Origin: [Leptolyngbya] sp. PCC 7376
GTDB taxonomy: Bacteria > Cyanobacteriota > Cyanobacteriia > Cyanobacteriales > MRBY01
NCBI RefSeq assembly: GCF_000316605.1
Contig: NC_019683.1
Coordinates: forward strand, 2,092,036-2,156,035
Reading direction: 5' to 3'
Length of the DNA: 64,000 nucleotides
Each line of letters opens with the position of its first letter. The stretch's first letter is position 1. Both the position numbers and the translations under genes were made by a program. A model generated the notes under the pieces. It was not told the origin of the DNA. It made no database searches and saw only the letters and a list, made by a program, of their open reading frames with translations. Positions 1-64,000 of this stretch are shown here, piece by piece.

Positions 1-292
1 AAGTAAGACAGGGTGATCTGCTGGATCAACTTCTAGTTCTTTGAAAGCGTACTCGAGCAGTTTCTCGTAATCATCCCAATTGGTGACAATGCCATGCTCA
101 TTAGGATATTTGAGGGTAAGAATGCCACGTTTACTTTGCGCTTCGTCGCCGACATAATAGTCTTTTTGTCCCATGCCCACCATTACACCTTGGTGGCGAG
201 GTCTGCCGACAATTGCTGGAAAAGTTTCTCGGGGAGCCTCCTCTCCTGCGAAGCCAACTTTTACTATGCCCGAACCAATATCAATGACAATA

Positions 293-1329
293 TAGCAATT
301 TCTAGTCGAGTGAGGTGCAATAGCAGCAATGTGTAAACCAGCATCGAATATCATCAAGGGTAATCTTGGAAAAAGCTACCTCAATTGCCTTGTCTAGAGC
401 TAGATAAGTTCTTGCCCCGATACTTTTCAAGGTACTTTTCAACTTTGACCAGCAATTTTCAATGGGTGAAAAGTCTGGAGAATAGGGAGGAAGGTAAATC
501 AACTTAGCTCCCACGGCCTCAATCATTGTGCGTACTGACTCTCCTAAATGAATCGAACAGTTATCCATCACCACACATGCTCCCGCCCATAAGTTTGGTA
601 TTAACTTCTGGCTGATGAATGCTTCAAAGGTTAATCCATCCGTACTCCCCAGCAGATGATAATTAGCGACCATTCCCTTGAAGCCTAATGCTCCAATCAA
701 AGAAACATTCTTGCCTCGTTTACTGGATTTCGGACTATAAGCTCGTTTCCCTTTCTCAGAACGTGCCCTCAGTCTTGTCATGGCTAAGTTCACGCCCGAT
801 TCATCGATAAAAATCAAGTTTTTCGCTAGAGTCGCTTGCATTTTCTGCCAAAAATCATATCTGGCTTGTTGCACTCGTTTTGTCGCCTTAAGGTCTGGAT
901 AGAATGTTTTTTTGAGGCTATATCCCATTCTTCTTAAGGTGCGATGCATGGTGCTATTGGCCACACGGAGACCAGTGCGTTTCTCCATCTCATCACATAG
1001 TTCCGCTAGCGTCGCATCGTTTTTCTTGGTGAGCAACTGGCGCAATATTGTTTGATGCTCTTCGTTTAATTTGGGAGGTGTTTGTTGGCTCGTTTTTTCG
1101 GAGCAATCGACCCTGTCAGTCGTTTTTGGTCGAGGAGCTTTTGTACAAAACTTTTCGCCACTCCAAATTGTCGGGCAAGACTACTTTGACTCACACCACC
1201 CCTTTCGTAGGCATCCACTATTTTCTGTCTTAAGTCTAATGAGTAGGCTTTCGGCAAGATGCTACTTTCTTCCTCACCAGTCAACTCACCTATACTACTT
1301 CATACACCTTGCTAGGCTGAAATTTGCTG
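293..1329 (-). mobile_element. IS630-family element inserted in the actin gene
   Basis: A 1,037-bp element with TA at both borders (291-292 and 1330-1331), the usual IS630/Tc1-mariner target duplication. The ends are imperfect inverted repeats: TAGCAATTTCTAG on the left, CAGCAAATTTCAG on the right read inward. The transposase fills the inside. The clean target duplication suggests a recent, simple insertion. Confidence 0.88.
302..1284 (-). CDS. IS630-family transposase, probably made by -1 frameshifting
   Basis: Two overlapping frames together make a DDE transposase. The first (1284-1066) is a helix-turn-helix N-terminus ([17 protein letters not shown]...SLARQFGVA). The second (to 302) carries the catalytic domain with [15 protein letters not shown] and [13 protein letters not shown], the D-D-E set of IS630. 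An A-AAA-AAC slippery run sits at 1092-1098 in the first frame; a -1 shift there joins the two into one protein of about 325 residues. Programmed frameshifting is common in IS630 elements, so this copy may be active. Confidence 0.85.
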
Positions 1330-1350
1330 TAGGTGTTCCTGCCATCGTTT

Positions 1351-1356
1351 TCTCCT
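1351..1356 (-). promoter_or_regulatory. Ribosome binding site of the actin gene
   Basis: AGGAGA on the minus strand lies 5 bases before the ATG at 1345. It marks a bacterial translation start on the piece of the actin gene stranded beyond the IS630 element, and fixes the start codon. No clear -10/-35 pair was recognised in the 200 bases upstream. Confidence 0.75.
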
Positions 1357-1623
1357 AGTTTTATGCATTGAGGTAGATGTCTTATTACTTTTTTGTTCTT
1401 CTCAGTATTCTGCTCATGAGGCTGAAATATAGCGCCACAAATTTGAGGGCTTGCTTTTGAGCGTAAATAAGAGCTATCTGGAGTTAAAAAGCAAACACAT
1501 GGATTGTATGAGCAATATTCGGAGAAAATACTTCTATTCAAATGATTCTTTGTGAAATGTCATGAAAGTATATTTTGAAGAGCAGGTATTTGGTTATTGA
1601 GATAGCTGATATTTGAAACAATT

Positions 1624-2129
1624 TTATTTGGTACGTTTTTTACCGTGGCATTGTTTGAATTTTTTGCCGCTACCACACCAACAAGGTTCTTTTTTTGGGG
1701 TTTGATGGGGGGCAACATATCACCTTCGAGATAAAACCATTTACCTTTTTCCTTCACAAATTGCGATCGCTCATGGAGTTGGGCAACTTGGTTCCCTTCT
1801 TGGTACGCAGCGGCAAATTCAACAATGCCTGTTTTATCTTCGGGTTGACCAGCTTCAATTGTCACAATGGTTAGACCCAACCACGTCACATTATTGGCTG
1901 TCGCTGTAATTTGACGGCGGCTATTCATTGCCCGCTTAGTCGGATGGTGGGTATTAACTAAATAGTCAATATTCTTGAGGCAATAGGCTGTGTAGCGCGA
2001 TCGCATTAATTTCTCGGCAGTGGGTGCGGGAAGTTGCCCCTGAAGATAAACGCCACAGCATTGCGCTAATAAGTTTTCACTACCGCAAGGGCAAGGTAAA
2101 GACGGGAGGCGATCGCCAGAAATAAGCAC
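1624..2129 (-). pseudogene. YchJ-like SEC-C motif protein, frameshifted near its end
   Basis: The N-terminus has a SEC-C zinc motif (CPCGS...CC) followed by the YchJ/UPF0225 core (KLMRSRYTAYC, HHPTKR). The in-frame product loses the expected second SEC-C motif. In the next frame, just after a run of seven A on the coding strand (1690-1696), the sequence reads EPCWCGSGKKFKQCHGKK and stops at 1624. A one-base slip in the homopolymer therefore splits the gene; uncorrected, translation runs on to 1560 with an unrelated tail. This could be a true mutation, phase variation or a sequencing error. The family is thought to bind zinc; its function is unknown. Confidence 0.85.
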
Positions 2130-2252
2130 GACTAAACTCCGAAATGGTTGGCATTATTTTAGGTTGAAAGGTCTAATGCACCAATTCACTCGGCGATCGC
2201 CAGTCTATTCGATCCCTATAATTTGAGAGCGAAATCAACATCTATTTCATCT

Positions 2253-3074
2253 ATGGCAAATCAAGTCGTCCTAGTTACAGGGGCATCCGCAGGCATCGGT
2301 AAGGCAACAGCAAAAACACTTTTAGCAGAAGGCTACACCGTTTATGTTGCGGCTAGAAGGGTTGGGAAAATGAAAGACCTAGAGGAATTGGGGGTGATCG
2401 CCATTCAGATGGATATCACCAAAGAGACAGAGGTTGCAGCAGCGGTCGAACAAATAACAGCAGAGAATAATGGTGTTGATATCCTCGTGAACAATGCGGG
2501 GTTTGGGTTGTATGGCGCGATGGAAGACATCTCTATCGATGAAGCTCGATATCAATTTGAAGTGAATTTATTTGGATTAGCGCGATTAACTCAATTGGTT
2601 TTGCCTTATATGCGCAGTCAAAAATCTGGCAAGATTATTAATATTTCGTCGATTGGTGGCAAGATTTATACACCCTTGGGAAGCTGGTATTACGCAACGA
2701 AACACGCCCTTGAAGGTTGGTCAGATTGTCTTCGTTTCGAGCTAAAAGCTTTCAACATCGATGTTGTGATTATTGAACCAGGACTCATCCAAACTGAATT
2801 TGGAAATGTAATGATTGCGCCCATGATGAGGCGTTCTGGCCGTGGTGTTTACGGCAATTTAGCGAAGACTTTAGCGCGCAGCTCCATAGATATGTACGCC
2901 AACAATAGTGCATCGAAACCACAGGTTGTTGCAGATTTAATTCTCAAAGCGATTAAGGCGAAAAAACCGAAAACTCGTTATGTCGGAGGCAAACTAGCAA
3001 CACCATTACTATTCGCTCGTAAATGGGGAGGCGATCGCCTTTTTGATTGGCTCATTGGCAATATGCTCAAATAA
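2253..3074 (+). CDS. Short-chain dehydrogenase/reductase (SDR)
   Basis: A classical SDR of 273 residues. The NAD(P)-binding motif TGASAGIG is at the N-terminus, NNAG follows at about residue 80, and the catalytic Ser (ISSIGGK) and Tyr-x-x-x-Lys (YYATK) are present. AARR after beta-strand 2 suggests NADPH preference. The ATG at 2253 starts the protein directly on the Rossmann strand, so I prefer it to the upstream TTG at 2223. The substrate cannot be told. It is divergent from the YchJ-like gene. Confidence 0.88.
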   Translation: MANQVVLVTGASAGIGKATAKTLLAEGYTVYVAARRVGKMKDLEELGVIAIQMDITKETEVAAAVEQITAENNGVDILVNNAGFGLYGAMEDISIDEARYQFEVNLFGLARLTQLVLPYMRSQKSGKIINISSIGGKIYTPLGSWYYATKHALEGWSDCLRFELKAFNIDVVIIEPGLIQTEFGNVMIAPMMRRSGRGVYGNLAKTLARSSIDMYANNSASKPQVVADLILKAIKAKKPKTRYVGGKLATPLLFARKWGGDRLFDWLIGNMLK

Positions 3075-3109
3075 GACCAGACAATCAATTAGGGGCAATC
3101 GCCAACCCA

Positions 3110-3523
3110 TTACTCCAAGAACTGATTCGATTTGGTGTTGTCTCTCAACCACTGAGCAAGTTTTTCTATTTCTGTCGCTTGAGATGTTTGACTCGCCGCT
3201 ACCTCTGAAAACATTTGGGTGACATTTTCCTCTGAGGCGATGAGCTCAAAACCGTTGATGGCAAGAAACGTATAAACAGCAATTAAGCCAACCTGGGTAT
3301 TACCTTCTAGAAAGCAGTGGTTTTTCGTAAAGCCGTAGCCAGACACCGCAGCGAGGGTAAATAAATCAATATTGTCGGAGTAATGGAAAACATTTTTTGC
3401 CTTGCTGAGACTAGAGGCGATCGCCCCAGCGTTTAGGATGCCAGCTTTACCACCAGCCACGGCAATGATTTCTTTGTGGATGCCATAGATATCCGCCGCA
3501 TTGAGCCAAATCGGTTCTTTCAT
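3110..3523 (-). CDS. Doc-like Fic-family toxin with altered active site
   Basis: 137 residues with the Doc fold signature: an N-terminal IHKEIIAVAGG motif and AAVSGYGFTKNH. Doc kinases inactivate EF-Tu by phosphorylation through HxFxDGNKRxG. Here the motif reads HCFLEGNTQVG, so His and the GN pair are kept but Asp is Glu and the Lys-Arg pair is Thr-Gln. Activity may be weakened or lost. The start overlaps the upstream antitoxin gene by 4 bases (ATGA arrangement), typical of a toxin-antitoxin operon. Confidence 0.85.
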   Translation of the reverse strand: MKEPIWLNAADIYGIHKEIIAVAGGKAGILNAGAIASSLSKAKNVFHYSDNIDLFTLAAVSGYGFTKNHCFLEGNTQVGLIAVYTFLAINGFELIASEENVTQMFSEVAASQTSQATEIEKLAQWLRDNTKSNQFLE

Positions 3524-3744
3524 TTCGCCAACTCAATCAATGCTTTCCGATATTTCTTCATACCTCGTTGGGCAATCGCCATTTTTTGCTCAAAGTCTAA
3601 ATCCGCGTTAGAAGAGCGACTATATTTTTTCAATAATTCTTCGAGGGCGATCGCCGAAAGTTCGTTCAAAGAAACATCTAATCTTTGAGCTAAAACCCTA
3701 GCTTTTTCGACGATTTCATCAGGGAGAAAAACTGTTGTAGTCAT
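3520..3744 (-). CDS. Ribbon-helix-helix antitoxin paired with Doc
   Basis: 74 residues. The N-terminus MTTTVFLPDEIVEKARVLAQ fits a ribbon-helix-helix DNA-binding strand and first helix; the C-terminal half is basic and helical and probably wraps the toxin. It is first in a two-gene operon with the Doc-like toxin and is expected to repress its own promoter. Doc is more often paired with Phd; an RHH partner is a variant. Family assignment rests on pattern only. Confidence 0.72.
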   Translation of the reverse strand: MTTTVFLPDEIVEKARVLAQRLDVSLNELSAIALEELLKKYSRSSNADLDFEQKMAIAQRGMKKYRKALIELAK

Positions 3745-4088
3745 AAAAAATAGTGAGTATGGAGGGCGTCATCATGATGTAGCTCACGATTCGCTTGGCA
3801 AAAGGCAGAAAATTTTTCACGGCTCATCAGGGCGATCGCCAGCAAGAAGACCGCCAGATGCGTTGTTTTCCTCTGAATCAATCATGGAGAGTACAAAGGT
3901 TGGCGATCGCCCTTAAACAAAAAGCAGATATCTCAGAGAATACCTGCAATCTGTCTTCATCATCACGATTAGTGCTCACCTAAATGGCGCGATTTATAAA
4001 AGAGACCAAGCATGACAGCTCTAAGAAACAGGATTTTATGCCAACTTAGATCGCTCAGTCTCCCATAGAGTAATGATTTATTTGCCTT
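3745..4088. other. Intergenic, no gene recognised
   Basis: This stretch lies between the toxin-antitoxin promoter and the end of the cold-shock gene. It has two HIP1 sites and no ORF with recognisable similarity. A small open frame at 3795-3983 has no convincing start signal or family features. The antitoxin promoter should lie at its left edge. Confidence 0.5.
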
Positions 4089-4295
4089 TTATACTAAAGT
4101 TACATCCTCAGCTTGAGGCCCCTTTTTACCTTGAGTGACAGTAAACTGCACCTTTTGCCCTTCGTCTAGCGTCTTGAAACCCTCGATGTTAAGCGCACGA
4201 AAATGAACAAAGACATCAGGTCCATTTTCTTGTTCAATAAAGCCAAACCCTTTATCTGAGTTAAACCACTTCACAACGCCCGTTACTTGAGACAT
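4089..4295 (-). CDS. Cold-shock domain protein (CspA family)
   Basis: 68 residues covering a single cold-shock OB-fold. RNP1 (KGFGFIEQ) and RNP2 (VFVHFRAL) are both present, and the start [17 protein letters not shown] is canonical. It binds single-stranded RNA or DNA as an RNA chaperone in the cytoplasm. It stands alone with a long upstream leader, as is common for cold-shock genes whose mRNA leader controls translation. Confidence 0.93.
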
Positions 4296-4861
4296 AAAAT
4301 CATTCTCTATTCAGTTAGATCATATGTAATGTTACTTGTTTACAGTGAAAGCTGCCAGATATAGTTTCGATAACTATCTCGTCATAGCATTATCTCTATC
4401 CAGATCAAATTCGATAGGATACTTTACCTCGACAGATGCCTTGTAATGGTATCGACCCGACTTCGACTCATTAGGGGTAAATCTTCACCGATACAAAAAA
4501 TTAGGCGATCACCCCAGAAGATAAACCCATCCAACTCTTTTTAGAAAGAATCCAACACCGACACAAACATTCCCTCGATAGAAATTGGCATGGTGTCTGG
4601 GAAGGGTAAAAAGGCGATCGCCATGTGCATCGTATTCAGAGGATGTCTGAAAAGAGTCTGACCGTAACTTGTGTCGAAATGAGTTGCACGTAAAAATAAG
4701 CACTTCAGGCGATCAACCTGGCGGAATTTACGCAGCATTTATCGAACATAAAGACTTTTCAGACAACCTCTCAGGCAATACCTAGCTTGTGAGCTGTCGT
4801 CGCTGCTTACTTTTTTGTAGACTGCGATGATAAATTTGACAGTGCCTTTGTGGTTTAATGA
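4296..4861. other. Gene-free interval with a HIP1-flanked coding remnant
   Basis: The right end should hold the cold-shock gene promoter and leader. The middle contains the remnant at 4504-4622. The rest, up to the MAPEG stop at 4862, shows no convincing gene. Confidence 0.5.
4504..4622 (+). repeat. HIP1-bounded gene-tail remnant, copy 1
   Basis: Between GGCGATCACC (4504) and GGCGATCGCC (4613-4622) an open frame reads TPEDKPIQLFL...KHS-D-NWHGVWEG and stops. A second copy at 7801-7909 has the same frame (APEDKPTKLFL...KHSADKNWSGVWEG-stop) and the same HIP1 boundaries. The matches sit mainly at amino-acid positions, so both look like 3' ends of members of one protein family, not recent DNA copies. 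I do not recognise the family. Confidence 0.6.
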
Positions 4862-5266
4862 TTATCCTATTACTAAGCCAAAGACAAAGCCACCAAGGGA
4901 AAGGAAGAAACCGATCGCCCAAGCAAAACTACGGAAAGGCGTAATTCCTGCGGCATAGAACAGTAAATGTAGACAACGAGTAACCAGAAAAGCGATCGCT
5001 GTCCATTGAGTCCAAATATTAGAAATCCCAGCCACTGCCGCAATCAAAATAAGTGGCGCAAAAATAGCTAAACCTTCCACATGGTTGCGCACTGTGCGGG
5101 TTAAACGACCGTGTAAACGAGTTGCTCCCTTGAAATTGTGATCCTGTTCCCGATTAGACAAGGCATATTGAGCACCGACTGCTACATCGAGAGCAAGCTG
5201 TTGCGCCAAAATTGCAATCCAGAGTAGGGCTGCTGCGCCAAATAAAGTCCAAAGTTCAATCGTCAT
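4862..5266 (-). CDS. MAPEG-family membrane protein
   Basis: 134 residues and four predicted membrane helices. The pattern (NREQDHNFKGATRLHGRLTRTVRNHVEGLAIFAPL) matches the MAPEG family of small membrane glutathione-dependent or eicosanoid-type enzymes found widely in bacteria. The ATG at 5266, preceded by TCAGGAGA, is preferred to the longer frame starting at 5353. The MerR regulator gene is just upstream on the same strand. Its substrate in cyanobacteria is unknown. Confidence 0.82.
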   Translation of the reverse strand: MTIELWTLFGAAALLWIAILAQQLALDVAVGAQYALSNREQDHNFKGATRLHGRLTRTVRNHVEGLAIFAPLILIAAVAGISNIWTQWTAIAFLVTRCLHLLFYAAGITPFRSFAWAIGFFLSLGGFVFGLVIG

Positions 5267-5383
5267 AATCTTTCTCCTGAAAAAATTGATTACTAGTTGC
5301 TTGTTGTCTGAAGTAAAGTCAAAAACTTGGAGGCGATCGCCAGCTACGACCATCAGCCAAAATATGGTTGAGCAGAGAAAAAA

Positions 5384-6223
5384 CTAAAGCTGAGGAGCTT
5401 GCACCGGAAACTGAATTTCAACCACCATTTCCGTTTCGCGACCTGCCTGAGGCGGAACCAGAAAAACTTCCCGACCCGGCCCAACCAATTTGTATCGATG
5501 TTTCTCCGCCCAAGTCCCAATCGCGCTATAGCAGAGATGACCATTTTCTGGGCCATCATGACGCACGGCTGTTACTGCCGTTTCAACAGGTTCCAAATCG
5601 CGAACTCCTAAAGTCGAGCCATTTGGCAGTGTTAAAGTCAGATCTAGAGCTTCCTTGAGATAAAATCCAAATTCAAGATCCCACTGCTGCTCTTCATACA
5701 ATTCACTATGGACAACTGCGGCAAATCTCTCGAGATACTGTTTTTTTACTTGTTTGCTGACTGCCGCCCTAATTTGACTGATGACAGCCATGGTTTGTTC
5801 TAAATCCTGGAACTGGTGGCGCAGAGAAAGAAATGTTTGGGCAGGCAAGGATTTCAATACCACATCGTCATCTTGAAAATCATCGCCACGTTCTAACTGC
5901 TGTAGTCGAGACTCTACTGCCCGTAAACGCATTGCTTCGGCTTGAAGGGTTTGTTCAATTTGAGCTTTACGCAACGACAGCATGCCACGAATTTCATCGG
6001 GAGACACTTCATCCGATACGAGACGCTTAATTTGGTCTAACGCCAATCCTAAATCTTTGAGAGCCAAAATTCGATTGAGCTGACTTAATTGCGACACGCT
6101 GTAGTAACGATAGCTAGTATCACGATCGCTATGAATTGGGGTAAATAAACCAATGTCATCGTAGTAGCGCAATAAGCTAGCTGGGACTTGAGCAATCTTG
6201 GAAAACTCACCAATACGAAACAT
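5384..6223 (-). CDS. MerR-family transcriptional regulator
   Basis: 279 residues. The N-terminal winged helix (RIGEFSKIAQVPASLLRYYDDIGLF, then YRYYS) is the MerR DNA-binding domain. A coiled-coil dimer helix follows at about 75-115, and the C-terminal half resembles a GyrI-like ligand-binding domain. This is the BmrR-like layout of regulators that sense small organic molecules. The MAPEG gene starts about 120 bp downstream on the same strand, so it is a plausible target. Confidence 0.88.
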   Translation of the reverse strand: MFRIGEFSKIAQVPASLLRYYDDIGLFTPIHSDRDTSYRYYSVSQLSQLNRILALKDLGLALDQIKRLVSDEVSPDEIRGMLSLRKAQIEQTLQAEAMRLRAVESRLQQLERGDDFQDDDVVLKSLPAQTFLSLRHQFQDLEQTMAVISQIRAAVSKQVKKQYLERFAAVVHSELYEEQQWDLEFGFYLKEALDLTLTLPNGSTLGVRDLEPVETAVTAVRHDGPENGHLCYSAIGTWAEKHRYKLVGPGREVFLVPPQAGRETEMVVEIQFPVQAPQL

Positions 6224-6498
6224 ACTTTAGCCTCTGAACTCAATGCTTCGCAGTCTAAAGTTTCAAGTTACTTGAAGGTCAAGCCGCTTGTTGATTTACG
6301 CGAAAGGCGTATACATTTTGAGCTAGCTAGACAGTCATTATCTGCGTTACATCCAATATCCCAACGTCTACGTTGGATTTAAATCGAAAAGGGAATTTGT
6401 GGCAATCGCCCATATTAAGACTTCGTCAATCCCACATTTACTGAAAAAACTTAAAAGCCACCAAACTGCCGACTCATTGGATCCGTTGCATACTACGC

Positions 6499-6544
6499 AA
6501 CAAAATATCATGTATTTTCATAACAAAATATCATGTATTTTCAT
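6499..6544. repeat. Perfect 23-bp tandem repeat, two copies
   Basis: AACAAAATATCATGTATTTTCAT occurs twice head to tail at 6499-6521 and 6522-6544. It lies about 340 bp upstream of the rod linker ATG. It could be a paired regulator site or simple slippage. Confidence 0.8.
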
Positions 6545-6721
6545 ACTGCACTGGGCACCATAATGGCTAGCAATTCAATTTTCGTTGGTCGATTGATAGT
6601 GATGCATCTCAGTTGATTCCTCCCTCACTTGAGAACATCTGGCAAATTAATCCTGTCGTTGAGCAACGTAAAGCCTGAAGTAACAAGGCTAGGCTGCCAT
6701 AGAAATCAAAGATGAAACTGG

Positions 6722-6759
6722 TACTCAAGAATTTTAATAATACTCAAGAATCTTAATAC
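6722..6759. repeat. 19-bp imperfect tandem repeat, two copies
   Basis: TACTCAAGAATTTTAATAA at 6722-6740 is followed by TACTCAAGAATCTTAATAC at 6741-6759. It lies about 120 bp before the linker start, within a likely promoter or leader. Confidence 0.7.
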
Positions 6760-6879
6760 ACACCCACTCCCTAAAGGATTTAAGATCCTTAATATCTTGA
6801 ATTTCAAGAGACTTAACTTTTTAAAAAGACAATTTAATCGCCGCATACTTGCAAAATAAGTAAAAAATCACCTTAAGAA

Positions 6880-7719
6880 ATGCAATCATCATCTAAAGCC
6901 ATTCCATCGGCCCCAAAGCCAGCCGCTGCTATTTCAGCCGTGGCAAACAAAGCTTTCTCGACAGTAGATCCAGTGGAATACATTTCACGGGCAAATATTT
7001 CTGAGGCAATTGGGCAACGAGATGTTGAGCAACAAGATGTAGTAATTGCTGCGGCCTATAAGCAGGTTTTTGGCAATGCACATCTGATGGAAAGTGAGCG
7101 AGACACATATGCCGAGTCTCAACTCCGTAATGGTTCCATCACAGTGATGGAGTTTGTTCGTCGGTTGGCGAAGTCGGAGCGCTACCGTGCTTTAGTGCTT
7201 GAACAACATTCAAACGTACGCGCCATTGAACTAAACTTCAAACACCTATTGGGTCGTGCACCAGAAAATAAGGAAGAAGTTTCTGAACATATTGTTCGCT
7301 TGGCAAATGAAGGGTTTGAGGCAGAAATTGATTCTTATATCAATAGCGATGAGTACTGGAAATGTTTTGGTACAGACATAGTGCCTCACTATCGGGGTTA
7401 CAACACTCAAACGGGTCAAAATTTGGCGGGATATACGCGTTCATTCCAGCTTGTTCGGAGTATGTCTAGTAGTGACAAATCCACGCCAGCAGAATCATAT
7501 GGACGACTCGAAAATAGTTTGTTCAAAGGTGATTTTGAAACTGCGGCTGCTTTACTTAATGGTGTAGGTGTTGCAGAAACTGTAGAGCCAAAGCCAAAGC
7601 AATCGACCTATCCCGCAGATGCTCCGATCACGAGATATGGGTCTGTTACTTCATTCCCTTCATCAAGTATTTATTCAACGAGAGAGATTATTCGAAGAGC
7701 TGTCAATCAGATTCTTTAG
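6880..7719 (+). CDS. Phycobilisome rod linker polypeptide
   Basis: 279 residues with a full PBS-linker domain from about residue 30 to 190. Typical blocks are AAYKQVFGNAHLMESER, LRNGSITVMEFVRRLAKSE, NFKHLLGRAP, EIDSYINSDEYWKCFG and YRGYNTQTGQ. These match CpcC-type rod linkers that join phycocyanin hexamers. The C-terminal CpcD-like capping domain of CpcC is not evident; the tail is short and Ser/Pro-rich and ends in REIIRRAVNQIL. It is not in a cpc operon here, so it is an orphan linker, perhaps used under particular light. A terminator follows. Confidence 0.9.
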   Translation: MQSSSKAIPSAPKPAAAISAVANKAFSTVDPVEYISRANISEAIGQRDVEQQDVVIAAAYKQVFGNAHLMESERDTYAESQLRNGSITVMEFVRRLAKSERYRALVLEQHSNVRAIELNFKHLLGRAPENKEEVSEHIVRLANEGFEAEIDSYINSDEYWKCFGTDIVPHYRGYNTQTGQNLAGYTRSFQLVRSMSSSDKSTPAESYGRLENSLFKGDFETAAALLNGVGVAETVEPKPKQSTYPADAPITRYGSVTSFPSSSIYSTREIIRRAVNQIL

Positions 7720-7746
7720 AATGCAGTTGTGAAAGAGCAAGTTGCG

Positions 7747-7783
7747 AAAGCCAGAGAATTTCTTCTCTGGCTTTACGTTTTTT
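7747..7783 (+). terminator. Terminator of the rod linker gene
   Basis: A 12-bp perfect stem, AAAGCCAGAGAA/TTCTCTGGCTTT, with a TTTC loop and a run of six T at 7778-7783, 28 bp after the stop codon. Confidence 0.9.
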
Positions 7784-7800
7784 GTACCGAAGTCAGGAGA

Positions 7801-7909
7801 GGCGATCGCCCCAGAAGATAAACCGACCAAACTATTTCTCCAATATCTCCGTAAACATTCCGCAGACAAAAATTGGAGTGGCGTTTGGGAAGGGTGAAAG
7901 GCGATCGCC
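7801..7909 (+). repeat. HIP1-bounded gene-tail remnant, copy 2
   Basis: HIP1 sites at 7801-7810 and 7900-7909 enclose the frame APEDKPTKLFL...NWSGVWEG-stop, homologous to the remnant at 4504-4622. No upstream part of the gene is visible. Confidence 0.6.
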
Positions 7910-7944
7910 TGATTTGAACTAGAAAGATCATCTGTCTTTGTTGA

Positions 7945-8439
7945 TCACTGCATCCAACGGTCATCATCCCTAAGCCACCAGCCTGCGGGCTTACGCCACG
8001 ATTCTTCTTTTCGTTTCTCAGCTCTTTTCTCTTCTGGAGTCTTATCTTTAAGAATTAATTTCCGTGGAGCTTTTGGCTTACGAGTTGCCATCAATTGTAG
8101 ACAATCACCCATTTTTACAAGAGGAACAACATCTCCTATTTGCAAATCGAATCGCTGTAGAAGCTCTTGAGATATGCTTGTGCCAATACCAATGCTTCCT
8201 ATGTGAGATATGACGCTGACATACTCAATTTCATCTTGTTGATGAGCTGTTTTTAGATGTCCAGATTCTAAGCCATAGATCATCAACTTAATGCCATTGT
8301 CTACTGATGCAAAAGCACAGATATCTCTTACTTTCAAATTAGTCTGAGTCAAAATCTCCTCAGGAAATATAAACCCCACACCAATAGTGCCAACTGATCG
8401 CAACTTGGTTTCCATATGCTTGAAAGCGATTGAAGTCAC
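7945..8439 (-). CDS. Protein with two AbrB-like domains
   Basis: 164 residues. Two similar segments (VGTIGVGFIFPEEIL...LKVRDICAFAS and IGSIGIGTSISQELL...LQIGDVVPLV) look like two SpoVT/AbrB swapped-hairpin units in tandem, each with a GxIGxG strand and a later (I/V)GD turn. A basic, Lys/Arg-rich tail follows (about 130-150) and ends WWLRDDDRW. AbrB folds bind DNA as dimers; a single-chain double domain could do so alone. An alternative start (METKLR) lies 8 codons in. Confidence 0.55.
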   Translation of the reverse strand: MTSIAFKHMETKLRSVGTIGVGFIFPEEILTQTNLKVRDICAFASVDNGIKLMIYGLESGHLKTAHQQDEIEYVSVISHIGSIGIGTSISQELLQRFDLQIGDVVPLVKMGDCLQLMATRKPKAPRKLILKDKTPEEKRAEKRKEESWRKPAGWWLRDDDRWMQ

Positions 8440-8645
8440 TACTATTCTAATCTCGCTAATTGGAATGGTCTGGGGAAGGAGGCGATCGCCTAGTAGTCGT
8501 TATCATAGGAGCACAAGCCTTAAACCTAAGTGAAGTGTTATGGTTGCAACCCCTATCAAACTAAATACGCAATAATCTATCGGTGAGCAACAGGTCATTT
8601 TCCACAAATTAAGTTGAGAAGAGTATCTCCAAATATTCAATAATT

Positions 8646-9281
8646 CTAGAAACTATTTTTTTGAAGAACAATATTAAACATTGTAGGAATCTCATTGTGA
8701 TATGGCTGCTTAAGCATTTGAATTATTCTGACTGGCAGATCAGCAATAGCTCTTTCATAGCTTTTGCTATCAGTTTTCCAAACGCGCTCGCTTACAGAAA
8801 AGATGCAGTAGCCCATTGGTTTAATAATTCTGATGACATCACCTAAAGCCTGAGAGTTTGGATCTCCCGCTCGTCGATAATCCTCATCACCCGCAAATAC
8901 TCCTGCTGCTATCACGACGTCATATTTGGAATTAGAGTAAGGCATATCGAAAACATCGCAACAAACTAGTGATTTATAAATCCCTTTGCTTTCGGCGATT
9001 TTTAACATCTCTTCAGAAAAATCGCAGCCATCAATTTCTAACTCCCCATGGTGTCTGAGAAAAATGGCTTCTCCGACCAGACCAGTACCACAACCAATAT
9101 CAAGATATGCGCCTTTATCTATAAGCGATAGAGCCGTACTCGCGAGTAGTTCAGGTGCTTGATAATTCGCTGATTGCACTCCTTCATCATAAGTCGCAGC
9201 CCAAGAATCATATGAACCTTTAGTAGATAATGACTGTCTTAAATTTTGTGTGAAATTTTGTTTTTTCTGCTGATCTTTCAT
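8646..9281 (-). CDS. Class I SAM-dependent methyltransferase
   Basis: 211 residues. Motif I is YLDIGCGTGLVGEAIF; acidic EIDGCDFSEEML follows beta-2, and YDVVIAAGVF is motif IV. The fold is the Methyltransf_11/25 type. The N-terminal YDSWAATYDEGV is seen in small-molecule and williams-beuren-type methyltransferases. The substrate is not evident. It stands alone, with an IS1 element downstream of its promoter side. Confidence 0.85.
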   Translation of the reverse strand: MKDQQKKQNFTQNLRQSLSTKGSYDSWAATYDEGVQSANYQAPELLASTALSLIDKGAYLDIGCGTGLVGEAIFLRHHGELEIDGCDFSEEMLKIAESKGIYKSLVCCDVFDMPYSNSKYDVVIAAGVFAGDEDYRRAGDPNSQALGDVIRIIKPMGYCIFSVSERVWKTDSKSYERAIADLPVRIIQMLKQPYHNEIPTMFNIVLQKNSF

Positions 9282-9506
9282 CTTTTCTCCTTAACAAATA
9301 CCCACCATAGAAGTTTGGCGTCTACCTACGCTTATAGTAATTTGCGCATTAACAGGGAAAAGATTAGATACTTAATTTTTGCCCAATTCCGAGTTTGCGG
9401 TACCTCAGCAATAGGAAAACTGCTATAGAGATGTGACCGAAATACAGAACGCAGCCATTCATTCTACATATGCTGTCGTTAGATAATGCCCAACAGCTTC
9501 AATAAA

Positions 9507-10269
9507 GGGCGTTGGTGAATTGAGGTATGAATCTATGAGGGTCGAGGGATAGGAACATCCCAGAACTTGAGATAGTGAATCAGCAATCGAATCGAATGCT
9601 CTAACATTTCCACAGACTTTGAATAACATAAGGTCTTTCGATGGAGTCGAGCGAGATAATGCCGCAATCGAGTGTTCTCTCCTTCGACTCGAGTCATATA
9701 GGTCTTACTGACAATCTGGTCCCCATCGGGTACAAAGATGGGATAAACTTTCCAGCCATCTGTGACGTAAAAGAAGCATCTCCAGAGACTAACGATTGCC
9801 CATAGTGGCTTGAATGTCTCTGCACTTCTGTCACCAATAGTCCAAGCAAGAATACCTGGTTGAAAGTGGTCTACTGCTGTCCAGAGCCAGACCTTGTTTT
9901 TTTAGCACCGACGAATGTTTGAAGTTCATCGAGTTCCCCGACCTGAGGCATCTCTTCCGGTTCATAAGCATCAGGCAGCAATGCACCGACTTGTTTGACC
10001 CAAGTGATGACGGTAGTGTGGTGCACTCCTTTCACTCGTTCAATGGCTCGAAAGCCCATACCGTTGACATACATTTTGAGGCATTCACGTTTGAAGGCAT
10101 TTGAGTAGCCGAGCTGACTATAGTGGTCGATAAACTGACGACCGCAATCTACACAGATGTGATTCTGTTTGCCTTTTTTCTTTCCGTTCTTACGGATATG
10201 AGTAGATTGGCATTCTGGACATTCCATTGAGTCAACAACCTCCATTCATACCTCTATTCTGCAACGCCC
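9507..10269 (-). mobile_element. IS1-family element
   Basis: A 763-bp element. The terminal inverted repeats start GGGCGTTG and share GAGGTATGAAT further in (left from 9507, right from 10269). AATAAA is directly repeated outside both ends. Size and gene layout (InsA frame, slippery A run, InsB frame) are those of IS1. It sits in a sequence that resembles the region downstream of the TROVE gene. Confidence 0.85.
9533..10245 (-). CDS. IS1-family transposase (InsA-B', frameshifted)
   Basis: The InsA part has a zinc finger (CPECQSTHIRKNGKKKGKQNH, CVDCGRQF) and a helix-turn-helix (GFRAIERVKGVHHTTVITWVK). It ends after LDELQTFVGAKK. A -1 shift in the A run at about 9897-9903 continues into InsB: KVWLWTAVDHFQPG, YVTDGWKVYP, then VEGENTRLRHYLARLHRKTLCYSKS and a stop at 9533. 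The product is a normal-length IS1 DDE transposase. Confidence 0.87.
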
Positions 10270-10280
10270 AATAAAGAAAG

Positions 10281-10352
10281 ACAGATACCCTGAAGGATAT
10301 CTGCATTAAGTCTAGTTTTGAGAACTTTTTAAAGATCACCTTTGGCGATCGT
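10281..10352 (-). repeat. Duplicated 3' end and terminator of a TROVE gene
   Basis: The terminator stem CAGATACCCTGAAGGATATCTG (10281-10302) and the coding tail TIAKGDL-stop (10329-10352) closely match the end of the TROVE gene (AIANGDL-stop plus its terminator at 11994-12021), in the same order and orientation. About 80 percent of aligned bases agree. This looks like the scar of a second TROVE copy or of a local duplication. Confidence 0.65.
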
Positions 10353-10371
10353 CCCTCACCCAAACAAACCA

Positions 10372-10977
10372 TTACCAGATCTTTGCCATGGGTAACTGAA
10401 AATTAGGTAGCTCAGGATCGCCATTAACGACATCCGGGTTTTCGAGGATTTGTGGCGTTTGATTAGGGCGATAGATATAAACGGTTTTATTTCGACGATC
10501 AATTAACCAACCTAGAGCAACACCATTTTTCAGATACTCTTCCATTTTTGCCTGTAGACCTTTGAGAGTGTCACTTTTTGACCGTAGCTCGATGACAAAA
10601 TCTGGACAGACTGGCGCAAAAGATGACTTTTCTTCTTCTGATAAAGCCTCCCATTTTTCCTTTCGCATCCACGACGCATCCGGCGATCGCATGGCACTAT
10701 TTGGCAAAGTAAAACCAGCACTAGAATCAAATCCTAAACCTGTTCCATCTTTCTCCGCCCAAATGCCCAGCTGTACAGCCAAATTAAAATTTCGATTGCC
10801 CGTATCCGAAAAAGCTGGGGGCATAACAATCACTTCTCCTGTGGCGGTGCGCTCGATGCGTAAATCTCGGTTGGCAAGACAAAACTCATAAAATTCTTCT
10901 TGGCTCATCGGTTTACTAGCAGGCAGTGAAACAGTTAGAGGTGTAGTTTCAGACTGGATTCGTAATGTTGTTGCCAT
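10372..10977 (-). CDS. Uma2-family putative restriction endonuclease
   Basis: 201 residues from the ATG at 10977; the frame upstream runs into IS DNA. The Uma2/DUF820 pattern is clear: MSQEEFYEFC, a GEVIVMPP strand, RSPDASWM (catalytic Asp), FVIELRSKSDTLKGLQAKMEEY (E-x-K-like) and GWLIDRRNKTVYIYRP. The fold is PD-(D/E)XK. These genes are highly multiplied in cyanobacteria and their role is unclear. The IS630 element at 11015 sits only about 37 bp upstream of the start and probably removed the native promoter. Confidence 0.88.
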   Translation of the reverse strand: MATTLRIQSETTPLTVSLPASKPMSQEEFYEFCLANRDLRIERTATGEVIVMPPAFSDTGNRNFNLAVQLGIWAEKDGTGLGFDSSAGFTLPNSAMRSPDASWMRKEKWEALSEEEKSSFAPVCPDFVIELRSKSDTLKGLQAKMEEYLKNGVALGWLIDRRNKTVYIYRPNQTPQILENPDVVNGDPELPNFQLPMAKIW

Positions 10978-11014
10978 CGTAAACCTACTCGGTTGAAGAC
11001 TTTTTTCTATTTTA

Positions 11015-11961
11015 TAGCAGGCAAGGAGTGGGTTAAGACAGAATAGGATAGAAGCAATAAACATAGATGCCATGCCTGCTCCCCATAGTCTTGATTTACG
11101 CCTAAAAGCTGTTGCCGCCTTCGATAAAGGTGAACGAAAAAGTGATATCTGTCGCTTCTTTGGTATTAGCCGAAATACGCTAGACCTGTGGCTGAAACGA
11201 CGAGAGAAAATCGGTTCAGTCGCTCCGAAGACAGATTACCGTCGAGGCCCTCAACCGAAGATTAATGATCTAGATGCTTTTCGTGCTTTTGCAGAGAAAT
11301 ATGGGCATCTAACCCAGAAGGAAATGGCGGAGAAATGGCCAGAGTCTATTAGTGATGCATCCAGACGTGAAGCTCTACGGAAAATTGAATTTACTCGAAA
11401 AAAAAGACCTATCGATATCAAGAGAGAGATAAAGAATTAGAAAAAGCATTTGTGGCACAACTGAAGCAGTATGTCCAAGAACGACTCGTATATATCGATG
11501 AAAGTGGATTTGATAATACCTTAGATTATGGGTATGGCTACTGCCATAAGTCAGAGAGGTTTATCGCAGAGAAGTTAGGTCATCGTACAGAACGAGTTAG
11601 CGTGATTGGAGGATGGCGAGAGGGAGAGCAGATAGCACCGATGGTATTTGAGGGCTATGCCAACAGCGCCTTAGTTTGCCAATGGGTAGAGGATTGCTTA
11701 GTGCCAGAGTTGATTCCGGGTCAAATTATTATTCTGGATAATGCCAGTTTTCATCCAAAGGAAAGAATACAAACATTGGTGGCGAAGGCAGGATGTGAAG
11801 TGATATTTTTGCCACCCTACTCACCACACCTGAACAAGATAGAGAAGTTTTGGGGGAGGTTAAAGAAGGAGGTAAGTAAGCTCATCAAGAAGACTGAGGA
11901 TTTGTTCGATGCCATCAGAATAGCCTTCTGTTCTATGTCCTAACCTTCTCCTTCGCTGCTA
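11015..11961 (+). mobile_element. IS630-family element
   Basis: A 947-bp element whose ends read TAGCAGGCAAGGAG (left) and TAGCAGCGAAGGAG (right, inward), with TA beside both ends. It carries a two-frame transposase. The first 66 bp reappear as a mini-element at 25547-25612. Confidence 0.85.
11072..11943 (+). CDS. IS630-family transposase, -1 frameshift type
   Basis: The first frame (122 codons) is the helix-turn-helix part (HSLDLRLKAVAAFDKGERKSDICRFFGISRNTLDLWLKRR). A run of eight A at about 11398-11405 allows a -1 shift that joins RKKKTYRYQERDKELEKAF to the catalytic domain. The latter has VYIDESGFD, IILDNASFH and LPPYSPHLNKIEKFW, the complete DDE set. Both halves are otherwise intact. Confidence 0.86.
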
Positions 11962-11993
11962 TAGTAGCGATCGCCTATCCATTTGCCCAACAG

Positions 11994-12021
11994 AAAAACA
12001 GATACCCCGAAGGATATCTGC
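11994..12021 (-). terminator. Terminator of the TROVE gene
   Basis: On the minus strand the stem CAGATATCC/GGGTATCTG closes a TTCG loop and is followed by TTTTT, 15 bp after the TROVE stop codon. Confidence 0.88.
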
Positions 12022-12035
12022 ATTGAGTTTAGGTT

Positions 12036-13634
12036 TTAAAGATCACCATTGGCGATCGCCTGAATGATTTTAGGCATAGAAGGATCGAAGCCACCTAAAT
12101 CCCAAGAATTACGATCTTTAGGATCCACCAAACTTAATTTGTAGGGAGCAAGGGTCACATAAACCGCTTTCACATCAGGATTGACCTTACGGCGATACTT
12201 CTCCAACACTTGGCTAGGCTGAGAACCTGCCCAGGATTCGCAGTCTGTCCAGAAGCAAATCACATCTGCCCAGAACTTATGCTTGATGGCCCACTTGTAG
12301 GCACAGGACGCATCAGTCCCACCAAAGTTTTGATTGGTTGTCTTCTGCATCGCAGATTGGAAGCTATCGGATGCCGTGATACCCAAATCCTTGAAAGAAG
12401 TAGAGAAACCACGAATCGCATAGTTTTTCTCTGCTTTTGCACTCACCAAGGCGAATACTGTCGCAATTTCAGCGCAAGTCAGATTGACCGAACTCACGGT
12501 ATAGCAAGACATCGAGCCAGAGACATCCACTGCATGCAAGAAGGTTTTTTCTGTAGGTGCCACTGTATCGAAGGACATCTCTAGAGCGCGCTCCAGGATA
12601 TCCACAATACGAGGGATAACAGTCCAAGTTTTCTTGCTACGACCCAACTTACCGCCGGACTGATAAGTCTTTAATGCCTTCAGCACATCGATAGGATGGA
12701 TACGACCTTTACGGAGGCGATTTCTGTCATTTAGCACAGATGCAACGTACTTCAACTGTTTGTTGTAGTGAGCGCGCAATACACCAATTTCAGTTAGGGA
12801 ACCAAGGTTACGCAACAACGCACCAATAGGCATACCCTGCATCAATAGTTTCCAGGCACCTTCATCCATCTCACCAATAGGTGCAACCATCTCATGGGTT
12901 AAACGACCCTCGGCGATCGCCTTTTTAGTTTGGCTAGGATTACGCTTGAGCCATTCGTACCACCAGATTTGTTGCAAAGCATCAGAAGGCGCTTGCTTAG
13001 GCAAAACATCCCAACCCTTTACCACCCAGTTATAGAGCGTTTGGTGATCATCAGTGGCAGGTTTTACGTGAAACAGACGCAACACATCGCGATTCGTGAA
13101 ACCATGACGTTGTTGATATTTCAGCAATTGGTACGCCAAGGATTTCACATTGGCATTACTCAACCAAGATGTACCGCACTCACGCACCACCTTACCGAAA
13201 CCACGCAACGCCTTGGAATAGCTCAACCATTCATAAAAATGGCTTCCAGTACGCACAATCTGCGGAAAAATTTCCATAAATGCTCGTTTCGCATCGGGAG
13301 ATTCGCCCATAGATAACAACGTCAACGCATAGATAGGTGCACTGTTATTAATCGCATGACCATCACTGGCATAGGCAATTTCCTTTGCAACTCGTGCAGG
13401 ATCTGCTGCTACACATTGATTAACAACCTGGGTGAACTCACCTGTCAGCTCATGCTTATCCGCATAAAAAGTACTTTGGGCTGTCCCAATCAATAAACAA
13501 CGCTTTAACATTGCCCACATACCAGGGTCGAAATGATAACCACCGGAACGACCTTTCAGCATTTCAGTTTCACGGCCAGGGATAGGCTGAGACTGAGGTG
13601 TGTTTTTACGGGAAGTGAAAAATTTATATGACAT
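12036..13634 (-). CDS. TROVE-domain protein (Ro60/Rsr-like RNA-binding ring)
   Basis: 532 residues, the usual size of Ro orthologues. The N-terminal two thirds is the TROVE HEAT-repeat ring (GGYHFDPGMWAMLKRCLLIGT, FYADKHELT, LRGFGKVVRE, RRRHG-like QQRHGFTNRDVLRLFH, RLTHEMVAP). The C-terminal third is a vWA domain with an intact MIDAS (DVSGSMS, then NFGGTDAS and WTDCES). Bacterial Rsr proteins bind Y RNAs and modulate exoribonucleases such as PNPase and tRNA or rRNA maturation. Six tRNA-like RNAs lie directly upstream on the same strand, the first ending 57 bp before the ATG, which strongly suggests they are its RNA partners. Confidence 0.93.
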   Translation of the reverse strand: MSYKFFTSRKNTPQSQPIPGRETEMLKGRSGGYHFDPGMWAMLKRCLLIGTAQSTFYADKHELTGEFTQVVNQCVAADPARVAKEIAYASDGHAINNSAPIYALTLLSMGESPDAKRAFMEIFPQIVRTGSHFYEWLSYSKALRGFGKVVRECGTSWLSNANVKSLAYQLLKYQQRHGFTNRDVLRLFHVKPATDDHQTLYNWVVKGWDVLPKQAPSDALQQIWWYEWLKRNPSQTKKAIAEGRLTHEMVAPIGEMDEGAWKLLMQGMPIGALLRNLGSLTEIGVLRAHYNKQLKYVASVLNDRNRLRKGRIHPIDVLKALKTYQSGGKLGRSKKTWTVIPRIVDILERALEMSFDTVAPTEKTFLHAVDVSGSMSCYTVSSVNLTCAEIATVFALVSAKAEKNYAIRGFSTSFKDLGITASDSFQSAMQKTTNQNFGGTDASCAYKWAIKHKFWADVICFWTDCESWAGSQPSQVLEKYRRKVNPDVKAVYVTLAPYKLSLVDPKDRNSWDLGGFDPSMPKIIQAIANGDL

Positions 13635-13691
13635 AACAACTCTGTCCCTTTCGGGAGAATGAATTTAAAAATAAGGCCCCAGATGGGGAAG

Positions 13692-13817
13692 GGAGATGAG
13701 CAGGAGTTGAACCCGCATCTCGGCGGACAAAAGGGGAGTTCGTTCAAAAGCGATAACCTTTAGTCCTGCGGCCTGATTAGGCAAAAAATTGTGCTCTACC
13801 GTTGAGCTACCATCTCC
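13692..13817 (-). ncRNA. tRNA-like RNA 1, candidate Y RNA
   Basis: Acceptor stem GGAGATG/CATCTCC, D arm GCTC-AACGGTA-GAGC and T arm GCGGG-TTCAACT-CCTGC form a tRNA body. Between D arm and T arm, instead of a 17-base anticodon arm, there are about 75 bases. They include a hairpin GCCT-AATC-AGGC followed by CGCAGGACTAAAGGTTATCGC, related to the module of the other five units (motif GCCGCAG). No CCA is encoded. It is closest to the TROVE gene and the most diverged copy. Confidence 0.7.
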
Positions 13818-13837
13818 ATGGCTTTATGTGTGAATCG

Positions 13838-13944
13838 TGGACAGGGGGAGATTCGAACTCCCGACCGGTAATCCTCATTCTTCGACCCGAAAGGGGTAAG
13901 AAAACGAAAAGGTAAAACTGCTCTACCCACTGAGCTACCTGCCC
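13838..13944 (-). ncRNA. tRNA-like RNA 2, candidate Y RNA
   Basis: Acceptor GGGCAGG/CCTGTCC, D arm GCTC-AGTGGGTA-GAGC, T arm GGGAG-TTCGAAT-CTCCC. The region of the anticodon arm is replaced by a stem-loop TTCTT-ACCC-loop-GGGT-CG-AAGAA (13873-13904) followed by TGAGGATTACCG. It contains GTCGAAG, matching the Ro-binding GNCGAAG element reported for bacterial Y RNAs. There is no room for a normal anticodon arm, so it should not act in translation. Confidence 0.75.
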
Positions 13945-13964
13945 AAGTTATTTAGTTGTGGTTT

Positions 13965-14090
13965 TGGCAAGCGGAGGAGGAATCGAACCTCCATCTCTCG
14001 CTTAACAGGCGATAACCCTAAATTCGGCGACCCGCTTGGGTAAGTTTTTGAATAAGGGGGATAAGTGTTTTGCCATTAAACTATCCGCTT
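13965..14090 (-). ncRNA. tRNA-like RNA 3 with Asn-type anticodon arm
   Basis: Acceptor AAGCGGA/TCCGCTT with encoded GCCA end, D arm GTTT-AATGGCA-AAAC, T arm GGAGG-TTCGATT-CCTCC. The shared hairpin module (ACCC-AAGC-GGGT-CGCCG, 14018-14046) is inserted between the D arm and a proper anticodon arm TCGC-CTGTTAA-GCGA. T33 and GTT would read as asparagine. It may be a tRNA with an extra domain or a Y RNA that mimics one. Confidence 0.75.
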
Positions 14091-14101
14091 ATGTTTTGTG
14101 T

Positions 14102-14230
14102 TGGTGAACGAAGGGGGATTCGAACCCCCATCTCCCGCGTGGTATGCGATAACCCTAAATTTCGGCGACCCGTGAGAGTAAGTTAGTGAATAAGGGAAAA
14201 TAAGGTGTTCTTCCGTTGAACTATTCGCTC
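14102..14230 (-). ncRNA. tRNA-like RNA 4, candidate Y RNA
   Basis: Acceptor GAGCGAA/TTCGTTC with ACCA encoded, D arm GTTC-AACGGAA-GAAC, T arm GGGGG-TTCGAAT-CCCCC. The module (CTAACTT-ACTC-TCAC-GGGT-CGCCGAAATTTAG, about 14155-14186) precedes a small arm TCGC-ATACCAC-GCGG that resembles an anticodon arm (T33, ACC). It is a close relative of unit 3. Confidence 0.75.
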
Positions 14231-14247
14231 ATGTTGATGGTTGGTTT

Positions 14248-14350
14248 TGGTGGACAAGAGGGGATTTGAACCCCGCATCCTTAGCTACCGATAATCTCCA
14301 CTCCGCGACCCGAAATGGGTAAGTGATGAACAGAGAAGGAAACCTCGCCC
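14248..14350 (-). ncRNA. tRNA-like RNA 5, D arm missing
   Basis: Acceptor GGGCGAG/CTTGTCC (with two G-U pairs) and encoded ACCA; T stem GGGG-TTCAAAT-CCCC. No D arm can be found between acceptor and the next stem. TCCTT/AAGGA pairs where an anticodon stem would be and encloses the module hairpin CACTT-ACCC-ATTTC-GGGT-CGCGGAGTG (14297-14327). It is the shortest unit and could be decayed or a minimal form. Confidence 0.65.
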
Positions 14351-14358
14351 AAGTGTTG

Positions 14359-14491
14359 AGGCGTAGCAGAGGAGGAATCGAACCTCCAATTCCAGCTCCC
14401 TTCGATAATCCTCATTCTTCGACCCAGATTGGGTAAGTGAGTTGAACAAGGTTATTTAAGCTGGCGCCTCACCAATTTGACCTTCTGCTAC
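14359..14491 (-). ncRNA. tRNA-like RNA 6, candidate Y RNA (first in array)
   Basis: Acceptor GTAGCAG/CTGCTAC (perfect), a D-arm-like GGTCAAATTGGTGAGGC, T arm GGAGG-TTCGATT-CCTCC. A six-pair stem CCAGCT/AGCTGG stands at the anticodon-stem position; its loop of about 60 bases carries the module CTCACTT-ACCC-AATCT-GGGT-CGAAGAATGAG (14411-14441). It contains GTCGAAG. It is the most upstream unit and so likely the first transcribed. Confidence 0.75.
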
Positions 14492-14880
14492 TTTCGATTG
14501 GGTTGTGTCCCGTTCGATGTCTTTAATTTACGGGCACTGTTTACCCCTATTCCAATCAAGGGGCGATCGCCTGAAATATCTACACCACAAGCACTTTGAA
14601 ATAGGGGTGATGATTTGAGTTAGGGTCTCCCCCTAACTTTGTCGAGATTTTGAAGTTATTAGAAAAATATACAGAGATAGAACTCATCGCATGCGCAACA
14701 AACCCTCTTCATAGATAAACTCGACCAATTACTCCATAACAATATTTTTACTATCAAGAGCTATTTTAGAAAATTAAGATTAGCGCTATGGCATTAATTT
14801 TCTAAAATAGCTCTCTGCTTCTATATAAATAGATAATAAAAAATCTATTTTAACTAGATAGCTATTGATTCCATGTAGTT
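14492..14880. other. Upstream region of the tRNA-like RNA array
   Basis: It should hold the promoter for the array and perhaps for TROVE. It contains a hairpin GTTAGGG-tctcc-CCCTAAC (about 14619-14637), an inverted pair ACCCCTATT/AATAGGGGT about 40 bp apart, one HIP1 site, and the perfect 20-bp inverted repeat at 14758-14813. No ORF is evident. A -10/-35 pair could not be picked with confidence. Confidence 0.5.
14758..14813. repeat. Perfect 20-bp inverted repeat with 16-base loop
   Basis: GAGCTATTTTAGAAAATTAA at 14758-14777 is exactly complementary to 14794-14813. The loop holds TAGCGCTA. No T run follows on either side, so a plain terminator is unlikely. A mini-transposon end pair or a regulator site are alternatives. 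It separates the RNA array from the broken gene at 14881. Confidence 0.85.
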
Positions 14881-15692
14881 TTATTTATCAACTAAATTTC
14901 TAATATCAAAGTACTCACGAAGCACAATTTTTTCATAAGTGCCACATGTATATGTATATTTCATTTTTGTACCTTCATTCATTAAATCACCAATTTCACA
15001 GATGATTTGCAATATAGGTGTTCGATCAAATGATTTCAAATATTCTCTTTCATTGATTAGAGTATGAGCAATTCCATTATTTCTTATCTTTGTTTTGATA
15101 GGATTAATAAGGACTCGAAATGACTTCATTTTTTCATTAAGCTGTTTGATTTTACATTGATCTTTCCAAGTCTTATACAATTCGGTTCTCGCTGAATAAA
15201 AAGACCATGTACCTTTCATATCATCATCTAATCTAACGTGAGTTCGGGTTAAGGAATTAGGATGAAATTCCGACAAGTTAGCCTGAAACTCCTATAAATC
15301 AAGAGTTTGTTTGGAATTTTATCTATGTACTGATTCGCAACAAAGCATTCTAATTGAAAATATCGTATTGATTGGGCTCAATCAGTAGAATATTGCATAA
15401 AATAATCGCTGCTCAATAAAGAATCAAGAAGCCTCAAACCCAGATTGGGAAAGACTTGTTTCCTGTTGTTCTTATCCCGAACTCACGTTAATCTACATAT
15501 TCTGAGAACAATGTTTTTAAATATTGCTTCAATAGAAAACATTATATTTCCTAATTCCCATCAAGTGTCTATCTTATCCAAAAGTCCTTCTGGATCTTTT
15601 ATTTTGTCATATACAAAATTTGCAATCAAAAGATCATTTATCTCTTCATATATTTTGTCAATGTTAGCTTGTTTTTTTGATGGTTTATTCAT
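14881..15692 (-). pseudogene. Unknown protein gene split by a MITE
   Basis: The two coding pieces are 15692-15490 (MNKPSKKQANIDKIYEEIND...) and 15234-14881 (LDDDMKGTWSFYSARTELY...FDIRNLVDK). A 255-bp MITE with a 5-bp target duplication (AATCT) lies between. Removing it and one AATCT restores the frame (ICRLDDDMKG). A TGA codon after KIDT in the first piece is a second lesion. The protein would be about 185 residues; I do not recognise a family. Codon use is AT-rich compared with its neighbours. Confidence 0.7.
15235..15489 (+). mobile_element. MITE with IS982 ends, copy 1
   Basis: 255 bp with no coding capacity. Both ends carry the IS982 terminal repeat (AACGTGAGTTCGGG and, inward from the right, AACGTGAGTTCGGGATAAG) and AATCT is duplicated outside (15230-15234, 15490-15494). 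A diverged relative lies inverted at 35624-35856. It is presumably moved by the IS982 transposases present here. Confidence 0.88.
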
Positions 15693-15770
15693 GCTTTTTT
15701 ATGAACTCGGAAAATAATTTAGAGACAAATATAATGTTCAATTCAATATCTAATCTATCTTAAACTCATT

Positions 15771-15992
15771 TATTTGGTTCTATAGTGAATGCCGAGTAAG
15801 ATTTCTTTGGGATTGCCTTGGGCTTGATAGGTGGTATAGAGGAGATAGGGGAAGCCAAACATTCCACCAAGGAAAATACTCAGAAAACCAAAGACAAATC
15901 CTTTGAGCGAAAAACCTTCTCGCCATGAAATCCATGTGCCGAGCAACAAGAGGTGAATTAGAAAATCTGTGTTGAACTGCGATCACTAATTT
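15771..15992 (-). pseudogene. 3' fragment of a membrane protein gene
   Basis: The minus-strand frame reads FLIHLLLLGTWISWREGF, then KGFVFGFLSIFLGGMFGF, then PYLLYTTYQAQGNPKEILLG and a stop at 15771. Two membrane helices and a conserved-looking tail suggest a small integral membrane protein. The 5' part is cut off by the IS982 end at 15993. I do not recognise the family with certainty. Confidence 0.65.
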
Positions 15993-16306
15993 AACGTGAG
16001 TTCGGGATAAGGAATCAAGGTTCTAATCAAGTTTTAGAGAGGGTTTCTTGGGCTGATGACAGTAGGCAATTAGACCGCAAAGCAAGTTGACACAAAAATT
16101 GGCAGGACTGCGATGGCGGGAATGCTCAATCTGAGAAATATTCTTCAGTTGTCAATGACTGTCTCAATCAAAGCTCGCTTGCGGGCCAAAACTTTGTCAC
16201 GCCAAAACATCAGGTGATTCTTCTATATTGCGACGAGGCTTAGCTAGAAGCCTCACATCATATTCTTCTTGCAAATACTGTGCCAGAGCTTGAGAGACGT
16301 AACTTT
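15993..16306 (-). mobile_element. Truncated IS982 element (3' end)
   Basis: From the terminal repeat AACGTGAGTTCGGGATAAGG this matches the intact end at 33213-33525 almost base for base, then stops where an IS1 element begins. It encodes only the transposase C-terminus, with small frameshifts. The rest of this IS982 copy is gone. Confidence 0.85.
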
Positions 16307-17101
16307 GAGAGTTTCAAGAGAGTAATGTTAAACGCCAATTGCGCAGTAGCTCAATACTTCCATTCACTCTAAATTTCGCAAACAGTGCCATGCTCAAGTC
16401 CACCATGTGTTTTGATTTAGAGACGACCTTCGTCCTGCGATGAAACCGAGCAAACCAATGGCGATTGTCTGAGTTGTTTCTCTCAATTGCTATTGTCTCT
16501 TTCTTGCTAATGACATGAAAAGCATCTGGGTGATTCTCTAATAGCTGTTGATAGGGTTTCCAATTATCGGTGCAATAGACAGTGATTTGCCATTGCGAGA
16601 ACCGCTCTAGTAAATGACCTAAAGTTCGACTATCACGACTTCCCAATTCCCAGTCAATGAGTCGCCCAGTATTACGGTCATATGCTTTCCAGACCCAAAG
16701 TTTGTTTTTTTCTCTTGGATAAAATGCCATAGCTCATCTAGCTCCACCACGACAGCAGACTCAGGAGTGGGCTTTTCATAATTGGCTTCACCGAAATCTC
16801 TTACCCAATTGAGCACTGATTGAGCTGATACACCGAGAATCTTGGCTGTCGCATTCATGGACATACCACTCATATACATCAATACAGCTTCTAATTTCAT
16901 CCAGAGAGGCTTGCCCCGCTCTTTAGAAAAGCTTGTAAATTGATAATTGCACTGCTTACACTTAAATCGTTGACGATTTTTAGCGAATCCACTTTTGATG
17001 ATGTCTTGAGCATTACATTGGGGACAGTGAATTGTCATAGCAAGACTTCCAAGGAAACGACTCACTCCATTTTGCTATAGCATTACTTACTTGAAACTCT
17101 C
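16307..17101 (-). mobile_element. IS1-family element (second type)
   Basis: 795 bp bounded by imperfect inverted repeats: GAGAGTTTCAAGAGAGTAATG on the left, GAGAGTTTCAAGTAAGTAATG from the right. It was inserted into or next to the IS982 remnant on its left. It differs in sequence from the IS1 at 9507. Its left 190 bp recur at 25361-25546. Confidence 0.85.
16314..17038 (-). CDS. IS1-family transposase, frameshift type
   Basis: The InsA frame starts MTIHCPQCNAQDIIKSG with a CPQC...CKQC zinc finger and an HTH (MSMNATAKILGVSAQSVLNWV). It continues past WHFIQEKK. At an A-AAA-AAA-C run near 16712 a -1 shift yields NKLWVWKAYDRNTGRLIDWE, YCTDNWKPYQ, AIERNNSDNRHWFARFHRR and the InsB end LLRNWRLTLLS. 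Both parts are intact, so the copy may be active. The ATG at 17038 fits better than the upstream start at 17065. Confidence 0.86.
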
Positions 17102-17115
17102 TTAAATTTTTGGTC

Positions 17116-17147
17116 AAAAAAACCTCCACAGCAAATGCCAGGAGGTT
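17116..17147 (-). terminator. Terminator of the YHS gene pair
   Basis: On the minus strand AACCTCC/GGAGGTT forms a stem around a 13-base loop and is followed by a T run. It lies about 85 bp after the stop of the YHS lipoprotein gene. Confidence 0.8.
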
Positions 17148-17232
17148 GATGGAAAGAGTAGAAAAAATAAACACACAGAGAGAAAAATCTAGCATCCTTT
17201 AAGAAACTAGGAGTAGATGCAAACCTAAAACT

Positions 17233-17781
17233 TTAGGAATTTTGCTCGACAATCCCAGGCCATTTCGCATCCGCGTCAGCGATAAAGCCGGGAATATCTT
17301 TTTCCCAACGCGCTTGGATCTTGTCATTGAAGTTTAGGTATAACTTTCCATCAACAATGCTCCATGCAGTGGGATCAATCGGAGCAACATTACCCTGAGC
17401 CGCAGCCCAAGCACAGTGACCGCCATATTGTGGTGCATATTTCTCTGGATCTGCGCTGAACAAATCCCGGTTTTCTGCACTCGCGAAATGCCATTTGGCA
17501 CCATTCCACTCATAAGCAAACTCGGCAGAACCTTCAACGGCTTGACTATCAGTGAAATAGGCGACGGGGTCTGTACCTTTAATCGCCACATCACCATCTT
17601 TATAGATAAAGCTACTAACACCGACCGATGCCGTAGCCGTTTCTGTGGTTGTTGTTTCAGAAGTCGTCGTCGTTTCAGGCGTGGTAGAAACTTCATTTTG
17701 GGAAGCTTGACCGCAACCACCGAGAATACCCAGGGTTAGGAGAACGCCGAGAATAACTGTTTTTTTCGGAGAAATTTTCAT
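17233..17781 (-). CDS. YHS-domain lipoprotein
   Basis: 182 residues. The N-terminus is a lipoprotein signal (lipobox LGGC) followed by a Thr/Glu-rich spacer to about residue 55. The YHS domain follows: KGTDPVAYFTDSQAVEGSAE, EWNGAKWHFASAENRDLFSADPEKYAPQYGGHCAWA. YHS domains bind metal, often copper, through their Cys and His residues. It is anchored on the outer face of a membrane. The next gene on the strand is a paralogue about 55 bp upstream, so they are probably co-transcribed. Confidence 0.87.
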   Translation of the reverse strand: MKISPKKTVILGVLLTLGILGGCGQASQNEVSTTPETTTTSETTTTETATASVGVSSFIYKDGDVAIKGTDPVAYFTDSQAVEGSAEFAYEWNGAKWHFASAENRDLFSADPEKYAPQYGGHCAWAAAQGNVAPIDPTAWSIVDGKLYLNFNDKIQARWEKDIPGFIADADAKWPGIVEQNS

Positions 17782-17836
17782 AGCATCAAAAAATAAAGCT
17801 GTATTGAAATCAATCTGTGCTTAGGTTAACGGTTAA

Positions 17837-18382
17837 TTAGCGGCCAGAAATACCAGGCCAGTTAAGATTTGCTTTAGAAATATTGCCAGGAATATCGCGT
17901 TCCCAACGGCGTTGAATGCCTTGGCTGACGTTGAGGTAGAGTTTGCCATCAACAATTTTCCAAGCATTGGGGTCGATGTCTGCGGTGTAACCTTGGCTGA
18001 TTGCCCATGCGCAGTAACCACCATATTGAGGTGCATATGCGGTGGGGTTTGCTGCAAATTTGTCACGGTTTGCGGCACTGGAGAAACGCCATGTTGCGCC
18101 GTTCCAACGGTGGGTAAAGCTCGCACTCCCTGCAACGGGTTTGCCTTGGGTAAAGTATGCAACGGGATCTGTGCCACGAATTGCAACGCCGTTGGATTGT
18201 TTGTTAATGAAGGAGGTGTTGTTAGTATTCAGTTTATTCGCACGAACAACTTTGTCGGCTTTCACGGCGATAGTTGCGTGAGTTGGTGCAGGCTTACTGT
18301 CTACCTGGTGAGAAAATCCGGCGATCGCCCCAATGCTTAAAACGGTTGCGAGGGAGAGGGATTTAAGAGAAGAAATTTTCAT
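17837..18382 (-). CDS. Secreted YHS-domain protein
   Basis: 181 residues, paralogue of the downstream lipoprotein with the same blocks (RGTDPVAYFTQGKPVAGSAS, WNGATWRFSSAANRDKF, YAPQYGGYCAWA, IVDGKLYLN). It has an ordinary signal peptide (LATVLSIGAIAGFSHQVDS) without a lipobox Cys, so it should be soluble in the periplasm. The pair may handle a metal in two locations. The metal is unproven. Confidence 0.86.
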   Translation of the reverse strand: MKISSLKSLSLATVLSIGAIAGFSHQVDSKPAPTHATIAVKADKVVRANKLNTNNTSFINKQSNGVAIRGTDPVAYFTQGKPVAGSASFTHRWNGATWRFSSAANRDKFAANPTAYAPQYGGYCAWAISQGYTADIDPNAWKIVDGKLYLNVSQGIQRRWERDIPGNISKANLNWPGISGR

Positions 18383-18508
18383 ATTAAGTGGGGAGGAACG
18401 AACTTCAACAATTTCATTATGGAAACCGAAACCATTACTCCCCTAAACGATTCCTGAGAGATCCGTAAGAACTTTTTGAATTTCGCTGAAAAAGCGGTGC
18501 GAGTTTGC

Positions 18509-18691
18509 TTATTTCAGTTCGCCAGACTTTTTCGGGTCGTTAAATTTAGCCTTTGCTTCCACATAAATCTCTTTATCGATAAGGGTTGCGCCCATTTCTG
18601 TGGCTAGCTTTTCGATTTTCTTTTTCGCGAAAGGACGCACAAAAAAGGGAATCGTTTTACACAGTGCCTTTGCCTCGTCAGTCCATTCCAT
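18509..18691 (-). CDS. Stand-alone PCP_red domain protein
   Basis: 60 residues. EWTDEAKALCKTIPFFVRPFAKKKIEKLATEMGATLID matches the small PCP_red domain found at the C-terminus of the BchB/ChlB subunit of dark protochlorophyllide reductase. Free copies are common in cyanobacteria. Their function is not established; DNA or cofactor contact has been suggested from the fold. Single gene with its own short leader. Confidence 0.8.
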   Translation of the reverse strand: MEWTDEAKALCKTIPFFVRPFAKKKIEKLATEMGATLIDKEIYVEAKAKFNDPKKSGELK

Positions 18692-18769
18692 GGGGATTTT
18701 TCTCTTTATAGATATTGCTTTAGGGGATACTTTACAAGGTTATTGAGTAAAAATGCTCAATCCCCAGCA

Positions 18770-20200
18770 TTATTTCCGTTGCTGAATTTTTTTGAGCAGA
18801 TCATTAAAAGGTTGCCAATTATCTTCGGCGACAATCGGCTCCCAAATTGATTCGATCACAGGTCGTAATAATGCAGTCTTTGGGTTTGTACGAGTCAGGC
18901 GATCGCCCACGGTATTGAGTTCAGCTTCGGGAATTGTTTGGAGCGCTGTTTGATAAACATTGCGCCACTTCTCGAAAACTGCCGCCGATAAGTTGCTATT
19001 TTCGAGGATCGTTTCGGGGTGCGATCGCCAAGCAAAATTAAACTGAGCAGCCAATTGATAGAAAAAGTCGTGGTAACCCGTTTGGGATTCTTCGAGTAAT
19101 TTAATCGTTTTGCCCAACAAGTCCTTCCCTAAAGTCTCCGGCAAACTTTCAAAGCCCAACTTATTCAACATCAGTTCACGGTAGGTGTGTTCATATTCCG
19201 CGTCATAACCATCCAAACCTGTTGCCAAATCCTGCTTATCCATCACCATCCCGAGTGGTCGCTGCAAAACTTCGAGATTAATCCGACAGATCATCGGTTG
19301 GTTGCCATAGCTATAGCGCCCGCTGTAATCAAAATATGCTGCCGTAAATTTACGGTCATAGGTCGGGATAAAAGCATAGGGACCATAGTCAAAACTTTCA
19401 CCGGCGATCGCCATATTGTCGGTATTCAGTACCGCATGGCAAAAACCTGCCGTCATCCATTGCGCCGCCAACCGCGCCACTCGTTTCACCAAATCCGCAT
19501 AAAATAACCCATAGACCTCTTCCTCACCCATATAATCCGAGTAATAATGCTCAATCACATGGTCTAAAAGCGTTTCGACAAGATCAGGCCGCTGGTAAAA
19601 ATACAATCGCTCGAATGTCCCAAAGCGAATGTGCGATCGCTGGAACCGCACCATTACCGAAGAGCGCGTCGGAGAAGGTTCATCGCCCCGCCATAAAGAT
19701 TCGCCGGTTTCAATGAGGCTTAAGGTCCGGGATGTATTCACACCCAGTTGATGCAACGCTTCCGCTGCCAACACTTCCCGTACACCGCCTTTCAACGTCA
19801 AACGACCATCACCATTTCGGGAATACGGTGTTCTACCAGAACCCTTTGTCCCAAAGTCGTACAACAATCCGTCCGGCGATCGCACCTGCCCATATAAAAA
19901 GCCCCGACCATCCCCCAAATCTGGATTGTATTCTCCAAACTGATAGCCGTGATAGCGCATTGCCCGCAGATGGTGGGGCACATGAAATTGACCAAACGCC
20001 TCAATGAAATCTTGCTCCTCAACCTTTTCCGACATTAAACCCAATTTCCCTAAAAGCTGATCATTCCGAAATCGCAGCTCATACTTTGGAAAATCTGCTG
20101 CTTCCACCACATCCGAATACTGATCACCCAGACCAGCAAACACATTTTCATAGGGCAGACACACCAACGGATTTTGAGTTAACTCACTAAGAGGAGGCAT
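18770..20200 (-). CDS. selO: SelO protein adenylyltransferase (YdiU/UPF0061)
   Basis: 476 residues, near the usual family length. Diagnostic blocks are [60 protein letters not shown] and [26 protein letters not shown]. SelO is a pseudokinase fold that transfers AMP to Ser/Thr/Tyr of redox-related proteins, with the nucleotide bound inverted; the HGVxNTDN-like motif is the metal site. It is divergent from the CRR7 gene. Confidence 0.93.
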
Positions 20201-20249
20201 TCACTTAAAATTTGAAGAGTCAAACTTGAACAAAAGATTAAGAGGTATT

Positions 20250-20501
20250 ATGCCAGATCCGATTATGTACCAAGAGGATGGTTATGTGGTTCTTCGCCAT
20301 GATCAACCCGAACAGATCATGGAACCTAACGAAATTCGCCAATTTTTCACTGACTTATTTACAAAAGAACCAGATTTACTCCCCACAGAATTAGAATCCC
20401 TTCCTCCCACCGACCAACTCACCAAGCTGCTCGAAGATTATTGTGAGCTGGATATTCCCGATGGATTTTTGCAATGGTATGCCGTCCGCTTCGAAAAATA
20501 G
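20250..20501 (+). CDS. CRR7-family protein
   Basis: 83 residues from the ATG at 20250, which follows AAGAGG. MPDPIMYQEDGYVVL and CELDIPDGFLQWYAVRFEK match the Chlororespiratory Reduction 7 family. In plants CRR7 is needed for assembly or stability of the chloroplast NDH-1 complex; cyanobacterial homologues are short and soluble. The longer TTG start at 20226 lacks support. It is divergent from selO. Confidence 0.82.
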   Translation: MPDPIMYQEDGYVVLRHDQPEQIMEPNEIRQFFTDLFTKEPDLLPTELESLPPTDQLTKLLEDYCELDIPDGFLQWYAVRFEK

Positions 20502-20528
20502 GCCTCAACGCGAAACCTCAAACTGAAA

Positions 20529-20813
20529 TTATTTCCATGTATGATGACACTCGTTGCACTCATATGCTGGATTCGTTTCACTAAGGTCACAACCACCCAG
20601 CACGACCCAATTATTGGCTAGATTACGTTTTAGCGACTCATCAAAATTCATCAGCCCATACAAAATCAATGCGGTATTTTGCGCGCCACAGTTTGGGCAT
20701 ACCTTTTGATTAATCTCTTGATAGTATTTCCTTTCTGCCTTGGCCTTAGCTTCAGCTTCTGCCTTAGCTTTCTGAGCCGCACGATACTTTTTACTGTTAA
20801 TCCTTCTTGCCAT
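20529..20813 (-). CDS. Small zinc-ribbon protein
   Basis: 94 residues. A basic, Ala/Lys/Glu-rich helix (about 1-38, KAKAEAEAKAKAERKYYQEI) is followed by a zinc ribbon, CPNCG...CNECHHTWK, with 40 residues between the Cys pairs. It is convergent with the CRR7 gene. The C-terminal CHHTW is seen in TFIIS-like and ribosomal-protein-like ribbons, but I cannot name the family. Confidence 0.6.
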   Translation of the reverse strand: MARRINSKKYRAAQKAKAEAEAKAKAERKYYQEINQKVCPNCGAQNTALILYGLMNFDESLKRNLANNWVVLGGCDLSETNPAYECNECHHTWK

Positions 20814-20912
20814 AAAAATAGTCTAATGCCTACATTTGTTTGTTCCGCGACATTTATGTGACTGAGCTATTACTTATTCAGACAAAATACACCACTGAAT
20901 TTAGACTTTTTT

Positions 20913-21590
20913 TCAAACACTAGGTGACAGAGATTCGGCATGCCCTATGGTAACTTCCGCACGACAATTCTTACATATGCCATACGCACTACTTGCATCT
21001 CCATCTATCCAATCAAAGTCCACTTCTCCACAAAAAGGACAAGAAGGAGATTCAGTTGGCCAAGCCTCAATAATAGAAAAGAACTTTCTACCGTTATCAG
21101 TAACGCCAGCAAGTGATGAAAGCTTATGAATAGTATTTGGTGGTAAATTCCAATTTTGTTCCACCAAATTTACTGCGATAGATCGTGCCTCAAAGGAACG
21201 ATCTATATAAATGTAGACACTGCGTACCGCTCTTAAAAGTTTCGATTTAACAGTACATCGCTTGACCTTTCTTTCGTTACCACGCTCACCCAAACAAGCC
21301 CAGCCTGCATTATATTTTTTCTCCTCATAAAATTCGCCCATAACTTCTTGGATTTGTCTCAATGAGGTAGCAGGAAAATAAGCTAGCCATTCATTGCCAC
21401 CGACTCTTTTGCATAGTCCATTACTTTTGTTATTCAACAAATAGCTAAAGTAATTAATCTCTTCATCCACTAAGAGATGACCAAAATAATCATTGCGTAT
21501 TTTAAAACCAGAGCCGTTATATGAAGCCAAATAACCTGACGGACAATCAGAGATAATATACAGAAACTCTTGGAGTAGCTTTGGATTCAT
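20913..21590 (-). CDS. Unknown protein with C-terminal zinc finger
   Basis: 225 residues. The C-terminus has CPFCGEVDFDWIDGDASSAY followed by GICKNCRAEV, a four-Cys zinc ribbon like those in Lar-type restriction alleviation proteins. The rest shows no family I recognise. It is a separate unit between two other minus-strand genes. Confidence 0.6.
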   Translation of the reverse strand: MNPKLLQEFLYIISDCPSGYLASYNGSGFKIRNDYFGHLLVDEEINYFSYLLNNKSNGLCKRVGGNEWLAYFPATSLRQIQEVMGEFYEEKKYNAGWACLGERGNERKVKRCTVKSKLLRAVRSVYIYIDRSFEARSIAVNLVEQNWNLPPNTIHKLSSLAGVTDNGRKFFSIIEAWPTESPSCPFCGEVDFDWIDGDASSAYGICKNCRAEVTIGHAESLSPSV

Positions 21591-21649
21591 GAGCAGTCTA
21601 GATTAAAGTTTCGATAGTAATAGCGATCGCCTCTCTCTTTATATATCTA

Positions 21650-23155
21650 CTAATTAGCGGCCTGGAGCTGATCAATCAAAGCAAAGCGAATATCGCCCTC
21701 TTTAGAAAGTACTTTTAAGTCGGGATTATCGGTATTGAGGAAGTCTAAGCCGATTTCATTGCCGGAAATGAGAAATTCAACGGTTGCGACTTTATATGTA
21801 GTTGTTGGGTCTAGGGGGCGATCGCCGACGAGCCAGTTTTGGGTATCAGAGTCTTGTGTTACGCCACTTGTCTGCAAAAATCCACCGGAGCCGCGATTGG
21901 CCAGACCTTGATTCAAAACCTGCTCGAGTAACTCCCCAGACATCTCCACAGTTACAATTTCTCCTCCGAATGGCAACACTCGAATCACGTCATACTGAGT
22001 GATTATCCCTGGTGGCATAACATCATCGATCCGAATCGACCCACTGTTGAAAATCGACACATCTACATCAGTGGCACTATTTAATACCGCATCGGCAATG
22101 ACGTGGGTTAGCTCAGTTGATTCATTACGCACAGAGCTTTCCAGACCATCTAGGGGAATCTCCGTTTCTGTGATCACCGCTTCAGGTTCAAAGCCATTCT
22201 CCCGAAATCCATCAAAAGCCTTTTGCTCCCAATAATCCACGGCTTTCTCAGTATCTGGGTCTAGGGCGATCGCCTCAGTCAGAAACTCCAATTCCGATTC
22301 AACCTCTAGCTCATCGGAACCAGTGTCGTAAGTGAACCGATGAATATAAGCTGTGCGAGCATTAGCATCAGCCTTAAAAATTGGCGTAAAATCCTTACCG
22401 CGCCATTGCTGAATATTGTCATGTTCATGACCGCCAAGAACAATGTCAATCTCCGGAATATTTTCCGCGAGGTACTGATCATCAGGCAAGTTCAAATGCG
22501 TCACCGCCACGATCACATCCACATCATCGACGATCGCCTCGACATCTTCTTTCATCTTGTCGAGCGGATCAAGATAAGACACATAGGGCGCTGGATTACT
22601 CGGAATAGTCGTCCCCACAAACCCAATGCGTACTTTTTCGCCAGACTCACTCTCAATCGTCCGAATCACATAATCTGGCACATTTTTCCATTGTTCGCCT
22701 TCAGCATCACGCACATTTCCTGAAAACCACTGAAATTTAGATTCTTCTAGGCGATCGCGAAATTGAGGCTCTGTCAGATCAAACTCATGATTCCCAAAGG
22801 TCGCCAAATCCAGCTCCATAGCATTCAGTACCCCGACCATCTGCTGACCGGCCAGGCGATCGCCATCAACTGTTGCTGTTCCCAGCGCTGAAGGACTAAA
22901 AAAGTCCCCGGCCATCACCGTAAAAGTATTCTCATTCTCCGCTAACAAATCCTTCCGCACCGTTGCGACCCGAGCCAAACCCGCTTCCGCACCACCCGCT
23001 AACGGCGCAATCTCGTAAACATCATTTATCTGCAAAATCTGGAATTGAACCTTTTCCGCCAATACCGAACTATGACTCACTGACCAGCTGATCATCACAA
23101 CAGAAATCAGACAGACTAGAGCAATTCGATTTAGCCAAACTTTCCAACGAAACAT
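21650..23155 (-). CDS. Secreted 5'-nucleotidase / metallophosphatase
   Basis: 501 residues. A signal peptide covers about 1-33. The metallophosphatase domain has ILQINDVYE (first Asp), MAGDFFSPS, FGNHEFD, VAVTHLN and LGGHEHD, the complete two-metal set. The C-terminal 5'-nucleotidase domain (about 330-490) has DVSIFNSGSIR and LPFGGEIV for substrate binding. It releases phosphate and nucleoside from nucleotides in the periplasm. A Pho-type site was not seen upstream. Confidence 0.92.
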   Translation of the reverse strand: MFRWKVWLNRIALVCLISVVMISWSVSHSSVLAEKVQFQILQINDVYEIAPLAGGAEAGLARVATVRKDLLAENENTFTVMAGDFFSPSALGTATVDGDRLAGQQMVGVLNAMELDLATFGNHEFDLTEPQFRDRLEESKFQWFSGNVRDAEGEQWKNVPDYVIRTIESESGEKVRIGFVGTTIPSNPAPYVSYLDPLDKMKEDVEAIVDDVDVIVAVTHLNLPDDQYLAENIPEIDIVLGGHEHDNIQQWRGKDFTPIFKADANARTAYIHRFTYDTGSDELEVESELEFLTEAIALDPDTEKAVDYWEQKAFDGFRENGFEPEAVITETEIPLDGLESSVRNESTELTHVIADAVLNSATDVDVSIFNSGSIRIDDVMPPGIITQYDVIRVLPFGGEIVTVEMSGELLEQVLNQGLANRGSGGFLQTSGVTQDSDTQNWLVGDRPLDPTTTYKVATVEFLISGNEIGLDFLNTDNPDLKVLSKEGDIRFALIDQLQAAN

Positions 23156-23386
23156 AATAGTTCAATCGCAGCGACATTCAATCTCCCTATCATGCTGTTT
23201 TTTACGGTTCGGACATGCCGCCCTTAACATCACTTGACAAAATGACATATCTAGCAGTAAGTCGAAAGCAGAAATCAAGCCATCTTTGAGAATCCTCAAA
23301 ATTCCTTCAAAGCAAAGATTTCACGGATTTCAAGGACTACAAATCAACAATGTGAGCCAAGTCACAAAACATTAAAATCACGATCA

Positions 23387-23403
23387 CTGTAATATTTTGT
23401 AAT
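23387..23403 (-). promoter_or_regulatory. HLR1-like RpaB site upstream of hli
   Basis: The minus strand reads ATTACAAAATATTACAG: two TTACA half sites spaced 10 bp, as in the HLR1 direct repeat bound by the response regulator RpaB. It lies 46 bp before the hli ATG. RpaB controls high-light genes, which fits both genes of the pair. Confidence 0.55.
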
Positions 23404-23448
23404 GATTCGTTATATTTAGTTACACAAGCAACGAAGAGGTAACAACCT

Positions 23449-23676
23449 ATGACTACTAACCAAGCTATTCAAGGCGGATTTGTCACAACTGATGATGGTT
23501 ACACCAACACATTCGCCCTTGAGCCTGTTGTTTACGTTGATGCGGAAAACACTGCAGGTTGGACAGCATATGCAGAGAAGCTCAATGGTCGTCTAGCAAT
23601 GATTGGTTTTGTTGCCCTCATCGCAACTGAACTCATCGGTGGCGACACAATCATCAATCTATTGTTCCAACTCTAA
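23449..23676 (+). CDS. High-light-inducible protein (Hlip, one-helix CAB-like)
   Basis: 75 residues with a single chlorophyll-binding helix, AEKLNGRLAMIGFVALIATE, which includes the ExxNGRxAMIGF signature. Hlips bind chlorophyll and carotenoid and protect photosystem II assembly intermediates under excess light. RBS GAAGAGG precedes the ATG. pgr5 follows 68 bp downstream on the same strand, so the two stress genes are probably co-transcribed. Confidence 0.93.
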   Translation: MTTNQAIQGGFVTTDDGYTNTFALEPVVYVDAENTAGWTAYAEKLNGRLAMIGFVALIATELIGGDTIINLLFQL

Positions 23677-23744
23677 TTTTTCAGTTAGAAGATTTCGACT
23701 TTTCTAGTCTCTAGAAGTATTTAAGCCATAACGAGGACAAAAAC

Positions 23745-23942
23745 ATGTTTGCATCATTAGTTATCGGACTACGCAAAATCATGGGCAAGAGCCGCTTCAA
23801 CCAAATCCGAGGCAAGGCTATTGGCCTCCATTGCAAGACAATCACCAATTTCTGCAACTTCATTGGTATTGACTCCAAAGAACGTCAAAGCCTAATTCGT
23901 CTCGCTCGTAACAATGGTAAGCAGCTCGGGTTTATGGCTTAA
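23745..23942 (+). CDS. pgr5: PGR5, cyclic electron flow regulator
   Basis: 65 residues. FNQIRGKAIGLHCKTITNFC and ERQSLIRLARNNGKQLGF match PGR5 nearly throughout and at full length. PGR5 takes part in ferredoxin-dependent cyclic electron flow around photosystem I and in build-up of the proton gradient. The GAGGA ribosome site and ATG are clear, and a terminator follows. Confidence 0.9.
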   Translation: MFASLVIGLRKIMGKSRFNQIRGKAIGLHCKTITNFCNFIGIDSKERQSLIRLARNNGKQLGFMA

Positions 23943-24002
23943 ATCTACGACTTTAATTTTCTATCCTTTTAAAGTTTTCTCCTCCTAAACAAAATTGACT
24001 CT

Positions 24003-24045
24003 AAGTCCTTGATGTCGGTGTGCCCCGCATCAGGGACTTTTTTTG
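24003..24045 (+). terminator. Terminator of hli-pgr5
   Basis: AAGTCCTTGATGT pairs with GCATCAGGGACTT (two G-U pairs) around GTGTGCCCC, followed by seven T. It lies about 60 bp after the pgr5 stop. Confidence 0.88.
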
Positions 24046-24395
24046 TGATATTCGTCACTGGCGATCGCCCGAGAGATCAGAAGAGCTCTGTAATATCGGC
24101 AGGTATTATGACTGATTAGGTACACAAGTCAGAGGCTTCTAGCGTCACTTTCTTTTGCTTATGGAAATTCGATAATAAAGACATAGAGACAGGCAACTTA
24201 TTTTCTTCTTACAGAGCAATGCAATGCACATTCACTACTTTATTTTCTGTCATGGTCATGTCTAGCCACAGCAACGGGCGATCGCCCACAAAAAATAAAA
24301 TAGGTTTAAGCACAGATCCATAGCTCACTTTCTATAACAATAAAATTACTACTAAAGAATTCTAAAATCAGCTCAATTCTTTTGTAAGGTATTTC

Positions 24396-24436
24396 AAAAC
24401 TTTTCATCCAAGCGATGGAAAGTTTTTTGTTTTTTT
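24396..24436 (+). terminator. Orphan rho-independent terminator
   Basis: AAAACTTTTCATC / GATGGAAAGTTTT with a five-base loop CAAGC and a long T-rich tail. The nearest upstream gene (pgr5) already has its own terminator, so this one may end an unannotated short transcript. Confidence 0.8.
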
Positions 24437-24661
24437 GCGATAATCATATCTCCTCAAAAAAGGCATTCTTTTCAATCAGAATTAGTACATTTTGATGAGA
24501 TCAATTAATACTTTTTTCTGTTGTCAAAATCAATTATCATACAATCGCCAAAAAACAAAAAGAAAAGCAAGTAATCGTACGCCATATCACCGAAAAAACG
24601 ACTATGAACTTTAAGCTATTTCTCCGATATGAAAAAACTTTGGTTTGACTATACTAAGAAG

Positions 24662-24722
24662 TAGGAAAGAAATTGTCCAAGCCCCAATGCTTTGAGAGTA
24701 AGCATCTGGGGCTTTTTATTGT
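24662..24722 (+). ncRNA. Candidate small RNA of about 60 nt
   Basis: A consensus -10 box TATACT (24650-24655) predicts a start near 24662. About 20 unpaired bases (GGAAAGAAATTGTCC region) follow, then a terminator stem AGCCCCA-aTGCTT...AAGCA-TCTGGGGCT with a T run ending near 24722. Promoter, short single-stranded 5' part and terminator are the layout of a trans-acting sRNA. Size resembles cyanobacterial IsaR1-type regulators, but I cannot confirm identity. No good -35 was found. Confidence 0.55.
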
Positions 24723-25546
24723 CTATGGCTGACAATGGATTCCCAGGTATAGATATTGGATATTTGCTGACTATCTTCAGTCGAAAACAAGGATGTAATA
24801 CTCACCTTGGATTTCTGCTGAAAATTGCTTCTTTTCATTAACTATTTCGCCGAGAATAGAAGAGGAAAAATCTTCACCTCATTCAGAAAAAAATATCTTC
24901 TATGTCCATAGAAGAGAGATAAACCAATAAAATCTAACAGGATAAAAAGTCCTAAGGCAATACTTTGAAACAGGATAAATGTAAGTTCACTTTCAAAAGA
25001 AAAAGCTAAATCTCAGACTGAAAAACATTTCAGATCTATCCGCTATGGAGATAAAAATTCGCTGTGCTCTTACCTCATTCTTCTATAATGTAGATGACTT
25101 TTACCTAACCTGCGAATAGCACTATTACAGTATTCAATTGCTCTCTGGAACAGAATAACCTAGCCAAAGCTACTCTCATCTGAATCTAATGAGTGAAGTG
25201 ATGATTATTGTTCAGAACTTACGCAAAAGAAAACTTGAGAGCAGGAGATTGAAGCTGCGGACGAAGGAAATCAGACCATGGTTAGTGAGAGATTTCATAG
25301 ACTAGACCTCTTGCAACAGGGTAGAGAGAAGGTAAAAAGGAAGCAAACACAAAAAACAGAGAGAGTTTCAAGAGAGTAATGTTAAACGCCAATTGCGCAG
25401 TAGCTCAATACTTCCATTCACTCTAAATTTCGCAAACAGTGCCATGCTCAAGTCCACCATGTGTTTTGATTTAGAGACGACCTTCGTCCTGCGATGAAAC
25501 CGAGCAAACCAATGGCGATTGTCTGAGTTGTTTCTCTCAATTGCTA

Positions 25547-25612
25547 TAGCAGGCATGGCATCTATGTTTATTGCTTCTATCCTATTCTGTCTTAACCCAC
25601 TCCTTGCCTGCT
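25547..25612 (-). mobile_element. 66-bp mini-element from an IS630 end
   Basis: It equals the first 66 bp of the IS630 at 11015, inverted. One end is the true terminal repeat (TAGCAGGCAAGG inward). The other is the transposase start region, which by chance or selection also reads TAGCAGGCATGG inward. TA steps flank both ends. IS1 DNA is on its left and IS256 DNA on its right. Confidence 0.7.
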
Positions 25613-26383
25613 ATATATCCAATCCTGTGGCTGGATGGCATGAGAATAAAAATCAGAGAGGAAGGACGGGATACGAATCAGACTCTCTATCTAGCACTGG
25701 GAGTGAAGCAGTCCGGTCACAAGGAGGTCTTAGGAATGTGGCTATCCTCGGGAGGAGAGGGGGCAAAATTTTGGTTATCAGTGCTGAATGAAATCCACCA
25801 TCGGGGAGTCGAACATATCTGTATAGCTTGTGTGGATGGGTTGAAGGGATTTCCCGCTGCCATTGAAGCGGTGTTCCCAAAAACGAGAGTGCAATTATGT
25901 ATCGTTCATCTGATACGAAATAGCCTGAAATTCGTTTCTTGGAAAGACCGTAAGTCCGTGGTGTCAGACCTCAAGCCTATTTACCAGGCCGCCACAGTTT
26001 CCGAGGCAGAATCCGCCTTAACTGCTTTTGCGGAGCGTTGGGACGGTATCTACCCCACTATTTCCCAAATATGGCTGAATCATTGGGAAAACATCATTCC
26101 ATTATTTGATGATCCAGCTCCCATCCGCCGCATCATTTACACCACCAATGCCATTGAGGCGGTCAATCGCTCTTTGGGCAAGGTGTGAAAAACCAAGGGC
26201 ATGTTCCCCCATGCAGATGCTGCCCTGAAATTGCTGTATTTAGCCCTGAAGCATTTGATGAAGAGATGGACGATACCAATACAATACCCCATTGGAAAAG
26301 GGGCTTAAGCTATTTTGCCATTGATAATCCAGAGTATTTTCTTCACTAATTTTCTTTGCTTACACAAAATTCTTGACACTCCC
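25613..26383 (+). pseudogene. IS256-family transposase, 3' fragment
   Basis: The piece encodes YPILWLDGMRIKIREEGRD...through NAIEAVNRSLGKV, then a TGA, then KTKGMFPHADAALKLLYLALKH and a frameshifted tail. It is almost identical to 34384-35153, including the internal TGA. The catalytic N-terminal half with the first Asp is only partly present, so this copy is inactive. Confidence 0.85.
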
Positions 26384-26739
26384 AACGTCGAAGGCATCCA
26401 CTCCACAAAACGTTGGTAACTCACGGCTCTGGGAAAAGCTCTTCGCCAGTGATGACGCACATTGATGAGATAGAAATATTTAAAATTGCGATAGTGAGAT
26501 TGGTGAAAAGCAATCAATATCGTCATTATCTCGCTGAGACTAAGGCTTCTGGGGCGACGCCGTCGCTTTTGCTTTGAGGCCAGTAATTGCTGTTGCCATT
26601 GAGGTTCAAAGACTTGGCAGAAATCATCAACAGCACAAAACAAAAGTTCTAGACTGGTCATGGGAGAAGGTAGTGGACTGGTTATCAACTTCCACAATAT
26701 GCACTTTTTCCTTTTTCTTTCTTAACCCGAACTTACGTT
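26384..26739 (-). pseudogene. IS982 transposase, 5' fragment
   Basis: It encodes SLELLFCAVDDFCQVFEPQW...SLSLSEIMTILIAFHQSHYRNFKYFYL...FVEWMP, the N-terminal half of an IS982 transposase. It breaks at the point where IS256 was inserted. The outer end is the IS982 terminal repeat (AACGTAAGTTCGGGTTAAG inward). Confidence 0.85.
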
Positions 26740-26762
26740 AACATTACTCTCTTGAAACTCTC

Positions 26763-26864
26763 AAAAGTCGTATTCGGAAGCAACTCAGACATAGTCCATC
26801 CCTCAGAGATGCCATGGATATGACTCTGCGTATAGCAACTTCTTAACTCTTTTGGCCACTGCTA
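26763..26864 (+). mobile_element. IS630 remnant (3' end)
   Basis: It encodes KSRIRKQLRHSPSLRDAMDM and TLRIATS-stop, the tail of an IS630 transposase, followed by the terminal repeat CCACTGCTATA. It matches 36705-36808 of the decayed IS630. Confidence 0.8.
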
Positions 26865-26943
26865 TAGTATGGAGCATCAGAAATACTGAGACATTAAAGC
26901 ACTTCTGCAGGTTCAAGAAGATTAGATCTTTGAGAATTGGGGC

Positions 26944-28005
26944 TTAAGTAAAGGCCGGAGTAGAAACTTTCGCCGCGATCGCCTGAGCAATTTCAACAAG
27001 AGCTTTTGCAGAAGCAGATTCAGGATGAGAAACCACGATCGGCATCCCATTATCACCACCTTCACGCAGCGCAATCTCTAACGGCACACATCCAAGTAAA
27101 GGTACATCTAACTCTTTTGCTGTCTTCTCACCGCCGCCAGAACCAAACAAGTCATATTGCTTCTCAGGCATATCAGGCGGAATGAAGTAACTCATGTTTT
27201 CCACAATACCAAGAAGATTCACATCCATTTGTTGGAACATCTTCAAGCCACGACGAGAATCTAGCAAAGATACCGTTTGGGGGGTTGTCACAATAATTGC
27301 GCCCGCCATCGGCACAGCCTGAGCCATGGTTAACTGGGCATCACCTGTACCAGGAGGCATATCAACTAACAGATAATCGAGTTCGCCCCAATTCACTTGA
27401 TATAAAAACTGTCTGACCATGCTATTGATCATCGGACCACGCCACATCACTGGCTGGTCAGGATCAATCAGAAATGCCATCGAAACGATTTTTACGCCGT
27501 GGTTAAATTCAGGTTGGAGAATATCTTTGCCATCTGTTTTATCAACTTTAATATCGACTTCGCCAACGCCCATCATATTGGGAACATTTGGGCCATAAAT
27601 ATCTGCGTCTAAAAGGCCAACTTTCGCACCACTCTGGGCAAGGGCGATCGCCACATTTACAGCGACACTGCTTTTCCCAACACCTCCTTTACCACTAGAG
27701 ATCGCAATAATATTTTTTACATCGTCAATGCCCTGCGGGCTAGGGAGAGGCTTCGGTGTAGGAGGAGCTGCAATCACAGAAACATCCACAGCATCAACAC
27801 CATCAAGGGCCATCACAGCCTTTTCGCAATCTTCCACAATTAAATCTTTAATCATGCCCTGTGGTGTGGCTAAGGCAAGGGTAAAAGACACAGTCTTACC
27901 ATCAATGACTACATCCCGCACTTTGCCTGCTTCTACCAAGCTCTGCTTACGTTCAGCATCTTTAACAGGTTTCAGAGCATCAAGCACTACTTGAGAATCA
28001 ATCAT
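26944..28005 (-). CDS. mrp: Mrp/ApbC iron-sulfur cluster carrier ATPase
   Basis: 353 residues. The N-terminal MIP18/DUF59-type domain (about 1-85) is followed by the ParA-like ATPase with deviant Walker A SSGKGGVGKSS, LLDADIYGPN, and a C-terminal CxxC-type region replaced here by MSYFIPPDMPEKQYDLFGSG. Mrp proteins bind and transfer Fe-S clusters; in cyanobacteria they are typically single-copy. The gene is next to crtR but each has its own gap. Confidence 0.93.
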   Translation of the reverse strand: MIDSQVVLDALKPVKDAERKQSLVEAGKVRDVVIDGKTVSFTLALATPQGMIKDLIVEDCEKAVMALDGVDAVDVSVIAAPPTPKPLPSPQGIDDVKNIIAISSGKGGVGKSSVAVNVAIALAQSGAKVGLLDADIYGPNVPNMMGVGEVDIKVDKTDGKDILQPEFNHGVKIVSMAFLIDPDQPVMWRGPMINSMVRQFLYQVNWGELDYLLVDMPPGTGDAQLTMAQAVPMAGAIIVTTPQTVSLLDSRRGLKMFQQMDVNLLGIVENMSYFIPPDMPEKQYDLFGSGGGEKTAKELDVPLLGCVPLEIALREGGDNGMPIVVSHPESASAKALVEIAQAIAAKVSTPAFT

Positions 28006-28056
28006 GGCTTTGGAGACAATTAGGAAAATGGATAGAGAATTGACGACTAAAACAAA

Positions 28057-28947
28057 TTACTTAGCGTCAGATTTAGGGTGAAAGCGGATACCCACAAAAA
28101 TATCGTAAAGGAATCCGAGGAAATCTTTCCCTCTCAGCAAGCCAAGGGATTGAGGAGAATCTTTCTGATCGAGGAGGGGCTTAATATGATAGTAAGCAGG
28201 CTGATATTTGTACCAAGGAATAGAGGGCCAAAGGTGGTGCACAAGGTGATAATTCTGGCCAAGGATCAGTAAGTTTAGGAGTTTCCCAGGATAGACACGA
28301 GCATTTTTCCAACGATCACGTTCTTCAAAAGGACGGTGGGGCAAATAATCAAAAAATAGACCCAATGCAATACCGACAACCAGAGCTGGCACAAACCAGA
28401 AATTCATGATGTAGCCGATAAAGTCAAAGTGGATACCAAGATAGACAATAACGCCCAAAAAGGCACGGCTAAGGAACCATTCCAATAATTCATAGTTCTT
28501 CCAAAGACGGCGCCTAAAGAAGAAAAACTCGTGGTAGAAAAAGCGAGCAGCAATCATCCAGAGCGGCCCACCTGTAGAGACAAAATGGTCGGGATCATTG
28601 TCAGGATCATTTACATGAGCATGATGCTGTAAATGAACCCTTGTAAAGACAGGGAAGGCAAAACCCAACATCAAGGCACTCGAATGGCCCAAAATTGTAT
28701 TGACAGTGCGGTTGCTATGAGCCGCGCGGTGGGAGGCATCATGGATGACGGTACCGGCGAGATGTAATGCCAAAACATTTTCGGAAAAACAAACCCAGTC
28801 GTACCAGCCCCAAATCCAATAACCACACACGGAAGTTGCAATCAAAACAACGCTGATGATAACCATCCATACGTTTGGATTCATGCCACCAGGTGCGCGT
28901 AGATACTCCTTTGACATTCTGAGTGATGACGTAGCCACCGCCGTCAT
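28057..28947 (-). CDS. crtR: Beta-carotene hydroxylase CrtR
   Basis: 296 residues, an integral membrane di-iron enzyme. The His boxes are HDASH, HLQHHAH and NYHLVHHLWP. DPDNDPDHFVS and the C-terminal YYHIKPLLDQKDSPQSLG are typical of cyanobacterial CrtR. It hydroxylates the beta rings of beta-carotene and deoxymyxol to make zeaxanthin and myxoxanthophyll, using ferredoxin-fed electrons, in the thylakoid or cytoplasmic membrane. Confidence 0.92.
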   Translation of the reverse strand: MTAVATSSLRMSKEYLRAPGGMNPNVWMVIISVVLIATSVCGYWIWGWYDWVCFSENVLALHLAGTVIHDASHRAAHSNRTVNTILGHSSALMLGFAFPVFTRVHLQHHAHVNDPDNDPDHFVSTGGPLWMIAARFFYHEFFFFRRRLWKNYELLEWFLSRAFLGVIVYLGIHFDFIGYIMNFWFVPALVVGIALGLFFDYLPHRPFEERDRWKNARVYPGKLLNLLILGQNYHLVHHLWPSIPWYKYQPAYYHIKPLLDQKDSPQSLGLLRGKDFLGFLYDIFVGIRFHPKSDAK

Positions 28948-29212
28948 AACTGTCTATACTCCTTACTACTTAAATTCTAAAAAATTTCGCAATCTTGCGT
29001 AGTTTACAATACTTAAGCCTATTCCATAAAGCTTGACGTCTCCGGCACACTAAAGATGTTGTGTAATAAAAGCCTGAGATAATAGGCATTTCAAGATGTT
29101 TTCTACGGCTTGAAGTAAAACAAAAAGGTGAGGCGATCGCCCCACCAGATGTTGAAAAAATTGAAATATTTAACAGCTTAATGCTGCAATATTCGTAAAA
29201 AAATAAATATGC

Positions 29213-30013
29213 TTAGTCGATCTCAATAGTCATCGGTGAGCCATCATCAGCTTTGGTTTTGCTGTTGTTACCAGACTGTTGGCGGAAATCAGTGTAAAGG
29301 CGATCGCGCCACTCAAAAAACGGTGCATATTCAGCATTGTCGCCCAATCCCGGAATGCCTTTCCCTTTGAGATATTCAGGAATATCGAGATAATTACCAG
29401 CAGGAAACTTAAGCAAAATACTTAGAGCAGCCACACTAAGGTCAGCTAGCGTTGGCTGGTCACCGAGTAAATAAGGCTGATTTTGCACAATTGCGGTCAG
29501 CGCTTCTAAATCTTGCTTGAGGCCACGTTGTGCAAACTTCACTGCATCACCGCCCAGACCCACACCAGCACCGAAAAAGTCGAGCACATCACCGGGAACA
29601 GCACCCAAAATATTCTTCAAAAAATCAGGCACTTCCTTCGGTAACATCGAGGTGCGGAAATTAGAGTTCTGATTTAGTGCGCCAACAAATGCGGTACGAC
29701 CTTTTACCCCAATCGATTCATCCGCCCACTCTTCCATGATCAAACATTGCGCCCGTTGCATCACGTCAACAGGAATGATTGGTTTGTCGGGATACTTACG
29801 GTCTAAATAAAAAGCAATCTCAGTTGAATCACTAATGACGGTATCGCCATCTTTGAGCACAGGTACTTGGCGCTGGCCGGACATCTTGTAGAGCTCCAAT
29901 TGACCGATACCAGGTGTAACCTCAATCTTTTTGTACTCTAGACCTTTGTAATCTAGGATAAGACGAATTTTTTCGGAAAATTGCGACAGTTCAAACTGAT
30001 GTAGCTCTAGCAT
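29213..30013 (-). CDS. Glutathione S-transferase family protein
   Basis: 266 residues from the ATG at 30013 (MLELHQFELSQFSEKIRLIL). The N-terminal thioredoxin-like domain has SEKIRLILDYKGLEY, GQRQVPVLKDGDTVISDSTEIAFYL, with cis-Pro and the Glu-Ser/Thr glutathione contacts. The helical C-terminal domain contains YLLGDQPTLADLSVAAL. Cyanobacterial members often act on oxidised or chlorinated compounds; the substrate is unknown. It is divergent from ssb. Confidence 0.87.
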   Translation of the reverse strand: MLELHQFELSQFSEKIRLILDYKGLEYKKIEVTPGIGQLELYKMSGQRQVPVLKDGDTVISDSTEIAFYLDRKYPDKPIIPVDVMQRAQCLIMEEWADESIGVKGRTAFVGALNQNSNFRTSMLPKEVPDFLKNILGAVPGDVLDFFGAGVGLGGDAVKFAQRGLKQDLEALTAIVQNQPYLLGDQPTLADLSVAALSILLKFPAGNYLDIPEYLKGKGIPGLGDNAEYAPFFEWRDRLYTDFRQQSGNNSKTKADDGSPMTIEID

Positions 30014-30126
30014 TATGACTCGGCTTCGTTGTAGATAAATCAACCACACCTTACAAAAATTCTACAGAAATTGCTACGAACAACTGTGGCAGAATAAGGG
30101 CAGACCATTAGTACAAAAAGTCTGTT

Positions 30127-30489
30127 ATGAGCATCAATATCGTCAACTTGGTTGGAAGAGCTGGGGGAGATCCAGAGGTTCGCTATTTTGAGTCTGGATC
30201 AGTGAAGTGCAATTTGACTCTGGCAGTAAATCGCCCCACAAGCCGTGATGATAAACCGGATTGGTTCAATTTGGAGATTTGGGGAAAGACAGCAGAGGTC
30301 GCCGCAAATTACGTCAAAAAAGGGAGTCTAATCGGTATTCAAGGAGCGATCAAAATCGAACAGTATACTGATCGCAATGGCTACGACCGAACAAAGCCTG
30401 TAGTGCGGGTAAATCGTTTAGATTTGTTAGGGTCTCGCCGTGATGTCGATCCGAGCGCGGTGGGTAATTATGAAGGTCACGAATTTTAG
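30127..30489 (+). CDS. ssb: Single-stranded DNA-binding protein
   Basis: 120 residues forming one OB fold: INIVNLVGRAGGDPEVRYFE, LAVNRPT, DWFNLEIWGKTAEVAANYVKKGSLIGIQG. It coats ssDNA in replication and repair. The acidic C-terminal tip (DDDIPF) of E. coli SSB is absent; the protein ends YEGHEF, as in other short cyanobacterial SSBs. Confidence 0.9.
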   Translation: MSINIVNLVGRAGGDPEVRYFESGSVKCNLTLAVNRPTSRDDKPDWFNLEIWGKTAEVAANYVKKGSLIGIQGAIKIEQYTDRNGYDRTKPVVRVNRLDLLGSRRDVDPSAVGNYEGHEF

Positions 30490-30603
30490 GGCTTGAGAAA
30501 AAAGTTTGGGGTATGGCGGCGATCGCCACAAAGATATCTTTTCCATACTCCCGAACTTATGTCCTTTACTCTTAAAATGAATCGTTCTGCTACAGCATCA
30601 AAG

Positions 30604-30632
30604 AAAAAGACCTCCCAATATTTGGGAGGTCT
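30604..30632 (-). terminator. Terminator after the 33-residue membrane protein
   Basis: An 11-bp perfect stem AGACCTCCCAA/TTGGGAGGTCT with a two-base gap in the loop; on the minus strand it is followed by TTTTTC. It lies about 150 bp after the small gene and supports its transcription. Confidence 0.85.
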
Positions 30633-30781
30633 ACAGAACAGCACTTTGAGTAAACAAAGCTTTTGAAAATTAGAGAATGAATACCGGATCAAGACCGTCA
30701 ATGGCTGTGAGGAGATTTAGAAGAAGAAATTATTACTCAAGATGATTTCGAAAAAAGAGAAGAAAAGGTTGCAGCTAGTTT

Positions 30782-30883
30782 TTAGTGATAGGCGAAAATC
30801 CAACTTAAAAATGGTGCATACAGCGCGCCACAGATAATGACGATGAGAGAAAACTGGAACACAGACCAAAGTTCAGTTGTCAT
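30782..30883 (-). CDS. 33-residue single-helix membrane protein
   Basis: ATG at 30883 follows AAGGTG by 8 bases. The product begins MTTELWSVFQ and has one helix (FSLIVIICGALYAPFLSWIF). A strong terminator lies downstream on the same strand. Small one-helix proteins in cyanobacteria are often subunits of photosystems, cytochrome b6f or NDH-1, but it does not match PsbI/J/K/L/M/T/X/Y, PsaI/J/M or PetG/L/M/N as I remember them. Too short for standard gene finders. Confidence 0.6.
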   Translation of the reverse strand: MTTELWSVFQFSLIVIICGALYAPFLSWIFAYH

Positions 30884-31383
30884 GATTTTCACCTTTTGAG
30901 AAAGAATTATTGCCCAGAGAAAAAGAAAAATTGTTGCTCAGAGAAGAGGTAAAACCTCGTTTGTTCTCTATGTCTTTAGTATCTCTTGATATTCGCGGAA
31001 ACTCTGTGATGGAGAGGGACAGAGTTGATGTTTGTGATCAGTTTAGAAGGTTAACTGAATTACGGATATTTGGAGATCGCTATCAAATTGTCAAGTGATA
31101 TTAGTCACAAAAAATCTCCAAGTATCAACAACATAGGACACTCGGAGATCTCGGCAACAATTTCTTTCTTGTGAATATTATGCAACATAATCCCCTCAAG
31201 TGTAGTGGGTGGTGACTCCCCTATGACGCCTTTAGATGTAAGAATTCGGCTATTTACAAGGATTAAGGTGCATGATGACCTTGGTAATTATAGTCATCAA
31301 GTTTTCTGATTTTTAGGAAATGGCGATCGCCTAACCTGTTCTGTAATACTGAGGAATGAAGTATCAGTGATCCCAGCAGAACT
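30884..31383. other. Gene-free region upstream of flv1
   Basis: 500 bases between the small membrane gene and flv1. It holds a minus-strand terminator-like hairpin (31106-31151) and one HIP1 site. The short frame at 30910-31098 has no family or RBS support. The flv1 promoter should lie near 31300-31370. Confidence 0.5.
31106..31151 (-). terminator. Terminator-like hairpin of an unassigned transcript
   Basis: On the minus strand ATCTCC-g-AGT pairs with ACT-t-GGAGAT and is followed by TTTTTTG. No recognised minus-strand gene lies immediately upstream. A 27-codon frame (MLHNIHKKEIVAEISECP...) with a GAGGGG ribosome site starts near 31190 and overlaps it. Confidence 0.5.
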
Positions 31384-33114
31384 ATGGCCGTTGAGACAAG
31401 ACCCAGAGATGTACAGCCCTATCCTCTTAGTGCTGATACCCTTGCGCTGCGATCACGGACTTGGGATCGCTTGAAATTTGAAATCGAATACGGCTTACAA
31501 AAAGGAACAACGGCCAATAGCTATCTCATCCGCAGTGACAAAACAGCTCTGATTGATCCTCCTGGTGAATCGTTCACAGAAGTTTTTATCCAAGCCTTAC
31601 AAGAACGTTTTGATCTGCGCACCTTAGACTACATTATCCTCGGCCACACAAATCCCAACCGTTGTGCGACGTTAAAAGCACTTTTAGAATTGGCTCCTCA
31701 AGCTGTGGTTGTCTGTTCTAATCCTGCGGCGATCGCCCTCAAAGACTTATTAAAAGACACAGAGCCCACTCTCCACATCATCAAAAAAGGTGACACTCTC
31801 GACTTAGGGAAAGGACATAACCTCGAATTTGTTTTAACTCCTAGCCCTCGTTATCCGGGACATCTCTGTACCTTCGATCCGGCCACAGAAATTTTATTTA
31901 CCGATAAATTTTTTGGAGCCCATGTCTGTGGTGACCAAGTGCTTGATGAAGGGTGGCAAGTTTATGAAGAAGATCGTCGCTACTATTTTGATTGCATCCA
32001 TGCGACGGCCCTTCGTCAAACCCTTTTAGCTTTGGGCAAAATTGCAGACAAACCCGCAACTATTTATGCCACAGGTCATGGCCCCTTAGTACGCTACAGT
32101 CGCCAAGAACTTTTAAACAATTATCAAACTTGGGCAGAGAAACAGAAAAACGAAATCTCTGTTGCCCTCATTTACGCATCTGCCTATGGCAACACCGCCA
32201 CTGTCGCCCAGGCTCTTGCCCGAGGCATTTCTAAAGCTGGTGTGATGGTCGAAACATTTAATGCTGAACATGCTGAACCCGAAGACATTAAAACGGCGAT
32301 CGCCAACTGTAGCGGCTTCATTATGGGTTCTCCAACTCTTGGTGGTCATGCACCGACCCAAATCCAGACAGCCCTTGGTATCGTCTTAGCCAATGCTGAA
32401 AAAACGAAGTTAGCAGGGGTTTTCGGATCCTTTGGTTGGAGTGGAGAAGCTATTGATTTGCTTGATGGAAAATTTAAAGACGCAGGCTATCAAATTGGCT
32501 TTGATCCAATCCGCGTCAAATTTAAGCCTACCGATGTCACGTTAAAAACTTGCGAAGAGACAGGTACAGATTTTGCCCAAGCTCTCAAGAAAGCTGCCAA
32601 ACGCCGTAAGCCAAAAGAGAATGTTGCTTCCACCTCCCAAACCGCAAACCTTGAACAAGCTCTCGGTCGGATAGTTGGTTCCCTCTGTGTGATCACAACA
32701 AAACAAGACGAACTTTCTGGCGCAATGTTGGCCTCATGGGTTTCCCAAGCAACATTTAACCCACCTGGTTTCACGGTGGCCGTAGCCAAGGAGCGAGCTA
32801 TTGAATCTTTGATGAATACGGGTACAGATTTTGTGATTAATGTGCTTCAAGAAGGGAATCACCTTGGCTTGATGAAACATTTCCTCAAACCATTTGGCCC
32901 TGGTGAAGATCGCTTTGAAGGGGTCGAAACAACGGAGGCTGAAAATGGCTGTCAAATTCTCTCCGATGCTCTCGCTTATCTCGAATGTAAAGTAGCCAAT
33001 CGCATGGAATGTGGCGATCACTGGGTAATTTACGCAACCACTGACAAAGGTCAATTGCTCCAAAGCAATGGCATCACAGCAATTCACCACCGTAAGTCTG
33101 GCACACATTACTAA
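31384..33114 (+). CDS. flv1: Flavodiiron protein, Flv1-type
   Basis: 576 residues with the cyanobacterial three-part layout. The metallo-beta-lactamase-like domain is about 25-255, flavodoxin about 258-400 (YASAYGNTATVAQAL), and the flavin reductase domain about 430-570 (GSLCVITTKQDELSGAMLASWVSQATFNPPG). The usual diiron ligands HxExD are replaced by HTNPN, as in Flv1/Flv2 of the Flv1-Flv3 and Flv2-Flv4 heteromers. Flv1-Flv3 reduces oxygen to water downstream of photosystem I. flv3 is not in the window. IS982 follows 98 bp after the stop. Confidence 0.85.
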   Translation: MAVETRPRDVQPYPLSADTLALRSRTWDRLKFEIEYGLQKGTTANSYLIRSDKTALIDPPGESFTEVFIQALQERFDLRTLDYIILGHTNPNRCATLKALLELAPQAVVVCSNPAAIALKDLLKDTEPTLHIIKKGDTLDLGKGHNLEFVLTPSPRYPGHLCTFDPATEILFTDKFFGAHVCGDQVLDEGWQVYEEDRRYYFDCIHATALRQTLLALGKIADKPATIYATGHGPLVRYSRQELLNNYQTWAEKQKNEISVALIYASAYGNTATVAQALARGISKAGVMVETFNAEHAEPEDIKTAIANCSGFIMGSPTLGGHAPTQIQTALGIVLANAEKTKLAGVFGSFGWSGEAIDLLDGKFKDAGYQIGFDPIRVKFKPTDVTLKTCEETGTDFAQALKKAAKRRKPKENVASTSQTANLEQALGRIVGSLCVITTKQDELSGAMLASWVSQATFNPPGFTVAVAKERAIESLMNTGTDFVINVLQEGNHLGLMKHFLKPFGPGEDRFEGVETTEAENGCQILSDALAYLECKVANRMECGDHWVIYATTDKGQLLQSNGITAIHHRKSGTHY

Positions 33115-33830
33115 GGTTGGGAAAGGGAACGGGCAAAAGAATTATCGGAGGTTCAATTCACAAAATTGAGCTTTTGAGAAGGATGGATTTTTATCTATCG
33201 AAGAACTAGTTTAACGTGAGTTCGGGATAAGGAATAAAGGTTCTAATCAAGTTTTAGAGAAGGTTTCTTGGGCTGATGACAGTAGGCAATGAGACCGCAA
33301 AGTAGATTGACACAAAAATTGGCAGGACTGCGGTGGCGGGAATGCTCAATCTGAGAAATATTCTTCAGTTGGTCAATGACGGTCTCAATCAAAGCTCGCT
33401 TGCGGGCCAAAACTTTGTCACGCCAAAGCATCCGGTGATTCTTCATATTGCGACGAGGCTTAGCTAGAAGCCTCATATCATATTCTTCTTGTAAATACTG
33501 TGCCAGAGGTTGAGAGACGTAACTTTTATCAGCAAAGACTTTTCCCGATAACTCTTTCAAAAGCTCCACTACCGGCTTTCTATCATTGGTGTTGCCAGGC
33601 GTGATTTTAACATTGAGTAATTCGCCATGGTCATTGATAACCAGATGTAGTTTGAAGCCAAAGAACCACCCCACAGAGGTTTTACCTCGAGCGGCATGAC
33701 CATCAAAAACGCGATGTTGAGAGATGCGGCGATTGTGACAAACCTTGATACTGGTGGCATCAATGAAACTAATACCTGTGCATTGACCATAACAGTGCTG
33801 TAGGTAGACACATAGAGGTACTAACGTCGA

Positions 33831-35153
33831 GGGTATGTAAATTAATTTGTGTAAGCGGTCAAAATCCAGAAAAAAGCAAGGAGACCATGACCCATGAAAA
33901 AACAGAATCAAACCAGTAGAGCCGATGAACTGATTGATGAATTACTGCAAGATTGTCCAGACTCGGAATCAATTCTGGGAGAATCAGGCTTGCTACAGCA
34001 GTTGAGTAAGAGATTAATTGAAAGAGCCTTGCAAGGGGAATTGAGTCATCATCTGAATCAAGTCAAAGAAGCAGGTAAGCAGAATAGTCGAAACGGCTAT
34101 TCCAAGAAAACAATCAAATCAACCCAAGGGGAAATGGATATCAGCATCCCAAGGGATAGGAAAAGTGAATTTGAGCCGCTGTTAGTGCCCAAAGGTCAAA
34201 GGCGTATTCAAGGGCTAGAAGAGAAGATACTGGCTTTGTACAGTCGAGGTATGAGTACCAGAGATATTCAGGCACAAATGCAAGAACTGTATGGGGTGGA
34301 GATTTCAGCTGGGCTAGTGAGTGAAGTGACCTCGGCAGTGATGGAGGAAATCAAAGCATGGCAGCATCGTCCTCTGGAGGAGATATATCCAATCCTGTGG
34401 CTGGATGGCATGAGAATAAAAATCAGAGAGGAAGGACGGGATACGAATCAGACTCTCTATCTAGCACTGGGAGTGAAGCAGTCCGGTCACAAGGAGGTCT
34501 TAGGAATGTGGCTATCCTCGGGAGGAGAGGGGGCAAAATTTTGGTTGTCAGTGCTGAATGAAATCCACCATCGGGGGGTCGAACATATCTGCATAGCTTG
34601 TGTGGATGGGTTGAAGGGATTTCCCGCTGCCATTGAAGCGGTGTTCCCAAAAACGAGAGTGCAATTATGTATCGTTCATCTGATACGAAATAGCCTGAAA
34701 TTCGTTTCTTGGAAAGACCGTAAGTCCGTGGTGTCAGACCTCAAGCCTATTTACCAGGCCGCCACAGTTTCCGAGGCAGAATCCGCCTTAACTGCTTTTG
34801 CGGAGCGTTGGGACGGTATCTACCCCACTATTTCCCAAATATGGCTGAATCATTGGGAAAACATCATTCCATTATTTGATGATCCAGCTCCCATCCGCCG
34901 CATCATTTACACCACCAATGCCATTGAGGCGGTCAATCGCTCTTTGGGCAAGGTGTGAAAAACCAAGGGCATGTTCCCCCATGCAGATGCTGCCCTGAAA
35001 TTGCTGTATTTAGCCCTGAAGCATTTGATGAAGAGATGGACGATACCAATACAATACCCCATTGGAAAAGGGGCTTAAGCTATTTTGCCATTGATAATCC
35101 AGAGTATTTTCTTCACTAATTTTCTTTGCTTACACAAAATTCTTGACACTCCC
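33831..35153 (+). mobile_element. IS256-family element nested in IS982
   Basis: 1,323 bp. The ends are imperfect inverted repeats (GGGTATGTAAATTAATTTGTG and GGGAGTGTCAAGAATTTTGTG inward). The 8-bp target duplication AACGTCGA is exact (33823-33830, 35154-35161). Confidence 0.92.
33894..35119 (+). pseudogene. IS256-family transposase with internal stop
   Basis: Intact for 354 codons: EDLLxx-like LLQQLSKRLIERALQGELSHHL, SRNGYSKKTIKSTQGEMDIS (with the first DDE region), LYSRGMSTRDIQAQMQ, WLDGMRIKIREEG, ACVDGLKGFP, NAIEAVNRSLGKV. Then comes TGA where a Thr codon is usual, after which the same frame goes on (KTKGMFPHADAALKLLYLAL) and a second slip leads to HWKRGLSYFAI and a stop at 35119. The other copy at 26185 has the same TGA, so the lesion is older than the copying, or the truncated protein works. 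Confidence 0.85.
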
Positions 35154-35623
35154 AACGTCGAAGGCATCCACTCCACAAAACGTTGGTAACTCACGGCTCT
35201 GGGAAAAGCTCCTCGCCAGTGATGACGCACATTGATGAGATAGAAATATTTAAAATTGCGATAGTGAGATTGGTGAAAAGCAATCAATATCGTCATTATC
35301 TCGCTGAGACTAAGGCTTCTGGGGCGACGCCGTCGCTTTTGCTTTGAGGCCAGTAATTGCTGTTGCCATTGAGGTTCAAAGACTTGGCAGAAATCATCAA
35401 CAGCACAAAACAAAAGTTCTAGACTGGTCATGGGAGAAGGTAGTGGACTGGTTATCAACTTCCACAATATGTACTTTCTCCTTTTCTTCCCTTATTCCGA
35501 ACTCACGTTAGTTTAGCAAGGCTGGAAAACATAAATAAAGCCCCAAAAAGGGATATCCCCATCAAGGCTAGATGGTTTAATTCCTTTAGCCGCCAATGTT
35601 GAAATCTTGTCAGAATAATAAGT

Positions 35624-35856
35624 AACGTGAGTGTTAGATAAGAGAAATATGGGAAAGTTTCTTCTCCTATAGGTTTCGGGCTTTTTTCTATCTATTTCAG
35701 GAAGGATTATTTTATGCAATATTCTACTAGTTGAGCACAATACACAAGATATTTTCAGTAAAAACGCCTTGTTGCGAATCAGAAAATAGATAAAACTCCA
35801 AACACACTTTTGATTTATGGGGATTTCAGCCCAATTCCTTATCCAAAACTGATGTC
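35624..35856 (-). mobile_element. MITE with IS982 ends, copy 2 (diverged)
   Basis: Inverted relative of the MITE at 15235. Shared internal stretches include CTGATTCGCAACAA and AGTAGAATATTGCATAAAAT. The ends are degenerate (AACGTGAGTGTTAGATAAG, and GACATCAGTTTTGGATAAGG inward). It abuts the decayed IS630. Confidence 0.78.
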
Positions 35857-35857
35857 A

Positions 35858-36808
35858 TAGCAGTGGCCGAATAGTTTCAGAATTAGAATAAAAGTCTATA
35901 TCTAGATTAAAAATACCAGTTGCTGATAGTGATGACCTACAATGTCAAGCCCTTGCTACGATAGCACTAGGTATCCCGAAAAAAGATGTCTGTGAAATGT
36001 TCGGTCTTGGCCTTAATAGCCTTTATCTCTGGATACAACGTATAAAAGAAACAGGGAACTACAGCTCTAAAACAGGGTATCAGAAAGGCTAGGGTCACAA
36101 AATCACAGACTGGGAAGCATTCAAAAGCTTTGTGCAACAGCATCCAGATAAAACCCAGGCAGAAATGGCAGAGTTGTGGCCGGGTGATGTGAGTCGTCGC
36201 ACCATATCGAGAATGTTGAAGAAGATAGATTTTACTCGCAAAAAAGGCCTATGGGTATCAGGAAAGGGATGAACAGAAGCGGGAAGCATTGAGGCAAGAA
36301 CTAGCAAGATTAAAACCCGAACAAATCATCTACTGTGATGAGTCGGGAATGGATGAGAGAGACGGTCAGTATGACTATGGCTATGGCCCTGAAGAGGAAA
36401 GAGTTTATGACCTCAAGTCAGGAAGCCGTCGCGGAAGAGTTAAGAGGATTGCCGCATGGAGTCGAGGCAAACTGTTTGCACCTTTTATTGTGGAAGGCTC
36501 TTGTAACCCCCATGTGTTTGAGGTGTGGTTAGAGAACTGTTTGCTACCGGAATTAAAGCCCAATCAGATATTGATTTTGGATAATGCCACTTTCCATAAG
36601 GGAAGAAGGGTTGCAGAAATCCTGGCAAAGGCGAAATGTGAGGTGTGGTATCTGCCTCCCTATTCACCAAGACTTAAACAAGATTGCACAATGCTGATCT
36701 TGGCTAAAAAGTCGTATTTGGAAGCAGCTCAGACATAGTCCATCCCTCAGAGATGCCATGGATATGACTCTGCGTACAGCAACTTTTTAACCCTTTTGAC
36801 CATTGCTA
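35858..36808 (+). mobile_element. Decayed IS630 element
   Basis: Ends TAGCAGTGGCCGAA and TAGCAATGGTCAAA (inward). The transposase has stops and frameshifts in its N-terminal half (MFGLGLNSLYLWIQRIKETG, HPDKTQAEMAELWP). The catalytic part at 36289-36738 is readable (IIYCDESGMDERD, ILILDNATFH, VWYLPPYSPRL) until another slip at the final Glu region. It is inactive. Confidence 0.83.
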
Positions 36809-36913
36809 TATGGAGCAAGATTTTATTTTTATTTCTGCGTAAAAGCTTGGAGTGGAGCTTAATACCTCATAAATCTTTAAATCGCGTTGCGCTGAATATA
36901 AGCTGTCAAACAA

Positions 36914-36944
36914 TAAAAAGAGGAGATGCAATATTGCTCTCCTC
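36914..36944 (-). terminator. Terminator downstream of the 164-residue protein
   Basis: GAGGAGA/TCTCCTC with an inner palindrome GCAATATTGC; on the minus strand it is followed by TTTTTATTG. It lies about 105 bp after the stop at 37050. Confidence 0.75.
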
Positions 36945-37049
36945 GATTTCTTTTATAGAAAAAAAATTCATGTGTCTAAACGATCTGTGACTTTTTATGT
37001 AGCATTCGTTGTCATCTTTTTAAGAAAAATCACAGTCAACAGATGAAGC

Positions 37050-37544
37050 TTATTTACGGATATTTTTCGCCATATTGCGGAACATATCCATACTTGTATC
37101 AGTTTTCTGCTGCGGAGCAGGAGGAGCAGTGAAAGACGGAACAGGAGCTAGAGTTTCTTGCTTTGTTTCTGCCACAGGCTCAGGAACCGCTGTCTCTGCA
37201 ACCATGGGTGCCTTTTCTTCTGGAGCAGCAGGTTGTGCTGGTGTGAAGCTAGAAGAAAAAGAAGGTGTGGCAGAGGCAAAGCTAGGAGTGCTAGAGGCAA
37301 AAGATGCGCTGCTATTAGAACGAGAAGGAGTCTGATTGGGGTCTACTTCACGCATGTTATCGGAAGAAACCTGAGAAATAATAGTCTTGCCTTCATTGCC
37401 CTTGAGCTTAGGGAATGTGCGCTTAATTGTCTTAGACTGCTTCATATACTCGGTATCGCCTAAGGTTTGAGCTTCTTCGAAATCGAGGAAGAAGTCACCT
37501 TGCTGCTGCTCTGTCTTTCCGCCAAATAATCCAAAGAGTGCCAT
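37050..37544 (-). CDS. Cyanobacterial unknown protein with Ser/Pro-rich centre
   Basis: 164 residues. The N-terminus MALFGLFGGKTEQQQGDFFLDFEEAQTLGD...FPKLKG looks conserved and ordered; a low-complexity Ser/Ala/Pro/Glu stretch spans about 72-145, and a short amphipathic helix MDMFRNMAKNIRK closes it. It is just downstream of sufE on the same strand. No family is recognised. Confidence 0.65.
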   Translation of the reverse strand: MALFGLFGGKTEQQQGDFFLDFEEAQTLGDTEYMKQSKTIKRTFPKLKGNEGKTIISQVSSDNMREVDPNQTPSRSNSSASFASSTPSFASATPSFSSSFTPAQPAAPEEKAPMVAETAVPEPVAETKQETLAPVPSFTAPPAPQQKTDTSMDMFRNMAKNIRK

Positions 37545-37620
37545 AAATTTAAATTAATCTTCAACAAACAACATTACTTTGTGTAAATGATATCAAAGAT
37601 CTTCTCATTTAAGTACTGAT

Positions 37621-38097
37621 TTAGACACTTGACAGGTTCCCTTTAGATTTGTTTGTTTGTGTTTCTTCTGTATTTAGGGCAATCGCAAAACCCTTCGCTT
37701 TCTTTTGCATTAGTTTCAAAATATTCAAAAAGCCATTGGCGCGGGAGGGTGTAAGGCTAAAACTTAGACCTGTCTCTTCGATAAAATCGGGCTTGATTTC
37801 GATAATCTCAGCAGGGGAAAGTCCATTAAGACCATTAATGAGTAAACCGACTAACCCCTTAACGAGTTGGGCGTCAGAATCCCCATGGTAAGTGACTTTG
37901 CCATCTATATAGTCAGCAGTAATGAAAACCTGGGAGACGCATCCATGGACTTTGTTATTAGGATTTTTATCTGCCTCTGCCATCGGTTCTAGTTTGTTGG
38001 CATACCACAGAAGTTGTTGGTATTTTTGCTTCGGGTCAGTTTTCCGTTTGAAACGACTCACAATTTTGGCGAGGTTGGCAGGCAATGCTGATGACAT
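37621..38097 (-). CDS. sufE: SufE-family sulfur acceptor
   Basis: 158 residues. KYQQLLWYANKLEPMAE, then VHGCVSQVF, holds the sulfur-accepting Cys, and FSLTPSRANGFLNIL is typical of the SufE fold. It takes persulfide from the cysteine desulfurase SufS and raises its activity for Fe-S cluster assembly. The suf operon itself is not here, as is usual for cyanobacterial sufE. Confidence 0.92.
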   Translation of the reverse strand: MSSALPANLAKIVSRFKRKTDPKQKYQQLLWYANKLEPMAEADKNPNNKVHGCVSQVFITADYIDGKVTYHGDSDAQLVKGLVGLLINGLNGLSPAEIIEIKPDFIEETGLSFSLTPSRANGFLNILKLMQKKAKGFAIALNTEETQTNKSKGNLSSV

Positions 38098-38152
38098 AGC
38101 AAAAAAATCTGGAGCGAGAATATATTAAGTAATACTACGGTGTATTGTGACA

Positions 38153-38196
38153 AAAAAAACTCGGCGATCGCCACTGAAGGGCTCACCGAGTTTTTT
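38153..38196. terminator. Bidirectional terminator
   Basis: AAAACTCGG pairs with CCGAGTTTT across a loop containing HIP1, with A and T runs on both sides. It ends the coiled-coil gene on the minus strand, just before sufE. Confidence 0.85.
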
Positions 38197-38216
38197 ATTA
38201 ATTAGATAGATGCGAC

Positions 38217-39446
38217 TTAACGACGGCTAAAGGAAGGAAGTTCAACCGCAGCTAGAGAAGAACGTTTCTTTGCTGTGCGTAGAGGATTCAACGTTGGAGA
38301 AGGGAAATTCTTCTGCTGGGTTGGAAGACCACTGGCGGCCACCATTGGCTGTTGGGGTTGACGCTGAATAGTTGGTGCTGGAGATGTCGGTTGAGCAATA
38401 TTTGGAGCTGGGGTATTGCTTTGGCGAACACTCGTTTGTAACTGAGGAAATTGCACAATTGTCTTGGGTGCGATTGTTTCTGGTTCCTCGATAACCTCTT
38501 GGGACATTGCTTCCATTTCAGCTTCTAAATCTTTGAGTTGTTGCTCAAGATCATCGTTAATATCCGGTGGCAGAACGACGGAGGCTTCTTGGAGTTCTGC
38601 TGCGATATCTGGTGTAGCGATAGGTGCTTGCTGTTCTGCCGGAAATACTTGGCTTGTAAGTTCGGTTAGATCAACCTCTGTAGTGACTTCATTATTTGGG
38701 AAGAGAGGTTTTGGCTCTAGCTTTTGTTCTGACCAAGGTTGGATGCGACTGACTTTGGGAATAGGAGCTTTTGCAATGGGTGTGGAGGGAATATTAGATT
38801 CATCGACTTGAACGCCTTGCTGTTCTAGAGCCGTTTTGTATTGGATTGCGTAACGTTGTTGACGCTGGAGTCGTGCTTGCAGATCTTGAATTTCCTGTTC
38901 TGCAGCGGCTAATTTCTGCTGTTGTTCGTCGTAGGACTCACGTAACAGAGTGCATTCCCGTTCAACTTGGGCAAGTTGGGTCTGGCTTCTCTTGAGGGTG
39001 AGGTTGAGTTCGTTCATCATGGTGCGATGTTCACGAACATTTTCTTTTGCCAACTTCAAATTCTCTCTGAGATTTTCGAGCTCGTCTTGGTTGCCAGTCA
39101 AGCTATCTGCTTGTTGGTTCAGGAGACTATCGGCATTACGGGAGCGGGCAATTTGTTTTTGAAGTCTTTCTTGGGACTCTGCCAATGCTTGTTCGAGTTG
39201 AACAACAGTTTTCACAAGTTCGCGATTATGTTGTCTTAATTTGCGAGCGAGCAGGAAGCCATCATTATCAGCTTCAAGCTCATCGCTGGAGGGAATGAGT
39301 GCTGTGGGGTCTAAAGGATTTAACTCAGAGGACTCAGAGCCAGTAGCCGTTGCGGAAACATCAATAGTTTGAGGAGAGTCTCCGTCTAAAAATGCTTCTG
39401 TTTCGAAGGGATTCGGCTGTTGTGAATCGGGATTTTGGTGGCTCAT
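38217..39446 (-). CDS. Coiled-coil protein of unknown function
   Basis: 409 residues. An acidic disordered N-terminus (1-65) is followed by a long coiled coil at about 65-215 (LARKLRQHNRELVKTVVQLE...QARLQRQQRYAIQYKTALEQQ). Then comes a Pro/Gln-rich tail with a basic end, SSLAAVELPSFSRR. No membrane helix is seen. The layout resembles cyanobacterial scaffold or cytoskeleton-associated proteins, but no family is recognised. Confidence 0.68.
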   Translation of the reverse strand: MSHQNPDSQQPNPFETEAFLDGDSPQTIDVSATATGSESSELNPLDPTALIPSSDELEADNDGFLLARKLRQHNRELVKTVVQLEQALAESQERLQKQIARSRNADSLLNQQADSLTGNQDELENLRENLKLAKENVREHRTMMNELNLTLKRSQTQLAQVERECTLLRESYDEQQQKLAAAEQEIQDLQARLQRQQRYAIQYKTALEQQGVQVDESNIPSTPIAKAPIPKVSRIQPWSEQKLEPKPLFPNNEVTTEVDLTELTSQVFPAEQQAPIATPDIAAELQEASVVLPPDINDDLEQQLKDLEAEMEAMSQEVIEEPETIAPKTIVQFPQLQTSVRQSNTPAPNIAQPTSPAPTIQRQPQQPMVAASGLPTQQKNFPSPTLNPLRTAKKRSSLAAVELPSFSRR

Positions 39447-39718
39447 AGTTTCGTGAATCTAGACGTGAGGCAACACAGTTTAGGGATGGTGGGGAGTAAT
39501 GCTGCTTGAAGTGTATCAAGGGATGGAAAAAAATTCGACACAATTAAGCTGTATCTTGCTTCGTTTTCCACTTAATCTCTTGAATTCTAAAGCTATTTTA
39601 CGATTGTACAGAGGATCTCGAAAATTGCTCGCGCTTATTTGCTGAATTTATTGAATTTAATCAGTTTGCTGCAGGAAAAGACGGACTGCGACAGAGATAT
39701 TTTTGTTGGCTGTTTGCT

Positions 39719-40432
39719 CTAAAAGGTCTGAGCCATGGTGACGTCGCGCATTTCTTCTGGGGTTAGGTGAGCGTAAGTGACTTCACCATCTTTGAGCCAA
39801 ATAATCCGGTTTGTCTGGGCGGCAACATCGTTTTCGTGGGTGACCATAACGACACCCATGCCTGTGCTTTGAAGTTCGCTAAATAGATCGAGGATTTCGT
39901 GGGTGGTTTTGGAGTCTAGGGCACCCGTTGGTTCGTCAGCGAGGAGAAGTAAGGGTTCGTTGACAATTGCTCTGGCGATCGCCACGCGTTGTTGTTGGCC
40001 ACCGGAAAGCTGGTTGGGGCGATTATGGAGGCGGTTGGCCAGGCCTACTTTTGTGAGGGCGGCAACGGCGCGAGCTCTGCGTTCTTGGGGCGAGACATTG
40101 CCATAAATCATCGGGAGAATAACGTTTTCTAAGGCACTGAGTTGGGGCAGGAGATGAAACTGCTGGAAGACAAAGCCGATATTTTGGTTACGGATGAGCG
40201 CAAGTTGGCGATCGCTGAGAGTGGAGACGTTTTCGTTGTTGAGAAAATAGTCACCTTTTGTCGGTTGATCAAGACAGCCAATGATATTCATTAGCGTGGA
40301 TTTGCCGGAACCGGACGCTCCCATGATGGAGCAATACTCACCTGTTTTGATTTGGAGTTCCACATCTCGCAAGGCGTATACCGTCGTTTCGCCGGAACCA
40401 TAGATTTTGGAGAGATTTCTGATTTCAATCAT
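39719..40432 (-). CDS. ABC transporter ATP-binding protein (MacB/LolD type)
   Basis: 237 residues with Walker [11 protein letters not shown]-loop [17 protein letters not shown], signature LSGGQQQR, Walker [13 protein letters not shown] and the switch His. The MacB/LolD/DevA subgroup is clear from the start ([18 protein letters not shown]). Such ATPases drive mechanotransmission export with a FtsX-like permease; no permease is adjacent in this window. Confidence 0.9.
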
Positions 40433-40545
40433 GGACAGCGATCGCCCAACTGGGCTGATAAAAACAGGCCAAACTTAGCCGCAATGCTATTGTAGCGAGT
40501 TTGCCAATCGTACTTTTAGAGTAAATAAATACGCTTTCATTTCCT

Positions 40546-41175
40546 ATGCAATCTTTATTTCGCCCTATCTTATCCGTCAGTCTTCTTTGTGCTTTGACCT
40601 TGGTGGGATGTAGTTCAAATAGTCCTTCGAATGGTGAAACGTCGATTTCCTCAGAACCCGAAGCGACAGAAACTCAGACTACCGAAACCGAAACCGAAAC
40701 GCCAGAAGCTGCTCCAACAGAACAACTCGTCCTTGCTGATGGTTCAGTTACAGTTGATTTGCCAGCTGGTTGGGCGGCAAATCCTGGTCAACATCCCTTC
40801 GATGAGCAATCTCTCTCGCCAGATAAGCGTTTAGGTACAGGCATTCGAGTTTTGCGACTTGCGGAGTTGCCAGAAGGAGCAGCGCCTAAGGATGCCTATC
40901 TACGTGATATTGAAATTTTGACGTCCCAGGGTGATTATTCTGAGTCTGAAGCTGAAACCGTTGAATCTCTTGAAGATAAAACGGTCACAACGACAACTTA
41001 CGCTGGTGAAATTAATGGTTTGGCTGCCTATTACAAGTTTGCGCTGATTGAATTCACGGAAGATCCCGATCTGTTTCTTGTTATGGTTCAGGGTGGTGCG
41101 CCAACAGATTGGGCTACTGCAAATGAAATCTTGATGGAGATTAATCGCTCTGCCACTATCGCGACGGCTGAATAA
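40546..41175 (+). CDS. Lipoprotein, paired paralogue 1
   Basis: 209 residues. Signal with lipobox LVGCSS, then a Glu/Thr-rich spacer (about 27-60). The folded part has GSVTVDLPAGWAANPGQHPF and YYKFALIEFTEDPDLFLVMV, QGGAPTDWATANEILMEINR. The next gene is a paralogue. The domain resembles cyanobacterial PsbP-like or DUF1795-type folds (membrane-exposed proteins with a ...GW... start), but this is a guess. Confidence 0.65.
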   Translation: MQSLFRPILSVSLLCALTLVGCSSNSPSNGETSISSEPEATETQTTETETETPEAAPTEQLVLADGSVTVDLPAGWAANPGQHPFDEQSLSPDKRLGTGIRVLRLAELPEGAAPKDAYLRDIEILTSQGDYSESEAETVESLEDKTVTTTTYAGEINGLAAYYKFALIEFTEDPDLFLVMVQGGAPTDWATANEILMEINRSATIATAE

Positions 41176-41332
41176 TTAGTATCAAACTGATAGAGGTAAC
41201 CTTTACCATCGGAAATAGTGGATGGTTGCCTCTTTCTTTTTTAGTGTTGGCATAAGTCGAGCGAAAACAGTTAGCTATAAAGGTAATGTGTCGAGTTTGG
41301 TTCGGCTCACATGATGACAAAGTTGATGGCTT

Positions 41333-41983
41333 ATGAATCTTTTCCTGCGTTACGTGTTGTTGATTGTCTTGGTGGTTGGTTTGTCGTTTTCTGGATTGGG
41401 CATCAATAACCCTTTGATCGATCGTCGGACTGTTGCGATGAACTCTGAGGCGATCGCCGTTGAAATTATCTCTGACATCATTGAAACCAAAGAAATCAAA
41501 TTGGCTGATGGGGCGATCGCCGTTGAAGTACCGGGAAATTGGCGACCAAATCCCAAACAAAATTCTTTTAGGAAAGACAATGTATTCGATAAGGACTACA
41601 TTGCTCGCCGTGACTTTTTAGGGAGTGCGATGCGTGCGGTGCGGTTTGATGAGCTACCCGTCGGTTTGATGCCCAAGGATATTTATTTGCAAGAGATTGA
41701 GTCCATCACCGAATCTTTGCAGGGTTCTGCGGAATTGGTTGAGTTAGAGGCTATCGAAACTCTTCCAGACAAAAGAATTACAAGCAGTACCTATGTCATT
41801 AAGGTTGGTGGTTTGATGAGCTTCCATTACAAAATTGCGTTGATTGAGTTTACGGAAGATTCAGATTATTTCTTAGTGATGGTGCAAGGTGGTGCGCCAA
41901 AAAATTGGGATACTGCCAATGAAAAATTGCAGGAAATAAATCGGTCTGCCACATTGCTAGCTGCCAAGTCATTCAATAATTAG
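41333..41983 (+). CDS. Secreted protein, paired paralogue 2
   Basis: 216 residues, about the same fold as the preceding lipoprotein (GAIAVEVPGNWRPNPKQNSF, FHYKIALIEFTEDSDYFLVM, VQGGAPKNWDTANEKLQEIN). It has a hydrophobic N-terminal signal or anchor (YVLLIVLVVGLSFSGLGI) but no lipobox Cys. mobA starts 2 bases after its stop, so the two are co-transcribed. Confidence 0.65.
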   Translation: MNLFLRYVLLIVLVVGLSFSGLGINNPLIDRRTVAMNSEAIAVEIISDIIETKEIKLADGAIAVEVPGNWRPNPKQNSFRKDNVFDKDYIARRDFLGSAMRAVRFDELPVGLMPKDIYLQEIESITESLQGSAELVELEAIETLPDKRITSSTYVIKVGGLMSFHYKIALIEFTEDSDYFLVMVQGGAPKNWDTANEKLQEINRSATLLAAKSFNN

Positions 41984-41985
41984 CG

Positions 41986-42579
41986 ATGCCAGAAAATAAT
42001 GTTGTCAGTTTGATTGTGGCGGGCGGGCAAAGTCGTCGGATGGGACAGGATAAAGCCCTACTCATAGTTGACGGTGTGCCGCTGCTCCAAAGAACTGTGG
42101 CGATCACCTCCCAACTGTCGAAAGTTGTTTGGGTGAGCACCCCTTGGCGTAAGGAATACGAGTATTTATTTTCAGAACAGGTGCAATGGGTTGATGACTC
42201 GTTGCAACAAGGTGGTTTAGTAGCACTCGCAGAATTTTTGACGGTAAAACCAATCGATGAGTGGATTTTATTATTGGCCTGTGACTTGCCCTATCTCAAG
42301 CTTGAACAGTTACAAAAATGGAAGCAACAGCTGACTCAGATTCCAGAATCTTGCGATGTTGCGTTGGTGAAAAATGCAGCGGGATTTTATGAACCGTTGT
42401 GTGGTTTTTATCGGGGAACCGTGGCCAACTCACTAGAGAAATACCGAAAAGAAGGCGAGCGCTCCTTTCAGAAATGGCTAGCAACAGAAATGGTTTTTGA
42501 ATTAGTTTTAGACGATCTGACAATGCTGTTTAATTGCAACACTCCAGAAGATTTCGCTACCCTGAAAGCCCAATTCTAA
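41986..42579 (+). CDS. mobA: Molybdenum cofactor guanylyltransferase
   Basis: 197 residues. LIVAGGQSRRMGQDKAL is the nucleotide-binding signature of MobA; DDSLQQGGLVAL and LLACDLPYL follow, and NCNTPEDF closes the protein. It attaches GMP to molybdopterin to make the bis-MGD cofactor used by nitrate reductase. It follows the paralogue gene by 2 bp. Confidence 0.9.
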   Translation: MPENNVVSLIVAGGQSRRMGQDKALLIVDGVPLLQRTVAITSQLSKVVWVSTPWRKEYEYLFSEQVQWVDDSLQQGGLVALAEFLTVKPIDEWILLLACDLPYLKLEQLQKWKQQLTQIPESCDVALVKNAAGFYEPLCGFYRGTVANSLEKYRKEGERSFQKWLATEMVFELVLDDLTMLFNCNTPEDFATLKAQF

Positions 42580-42602
42580 TCATCTTTCTAAGCCACTATC
42601 CT

Positions 42603-43295
42603 ATGCAACAAACAGCCCTAAATCTCATTGCCATTGGTGTCTTTTTAATGACGATGACTAGTTTGCTCGGTGGTATTTTTCATATTTCGCCCTTTGTCCC
42701 GGCAGGAATTACTATATTTATTATGGGCATCGCGTCGGTGGATACGTTTCAGCTTCAGGGTCGCGGCGCAATGCTATTTCTTGATTTATTTACCCCAGAA
42801 GAAGAACGGAAACGCGTTATCCAACATGAAGCTGGACATTTTCTGGCGGGATATTTATTGGGCATTCCAATCACGGGTTATAGCTTGACGCCGTGGGAAG
42901 CCATCAAAAATACTCAAGGCGGTTTGGGTGGCGTGAATTTTGATTTAGAAGCAGTGGAAGAATCATTGCAAAAATCCCAGCACATTAATCTTTTGGTCGA
43001 GCGCATCAGCACGACTTTAATGGCCGGTATTGCTGCTGAAAAACTCGTTTATGACCAAGACAAAGGTGGCTTTGAAGATCGCCGTCAACTCAAGAAAATG
43101 TTGCTGAAAGCGGGTCTTCCTTCTGTGGTTTATGAGCAAAAAGAAAAGTGGGCAACTCTTCAAGCCACCAATCTCTTGGAGCGTAACAAAGCAGGTTATG
43201 ACAACCTCGTTAAAGCGATGGCAGCCCGGAAATCTTTAGAAGAATGCTACGAAATTATCGGCGAAACATCTTCAGAATTAGAGGCGATCGCCTAA
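42603..43295 (+). CDS. FtsH-type peptidase domain without AAA module
   Basis: 230 residues from the ATG at 42603. Two membrane helices (about 5-25 and 30-50) precede a soluble domain with the zinc motif VIQHEAGHFLAGYLLG (HExxH), NFDLEAVEES and LMAGIAAEKLVY. This is the M41 metallopeptidase fold of FtsH, but no AAA ATPase domain is present, so it cannot unfold substrates alone. Such FtsHi-like orphans are found in cyanobacteria and plants. Role unknown. Confidence 0.8.
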   Translation: MQQTALNLIAIGVFLMTMTSLLGGIFHISPFVPAGITIFIMGIASVDTFQLQGRGAMLFLDLFTPEEERKRVIQHEAGHFLAGYLLGIPITGYSLTPWEAIKNTQGGLGGVNFDLEAVEESLQKSQHINLLVERISTTLMAGIAAEKLVYDQDKGGFEDRRQLKKMLLKAGLPSVVYEQKEKWATLQATNLLERNKAGYDNLVKAMAARKSLEECYEIIGETSSELEAIA

Positions 43296-43422
43296 TCATT
43301 TTCTTGCTTATCAGACTGAGCGGCTTAGAGTTGTTGCGCAAACTTGGATATTTCCTTCTTTCTTCAACTCTTTGCTTGCTATAGGTACCCCTTAAACGGT
43401 TAATCCATCGCTTAATTTATTT

Positions 43423-45561
43423 TTACCTCAGAGTCTCATTGGATGATTCTGATTCAAGTTTTTGTTGGAGAGACTGATATTTTTTACGAGTAATATCATT
43501 ATCTGGATTAAGTTCAAGGGACTTTTGGTAACTGACGATCGCCGCTTCATTTTTGCCTAATGCTTGCAGCGCCACACCTCGATAATGCCAAGTAAAGGAA
43601 TCATCAGCGTCGATCTTTAAAGCTTTGTCATAACTGGCGATTGCCTCTTCATCTTGGCCCAGGGCAGTTAAAGCGATTCCCCGATAACATAATGTCCAAG
43701 AATCATTTGGTTGGAGTTTTAGTACAGCCTCGAAATCCGTGATTGCCTCGTCATATTTATCGAGCATAATGAAGCACCAACCTCGCTGTTTCCATGTATC
43801 GCAATATTCTGGATCCCAAGGCTGTGGCTGACTAGGATTGATATTAATTTCTTGATGGTTTCGTAAACGATTAAGCGCTTCAGTGAAGCTAGTGATCGCT
43901 TCAAGATATTGATCTAAATTGGACAAGACTAAGCCGCGATAAAAATGAGGTTTGTAGTAGTGATCATGTTTATTTAGAGCTGCATCGTAATGAGTAAGAG
44001 CTTCTTGGTATCGTTTTAAATTGAGCAAAATTTCACCCTTGAGATGCCACGCTCGATAGTTGTCTATTGACATCCATTTTTGGGCATCAATTGCTTTGTT
44101 ACAGGCGATGATGGCATCTGCTTTTTTGCTCCACTTATAAAAAATCATGGCTTTTGCATAGTGAATCGGCTCTGAGTCATGGTGAATCTCTCTTCCTAGT
44201 GCCTGATCTAAACTTTCAATTGCTTCTGTATATCGATTCCGACCTAATTTAGATAGGGCAATACCATGCTGGAGCCAGACATAGGAAACATTTGTATGAA
44301 TTGCAAGAGCATGATCATAGCTTGTGATCGCCGCTTTATATTGCTCTAAATCCTGTAATGCACGACCTTGGCAAAACCAAGCTATACGGTCATTGGGATC
44401 ATCGGCAACAGCTTTTTCATAGAGCGTTAAAGCTTCTGTTTCTCGTCCTAATTTCGACAGGATTGACCAACGCGCTTCCCAAGATTTTTCAGAACTAGGC
44501 TTACAATCAATTGCTTTGGTATAACTCGTGATCGCCTCTTCTATCTGATCCTGTTTTTCTTGTAGTTCCCCGATTGTATGCCATACCGAAGGATATTCTG
44601 AAGGCCCTAGTTCAATCCCTTTCTTATAACTTCTAATGGCTGCATCAATTTGCCCTGATGCTTCAAGATGTCTAGCTTTATCGAATTGCGCCTGAGAATA
44701 ATTCGGCCTTAATTCGATGAGGCTGTCTAAACCTGTCAGAATTTCGTCGTTTCGTTTTAACTTACGCAGTGCTTCTATGCGTCTGACCCATACAAGCTCT
44801 AGCTCCGGCTCAATATAAAAAGCTCGGTCATATTCTGCAACTATCTCTTCACTTTTGCTTGAACCATAAAGGATCGAACTTCGATGCTGCCAATCTGGAT
44901 GAGTATTGGGTTTTAGTTTGAGAGCTTGATCATGACTGTCGATCATCGCCTCATATTTTTGTTGATTATATAGAACTAAACTCCGATCTAACCAAGCTTC
45001 GTGATTATCTGGTCTTAGATTAATTGCTGTGTCATAGCTAGTGACTGCTGCTTCATATTTGCTCAAGTATCGTAAGCAAAAACCTCGATGGTGCCATGCC
45101 CTATAGAAATTGGGTTGAATCTCAATAGCCCGGTCATAACTTGTCACTGCCTTCTCATATCTGTCTAAACATCTCAATAGAGAAGCGCGATCACACCAGA
45201 CTTCGTAATTATCGGGATTTTCTGTCAGAATCGCGTCATATTCAAGAATTGTTTCTTCAAACTTGCCATAACGCCGAAAGGTTCTTCGTTTATTTCTTTT
45301 GGTATCAAATTCATCGGGGTCAATGGCAAGAGCTCGGTCATAGCAAGCTAATGCTTCTTCGTATCTGTCTAGTTTATCGAGTGCATTTCCTTTTTCTCGC
45401 CATGAATTATATTTCAGAACGCAACAAGATTCTAGGGCAATGGCTTCTTCGTAAACAGCGATCGCTGCTTCAAATTCCCCTTGTTGAGCTAATGCTAAAC
45501 CTTGGTCATACAAAGCTCTATATCGCGCATTTTGGATGTTGGAAGATTGATCCTGATTCAT
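43423..45561 (-). CDS. TPR-repeat protein
   Basis: 712 residues made of about 18 tetratricopeptide repeats with regular blocks such as YDRALAIDPDEFD, YDTAINLRPDNHEAW, YDKALKIDADDSFTWHYRG. No signal peptide or extra domain is seen. It should be a cytoplasmic protein-protein interaction scaffold. The near-identical repeats suggest internal duplication. Confidence 0.85.
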   Translation of the reverse strand: MNQDQSSNIQNARYRALYDQGLALAQQGEFEAAIAVYEEAIALESCCVLKYNSWREKGNALDKLDRYEEALACYDRALAIDPDEFDTKRNKRRTFRRYGKFEETILEYDAILTENPDNYEVWCDRASLLRCLDRYEKAVTSYDRAIEIQPNFYRAWHHRGFCLRYLSKYEAAVTSYDTAINLRPDNHEAWLDRSLVLYNQQKYEAMIDSHDQALKLKPNTHPDWQHRSSILYGSSKSEEIVAEYDRAFYIEPELELVWVRRIEALRKLKRNDEILTGLDSLIELRPNYSQAQFDKARHLEASGQIDAAIRSYKKGIELGPSEYPSVWHTIGELQEKQDQIEEAITSYTKAIDCKPSSEKSWEARWSILSKLGRETEALTLYEKAVADDPNDRIAWFCQGRALQDLEQYKAAITSYDHALAIHTNVSYVWLQHGIALSKLGRNRYTEAIESLDQALGREIHHDSEPIHYAKAMIFYKWSKKADAIIACNKAIDAQKWMSIDNYRAWHLKGEILLNLKRYQEALTHYDAALNKHDHYYKPHFYRGLVLSNLDQYLEAITSFTEALNRLRNHQEININPSQPQPWDPEYCDTWKQRGWCFIMLDKYDEAITDFEAVLKLQPNDSWTLCYRGIALTALGQDEEAIASYDKALKIDADDSFTWHYRGVALQALGKNEAAIVSYQKSLELNPDNDITRKKYQSLQQKLESESSNETLR

Positions 45562-45604
45562 CTTGTTTGTGTGGGAAACAATGCGCTAAATATCTTGCTG
45601 AATT

Positions 45605-46195
45605 TTACGTTTTCAGAGCTATGTCACTAGGGTTTTCAATAGTATGAGCAAGTAGCTCTGGATAAAAAATTTGAAAGGTTTGATCGATGAGTGGATAATG
45701 GGACTCTAATAGGGCGATCGCCTGAAGCATTGGCTCAAACTTTGGACGACGTGCCACAATCCGACGCATCGAAAATTCCACTCCTGCCAACTCTGAATAT
45801 CGATGGAGTAGTTTTGTTTGGTGCATACTGCGAATCATCATTGAAGCTTGGCTTGGCAATTGAGGCGTACATTGCAGAATTTCGGTGAGACGAGACTCAA
45901 TAAACTCACCTCGTGGGATTGTGCTTTGCCACTTTTTCCAAGATTGTGAAAGGCAATGGTCAAAAACAAGGTCTAAAATTACTGGGGCAAATCGCCTCAA
46001 CTTCCCCGGAAAGAGTTTGCGTGCTTCTAAAACAACTGGATGAGAATCGGTAAAAGCATCAATTTTTTTATGAAGTTCGATGCCTTTGCGATATTCGGGA
46101 CAATCAGATTTCCTGCAAAAATCTGCCGCTAAATTCCCCGCTGCTGCCACAGGAGATAGGCGATCGCCAACATGGAGGTGAGCCAAAAGATTCAT
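45605..46195 (-). CDS. acpH: Acyl carrier protein phosphodiesterase-like protein
   Basis: 196 residues. MNLLAHLHVGDR, GNLAADFC, GIELHKKIDAFTDSHPVV and APVILDLVFDHCLSQSW match the AcpH (HD-like) family, whose E. coli member removes phosphopantetheine from acyl carrier protein. In cyanobacteria the substrate is not proven. It lies between two unknown genes on the same strand and starts 5 bp after the next upstream stop. Confidence 0.82.
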   Translation of the reverse strand: MNLLAHLHVGDRLSPVAAAGNLAADFCRKSDCPEYRKGIELHKKIDAFTDSHPVVLEARKLFPGKLRRFAPVILDLVFDHCLSQSWKKWQSTIPRGEFIESRLTEILQCTPQLPSQASMMIRSMHQTKLLHRYSELAGVEFSMRRIVARRPKFEPMLQAIALLESHYPLIDQTFQIFYPELLAHTIENPSDIALKT

Positions 46196-46200
46196 TGGGA

Positions 46201-46620
46201 TTATTCGGGGCGCACTAAGCGAGGGCGAATCGTTTCTTCTGCTTCCTCTGAAACCTCAATAGCCTCAACTTCATCATTATTTAAAAGTAGTGTTCGAGTC
46301 TGTTGAACGGCGGTAGGTAAGTTTTTTAATTGTTCTAAACGCTCTGGTTTTTGGATCAGTTCCTCTAACTTTTCTTGATCCAAAGTTTGAATCATTCCCA
46401 TCTCTAGCAGAAATTGCAGATTGGCGAGAACTTCATTTTGACTTTCTGCTTCTAGAGCTTCTTGGATCAGAGTGTATTCAAATTTTTGGCGTTCGAGACG
46501 TTCATCCGCAAAGCTGCTGATGGCTGCGGCGCCAATACCTGTGCCAATCAACCCGCTGAAGGCTGTGATGATGGAAATAATCAGAGGGGAAGGATTGGTC
46601 TTCTCGTTTTTATCTACCAT
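46201..46620 (-). CDS. Small membrane-anchored unknown protein
   Basis: 139 residues. A single membrane helix (about 12-34, LIISIITAFSGLIGTGIGAA) is followed by an acidic helical cytoplasmic part. acpH starts 5 bp downstream, so the two are likely co-transcribed. No family recognised. Confidence 0.6.
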   Translation of the reverse strand: MVDKNEKTNPSPLIISIITAFSGLIGTGIGAAAISSFADERLERQKFEYTLIQEALEAESQNEVLANLQFLLEMGMIQTLDQEKLEELIQKPERLEQLKNLPTAVQQTRTLLLNNDEVEAIEVSEEAEETIRPRLVRPE

Positions 46621-46741
46621 GATTTGGATGACTCGGCTTAGAAAGAAATGTTGTCTATTTTTCAGTATAGAAATAAACTTCGGCGGCGATCGCCCAACCC
46701 TTTACAATGACTCATCAAGCTCGTACTGATTTTGGCGAACC

Positions 46742-47671
46742 ATGAAGTCCAAGTTTTCCTTTGCCACGCCCTATCTATTTTTATTTCCTGCCTTGGCGAT
46801 TCTGGGTTTAACGGTCGCTTTGCCTGCCGTGCAAGCATTTTATTTGAGCTTCACTGAATATCAGTATGATTTAACGCAAACGCCGCAATGGGTAGGCTTT
46901 AAGAATTTTTCGATTTTGTTGAAAGATCAACTGTTTTGGAAAACCCTTGGCAATACGGTGCTTTATCTAATTGGCGTTGTACCACTGCTCGTGAGCTTGT
47001 CTCTTGGATTGGCGATCACCGTTAATCAAAAACTACGCGGCATTACTTGGTTTCGGGCGGCGTATTACACTCCGGTAATTGTGTCGTTAGTGGTGGCCGG
47101 GATTGCATGGAAAGCATTGTATGCTTCCAACGGCTTTTTGAATCAGTTGCTGAAGCAAGTCGGCTTTACCGACAATATTTTGCCGATCGTTGATCAGCTC
47201 TTCCCAAAAATTGATTTCAGTGGTGGTATTCCGTGGCTTACAGATCCGACGTTGGCAATTTGGAGCGTGATGCTCGTGACTATCTGGAAAGGCTTAGGCT
47301 ATTACATGGTCATTTATTTGGCGGGATTGCAAAGTATTTCACCAGAGCTGTATGAAGCCGCATCCTTGGATGGCTCGGATGGTTGGCGCAAACATCTCGA
47401 TATCACTGTGCCTTTAATGCGTCCCTACATTTTGTTGGTGTCTGTTATTTCGGCGATTTCCGCGACAAAAGTCTTTGAAGAAATTTTTGTGATGACTCAA
47501 GGTGGCCCGCTAAATGCTTCGAAAACGGTGGTCTATTATCTCTATGAACAGGCCTTTCAAAATCTTGAAATTAGTTATGCTTGCACCATTGGCTTAGTTT
47601 TATTCTTGTTCATTTTTATTCTGTCAATTTTCAATCTCTATCTGTCTCGCCAAACGAATCAACCTCTTTAA
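46742..47671 (+). CDS. ABC sugar transporter permease (MalF/UgpA type)
   Basis: 309 residues and six membrane helices. The EAA loop for ATPase contact reads YEAASLDGSDGWRKHLDITVPLMRP. The first helix is after YLFLFPALAILGLTV. It is one of two permeases normally paired with a binding protein and an ATPase; those partners are not next to it here, which is common in cyanobacteria. Substrate probably a sugar or glycerol derivative. Confidence 0.9.
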   Translation: MKSKFSFATPYLFLFPALAILGLTVALPAVQAFYLSFTEYQYDLTQTPQWVGFKNFSILLKDQLFWKTLGNTVLYLIGVVPLLVSLSLGLAITVNQKLRGITWFRAAYYTPVIVSLVVAGIAWKALYASNGFLNQLLKQVGFTDNILPIVDQLFPKIDFSGGIPWLTDPTLAIWSVMLVTIWKGLGYYMVIYLAGLQSISPELYEAASLDGSDGWRKHLDITVPLMRPYILLVSVISAISATKVFEEIFVMTQGGPLNASKTVVYYLYEQAFQNLEISYACTIGLVLFLFIFILSIFNLYLSRQTNQPL

Positions 47672-47696
47672 GTCAAAGCTTGAATGCTGAAAAACG

Positions 47697-48287
47697 ATGT
47701 GGACTATAACGGCTGAACAACTAGGTGATCGCCAAATAAAATATCGTTTTTTAGAGAATGGTCAGACGATTAATTTTGATACTGTCTTAACGCTATTGCA
47801 GCAGAATGCAAATTTTAGAGCGCTTTTTATTGAGACTTTAATTGAAGTTCCATTTCAAGCTTTCCGTTGGGAGACACCGCCTCTTACAAAAAACACAGGC
47901 GATCGCCCCTTTGAGTGCGTGGTGAGCGATAGTCCAGGTCTTAGTCGTCGACCAGACCAACGAACTTTTCGCTCTCATCTAGAACCACCACCATCGGATC
48001 AGATTGCAGAGTTTACAAATCTTGGTGGTGACGCATGGCTAATTGTTCCTTGTGCTGTGGCTCCACCTGATAGTTATGTACATCTAGCAAGTTTTATTCG
48101 ACAAGCACCAACCACCCAAAAACATACTCTCCTCAAACGGATGAGTAAAGCTGTACAGGAGCATTTAAGCGAAAAGCCACTCTGGTTAAGTACGGCAGGA
48201 GGTGGTGTGGCATGGCTCCATGTGCGGCTTGATTCCTTTCCGAAATATTATCGGTATGCTCCTTACAAAATCTTTGAAAACAAATAG
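47697..48287 (+). CDS. DUF6940-like unknown protein
   Basis: 196 residues. FRALFIETLIEVPFQAFRWETPPL, ECVVSDSPGL and AWLHVRLDSFPKYYRYAPYK are the conserved blocks of a small protein family of unknown function in bacteria. It follows the sugar permease by 25 bp and may be co-transcribed. No catalytic residues can be proposed. Confidence 0.72.
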   Translation: MWTITAEQLGDRQIKYRFLENGQTINFDTVLTLLQQNANFRALFIETLIEVPFQAFRWETPPLTKNTGDRPFECVVSDSPGLSRRPDQRTFRSHLEPPPSDQIAEFTNLGGDAWLIVPCAVAPPDSYVHLASFIRQAPTTQKHTLLKRMSKAVQEHLSEKPLWLSTAGGGVAWLHVRLDSFPKYYRYAPYKIFENK

Positions 48288-48298
48288 TTGAATCGCAA

Positions 48299-49900
48299 TT
48301 ATCCACGCTTGAGCTTCGCCATGACACGTCCTTTCAGGATTTCGAGTTCAGGTAATTTTAGGAGCATTGCGAGTCCGAAGAAAATAGAAAGGGAAACGGC
48401 GATCGCCACGGCTAGTTCCAGACCTTGAACATAGAGATTATTACCGAAACTTAAGGATGCAACGCCGAGGGAAATACCCCAACTTGCACATCCGGCGATC
48501 GCACTTGCTCCCACTAATCCCAGTAGATTTAATCCCCATTCACCTAGCGGCAAACCGCCTAAACGCTTGCTAAGCAAGACAATCATAATTGCCATTGAGA
48601 AGATATTGACGCCGATGGTTGCAAAGACAAGACCCGGTGTTTTGAAAGCATTAACGAGGAAAAAATCGAGGACTGCATTCACAAAAATATTGATCAGACT
48701 AATGCGTGATGGCGTAACCCCGTCCCCTAATCCATAAAAAACTCGCACCAAAATATCGCGGCCGAGATAGAAAAACATGCCAACGCCATAGGCCATTAAA
48801 ACCGGAGCCACTACCAATGTCGCGTCTGCTGCGAAGGCATTGTATTCGTAGATGATGCGGATAATGGTTTTGGCTTGGGAAATAAAAATCGCACTCAAGG
48901 GCAACATCGATAAAGCTGCGAGCAATAAACCTTGACGAATGCGTTGCTTCAGTTCATCCCAGTTTTCTGGTGCTGCCAACCTTGAGAAAACAGGTAATAG
49001 CGGTACCAAAATCATGTTCGAAATAATGCCAAGGGGGGTTAATACGATGAAGTTCGCATAACGCATCGATGCCGCTGCCCCTTCGATATAGGAGGCGAAA
49101 AACATATCGGTATAAACATTGATATGTAGCATCCCAGATGAAAGGGTCGCCGGAATCATCACCTTCAGAACATCTTTTACCCCTGGAATCGCCAGATCAA
49201 ACCTCGGACGCAGCGATCCTAATCCTGATTTCCATTGGGCAAATAATTGGGCTAGCCATTGTAAAACCGCACCACAGAGGGTCGTTCCAGCGAGAACAAT
49301 TCCGCCTAACCTCACATATTCGGGTGCATTAATTTCTCCGCCAAATAGCCAAATTAAACTACCAACACCAATCACAATACTTAGGCTAGAAAATAGAGGG
49401 CTAATCCCTGGTAACCAATATTGATCGGAGGCGTTTAATGTCCCGAAGCCAATACCAATTAGTCCTGCCAGAACTGACAGCGGCGCCATGATTTGGAGTT
49501 GGAGGATGGCTAGGTTGCGAACTTCTCCTTCTAAACCGGGTGCGAGTAAATCAATAAAGACTCCGGCAAAAACAACCAATATGATCGCCACAAAAAATAA
49601 GCCAATGGTGACGATGGTTGAGACCGTTTCGACTAGGGGAGCGGCATCTTTTTGATCACGTTTAGACAGCACACTCACTAATGCGCTGTGGAATGGCCCG
49701 TTAATTCCGCCTAGCAGAATGAGCAAAAATCCCGGAATGATGTAGGCATAGGCATAGGCATCCACCACTGGCCCCACCCCAAACGCGCGGGCGATCGCCT
49801 GTTCTCTGACCAAGCCAAAGACTTTACTGATGAGGGTGGCAAGGGCAACAATGCCTGCGATGCCAGCCAGAGAACGGGATTTTTTCGGGGAATCAGCCAC
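48299..49900 (-). CDS. murJ: Lipid II flippase MurJ
   Basis: 533 residues and 14 predicted membrane helices of the MOP flippase superfamily. The start SLAGIAGIVALATLISKVFGLVREQAIARAFG and SALVSVLSKRD match MurJ, as do FSRLAAPENWDELKQRI and YGLGDGVTPS. MurJ flips the peptidoglycan precursor lipid II. It is convergent with the DUF6940 gene. About 300 bp covering its first 70 codons and upstream DNA recur at 62196-62493. Confidence 0.92.
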   Translation of the reverse strand: MADSPKKSRSLAGIAGIVALATLISKVFGLVREQAIARAFGVGPVVDAYAYAYIIPGFLLILLGGINGPFHSALVSVLSKRDQKDAAPLVETVSTIVTIGLFFVAIILVVFAGVFIDLLAPGLEGEVRNLAILQLQIMAPLSVLAGLIGIGFGTLNASDQYWLPGISPLFSSLSIVIGVGSLIWLFGGEINAPEYVRLGGIVLAGTTLCGAVLQWLAQLFAQWKSGLGSLRPRFDLAIPGVKDVLKVMIPATLSSGMLHINVYTDMFFASYIEGAAASMRYANFIVLTPLGIISNMILVPLLPVFSRLAAPENWDELKQRIRQGLLLAALSMLPLSAIFISQAKTIIRIIYEYNAFAADATLVVAPVLMAYGVGMFFYLGRDILVRVFYGLGDGVTPSRISLINIFVNAVLDFFLVNAFKTPGLVFATIGVNIFSMAIMIVLLSKRLGGLPLGEWGLNLLGLVGASAIAGCASWGISLGVASLSFGNNLYVQGLELAVAIAVSLSIFFGLAMLLKLPELEILKGRVMAKLKRG

Positions 49901-50063
49901 AGCTACACCGGAAGAACAAAACTTCTCTATTCTTGCTCAGAACGGTTGCTTTGAGAATTTTGCCCTCAGAATAAAAATAGGCGATCGCCTATTTAGCAAA
50001 GTCTCTGATGTCTTATGAGGTCTACACAACTATCTTTTTATAAACATTAAAAATTTTATAAAC

Positions 50064-50625
50064 AATGAACAAACCCCGCCGTAAACGGACGGGGTATCAG
50101 AATTTGAATAGACTTAGTTGAAAATCTTGGTGCAGTTGTAAATATTGTTTTCCCTGTTCCTTCACATATTTCCCAATCATTTTTTCATCTCCGTGCTTTC
50201 CCACCGTACTCGCAAAATAACCATCACTCCAAAATTCTCCTCCCCATAATTGCTTCTTTACATGCGGACACCTCCTGAATATTTCTTTTGCTGTCAGGCT
50301 TTTTATCATTGTTACCAACCTTGTCACACTGTATTTCGGTACTGACTGAATTAGAAAATGTACATGGTCTTTATCTATGCCTATTTCTAGAAATTTGATT
50401 TCATATCTTTTTTCTATTTCTAGACATACTTCCTTTAGCTCTGCATCTACCTGCTCATCAAATACTGCTCGACGATATTTTGCTGGAAATACTAGGTGAT
50501 ATAGCACAATGCTTACATTGTGGCTTTTATGAATATATTCGCTCATTTCTCTAGTCTAGAGCTTTCGCCGCAGAGCAGCGGGGAATCTACCCACAGAGAT
50601 TGAAAAATGGCGGAATACGATGGAG
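50064..50625 (-). mobile_element. IS200-type element
   Basis: The single TnpA gene is flanked by subterminal hairpins instead of inverted repeats: ACCCCG...CGGGGT (about 50074-50097) and CCGC-agagca-GCGG (about 50566-50580). Borders are approximate. Confidence 0.75.
50097..50546 (-). CDS. tnpA: IS200/IS605-family transposase TnpA
   Basis: 149 residues, a full-length Y1 HUH transposase. HVHFLIQ is the HUH metal motif and the catalytic Tyr is in WSDGYFASTVG. The start YIHKSHNVSIVLYHLVFPAKYRR is typical. It moves a single strand next to a tetranucleotide target. Confidence 0.92.
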   Translation of the reverse strand: MSEYIHKSHNVSIVLYHLVFPAKYRRAVFDEQVDAELKEVCLEIEKRYEIKFLEIGIDKDHVHFLIQSVPKYSVTRLVTMIKSLTAKEIFRRCPHVKKQLWGGEFWSDGYFASTVGKHGDEKMIGKYVKEQGKQYLQLHQDFQLSLFKF

Positions 50626-50764
50626 ATACCCTGACCTAAAGTAAAGACTAGACGCTTTATACTGCATGAGCGTATTAGTATTATCGGCTCTCGATTTCCT
50701 GCGAATCTTATGCCCACTTCCTCCGAAACTTCTCCTGATAACTGGTGTGGTCAATGCAATGTGA

Positions 50765-51281
50765 TCGCCGGAATTATTAGCGCCAGCAGAAACATGGGAT
50801 TGTACCAAGGCAGCAGTAGAAAACGGGGCAGATGCGATTTATTTTGGCTTGGATCGGTTTAATGCAAGGATGCGTGCCCATAATTTTACGGAAGCGGATT
50901 TGCCGAAATTAATGGCGTTTTTGCATCGGCGAGGCGTGAAAGGATATGTAACCCTCAATACGCTGGTGTTTACTTCGGAATTGACGGATGTTGAAGGTTA
51001 TTTGAAATCGAGGTAGTGATGCGGCGATCGTTCAGGATATTGGTCTCTGCAAATTGATTCGCCATTTGTCGCCTGATTTTCGCATTCATGGTTCCACCCA
51101 GATGACGGTTTCGAGCAGTACCGGCGTGGAATTTGCTCAGGAAGTGGGTTGTCATCTCGTTGTTTTGGCGCGGGAAACTTCCATTAAGGAAATCAATAAA
51201 ATTCAGCAACAGTTGGGTGATCGCCAAGTTTCGAGGCCATTGGAAGTATCGGAGAGTGCGGGTGGGCGATCCATTTTTTGA
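50765..51281 (+). pseudogene. Peptidase U32 gene, N-terminal fragment
   Basis: PELLAPAETWDCTKAAVENG, ADAIYFGLDRFNARMRAHNF and RRGVKGYVTLNTLVFTSELT are the start of a cyanobacterial U32 collagenase-like peptidase. A small deletion after DVEGYLKSR creates a stop; the next frame goes on (SDAAIVQDIGLCKLIRHLSP, RIHGSTQMTVSSS, HLVVLARETS) to about 51250. A TGA sits directly before the first block, so the start is also lost. A later piece of the same gene is at 61683-61875, on the other side of the island. Confidence 0.82.
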
Positions 51282-51329
51282 AGTGAGATACAATCCAAGA
51301 AGACACTATGCGAAACCCTAATTTGAGTC

Positions 51330-51998
51330 ATGAGTCAAGGATTGAGATACTCCGTCGATTTAGTAATCTGCATTGATGCGACAGGTTCAATGAGTCCAGT
51401 TATTGAGGAAGTTAAAGCCTCCGCCTTAAATTTTTTTCCAAGGCTTGAAGCAAAAATGGCGGAGAAAGACAAGCAAATTGATCAAACCAGAATCCGAGTT
51501 ATCGTTTTTCGTGATTATTGGGCAGATGCATCAGATAAAGTCATGATCAGTTCCAAGTTTTTCAACCTTCCATCTGAATCCTCTGCTTTCAGTAATTTTA
51601 TCTCTGGTATTTATGCCGATGGAGGAGGAGATGAACCTGAAAACGCCTTGGAAGCCCTCGCTTTAGCTATGCAGTCTCCTTGGGACACAACTCAAGGCTC
51701 TAAACAAAGATATGTTGTTCTAGTGTGGACTGATGCTTCTGCACATCCCTTAGAAAAAAGCCCAAAGCCTAGTTATTATCCCTCTGATATACCTTCAACC
51801 TTCGATGATTTAACAGATGCATGGGATGAAGTAGATATAAAGTCCAAACGTCTACTCCTTTTCTCACCGGACACTACTCCTTGGGCTGAAATTCAAGACA
51901 ATTGGGAAAATGTAATCCATTTTCCTTCAAAAGCAGGACAGGGTCTTGAAGATTATGAAATGGATGAAATCCTAGAGGCGATCGCCAACAGTGTCTAG
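51330..51998 (+). CDS. vWA-domain protein (TerY-like)
   Basis: 222 residues that are almost all vWA domain. The metal site is DATGSMS; the second loop is YADGGGDEPENALEALALAM. The C-terminal DDLTDAWDEVDIKSKRLLLF is a conserved extension. In TerY-P triads such a vWA protein is paired with a PP2C phosphatase and a kinase, which follow here directly. It is the first gene of the island and contains the last HIP1 site before the murJ remnant. A broken copy of its 3' end is at 61930-62177. Confidence 0.88.
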   Translation: MSQGLRYSVDLVICIDATGSMSPVIEEVKASALNFFPRLEAKMAEKDKQIDQTRIRVIVFRDYWADASDKVMISSKFFNLPSESSAFSNFISGIYADGGGDEPENALEALALAMQSPWDTTQGSKQRYVVLVWTDASAHPLEKSPKPSYYPSDIPSTFDDLTDAWDEVDIKSKRLLLFSPDTTPWAEIQDNWENVIHFPSKAGQGLEDYEMDEILEAIANSV

Positions 51999-52061
51999 AT
52001 AATTTCACAACACTTTATTCTATTTATCCCCCTGTTAAGCATAGTAAAGGCTGTTGAAACC

Positions 52062-54191
52062 ATGCAAAAACAACATGAGCAACCAGACAATTTGTTAGTT
52101 ATTGATATAGAGACGAAGCCCAATAAAGGGCAAGATGCTCATTTATATCTTAGCTATTTAGACAGCTTTGTTTTGGCTGTGTTTGATGGGCTTGGTGGTC
52201 GATCCGGCATGATGGGTAGTGAACATGGCGCAAGAGTTGCTTCCCGGTCAGCTAAGACCTCAACTTATTCTTTTTTTCAAGATCTTATAAACAAACATCA
52301 AAAGTTAGATAAAACGAATGCTTTTGATTTACAAAGGTTTATTCAGCAGGATTTAAGGAAATCAAAAAATGACTATGAACGAACATCGAATAAACCAAGT
52401 TCTCGAATAAAAAGTAACCTAAAACCGTCAAAAGACATAGCAAGTACAACTCTTGCTCTAGCGAATATTTCTAAATCTCGGTCTAGTCAGAAGGCTTTAG
52501 ATCTAGACGTAGCTTGGATCGGTGATTCTCGCGTCTATTTTTTGAGTTCTCGGAAAGGCCTACAGCAACTTACCCAAGATGATGTCAAAGAATATAAAGA
52601 TGATTTTGACTCTGTATCAAACTCTGGTGCACCGATGACTCAATATCTAACTCCTGATATGGATTCAGACGTAGGAATAAATTTCAATCATTTTTCAATT
52701 GAGGAACCGGGATTAGTCATTGTAAGTACTGATGGAGCTTTCGATGGATTACATCCTTGGTATTTCGAGTATCTGCTCCTTTTCTTCCTACAAAGTTCAG
52801 GCAGCATGCGTGAGTATGAGCAAAAACTTTCAGAATACTTGAGAGAGCGAAGAGTTGGTGATGATATTACTTTAATTTTACAGCCCCTAGCTTTTGGTAA
52901 TAATTTCAGTTCAATACAAGAAAAATATCAAGAAAGATACCGAACAGTTGAAGATCTTGCCAACTCTTGCAGGGAACTAAAAAATTATGCGGAAGTTTGG
53001 AATAAGTATCGAGTCAATTATGAAGAAAGGATTGAACAAACTGCTTCTCAGGTATCCAATGATTCAATAGCTCTTCTCTGTGATTCCGAAGTCATTAATG
53101 AACTTATTGATATCGATCTAGATTTTAATGATCCAGAACAGTCGATATCGAAGAAATCCATACAACCACCAAGAGGAAGTCAACAATTCAATGAAGAGCG
53201 AGCACCTTTAGAGCAACCGATTAGTTATGGTGCGAATCAAAAAAATCCTCAAGAAAGGATAAATGAACTGGGAATTAAAGAATCAAAATTTTCGAATCAA
53301 CCTAATTATCAAAATCCCTCACTAGATATTGATAACTCACCAAGTCAAAATACATTACCCCCAATACAACCTCTTAGCTACAACACAAACCAAGATCACC
53401 CAAGTGATATTAGCAAAACAACAAATCGAGTAACGGCTCCTTCTGAAGAACCTAATACTAATGTCTATGTGCCAGACCAAAAAAAACAAGCTCAACCTTC
53501 TAACCCACCGTATCCAAGCCACGTCAAAAACAAGAAAATAGATTTACTTGCTAAAGCATCTGGCAATAAAATAAGTACGCATTGTATCGACTACATTTAT
53601 ATTGCTAAAGGATTATTATATGAAAATAAAGACTACAATTCAGCAATCCAAACAATAATACAAATCTTAAAAAGCAATTGTGAAGAAATACCAGCATTAT
53701 CTTTCCTCGGCTTAGCTTATTTTATGGAGAGCAACAGTGGAGTTCTTGCGCCTCTTCCGAAAACAGATAAGTGGGCAAATGTTTTTCGTCAAACATTAAA
53801 TATTATTGAGAAAAAAAAGTACTTAGAAAAAGACAGTCAGCATGAATCGATTCGCATATCATTAATAATTCTTGTCGAATGCTTAACTCAAGTTGAAATA
53901 TCGAGTAAAGTCTTTAGTTCTTCTGAACTAAAAGAAATTGAAGCAATTTGTCGAAAAATAAAAACTTATCGTGAGCAAAATCCTCACCCATGGTATGTTA
54001 CTGGAAAAATTTATGCAGCGCAGTCGAAAACAATACAAAAGAAAGAAGAAAAAAATTATATAGAACAGGCAAAAAAAGATTTTAGATACGCTCAAAATAT
54101 CTATGAGCAAAGAGGAGACACTAGGCGAGTAAATGAATGCAATAAAGAAATAAAAAAACTTGATTCTGTGTGGAATAAACGTATTTTTTAA
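52062..54191 (+). CDS. PP2C-family phosphatase with helical C-terminus
   Basis: 709 residues. The PP2C domain (about 8-285) has VFDGLGGRSGMMGSEHGA, STTLALANI, WIGDSRVYFL, VIVSTDGAFDGLH and GDDITLILQP, with the metal-binding Asp residues kept. A low-complexity Asn/Pro/Gln-rich linker covers about 360-500. The last 200 residues look TPR-like (YNSAIQTIIQILKSNCEEIPALSFLGLAYF). It follows the vWA gene by 63 bp and precedes the kinase gene, giving the vWA-PP2C-kinase order of TerY-P systems. Confidence 0.85.
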   Translation: MQKQHEQPDNLLVIDIETKPNKGQDAHLYLSYLDSFVLAVFDGLGGRSGMMGSEHGARVASRSAKTSTYSFFQDLINKHQKLDKTNAFDLQRFIQQDLRKSKNDYERTSNKPSSRIKSNLKPSKDIASTTLALANISKSRSSQKALDLDVAWIGDSRVYFLSSRKGLQQLTQDDVKEYKDDFDSVSNSGAPMTQYLTPDMDSDVGINFNHFSIEEPGLVIVSTDGAFDGLHPWYFEYLLLFFLQSSGSMREYEQKLSEYLRERRVGDDITLILQPLAFGNNFSSIQEKYQERYRTVEDLANSCRELKNYAEVWNKYRVNYEERIEQTASQVSNDSIALLCDSEVINELIDIDLDFNDPEQSISKKSIQPPRGSQQFNEERAPLEQPISYGANQKNPQERINELGIKESKFSNQPNYQNPSLDIDNSPSQNTLPPIQPLSYNTNQDHPSDISKTTNRVTAPSEEPNTNVYVPDQKKQAQPSNPPYPSHVKNKKIDLLAKASGNKISTHCIDYIYIAKGLLYENKDYNSAIQTIIQILKSNCEEIPALSFLGLAYFMESNSGVLAPLPKTDKWANVFRQTLNIIEKKKYLEKDSQHESIRISLIILVECLTQVEISSKVFSSSELKEIEAICRKIKTYREQNPHPWYVTGKIYAAQSKTIQKKEEKNYIEQAKKDFRYAQNIYEQRGDTRRVNECNKEIKKLDSVWNKRIF

Positions 54192-54207
54192 GGTATCAAA
54201 GTTATCA

Positions 54208-55158
54208 ATGGTCTATAAAGTTGGAGATAAAATAGGAAAGTATATTCTTACTCGAACTTTCACTACTCAGAATGCTGGCCGCTGCCAATGGGGATTTGTT
54301 TCTTGTAAGGAACAGGAATACTTCATTAAGAAATTCGATTCTCCAGTCTACCCAGGCAAAGAAGCACCAGGTAGTGAAAAAAGTAAGAAAAAAAAGCGAG
54401 AGCGTTGTAAGGTATTCGAGGCTAGATATACAGCCATCAAAAATGCACTTTCGCATTTTGGAGAAGGTGGTTTAATAGTCCAGCCTATAGACTTTTTCAG
54501 ATATGGCAATAAGTCAGAAGAGTACTTTAAGATATTTCATAAAATAGATACAAATTTACTTGCAAAAGATATCCATGCCCTCCACTTAAAAGAGCGTTTA
54601 TCTATTATGACAAGCGCTGCTTACTCCGTCTCTGAATTACATAAAAAAAATATTATCCATTTTGATCTTAAACCAGATAATATCTTAGTCGAAAAAGCAT
54701 GGGGAACATCGGCTAAGTTGATTGATTTTGATGACAGTATCATTGCTGGTGGGAAAATCGAGCCTGATGAAATCGTGGGAGATTTTGTCTATTATTCACC
54801 AGAGTTAGCTCGATATATTGAAACTGAGGGTGAAACAGAGATTCCTGATTTCAAATCAGATGTTTTTGCATTAGGTTTGATTTTCAGTAAATATTGGACG
54901 GGAAAACTACCTAATTTCAGCTCGGATTTCACCTATCCTTATCAAGCTATTCTCGCAGGAAATAGATTGAAGATTTCAAAGGGTAAAGTTCGTAAGTCTA
55001 GAATCCAAACTAGTAGAAATCTTCGGGGCTCCAAAAAACTTTCCCCAGAAGATTTAGTTGTTGAACTCATTGAATATATGCTGTCTTTTTCTAGAACTAA
55101 AAGACCAACAGCGAAAGAAGTTCATGAAAATCTCAAAACAATAATAGAGCGACTGTAA
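54208..55158 (+). CDS. Ser/Thr protein kinase
   Basis: 316 residues from the ATG at 54208; the frame begins inside the phosphatase gene. The lysine of subdomain II is in YFIKKFD, the catalytic loop is IIHFDLKPDNILVEK, and VYYSPELARYI and SDVFALGLIF follow. The DFG motif reads DFD and the Gly-rich loop is poor, both seen in TerY-P kinases. It probably phosphorylates partners that the preceding PP2C enzyme dephosphorylates. No membrane helix or sensor domain is present. Confidence 0.87.
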   Translation: MVYKVGDKIGKYILTRTFTTQNAGRCQWGFVSCKEQEYFIKKFDSPVYPGKEAPGSEKSKKKKRERCKVFEARYTAIKNALSHFGEGGLIVQPIDFFRYGNKSEEYFKIFHKIDTNLLAKDIHALHLKERLSIMTSAAYSVSELHKKNIIHFDLKPDNILVEKAWGTSAKLIDFDDSIIAGGKIEPDEIVGDFVYYSPELARYIETEGETEIPDFKSDVFALGLIFSKYWTGKLPNFSSDFTYPYQAILAGNRLKISKGKVRKSRIQTSRNLRGSKKLSPEDLVVELIEYMLSFSRTKRPTAKEVHENLKTIIERL

Positions 55159-55164
55159 AGCAAT

Positions 55165-55707
55165 ATGAAAAAAATATATAAGTGCAGGAAATGTGGACAT
55201 GAATATAAGCAAGATACTCCTCCCGTTGAATGCCGTGTTAAACCTGAATGTAAAGGTTCAGGCTTTTTTATTGACCTAACATCATATGGTCAACTAGAAG
55301 CTAGATGTAATGGTTTACAAGAGCAAATAACTGAGCTGAGGAAAGATGATATATCCATAAAAATAATAGAGATTCCATCAATAGAAACTTCGTCTATCCC
55401 TAAGAGTCGTATCAAAACAAGAATAGGACAGCACAAAAAAGAAACAGAAGATAAAAAGGAAGGAGAGAAAGAAGTTTCACGATCAAATAAATTCAAAGAA
55501 CAAGTTCGATTTTTATCTGAAGAAAAAACAAAATTAGTAGTTCAAAACAACAATCTTGAGAGCAAACTTAGAGAGTTACAAAGATTACAAAAACAAACAC
55601 ATACAGATAAGATTATTCCACTACAAGAAGAAAAAGAAAGATATCAAACATCATTTATAGTGTCTTTTGTAATTAATGTAATATTTGTATTAATATTGAT
55701 TTTCTGA
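55165..55707 (+). CDS. Zinc-ribbon, coiled-coil, membrane-tail protein 1
   Basis: 180 residues. YKCRKCGHEYKQDTPPVECR and a later Cys (PECKG) form a zinc ribbon at the N-terminus; a basic coiled coil spans about 100-155; a C-terminal membrane helix (SFIVSFVINVIFVLILIF) ends the chain. It starts 6 bp after the kinase stop. The next gene shares the ribbon, so the two may be partners or assembly factors of the export complex. Confidence 0.68.
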   Translation: MKKIYKCRKCGHEYKQDTPPVECRVKPECKGSGFFIDLTSYGQLEARCNGLQEQITELRKDDISIKIIEIPSIETSSIPKSRIKTRIGQHKKETEDKKEGEKEVSRSNKFKEQVRFLSEEKTKLVVQNNNLESKLRELQRLQKQTHTDKIIPLQEEKERYQTSFIVSFVINVIFVLILIF

Positions 55708-55963
55708 GTTTTAAAAATACACATTTCAAGAGAATAATAGAGAAAACAACTTAAATAAAGAGCAATAAAAACAAAAAAAATATAAGTCAATAATTCCGTG
55801 AGTAATATATTTGTATAGTTCCTTAGACTGCCTTTTTTTTGATCCTATACAACTTACATTATTGATTAAAGGAAATATTAATCGTTTTAGTAAAGCTATA
55901 TTTCCCAAGAGCTACAGAAAAGAACACAATTCCACCAGAACAAAATCCGAAATACATTACATT

Positions 55964-56893
55964 ATGCCCACATACAAATGTCGAAGCTGTGGAAATGAAT
56001 ATAAACAAGAAACTCCACCTTCTAAATGTGAAGTCACTCCTCATTGTAAAAATGCTGTTTTTTTTGTTGATTTATCTTCTCATGGGCAATTGCTTACACT
56101 TAACATTCAGCTAGAATCTAAAAATAATGACTTGGGCAGTATCAATTCTGATTTAATGAATCAAAATAAGATATTATCTGAAGATAATAAGCACTTAAGA
56201 AATCAAACTCGAACCCAAAGAAAGAAATCAGTCTATAAAAACAAGTCTCTATTTTTATCAACAAGAAATATTAATATCTTTAATTCTGTTTTGTTGTTCA
56301 TATCTTTTAGTGTATGTGGTGGGGGATATTGGGGGTACACAAAGTATCAAGAGCTAAAATTTTCAAGTCAGTCCTTAGCTGCCAACTTACGTTCCACTCG
56401 GCAAAGCTTAAACTCTAGAATTGAGGAATTAGAATCCGATAAATCTTTGCTGCTATCTCAAATAAAAGAATTAGAATCTGACAAATCATTCCTTGAAGAA
56501 CGTAAAGAGTCGCTGAAAAATAAGGTGGATACTATTGATGATAATTATGTTGATATCCTGAAAAATAATCACAATCTTAATGTTATAAGAGAAGGCTGGA
56601 ATACAAGCTGGGAAAATTCTCTTTCTCCAAACGATAGTAGTGATGCCCTCTCTACTTTTATAATTCCGGAAGATAGTTATCTTGACATAACTTTATACAA
56701 TCTGGCAGAGGGGGCAGATGCAGATTTTGAACTGTATCATCATAGAGGTGAAAAGGTTGAAAATTCAAGGCAGGAGACCGAGGGAGGAGATGAACTAGAT
56801 AATTTTTTTGTTGAATCAGGTAGCTATTATGTAAAAGTCTGGCTATATGGAAATAAATCCACTTCTTTCACTTTAAAAGTTTCTAGGCGTTAA
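55964..56893 (+). CDS. Zinc-ribbon protein 2 with PPC-like domain
   Basis: 309 residues from the ATG at 55964 (MPTYKCRSCGNEYKQETPP), which matches the start of the preceding paralogue. After the ribbon come a coiled coil, one membrane helix (about 105-130, IFNSVLLFISFSVCGGGYWG), a second coiled coil, and a C-terminal beta domain (about 205-305) resembling a bacterial pre-peptidase C-terminal fold: YLDITLYNLAEGADADFELY, VESGSYYVKVWLYG. The outer domain may face the periplasm. Confidence 0.68.
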   Translation: MPTYKCRSCGNEYKQETPPSKCEVTPHCKNAVFFVDLSSHGQLLTLNIQLESKNNDLGSINSDLMNQNKILSEDNKHLRNQTRTQRKKSVYKNKSLFLSTRNINIFNSVLLFISFSVCGGGYWGYTKYQELKFSSQSLAANLRSTRQSLNSRIEELESDKSLLLSQIKELESDKSFLEERKESLKNKVDTIDDNYVDILKNNHNLNVIREGWNTSWENSLSPNDSSDALSTFIIPEDSYLDITLYNLAEGADADFELYHHRGEKVENSRQETEGGDELDNFFVESGSYYVKVWLYGNKSTSFTLKVSRR

Positions 56894-56912
56894 ATTATTA
56901 TTTGTTGTGATT

Positions 56913-59831
56913 ATGGATTCAGATAAAAAAAACCCTCGTTTACTATCTCTGTCTTGGAATGAACCTCGCTGGACTCCCTTAGAGCATGATCCGAAACATT
57001 ATCGTCCACAAATAAAAGGAGACGCTCCCAGAAGATTACGAGTTGGAGAGCTGAAACGTATATTTAAAACATATATTGAGAAAGATGACATTCTATCAGC
57101 GAAGAAAACAACATCTAGAGTAAGAAATAATTTAAAATCTAGAACAAAAGATGAAGTTGAACCTGTAAATATGGTGGCAGCGGCCTTTGTTCCCATTCGG
57201 TCTTACACCCCACTACAAGGGGAAAGTCATCCTGGACATATTGCAATTTTCAGCAATAATAATCAAACGAGAAAAACTGCTATTACTGCAATTGAGTCAA
57301 TGGCACTGAGGACTATTTGTACCTTCCCAGTTAAAAAATTGCAATGCACATTTATAGATCCTGTTGATATAGGGAGTAACTTTCCTTTTAATGGTAAGTT
57401 ACCTTCATTAATAATTGGGGAAAGAATTTATACAAGTAGTAGCGGCATTCGAGAACAATTACAATTATTTAGTTCTCACGTAGAAAAGGTAATTCAACGT
57501 TTAGGGAAAGACTATGAGAGTATCGAAGAATTCAATCAAGCTAATTCTGTAGTTGCAGAGGCCTATCGTTACCTATTTATCACTGACTTTCCTAATGGTT
57601 TTGATAATAACTCCAGAGAAGCGTTAGAAAGTATCTTACGAAATGGTGCAAGAGCTGGAGTTTATGTCGTTATTCATGTTGATGAAGTTATTGAAAAACC
57701 TCGTGATTTCAGCTATAAGACTTTTAGTCATCATACTACCAGCCTTCTACCGACTGGAAATCACATAAAAGAGAACCCTTTATTTACTACTTCAGTAATT
57801 AATAAAGCATTCAATATCCTCTTAGACAAACCACCGTCAAAAGAACAATTCAATCAACTAACAAATCTCTTTACTAAAACCTTTAAAGAACTTAAAACTC
57901 AAACTTTATCTTTTAGAGACTTTTATCCTTCTGTACATTCAGCATGGTCTAAAGAATATGATAACCGCCAACAAATTAGAACACCTATTGGTTTAGTGGG
58001 AGCAGAAGGAAAATTAGAATTTTGGCTAGGTGAGGATGAAGACGATGAAGGTAAACCAATTAACGTCAGTCAAGGTTTATTGGCAGGAAAACCCGGAGCG
58101 GGAAAAAGCTATACACTTCACGCGATTATTCTTGGCTTAGCTATGAGATATGCTCCCGATGAATTAGAAATGTATCTTTTAGATTACAAAGAAGGAGTGG
58201 AATTTCAAATTTATGTTAATCCTGAACCTTTAAAAATAGAGACTGAGGAAGAATCTGATGATAAAGCCCTCCCGCATGCCAAAATGATATCTATTGAAAG
58301 TGACAGAGAATTTGGTTTAAATGTCCTTAAATATATTCGTCAACAAATTACTGAAAGAAGTGAAAAATTCAAAGAAGTTGGTGCGGAAAAAATAAAGGCT
58401 TATCGTGATATTACAGGAGAGAAATTACCTCGTATTTTCATAGTCATTGATGAATTTCAAGTATTATTCGAAGACAATGATAGTATTATGCGAGAAATTA
58501 ATGATGTATTTGACCCAATACTACGCAAAGGACGTTCCTATGGAGTTCATTTACTGTTAGCGTCTCAAACCCCTAGTGTCCCTAACATGAATCGTTTTTT
58601 CTCAACTTTAATTGAGTTAAGAATGGTGCAACAGATGGATAAAAGTTTAGCTTCATCTGTACTCAGTGAAGGAAATAGTGATGCTGTAAGTTTATTAGAT
58701 AGCCCAGGTAAAATTATCTATAACGATAGACTGGGAACAAAAGATTATAATCAAATAGGTCAGATTGCCGATGTATCTAAAGAAGAAAGAATTAACGCTT
58801 TAAAATATATTCAAACAATTTTCCATAAAAAGAATTTTAAACGAACTAAACATTTAACTGTATTTCGAGGCTCTGAACCTGCTAAGTTAAAACATAATAT
58901 TCAACTCAATAAATTATTTGATTTTACTCGTTGGTTATCTTCTAAAGAACTTAAGGAATTTATTGACGAAAAAGACTGGAAAGCTCAAGAAACTCCAGGT
59001 ATTGCTTGGTTAGGAGAAGCCATGAGACTAGGTAATCATACCTTAGCTATTTTCCGTAGAAGACCTCGTAATAATATGATTTTAATAGGAACATCAGAAG
59101 AAACTATTTTTGGCTTATTAGGAGGACTTTTACTCAGTTTAGTCAACTGTTATGAACCTCAACAAGTTCGATTTCATATTATTAATCTTTCTCCTGACGA
59201 GGATACAGAATGGACACAAATGCCAATCATGTTCAGAGATGCTTTTCAATCTTATTTTTCTGTTTTTATAGGAAAACGCTCTCTAGATAGTGAAAGTGAC
59301 ATCTTGAAAGGGGAAACGCTACTACGGCAAACCTTTGATGAATTTAAAAATCGCAAACAACAACGTAAAGAAAACCCTGATGAGTTAAATTTTGGAGCAT
59401 CATTATTTTTGGTTTATGCTGTAGGAGGACTGAATTTGGCTCCTAATTTAATTCCGATTGAGGGACGACGTGGAGAAAAACCTTCTGAAGATGCAGAAAA
59501 ACTACTAGAGCTTATTTCTAAAGGCTCAGAATTAGGTATTCATGTTATCCTTTGGCTTAATAATATGACTACATTAAATACTCTCTCAGGAGATAGTAGC
59601 CGTTCATGGCTCAATCATTTTGGCTTAAGGGTTGCTTTAAAAATGTCTCTCGAAGATTCTAGATTGTTATTAGGAGAAACCTATAAATTTCACCCAACTT
59701 TTCCCGTTGCCTATTTCTGGGATAAAGCAAATGCTGCGGAAATGCCAGAAAAATTCAAACCTTATACTGTGCCCTCAGCCGAGGAAGTTTTTGACTATAG
59801 TAATAAATTAATTAAACGTATTATTGAGTGA
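56913..59831 (+). CDS. FtsK/SpoIIIE-type ATPase (EccC/EssC-like)
   Basis: 973 residues from MDSDKKNPR. An N-terminal part of about 380 residues resembles a degenerate ATPase module; the central one has Walker A AGKPGAGKS (about 391-399) and Walker B IFIVIDEFQVLFED (about 508-521); a third (about 715-960) has a weak P loop (IGTSEET). Several ATPase modules in one chain are the mark of type VII EccC/EssC secretion motors, not FtsK. Membrane helices are not obvious at the N-terminus. The WXG100-like genes follow at once. Confidence 0.83.
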   Translation: MDSDKKNPRLLSLSWNEPRWTPLEHDPKHYRPQIKGDAPRRLRVGELKRIFKTYIEKDDILSAKKTTSRVRNNLKSRTKDEVEPVNMVAAAFVPIRSYTPLQGESHPGHIAIFSNNNQTRKTAITAIESMALRTICTFPVKKLQCTFIDPVDIGSNFPFNGKLPSLIIGERIYTSSSGIREQLQLFSSHVEKVIQRLGKDYESIEEFNQANSVVAEAYRYLFITDFPNGFDNNSREALESILRNGARAGVYVVIHVDEVIEKPRDFSYKTFSHHTTSLLPTGNHIKENPLFTTSVINKAFNILLDKPPSKEQFNQLTNLFTKTFKELKTQTLSFRDFYPSVHSAWSKEYDNRQQIRTPIGLVGAEGKLEFWLGEDEDDEGKPINVSQGLLAGKPGAGKSYTLHAIILGLAMRYAPDELEMYLLDYKEGVEFQIYVNPEPLKIETEEESDDKALPHAKMISIESDREFGLNVLKYIRQQITERSEKFKEVGAEKIKAYRDITGEKLPRIFIVIDEFQVLFEDNDSIMREINDVFDPILRKGRSYGVHLLLASQTPSVPNMNRFFSTLIELRMVQQMDKSLASSVLSEGNSDAVSLLDSPGKIIYNDRLGTKDYNQIGQIADVSKEERINALKYIQTIFHKKNFKRTKHLTVFRGSEPAKLKHNIQLNKLFDFTRWLSSKELKEFIDEKDWKAQETPGIAWLGEAMRLGNHTLAIFRRRPRNNMILIGTSEETIFGLLGGLLLSLVNCYEPQQVRFHIINLSPDEDTEWTQMPIMFRDAFQSYFSVFIGKRSLDSESDILKGETLLRQTFDEFKNRKQQRKENPDELNFGASLFLVYAVGGLNLAPNLIPIEGRRGEKPSEDAEKLLELISKGSELGIHVILWLNNMTTLNTLSGDSSRSWLNHFGLRVALKMSLEDSRLLLGETYKFHPTFPVAYFWDKANAAEMPEKFKPYTVPSAEEVFDYSNKLIKRIIE

Positions 59832-59840
59832 GGTTAAATT

Positions 59841-60122
59841 ATGTCTAGAGATTTAGATCTTGATTTAGATGAATTAAAAAGATTTATTGATGTTGTAGAT
59901 CAATTTCACCAAGTTATTGGAGAAAAGTTTGAATCTGTACAGACTGCTTGGGATCAATGTAATGAATCTTGGCAAGGTGCAAGTAAAAAACGTTTTACTA
60001 AAGACTTTGAGCAAACTCAAGACTCTGTAGAAAGAGCAATTAATGCAGGTCAAACTGCTTCTGAAGTTTTTTTAGATGTTTTTGAATCTATTGTTGAAGA
60101 ATTTGAAGACCAATATTTATAA
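59841..60122 (+). CDS. WXG100-like small helical protein 1
   Basis: 93 residues, two helices joined by a WxG turn: FESVQTAWDQCNESWQGASK. Length and the central SWQG match WXG100 (ESAT-6/EsxA) proteins exported by type VII systems. No signal peptide. An EccC-like C-terminal YxxxD/E export motif is not clear; the end is FEDQYL. It starts 10 bp after the ATPase stop. Confidence 0.75.
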   Translation: MSRDLDLDLDELKRFIDVVDQFHQVIGEKFESVQTAWDQCNESWQGASKKRFTKDFEQTQDSVERAINAGQTASEVFLDVFESIVEEFEDQYL

Positions 60123-60139
60123 ATAAGGAGAGATATTTA

Positions 60140-60439
60140 ATGCCTGAACAAACATCATTTGTCAGGGAAGATGCTGAACAACTATTGGATACTTTAAGGT
60201 CATTTCATGAAACTCTTAAAACAGAATGGTCATCTGTCAAAAACCAATGGAAAAATATAGATGAGACTTGGCATGACAAACAATATGAAAAGTATTATCC
60301 TCTATTTAAGAAACTAGAATATATTTATCAAGAAGCTGAGACTAAATGCGAAAAGTATATTAAATTTGTAGATAGAGAAATTAATATTGAGAAAAAAGAT
60401 GATGTTATTGATATTGCTTCTGTAATAGAAAAAATGTAA
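60140..60439 (+). CDS. WXG100-like small helical protein 2
   Basis: 99 residues, related to the previous gene and to the N-terminus of the ART toxin gene next door: FHETLKTEWSSVKNQWKNID, then ETWHDKQYEKYYPLF. The Gly of WxG is Asp. It is probably a partner that forms a heterodimer with protein 1 or with the toxin's head. Spacing to the neighbours is below 20 bp, so this is one operon. Confidence 0.7.
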   Translation: MPEQTSFVREDAEQLLDTLRSFHETLKTEWSSVKNQWKNIDETWHDKQYEKYYPLFKKLEYIYQEAETKCEKYIKFVDREINIEKKDDVIDIASVIEKM

Positions 60440-60457
60440 TAAATAATCAAATAAACC

Positions 60458-61405
60458 ATGGCACAAACTTCATTTGATATCGAAGATGCTGAATATTTTC
60501 TCAACCGAGTAAAAGACTTTCACGAAGTTCTTAAAGATGAATGGTTAACGGTTTCAAATCAATGGTATAGCCTTAAATTAAGTTGGTATGATTGCCATAT
60601 TTATCAACTTGAAGAAGTTTTTGGAATACTTTCATATAAATATTCACAAGCCATTAAAAATTGTGAACAATGCATTAAATATCTACAGGATAAAATTGAG
60701 ATTGCTGATTCAGCTAATGAATTAGAAGATTGTTTTCCTTTATTAGGTTTATATTCTAAAGAAATAAGCTCATCTAGTTCCAAAATAACCTTAGCTGAAA
60801 GAAGATCCTATGCTCAAGAAATTCTTAATGGTTTGAGTCATCTTCCTGAAAATTTTCTTGATAAAGCAAAAACTAAACTTAAAGGAGCTTATGCTCGATT
60901 AAGCAAAGAAGCTGTTGCCGCTTTAATCTATTATACCTCGGAAAGTGAGGGATATCGTCAAATTAATCGTTTACTACGAGGTGAAATGATGAAATTTGCA
61001 AATACTGAAAAAGCAATAGGTTGGAATGTCGCAAAAGCAAAACGAGACTATACACAACATATTAAATTTATTAATGAAGCTCTTAATAAATTACCAAATC
61101 ATGGAGGAGTAGTTTATAGAGGTACTACAATAGATCCAAAACAACTTGCTAAATATAAAGTTGGTCAAATTGTAACAGAAAAAGGTTTTTTAAGTACCAG
61201 TAGTAATCTAGCTATTGGTCAAGCATTTTCTGGCAACGTTTTTTACAGTATCGTTTCTCAAACAGGCAAAGCGATTAAAGATTTATCTGAATTTTCTGGT
61301 GAAGATGAAGTACTTTTTCGACCAGACACAAAGTTTAAAGTTTTATCCGTTGAAAACAAGAATGGTGAAATTCGTATTTTTTTGATGGAAATTCAAACAA
61401 ATTAA
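60458..61405 (+). CDS. WXG-like head fused to ADP-ribosyltransferase toxin
   Basis: 315 residues. The first 95 or so are WXG100-like (FHEVLKDEWLTVSNQWYSLK, SWYDCHIY). After a linker, about 160-315 is an ADP-ribosyltransferase of the R-S-E class: VVYRGTTI (Arg), GFLSTSSN (STS) and GEDEVLFRPDTKFKVLSVE (ExE, here EDE). The last pattern is that of arginine-modifying toxins such as VIP2 or Iota type. Head plus toxin is the form of LXG/WXG effectors of type VII systems. It is the likely cargo. Confidence 0.88.
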   Translation: MAQTSFDIEDAEYFLNRVKDFHEVLKDEWLTVSNQWYSLKLSWYDCHIYQLEEVFGILSYKYSQAIKNCEQCIKYLQDKIEIADSANELEDCFPLLGLYSKEISSSSSKITLAERRSYAQEILNGLSHLPENFLDKAKTKLKGAYARLSKEAVAALIYYTSESEGYRQINRLLRGEMMKFANTEKAIGWNVAKAKRDYTQHIKFINEALNKLPNHGGVVYRGTTIDPKQLAKYKVGQIVTEKGFLSTSSNLAIGQAFSGNVFYSIVSQTGKAIKDLSEFSGEDEVLFRPDTKFKVLSVENKNGEIRIFLMEIQTN

Positions 61406-61427
61406 TTAAAGTTGAGGAGTAACTATT

Positions 61428-61670
61428 ATGAGCGAATTAACAGAACAAGAAAAACGAATTTTAGCCATGATGAAAGCTGCTGAAGAAGAACAGCTTGAAA
61501 ATCCCCCCTCTGAACCTGTTAGAGCAATGGCATCTTGGAAAATGGAAGATCCTATTGGTTTGATAGAAGTAGGTGGTGAAGAAACTATTAATATTTCTTC
61601 TGAAATAACTGGTGAAAATACAGGAGAAGTTTCACAAACTTCTTCTGAGATCATAGATGAATCTCATTAG
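61428..61670 (+). CDS. Small acidic protein after the ART toxin
   Basis: 80 residues, strongly acidic. It starts 22 bp after the toxin stop with a GAGGAG ribosome site. MSELTEQEKRILAMMKAAEEE is a helix; the rest is Glu/Ser/Thr-rich. Position and charge fit an immunity protein or chaperone for the toxin, though it has no known immunity fold. It is the last intact gene of the island. Confidence 0.6.
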   Translation: MSELTEQEKRILAMMKAAEEEQLENPPSEPVRAMASWKMEDPIGLIEVGGEETINISSEITGENTGEVSQTSSEIIDESH

Positions 61671-61682
61671 TAACTCGAAAAA

Positions 61683-61875
61683 GCTGTCTTCTATTGTGAT
61701 TTAATACCCCAACCCGAAACCGCTCAACCCCAGCAACTCCAAATCATTGCCCTTGTACAGCACATGGCACAGTCGAAAGCCATCCTCAAAACTAACATTG
61801 CAACGATCTACTGTGAATTTGAAGATCCTAATGCCTACCGTCACGCGATTGAACTCACACGGCAAGCTTCTCCCT
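61683..61875 (+). pseudogene. Peptidase U32 gene, internal fragment
   Basis: FYCDLIPQPETAQPQQLQII, then AQSKAILKTNIATIYCEFED and NAYRHAIELTRQA belong to the middle of the long cyanobacterial U32 peptidase. After a one-base shift EIWVVPK follows. Together with 50765-51281 it shows that the island entered this gene and that the piece between was lost. Confidence 0.75.
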
Positions 61876-61929
61876 CAATCAGAAATTTGGGTTGTGCCCA
61901 AAACTTTAAACTATCTAGATTAGATATAA

Positions 61930-62177
61930 AGGATGAATTATGCACTAGTTACTATCCGATAAATATTCCTAAAAGCTTTGATGATTTAACAAATGAATGG
62001 GATGAAATAGATATCAAATCTAAGCGATTATTGCTTTTTTGTCCAGAGACAAGCCCATGGATGGAAATTCAAGATAACTGAGAAAATGTAATACATTTCC
62101 CTGTTGAGTTAGGGATAAGAACGACGGATTGGGACATTATGAAAAATGTCTTCAATACTATTAGCTGTAGCGTTTAA
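61930..62177 (+). pseudogene. Broken 3' end of a vWA gene
   Basis: SYYPINIPKSFDDLTNEWDE...KRLLLFCPETSPWMEIQDN, a TGA in place of Trp, then ENVIHFPVELG and ISCSV-stop. It matches the last 80 residues of the vWA protein at 51330 at about 65 percent identity, so it is an older paralogue and not a recent copy. It is fused in sequence to the U32 fragment. Confidence 0.75.
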
Positions 62178-62195
62178 AACGAATCTTTAGAAAAG

Positions 62196-62493
62196 TGGAA
62201 TGGCCCATTAATTCCGCCTAGCAGAATGAGCAGAAATCCCAGAATAATGTAGGCATAGGCATCCACCACTGGCCTCACACCAAACGCGCGGGCGATCGCC
62301 TGTTCTCTGACCAAGCCAAAGACTTTACTGATGAGGGTGGCAAGGGCAACAATACCTGCAATGCCAGCCAGAGAACGGGATTTTTTCGGGGAATCAGCCA
62401 CAGCTATACCGGAAGAACAAAACTTCTCTATTCTTGCTCAGAACGGTTGCTTTGAGAATTTTGCCCTCAGAATAACAATTGGCGATCGCCTCC
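62196..62493 (-). pseudogene. murJ 5' fragment (duplicate)
   Basis: It encodes the first 60-70 residues of MurJ (SLAGIAGIVALATLISKVFG) and about 90 bp upstream, nearly identical to 49687-49991, with one 9-bp loss. It lies in the same orientation as murJ, giving a direct repeat of about 300 bp around the island. It cannot make MurJ. Confidence 0.9.
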
Positions 62494-62609
62494 AATTTTC
62501 TACAGCAGCCCTAGAATTTTGAAAATCTGCTTATTGTTTTTAGGAGAGGAAAGATCGCGATCGCCATAAAGTTTTACGCCAGCAGTAGTTATTCCAGAGA
62601 AGCTTGAGA

Positions 62610-63197
62610 TTACCTGCAGTAAAGCGCCATATTACCCATATCTAGAAGCATTGGGAAGTTGACCGCTTGAGTAGGAGTCACATCCTCAACCATAGTCGGT
62701 GCAAAACTGGTCAATACGGCCTCTTCCTCACCAAACACCCGCAATTTATTAAAAGAAATAGCAGTCGGTGCCAAGGGATTTGATACTGACCGGAAAACAT
62801 TAAATTCAGATGTTATGCCAGAAAAACCAGCTTGCCCAACAAGCTCTTTAGTTAGGTCAACTGGACCTAGAAAACGTAAGACAGCACGACCAAAGTCATC
62901 TGCTGTGAAGCGCCCATTTGCATTTGAGTTAGTCGCACCTGTCACTTCGATGTCAATGCTCTTGAATGCAGCCCCAGCTCCGATAGCGCTGCCGATGATT
63001 CCTGGACTACTGATTAAGTTAAGGTCAAGCATGATTTTTGCGGTTACCGTGACTCCATTACCCAAATCAGCGCCAGACCATCGAGCTGTGTAGGTTTTTA
63101 GATTCACTGTGTGAGCTGGTTTGACATTGACTGGAGTACAGTCAGCGGCAGCATCCATAGTATTAAAAGTGGAGATTAGAGCTAGTAAATTTTTCAT
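62610..63197 (-). CDS. Unknown, probably secreted protein
   Basis: 195 residues. A weak N-terminal signal (MKNLLALISTFNTMDAAADC) is followed by a beta-rich chain (TARWSGADLGNGVTVTAKIM, DIEVTGATNSNANGRFTADD). It looks like a cyanobacterial surface or exported beta-sandwich protein. No motif sets its function. The signal is short and the start may be truncated. Confidence 0.6.
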   Translation of the reverse strand: MKNLLALISTFNTMDAAADCTPVNVKPAHTVNLKTYTARWSGADLGNGVTVTAKIMLDLNLISSPGIIGSAIGAGAAFKSIDIEVTGATNSNANGRFTADDFGRAVLRFLGPVDLTKELVGQAGFSGITSEFNVFRSVSNPLAPTAISFNKLRVFGEEEAVLTSFAPTMVEDVTPTQAVNFPMLLDMGNMALYCR

Positions 63198-63470
63198 GAG
63201 ACTTAGTTATTCCCTCAATCAGCGTAAGGATTCAGTTGATATGTCCTTGACTGATTTGACTATCACCGAAAATCTCGGTAGAAACAATCCAGAAAAAGTC
63301 ACTTTTAGTCATGTCTTTGCAAAAAAAGTTTTGTGTGAAGACCCTTATCTTTCAGATCCATACAAAGTGTTAGCTCGAATAGAAACAATAATTAGTGCAA
63401 GAAGACTTACTGTCTGGAGAGTTCTTTGAGGCGATCGCCTCAAACTCTCTCAGTTTTTTTGAGACCTAAC

Positions 63471-63500
63471 AAAAAATGCAGAGAAATTTGATTCTCTGCA
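63471..63500 (-). terminator. Terminator of the mddA-like gene
   Basis: On the minus strand TGCAGAGAA/TTCTCTGCA with a short loop is followed by TTTTTTG, 43 bp after the stop at 63543. Confidence 0.88.
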
Positions 63501-63542
63501 CTAATGGTCAAGCATTTAAATTGACAGCTCGAAATTTGAGGA

Positions 63543-64000
63543 TTACTCCTGTGACGATGGCATATTTTTCTGATTGCTAAGGAATTTTGGGATTAGCATC
63601 GGGACACGACTTTTATATTGTTGGTAACTCTCGCCATGAGCATCAACTAAATCCTTCTCTTCCCAAGGAATTGCAATGAGCATATAAAGCGTTAGAAGTG
63701 CAGCAAAGACAAAGTGAGAAATGGTCATATTTGGCGTAAACCAAATCCCAAATAAAAATCCTAAATAGAGTGGATGACGAATAACACTATAAAAAGCTGG
63801 TGTCTGAAAATCTAAATGCTCATATGGTTGTTCTCTGAGATAGAGGTAAACTTGTCGCAAGCCAAATAAATCAAAGTGATTGATCATAAATGTCGAGGCG
63901 AAGACTAATACCCAACCTACGCCACTCAGGCTATACAAAGCATAGAAAAGAAAAGAATTATCGATATGCCAAACTTGAATCCCGATTGGCTGCCAAAACA
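63543..64000 (-). CDS. mddA: Methanethiol S-methyltransferase-like protein, partial
   Basis: The 3' part of the gene; the frame is open to the right edge of the window and beyond the ATG at 63938 (QPIGIQVW...LSGVGW). Membrane helices and NHFDLFGLRQV, YSVIRHPLYLGFLFGIW and YQQYKSRVPMLIPKF match MddA, which makes dimethylsulfide from methanethiol, within the isoprenylcysteine methyltransferase-like superfamily. Cyanobacteria are known to carry it. The start lies outside. Confidence 0.8.
   Translation of the reverse strand, partial: FWQPIGIQVWHIDNSFLFYALYSLSGVGWVLVFASTFMINHFDLFGLRQVYLYLREQPYEHLDFQTPAFYSVIRHPLYLGFLFGIWFTPNMTISHFVFAALLTLYMLIAIPWEEKDLVDAHGESYQQYKSRVPMLIPKFLSNQKNMPSSQE

Follow-up and report, generated by a model that had tools for sequence, protein, structure and literature searches.

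The left edge of the window, the 64,000-nucleotide stretch of the Leptolyngbya sp. PCC 7376 genome that was analysed (G000:C1:2092036-2156035; the genome is a single contig of 5,125,950 bases, 5.13 Mb), carries the 5′ part of a eukaryote-type actin gene, and a beta-thymosin gene follows that actin just outside the window. Our preferred reading, to which we give a probability of about 0.7, is that the locus is, or was until an insertion sequence entered it, a two-gene bacterial operon of actin followed by beta-thymosin whose source was a eukaryote and most likely an animal, and that later moved between bacteria of different phyla and went on evolving. Most likely, one thymosin occupies the barbed-face cleft of one actin and would keep it monomeric, so that actin could be put in store, presented or used while polymerisation stays under control. 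An IS630 copy has displaced the first actin codons in PCC 7376; the thymosin gene is intact.

Table 1. Features of the actin-thymosin locus of PCC 7376 (window positions, or G000:C1 and L004 coordinates where so marked)
Feature	Position	Strand	Basis
Actin, 5′ part (residues IVIDIGSG...HPVLL)	1..292	-	Pfam and PDB matches, reading of the frame
Actin, remainder, left of the window	G000:C1:2091223-2092035 = L004:3188-4000	-	
Beta-thymosin gene, 48 residues, left of the window	L004:2980-3126 = G000:C1:2091015-2091161	-	
Present open frame, 389 codons, the first ~21 out of the IS630 end; TTG at 357, ATG at 354	1..357	-	
Left TA of target duplication	291..292	.	Read by eye; limits within a few bases of three other copies
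IS630-family insertion sequence, ~1.04 kb, transposase on the actin strand	about 293..1329	-	
Transposase, C-terminal frame (DDE_3)	302..1045	-	Open reading frame and Pfam
Transposase, N-terminal frame (IS630 helix-turn-helix)	1066..1284	-	Open reading frame and Pfam
Right TA of target duplication	1330..1331	.	Read by eye
Severed first actin codons, start codon at 1343-1345	1332..1345	-	Read by eye
AGGAGA, Shine-Dalgarno-like site of the original actin start, 5 nt upstream of the ATG	1351..1356	-	Read by eye

The first 297 positions of the window, read on the minus strand, encode 99 actin-like residues (Pfam PF00022, E 3.6e-28) whose translation matches animal actins of the PDB with one gap (E 2e-44). 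A eukaryotic contaminant or chimeric assembly left of position 1 had been raised in the earlier note; the contig continues there and completes the actin frame, which is free of stops to L004:3188 and has 367 of its codons outside the insert. Compared with PF00022, the full protein scores 474.6 bits (cut-off 27, E 2.7e-142, residues 22-389), the full-length match of a conventional actin, and it aligns nearly without gaps to Actin-5C, ACTB and other animal actins. Over aligned columns the protein is 89.1% identical to Drosophila Actin-5C, 88.3% to ACTB, 87.6% to Acanthamoeba actin, 84.5% to maize actin and 66.6% to the actin of Microcystis LEGE 91341; a YANT stretch is common to the PCC 7376 protein and the animal references and absent from the amoeba and maize references. 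The only candidate for a second actin in the genome was one weak match, taken as chance (E 0.11). These matches confirm the near-eukaryotic actin fragment that the earlier note had described in a cyanobacterium, and its horizontal acquisition is supported. The further claim that the protein stands far above any bacterial actin homologue fails: a pattern scan of an 84,980-species collection returned 21 further actin loci, 16 of which (L006-L021), all in records labelled bacterial, match the PCC 7376 actin from residue 2 to 363 or beyond, with 44-91% identity in the best segment. A few of these 16 may be eukaryotic contamination.

The IS630 element interrupts actin codon 5, on a TA. Its transposase (DDE_3, E 1.4e-34; HTH_Tnp_IS630 over cut-off) and the TA on both sides are those of an IS630/Tc1-type insertion sequence, as had been read from the letters, and with the element and one TA removed the actin flanks join in one frame by eye; the bacterial ribosome site ascribed to the gene is also there beyond the insert, at a normal distance from the start codon. 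In the PCC 7376 genome the element has 34 matches, at least 30 of them near full length and at 99-100% identity, the actin copy included (a lower bound, 40 of 53 candidates having been scored), and its limits agree within a few bases with the three genomic copies compared. Because so many copies are nearly identical, the insertion into actin is probably recent.

The earlier note took the gene to be knocked out, and a dead actin gene, its expression stopped by the insertion and the locus now decaying in PCC 7376, is an explanation that we place just short of an even chance. The actin start and its Shine-Dalgarno site are severed, and inspection by eye revealed no good ribosome site or clear Shine-Dalgarno sequence ahead of the starts, the ATG included, within the IS end. 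A second IS-broken bacterial actin, that of genome G497 (L055:4026-5516), is likewise truncated, to 174 codons, and lies beside a transposase that looks to be of IS630 type by eye. Against decay, the remaining 367 codons contain neither stop nor frameshift, the actin frame continues without a stop into the IS end, on the strand of the transposase, thymosin has kept its Shine-Dalgarno site and frame, and a simple pattern scan of L004 2200-6200 found no terminator-like site on the minus strand. A knock-out is therefore not supported, and since TTG and ATG starts lie in frame within the IS end, a fusion of actin with that end, or expression of actin driven by the IS, is possible. Promoter-like and terminator-like sites at the locus were not above those of shuffled sequences.

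An empty sister site could not be demonstrated: the gene on the YchJ side occurs in five of five congeners and the transglutaminase gene on the thymosin side in three of five, and in those three the two genes are far apart or on different contigs. In the gene at window 1560-2129, which we take to be YchJ-like, the last ~42 residues are unmatched in the five congeners. Matching stops at residue 147 in every one of the five, which makes a rearrangement junction near window 1690 probable.

The gene behind actin was identified by its match to PF01290 (59.8 bits, cut-off 24.8, E 2.1e-16) and by PDB matches to thymosin beta-9 and beta-4 chains (E 2e-11). It starts 61 nt past the actin stop, its ATG is preceded by GAGG, and its frame is intact. 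Beta-thymosins are an animal family, and in animals thymosin holds G-actin. Like thymosin beta-4 and beta-9, the PCC 7376 protein has a single domain with LKKTET, which we take to be the defining motif of beta-thymosin, and it is 65% identical to beta-4 over 37 residues; unlike them, it belongs to a bacterial gene pair and has a Shine-Dalgarno site. Other bacterial thymosins have LKNTET, LKKIET or LQKAQT at this motif. A profilin, which had been suggested as the neighbour, was not borne out, the partner being beta-thymosin: PF00235 had no match in the PCC 7376 genome at E 0.01, and the locus is thus not a pair of the ActM-PfnM type. The earlier reading therefore stands in its acquired actin and its IS630 insertion on TA; its knock-out is not supported, and its profilin neighbour is a thymosin instead. 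Beginning at the thymosin stop, a 260 bp element with 22-nt inverted ends (L004:2721-2980) resembles a small non-coding mobile element and leaves the thymosin frame intact.

A thymosin gene also directly follows actin in 3 of the 21 further loci, those of the cyanobacterium UBA2566, Alteromonadaceae NORP12 and Thiobius zoothamnicola (all MAGs), and likewise in G463, which belongs to the same genus as UBA2566 but is a different species. The pair is thus found in PCC 7376, in a second cyanobacterial genus (two species) and in two gammaproteobacterial MAGs, NORP12 and Thiobius; in G476, also of the UBA2566 genus, the contig ends about 150 nt past actin. Across these four lineages the spacing between the genes is 61-71 nt, and in all four an SD-like site lies ahead of thymosin. 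Thymosin was searched in 388 class and 388 order genomes (overlapping sets) and in 14 actin carriers, the full species scan being for actin. PF01290 was over cut-off in 3 of these 14 other actin-bearing genomes versus 0 of 14 control genomes. In the Cyanobacteriales draw, 12 of 388 genomes had a eukaryote-type actin and 3 of 388 a thymosin, all three within those 12, an overlap with a probability by hand of 220/9,660,036 = 2e-5 if the genes were independent (two of the three genomes are congeners); the class draw had thymosin in one of 388, PCC 7376 itself. The strain has kin among Synechococcus strains, according to one study (PMC6256058). Actin was found in one of six genomes of its genus and is therefore dispensable; it was found in 3 of 10 genomes of the UBA2566 family. 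Microcystis LEGE 91341 and Planktothrix PCC 11201 have a profilin gene near actin, and a profilin search of 15 genomes gave two further matches (G399 over cut-off, G394 below) that are suspected to be eukaryotic contamination. Thymosin remnants in the other actin loci were limited to weak matches (best E 0.47). As to a possible vector, IMG/VR (pattern scan), 72,556 plasmids and 50,697 phages yielded no relative of the actin, and thymosin was not found in plasmids.

Between UBA2566 and G463, a 6.7 kb stretch with the pair and its flanks is 97% identical. The actin dN/dS was 0.077 for UBA2566/G463 (11 synonymous and 3 nonsynonymous changes) and 0.079 for UBA2566/G476, values which indicate that actin is under purifying selection inside this genus; for wider actin pairs dS is saturated or nearly so. 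In Thiobius the actin is flanked by fusA and by a frame read by eye as gltX. The NORP12 pair is followed by a Y1_Tnp transposase (L006:2588-3553) whose C-terminus resembles DnaA, a match below the Pfam cut-off, and, by eye, preceded by a fragment of a similar protein. Defence-type genes, picked by eye without a control, lie within a few kb of bacterial actins and comprise a ThsB TIR with PDC-M50A, GmrSD and type IIG restriction (L011:11222-12161, L054:386-2084, L056:6039-10487).

How the actin might be used was judged from residue lists that we take to define the cleft, the barbed face, the pointed face and the nucleotide site. Not one of the 17 residues of the WH2/thymosin cleft is changed in any of the five thymosin-linked actins, including that of Thiobius, which is 73% identical overall. 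The cleft is not a sharp marker of thymosin linkage, since L010, a row without thymosin, keeps it unchanged too and four more such rows differ at a single position. The D-loop is a contact needed by filaments. It is present in the PCC 7376 actin, which keeps 94% of the pointed-face residues and has 19 of 21 nucleotide-site positions as in ACTB (with I for M and F for Y at the other two). The actin might accordingly build filaments as a cytoskeleton, its polymerisation buffered by thymosin, much as ActM is paired with profilin in Microcystis; ActM polymerises (PMC3254629). We find this plausible while leaning against it, for two carriers of the pair, NORP12 and Thiobius, have lost D-loop residues. 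As deposited, the Dictyostelium reference 1c0f is missing part of its D-loop, and its 100/78 in the face comparison results from this.

Several relatives are without the D-loop or whole subdomains and retain the barbed face. In Thiosymbion and Aureispira the barbed face is kept and the genomes had no thymosin or profilin match, which suggests a partner outside the searched set, with a eukaryotic host or neighbour as one possibility. From this a more speculative proposal can be framed, one that we think rather unlikely as a whole: the animal-derived actin and beta-thymosin would be a bacterial mobile pair spread across phyla with a role other than filaments, selection favouring a monomer that presents its barbed face, with thymosin or profilin as its storage chaperone. 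From the pointed face, carriers would repeatedly have shed the D-loop and subdomains 2 and 4, and from the nucleotide site even some of its residues, while the barbed face stayed; its partner might be the actin system of eukaryotes that live with these bacteria, and PCC 7376 would represent an early, still fully actin-like stage. Among altered actins, that of a Crocinitomix MAG (L016:5911-7101, 58% to ACTB) differs at 18 of 21 nucleotide-site residues, and its start resembles by eye a secretion signal, MKKSFQILLVFCFCFFAATLNAQ; it is possibly exported. Mini-actins of 257-265 residues, which lack the greater part of subdomains 2 and 4, occur at L023:5977-6747, L058:4686-5480 and L059:4998-5792, the first (Planktothrix) near a profilin.

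The history of the pair was approached with trees. The main tree, of 11 bacterial and 8 eukaryotic rows (two eukaryotic references entered by hand), placed the actins of Cyanobacteriota, Pseudomonadota, Bacteroidota and Myxococcota on one side of a branch with support 95/88, a value due in part to the choice of rows: L054, L015, L016, L009, L010, L021, L023, L056, L058 and L059 were omitted after a weaker tree was known. The alignments also omit L014, L017, L020, L022 and L024-L026 (split, partial, short or with unclear frames) and L055. The support varies with the rows sampled: with more and longer rows the bacterial/eukaryotic split was weak (76/91), and Crocinitomix, L009 and L010 fell beside maize. 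With the rows of the main tree, grouping with metazoa was rejected for the PCC 7376 actin (p-AU 0.017) and for UBA2566 (p 0.0023). A tree with ActM had been proposed as a check; rooted with ARP1, it gave a seven-row bacterial core (91/92) with Microcystis (ActM), Microcoleus and G435 outside, and their joining the core was not rejected (p 0.155). Three residues missing from the six eukaryotic references of the residue comparison recur in the bacterial rows, I176 in 12 of 12, P323 in 11 of 12 and A265 in 9 of 12; A260T, another candidate bacterial signature, was dropped, T being found in cardiac actin also. With few references, we infer as the best reading one entry for the core actins and then spread between bacteria. 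On this reading the actin-thymosin linkage would be ancestral, and some lines would since have lost it. That a eukaryote recently passed the gene straight to PCC 7376 is unlikely, because its actin has relatives in other bacteria and other phyla. An animal donor fits the thymosin family, the slight lead in identity of the animal actins and the YANT stretch, and is not proven.

It is improbable, in our estimate, that each bacterium instead took its actin, with or without thymosin, from its own eukaryotic neighbours and that the pairing was selected repeatedly as a monomer buffer. The names of some carriers do cite eukaryotic partners (ectosymbiont of Catanema, zoothamnicola and corallicola, from record titles), some rows stand beside maize in the larger tree, and the thymosin-linked actins as one clade were rejected (p 0.0025), which calls for losses or for pairing more than once. 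Separate transfers could also look like one if the donor lineage was not sampled. Separate acquisition is at odds with a gene order that four lineages share at almost the same spacing, with the three shared bacterial residues and with the rejected placement of the UBA2566 pair with metazoa. Eukaryotic contamination or an assembly artefact as the source of the pair can be set aside as highly improbable: some scan loci do look like contamination, and the match in L014 is split in two pieces, but the PCC 7376 actin lies on a single contig with bacterial flanks, SD sites, a frame broken by the IS alone and a GC3 of 0.383 against a locus GC of 0.425, and the pair recurs in unrelated assemblies.

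The nearest known system is that of Microcystis aeruginosa PCC 7806, where ActM occurs with PfnM; according to their description, ActM is confined to one Microcystis strain, and no prokaryotic homologue of a eukaryotic actin-binding protein other than PfnM was known as of 2012 (PMC3254629). Like PCC 7376, that cyanobacterium has a eukaryote-type actin adjoining a gene for an actin-binding protein, and in LEGE 91341 (L015) profilin begins about 290 nt past actin. In PCC 7376, by contrast, the partner is beta-thymosin, the pair spans Cyanobacteria and Gammaproteobacteria, and the actin is 67% identical to that of LEGE 91341 versus 88-89% to animal actins. No bacterial beta-thymosin was found among the matches listed in the open-licence PMC literature. 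Asgard actin genes are regarded as ancestral. Asgard archaea resemble PCC 7376 in having a prokaryotic, eukaryote-like actin with a regulator, there profilin and gelsolin (PMC9433394). Unlike the Asgard proteins, the PCC 7376 actin stands close to the actins of living eukaryotes, and acquisition is its best reading. Among bacterial homologues, MreB, ParM and FtsA belong to the actin superfamily. Such homologues have about 14% identity to actin (PMC3254629), whereas the PCC 7376 actin has 84-89% to eukaryotic actins.

The presence of the pair in unrelated bacteria also suggests that a piece of the animal cytoskeleton is now a travelling bacterial module, and this would be a clear case of animal cytoskeletal genes turned into a bacterial gene pair. 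Actin is regarded as frozen because so many partners bind it. Bacterial actins with one animal partner, seen in two or more phyla and accompanied by relatives that have changed to different degrees, offer a natural experiment on which parts of actin persist once almost all partners are gone. Since Leptolyngbya sp. PCC 7376 is in culture, the use that a bacterium makes of a eukaryotic actin becomes directly testable.
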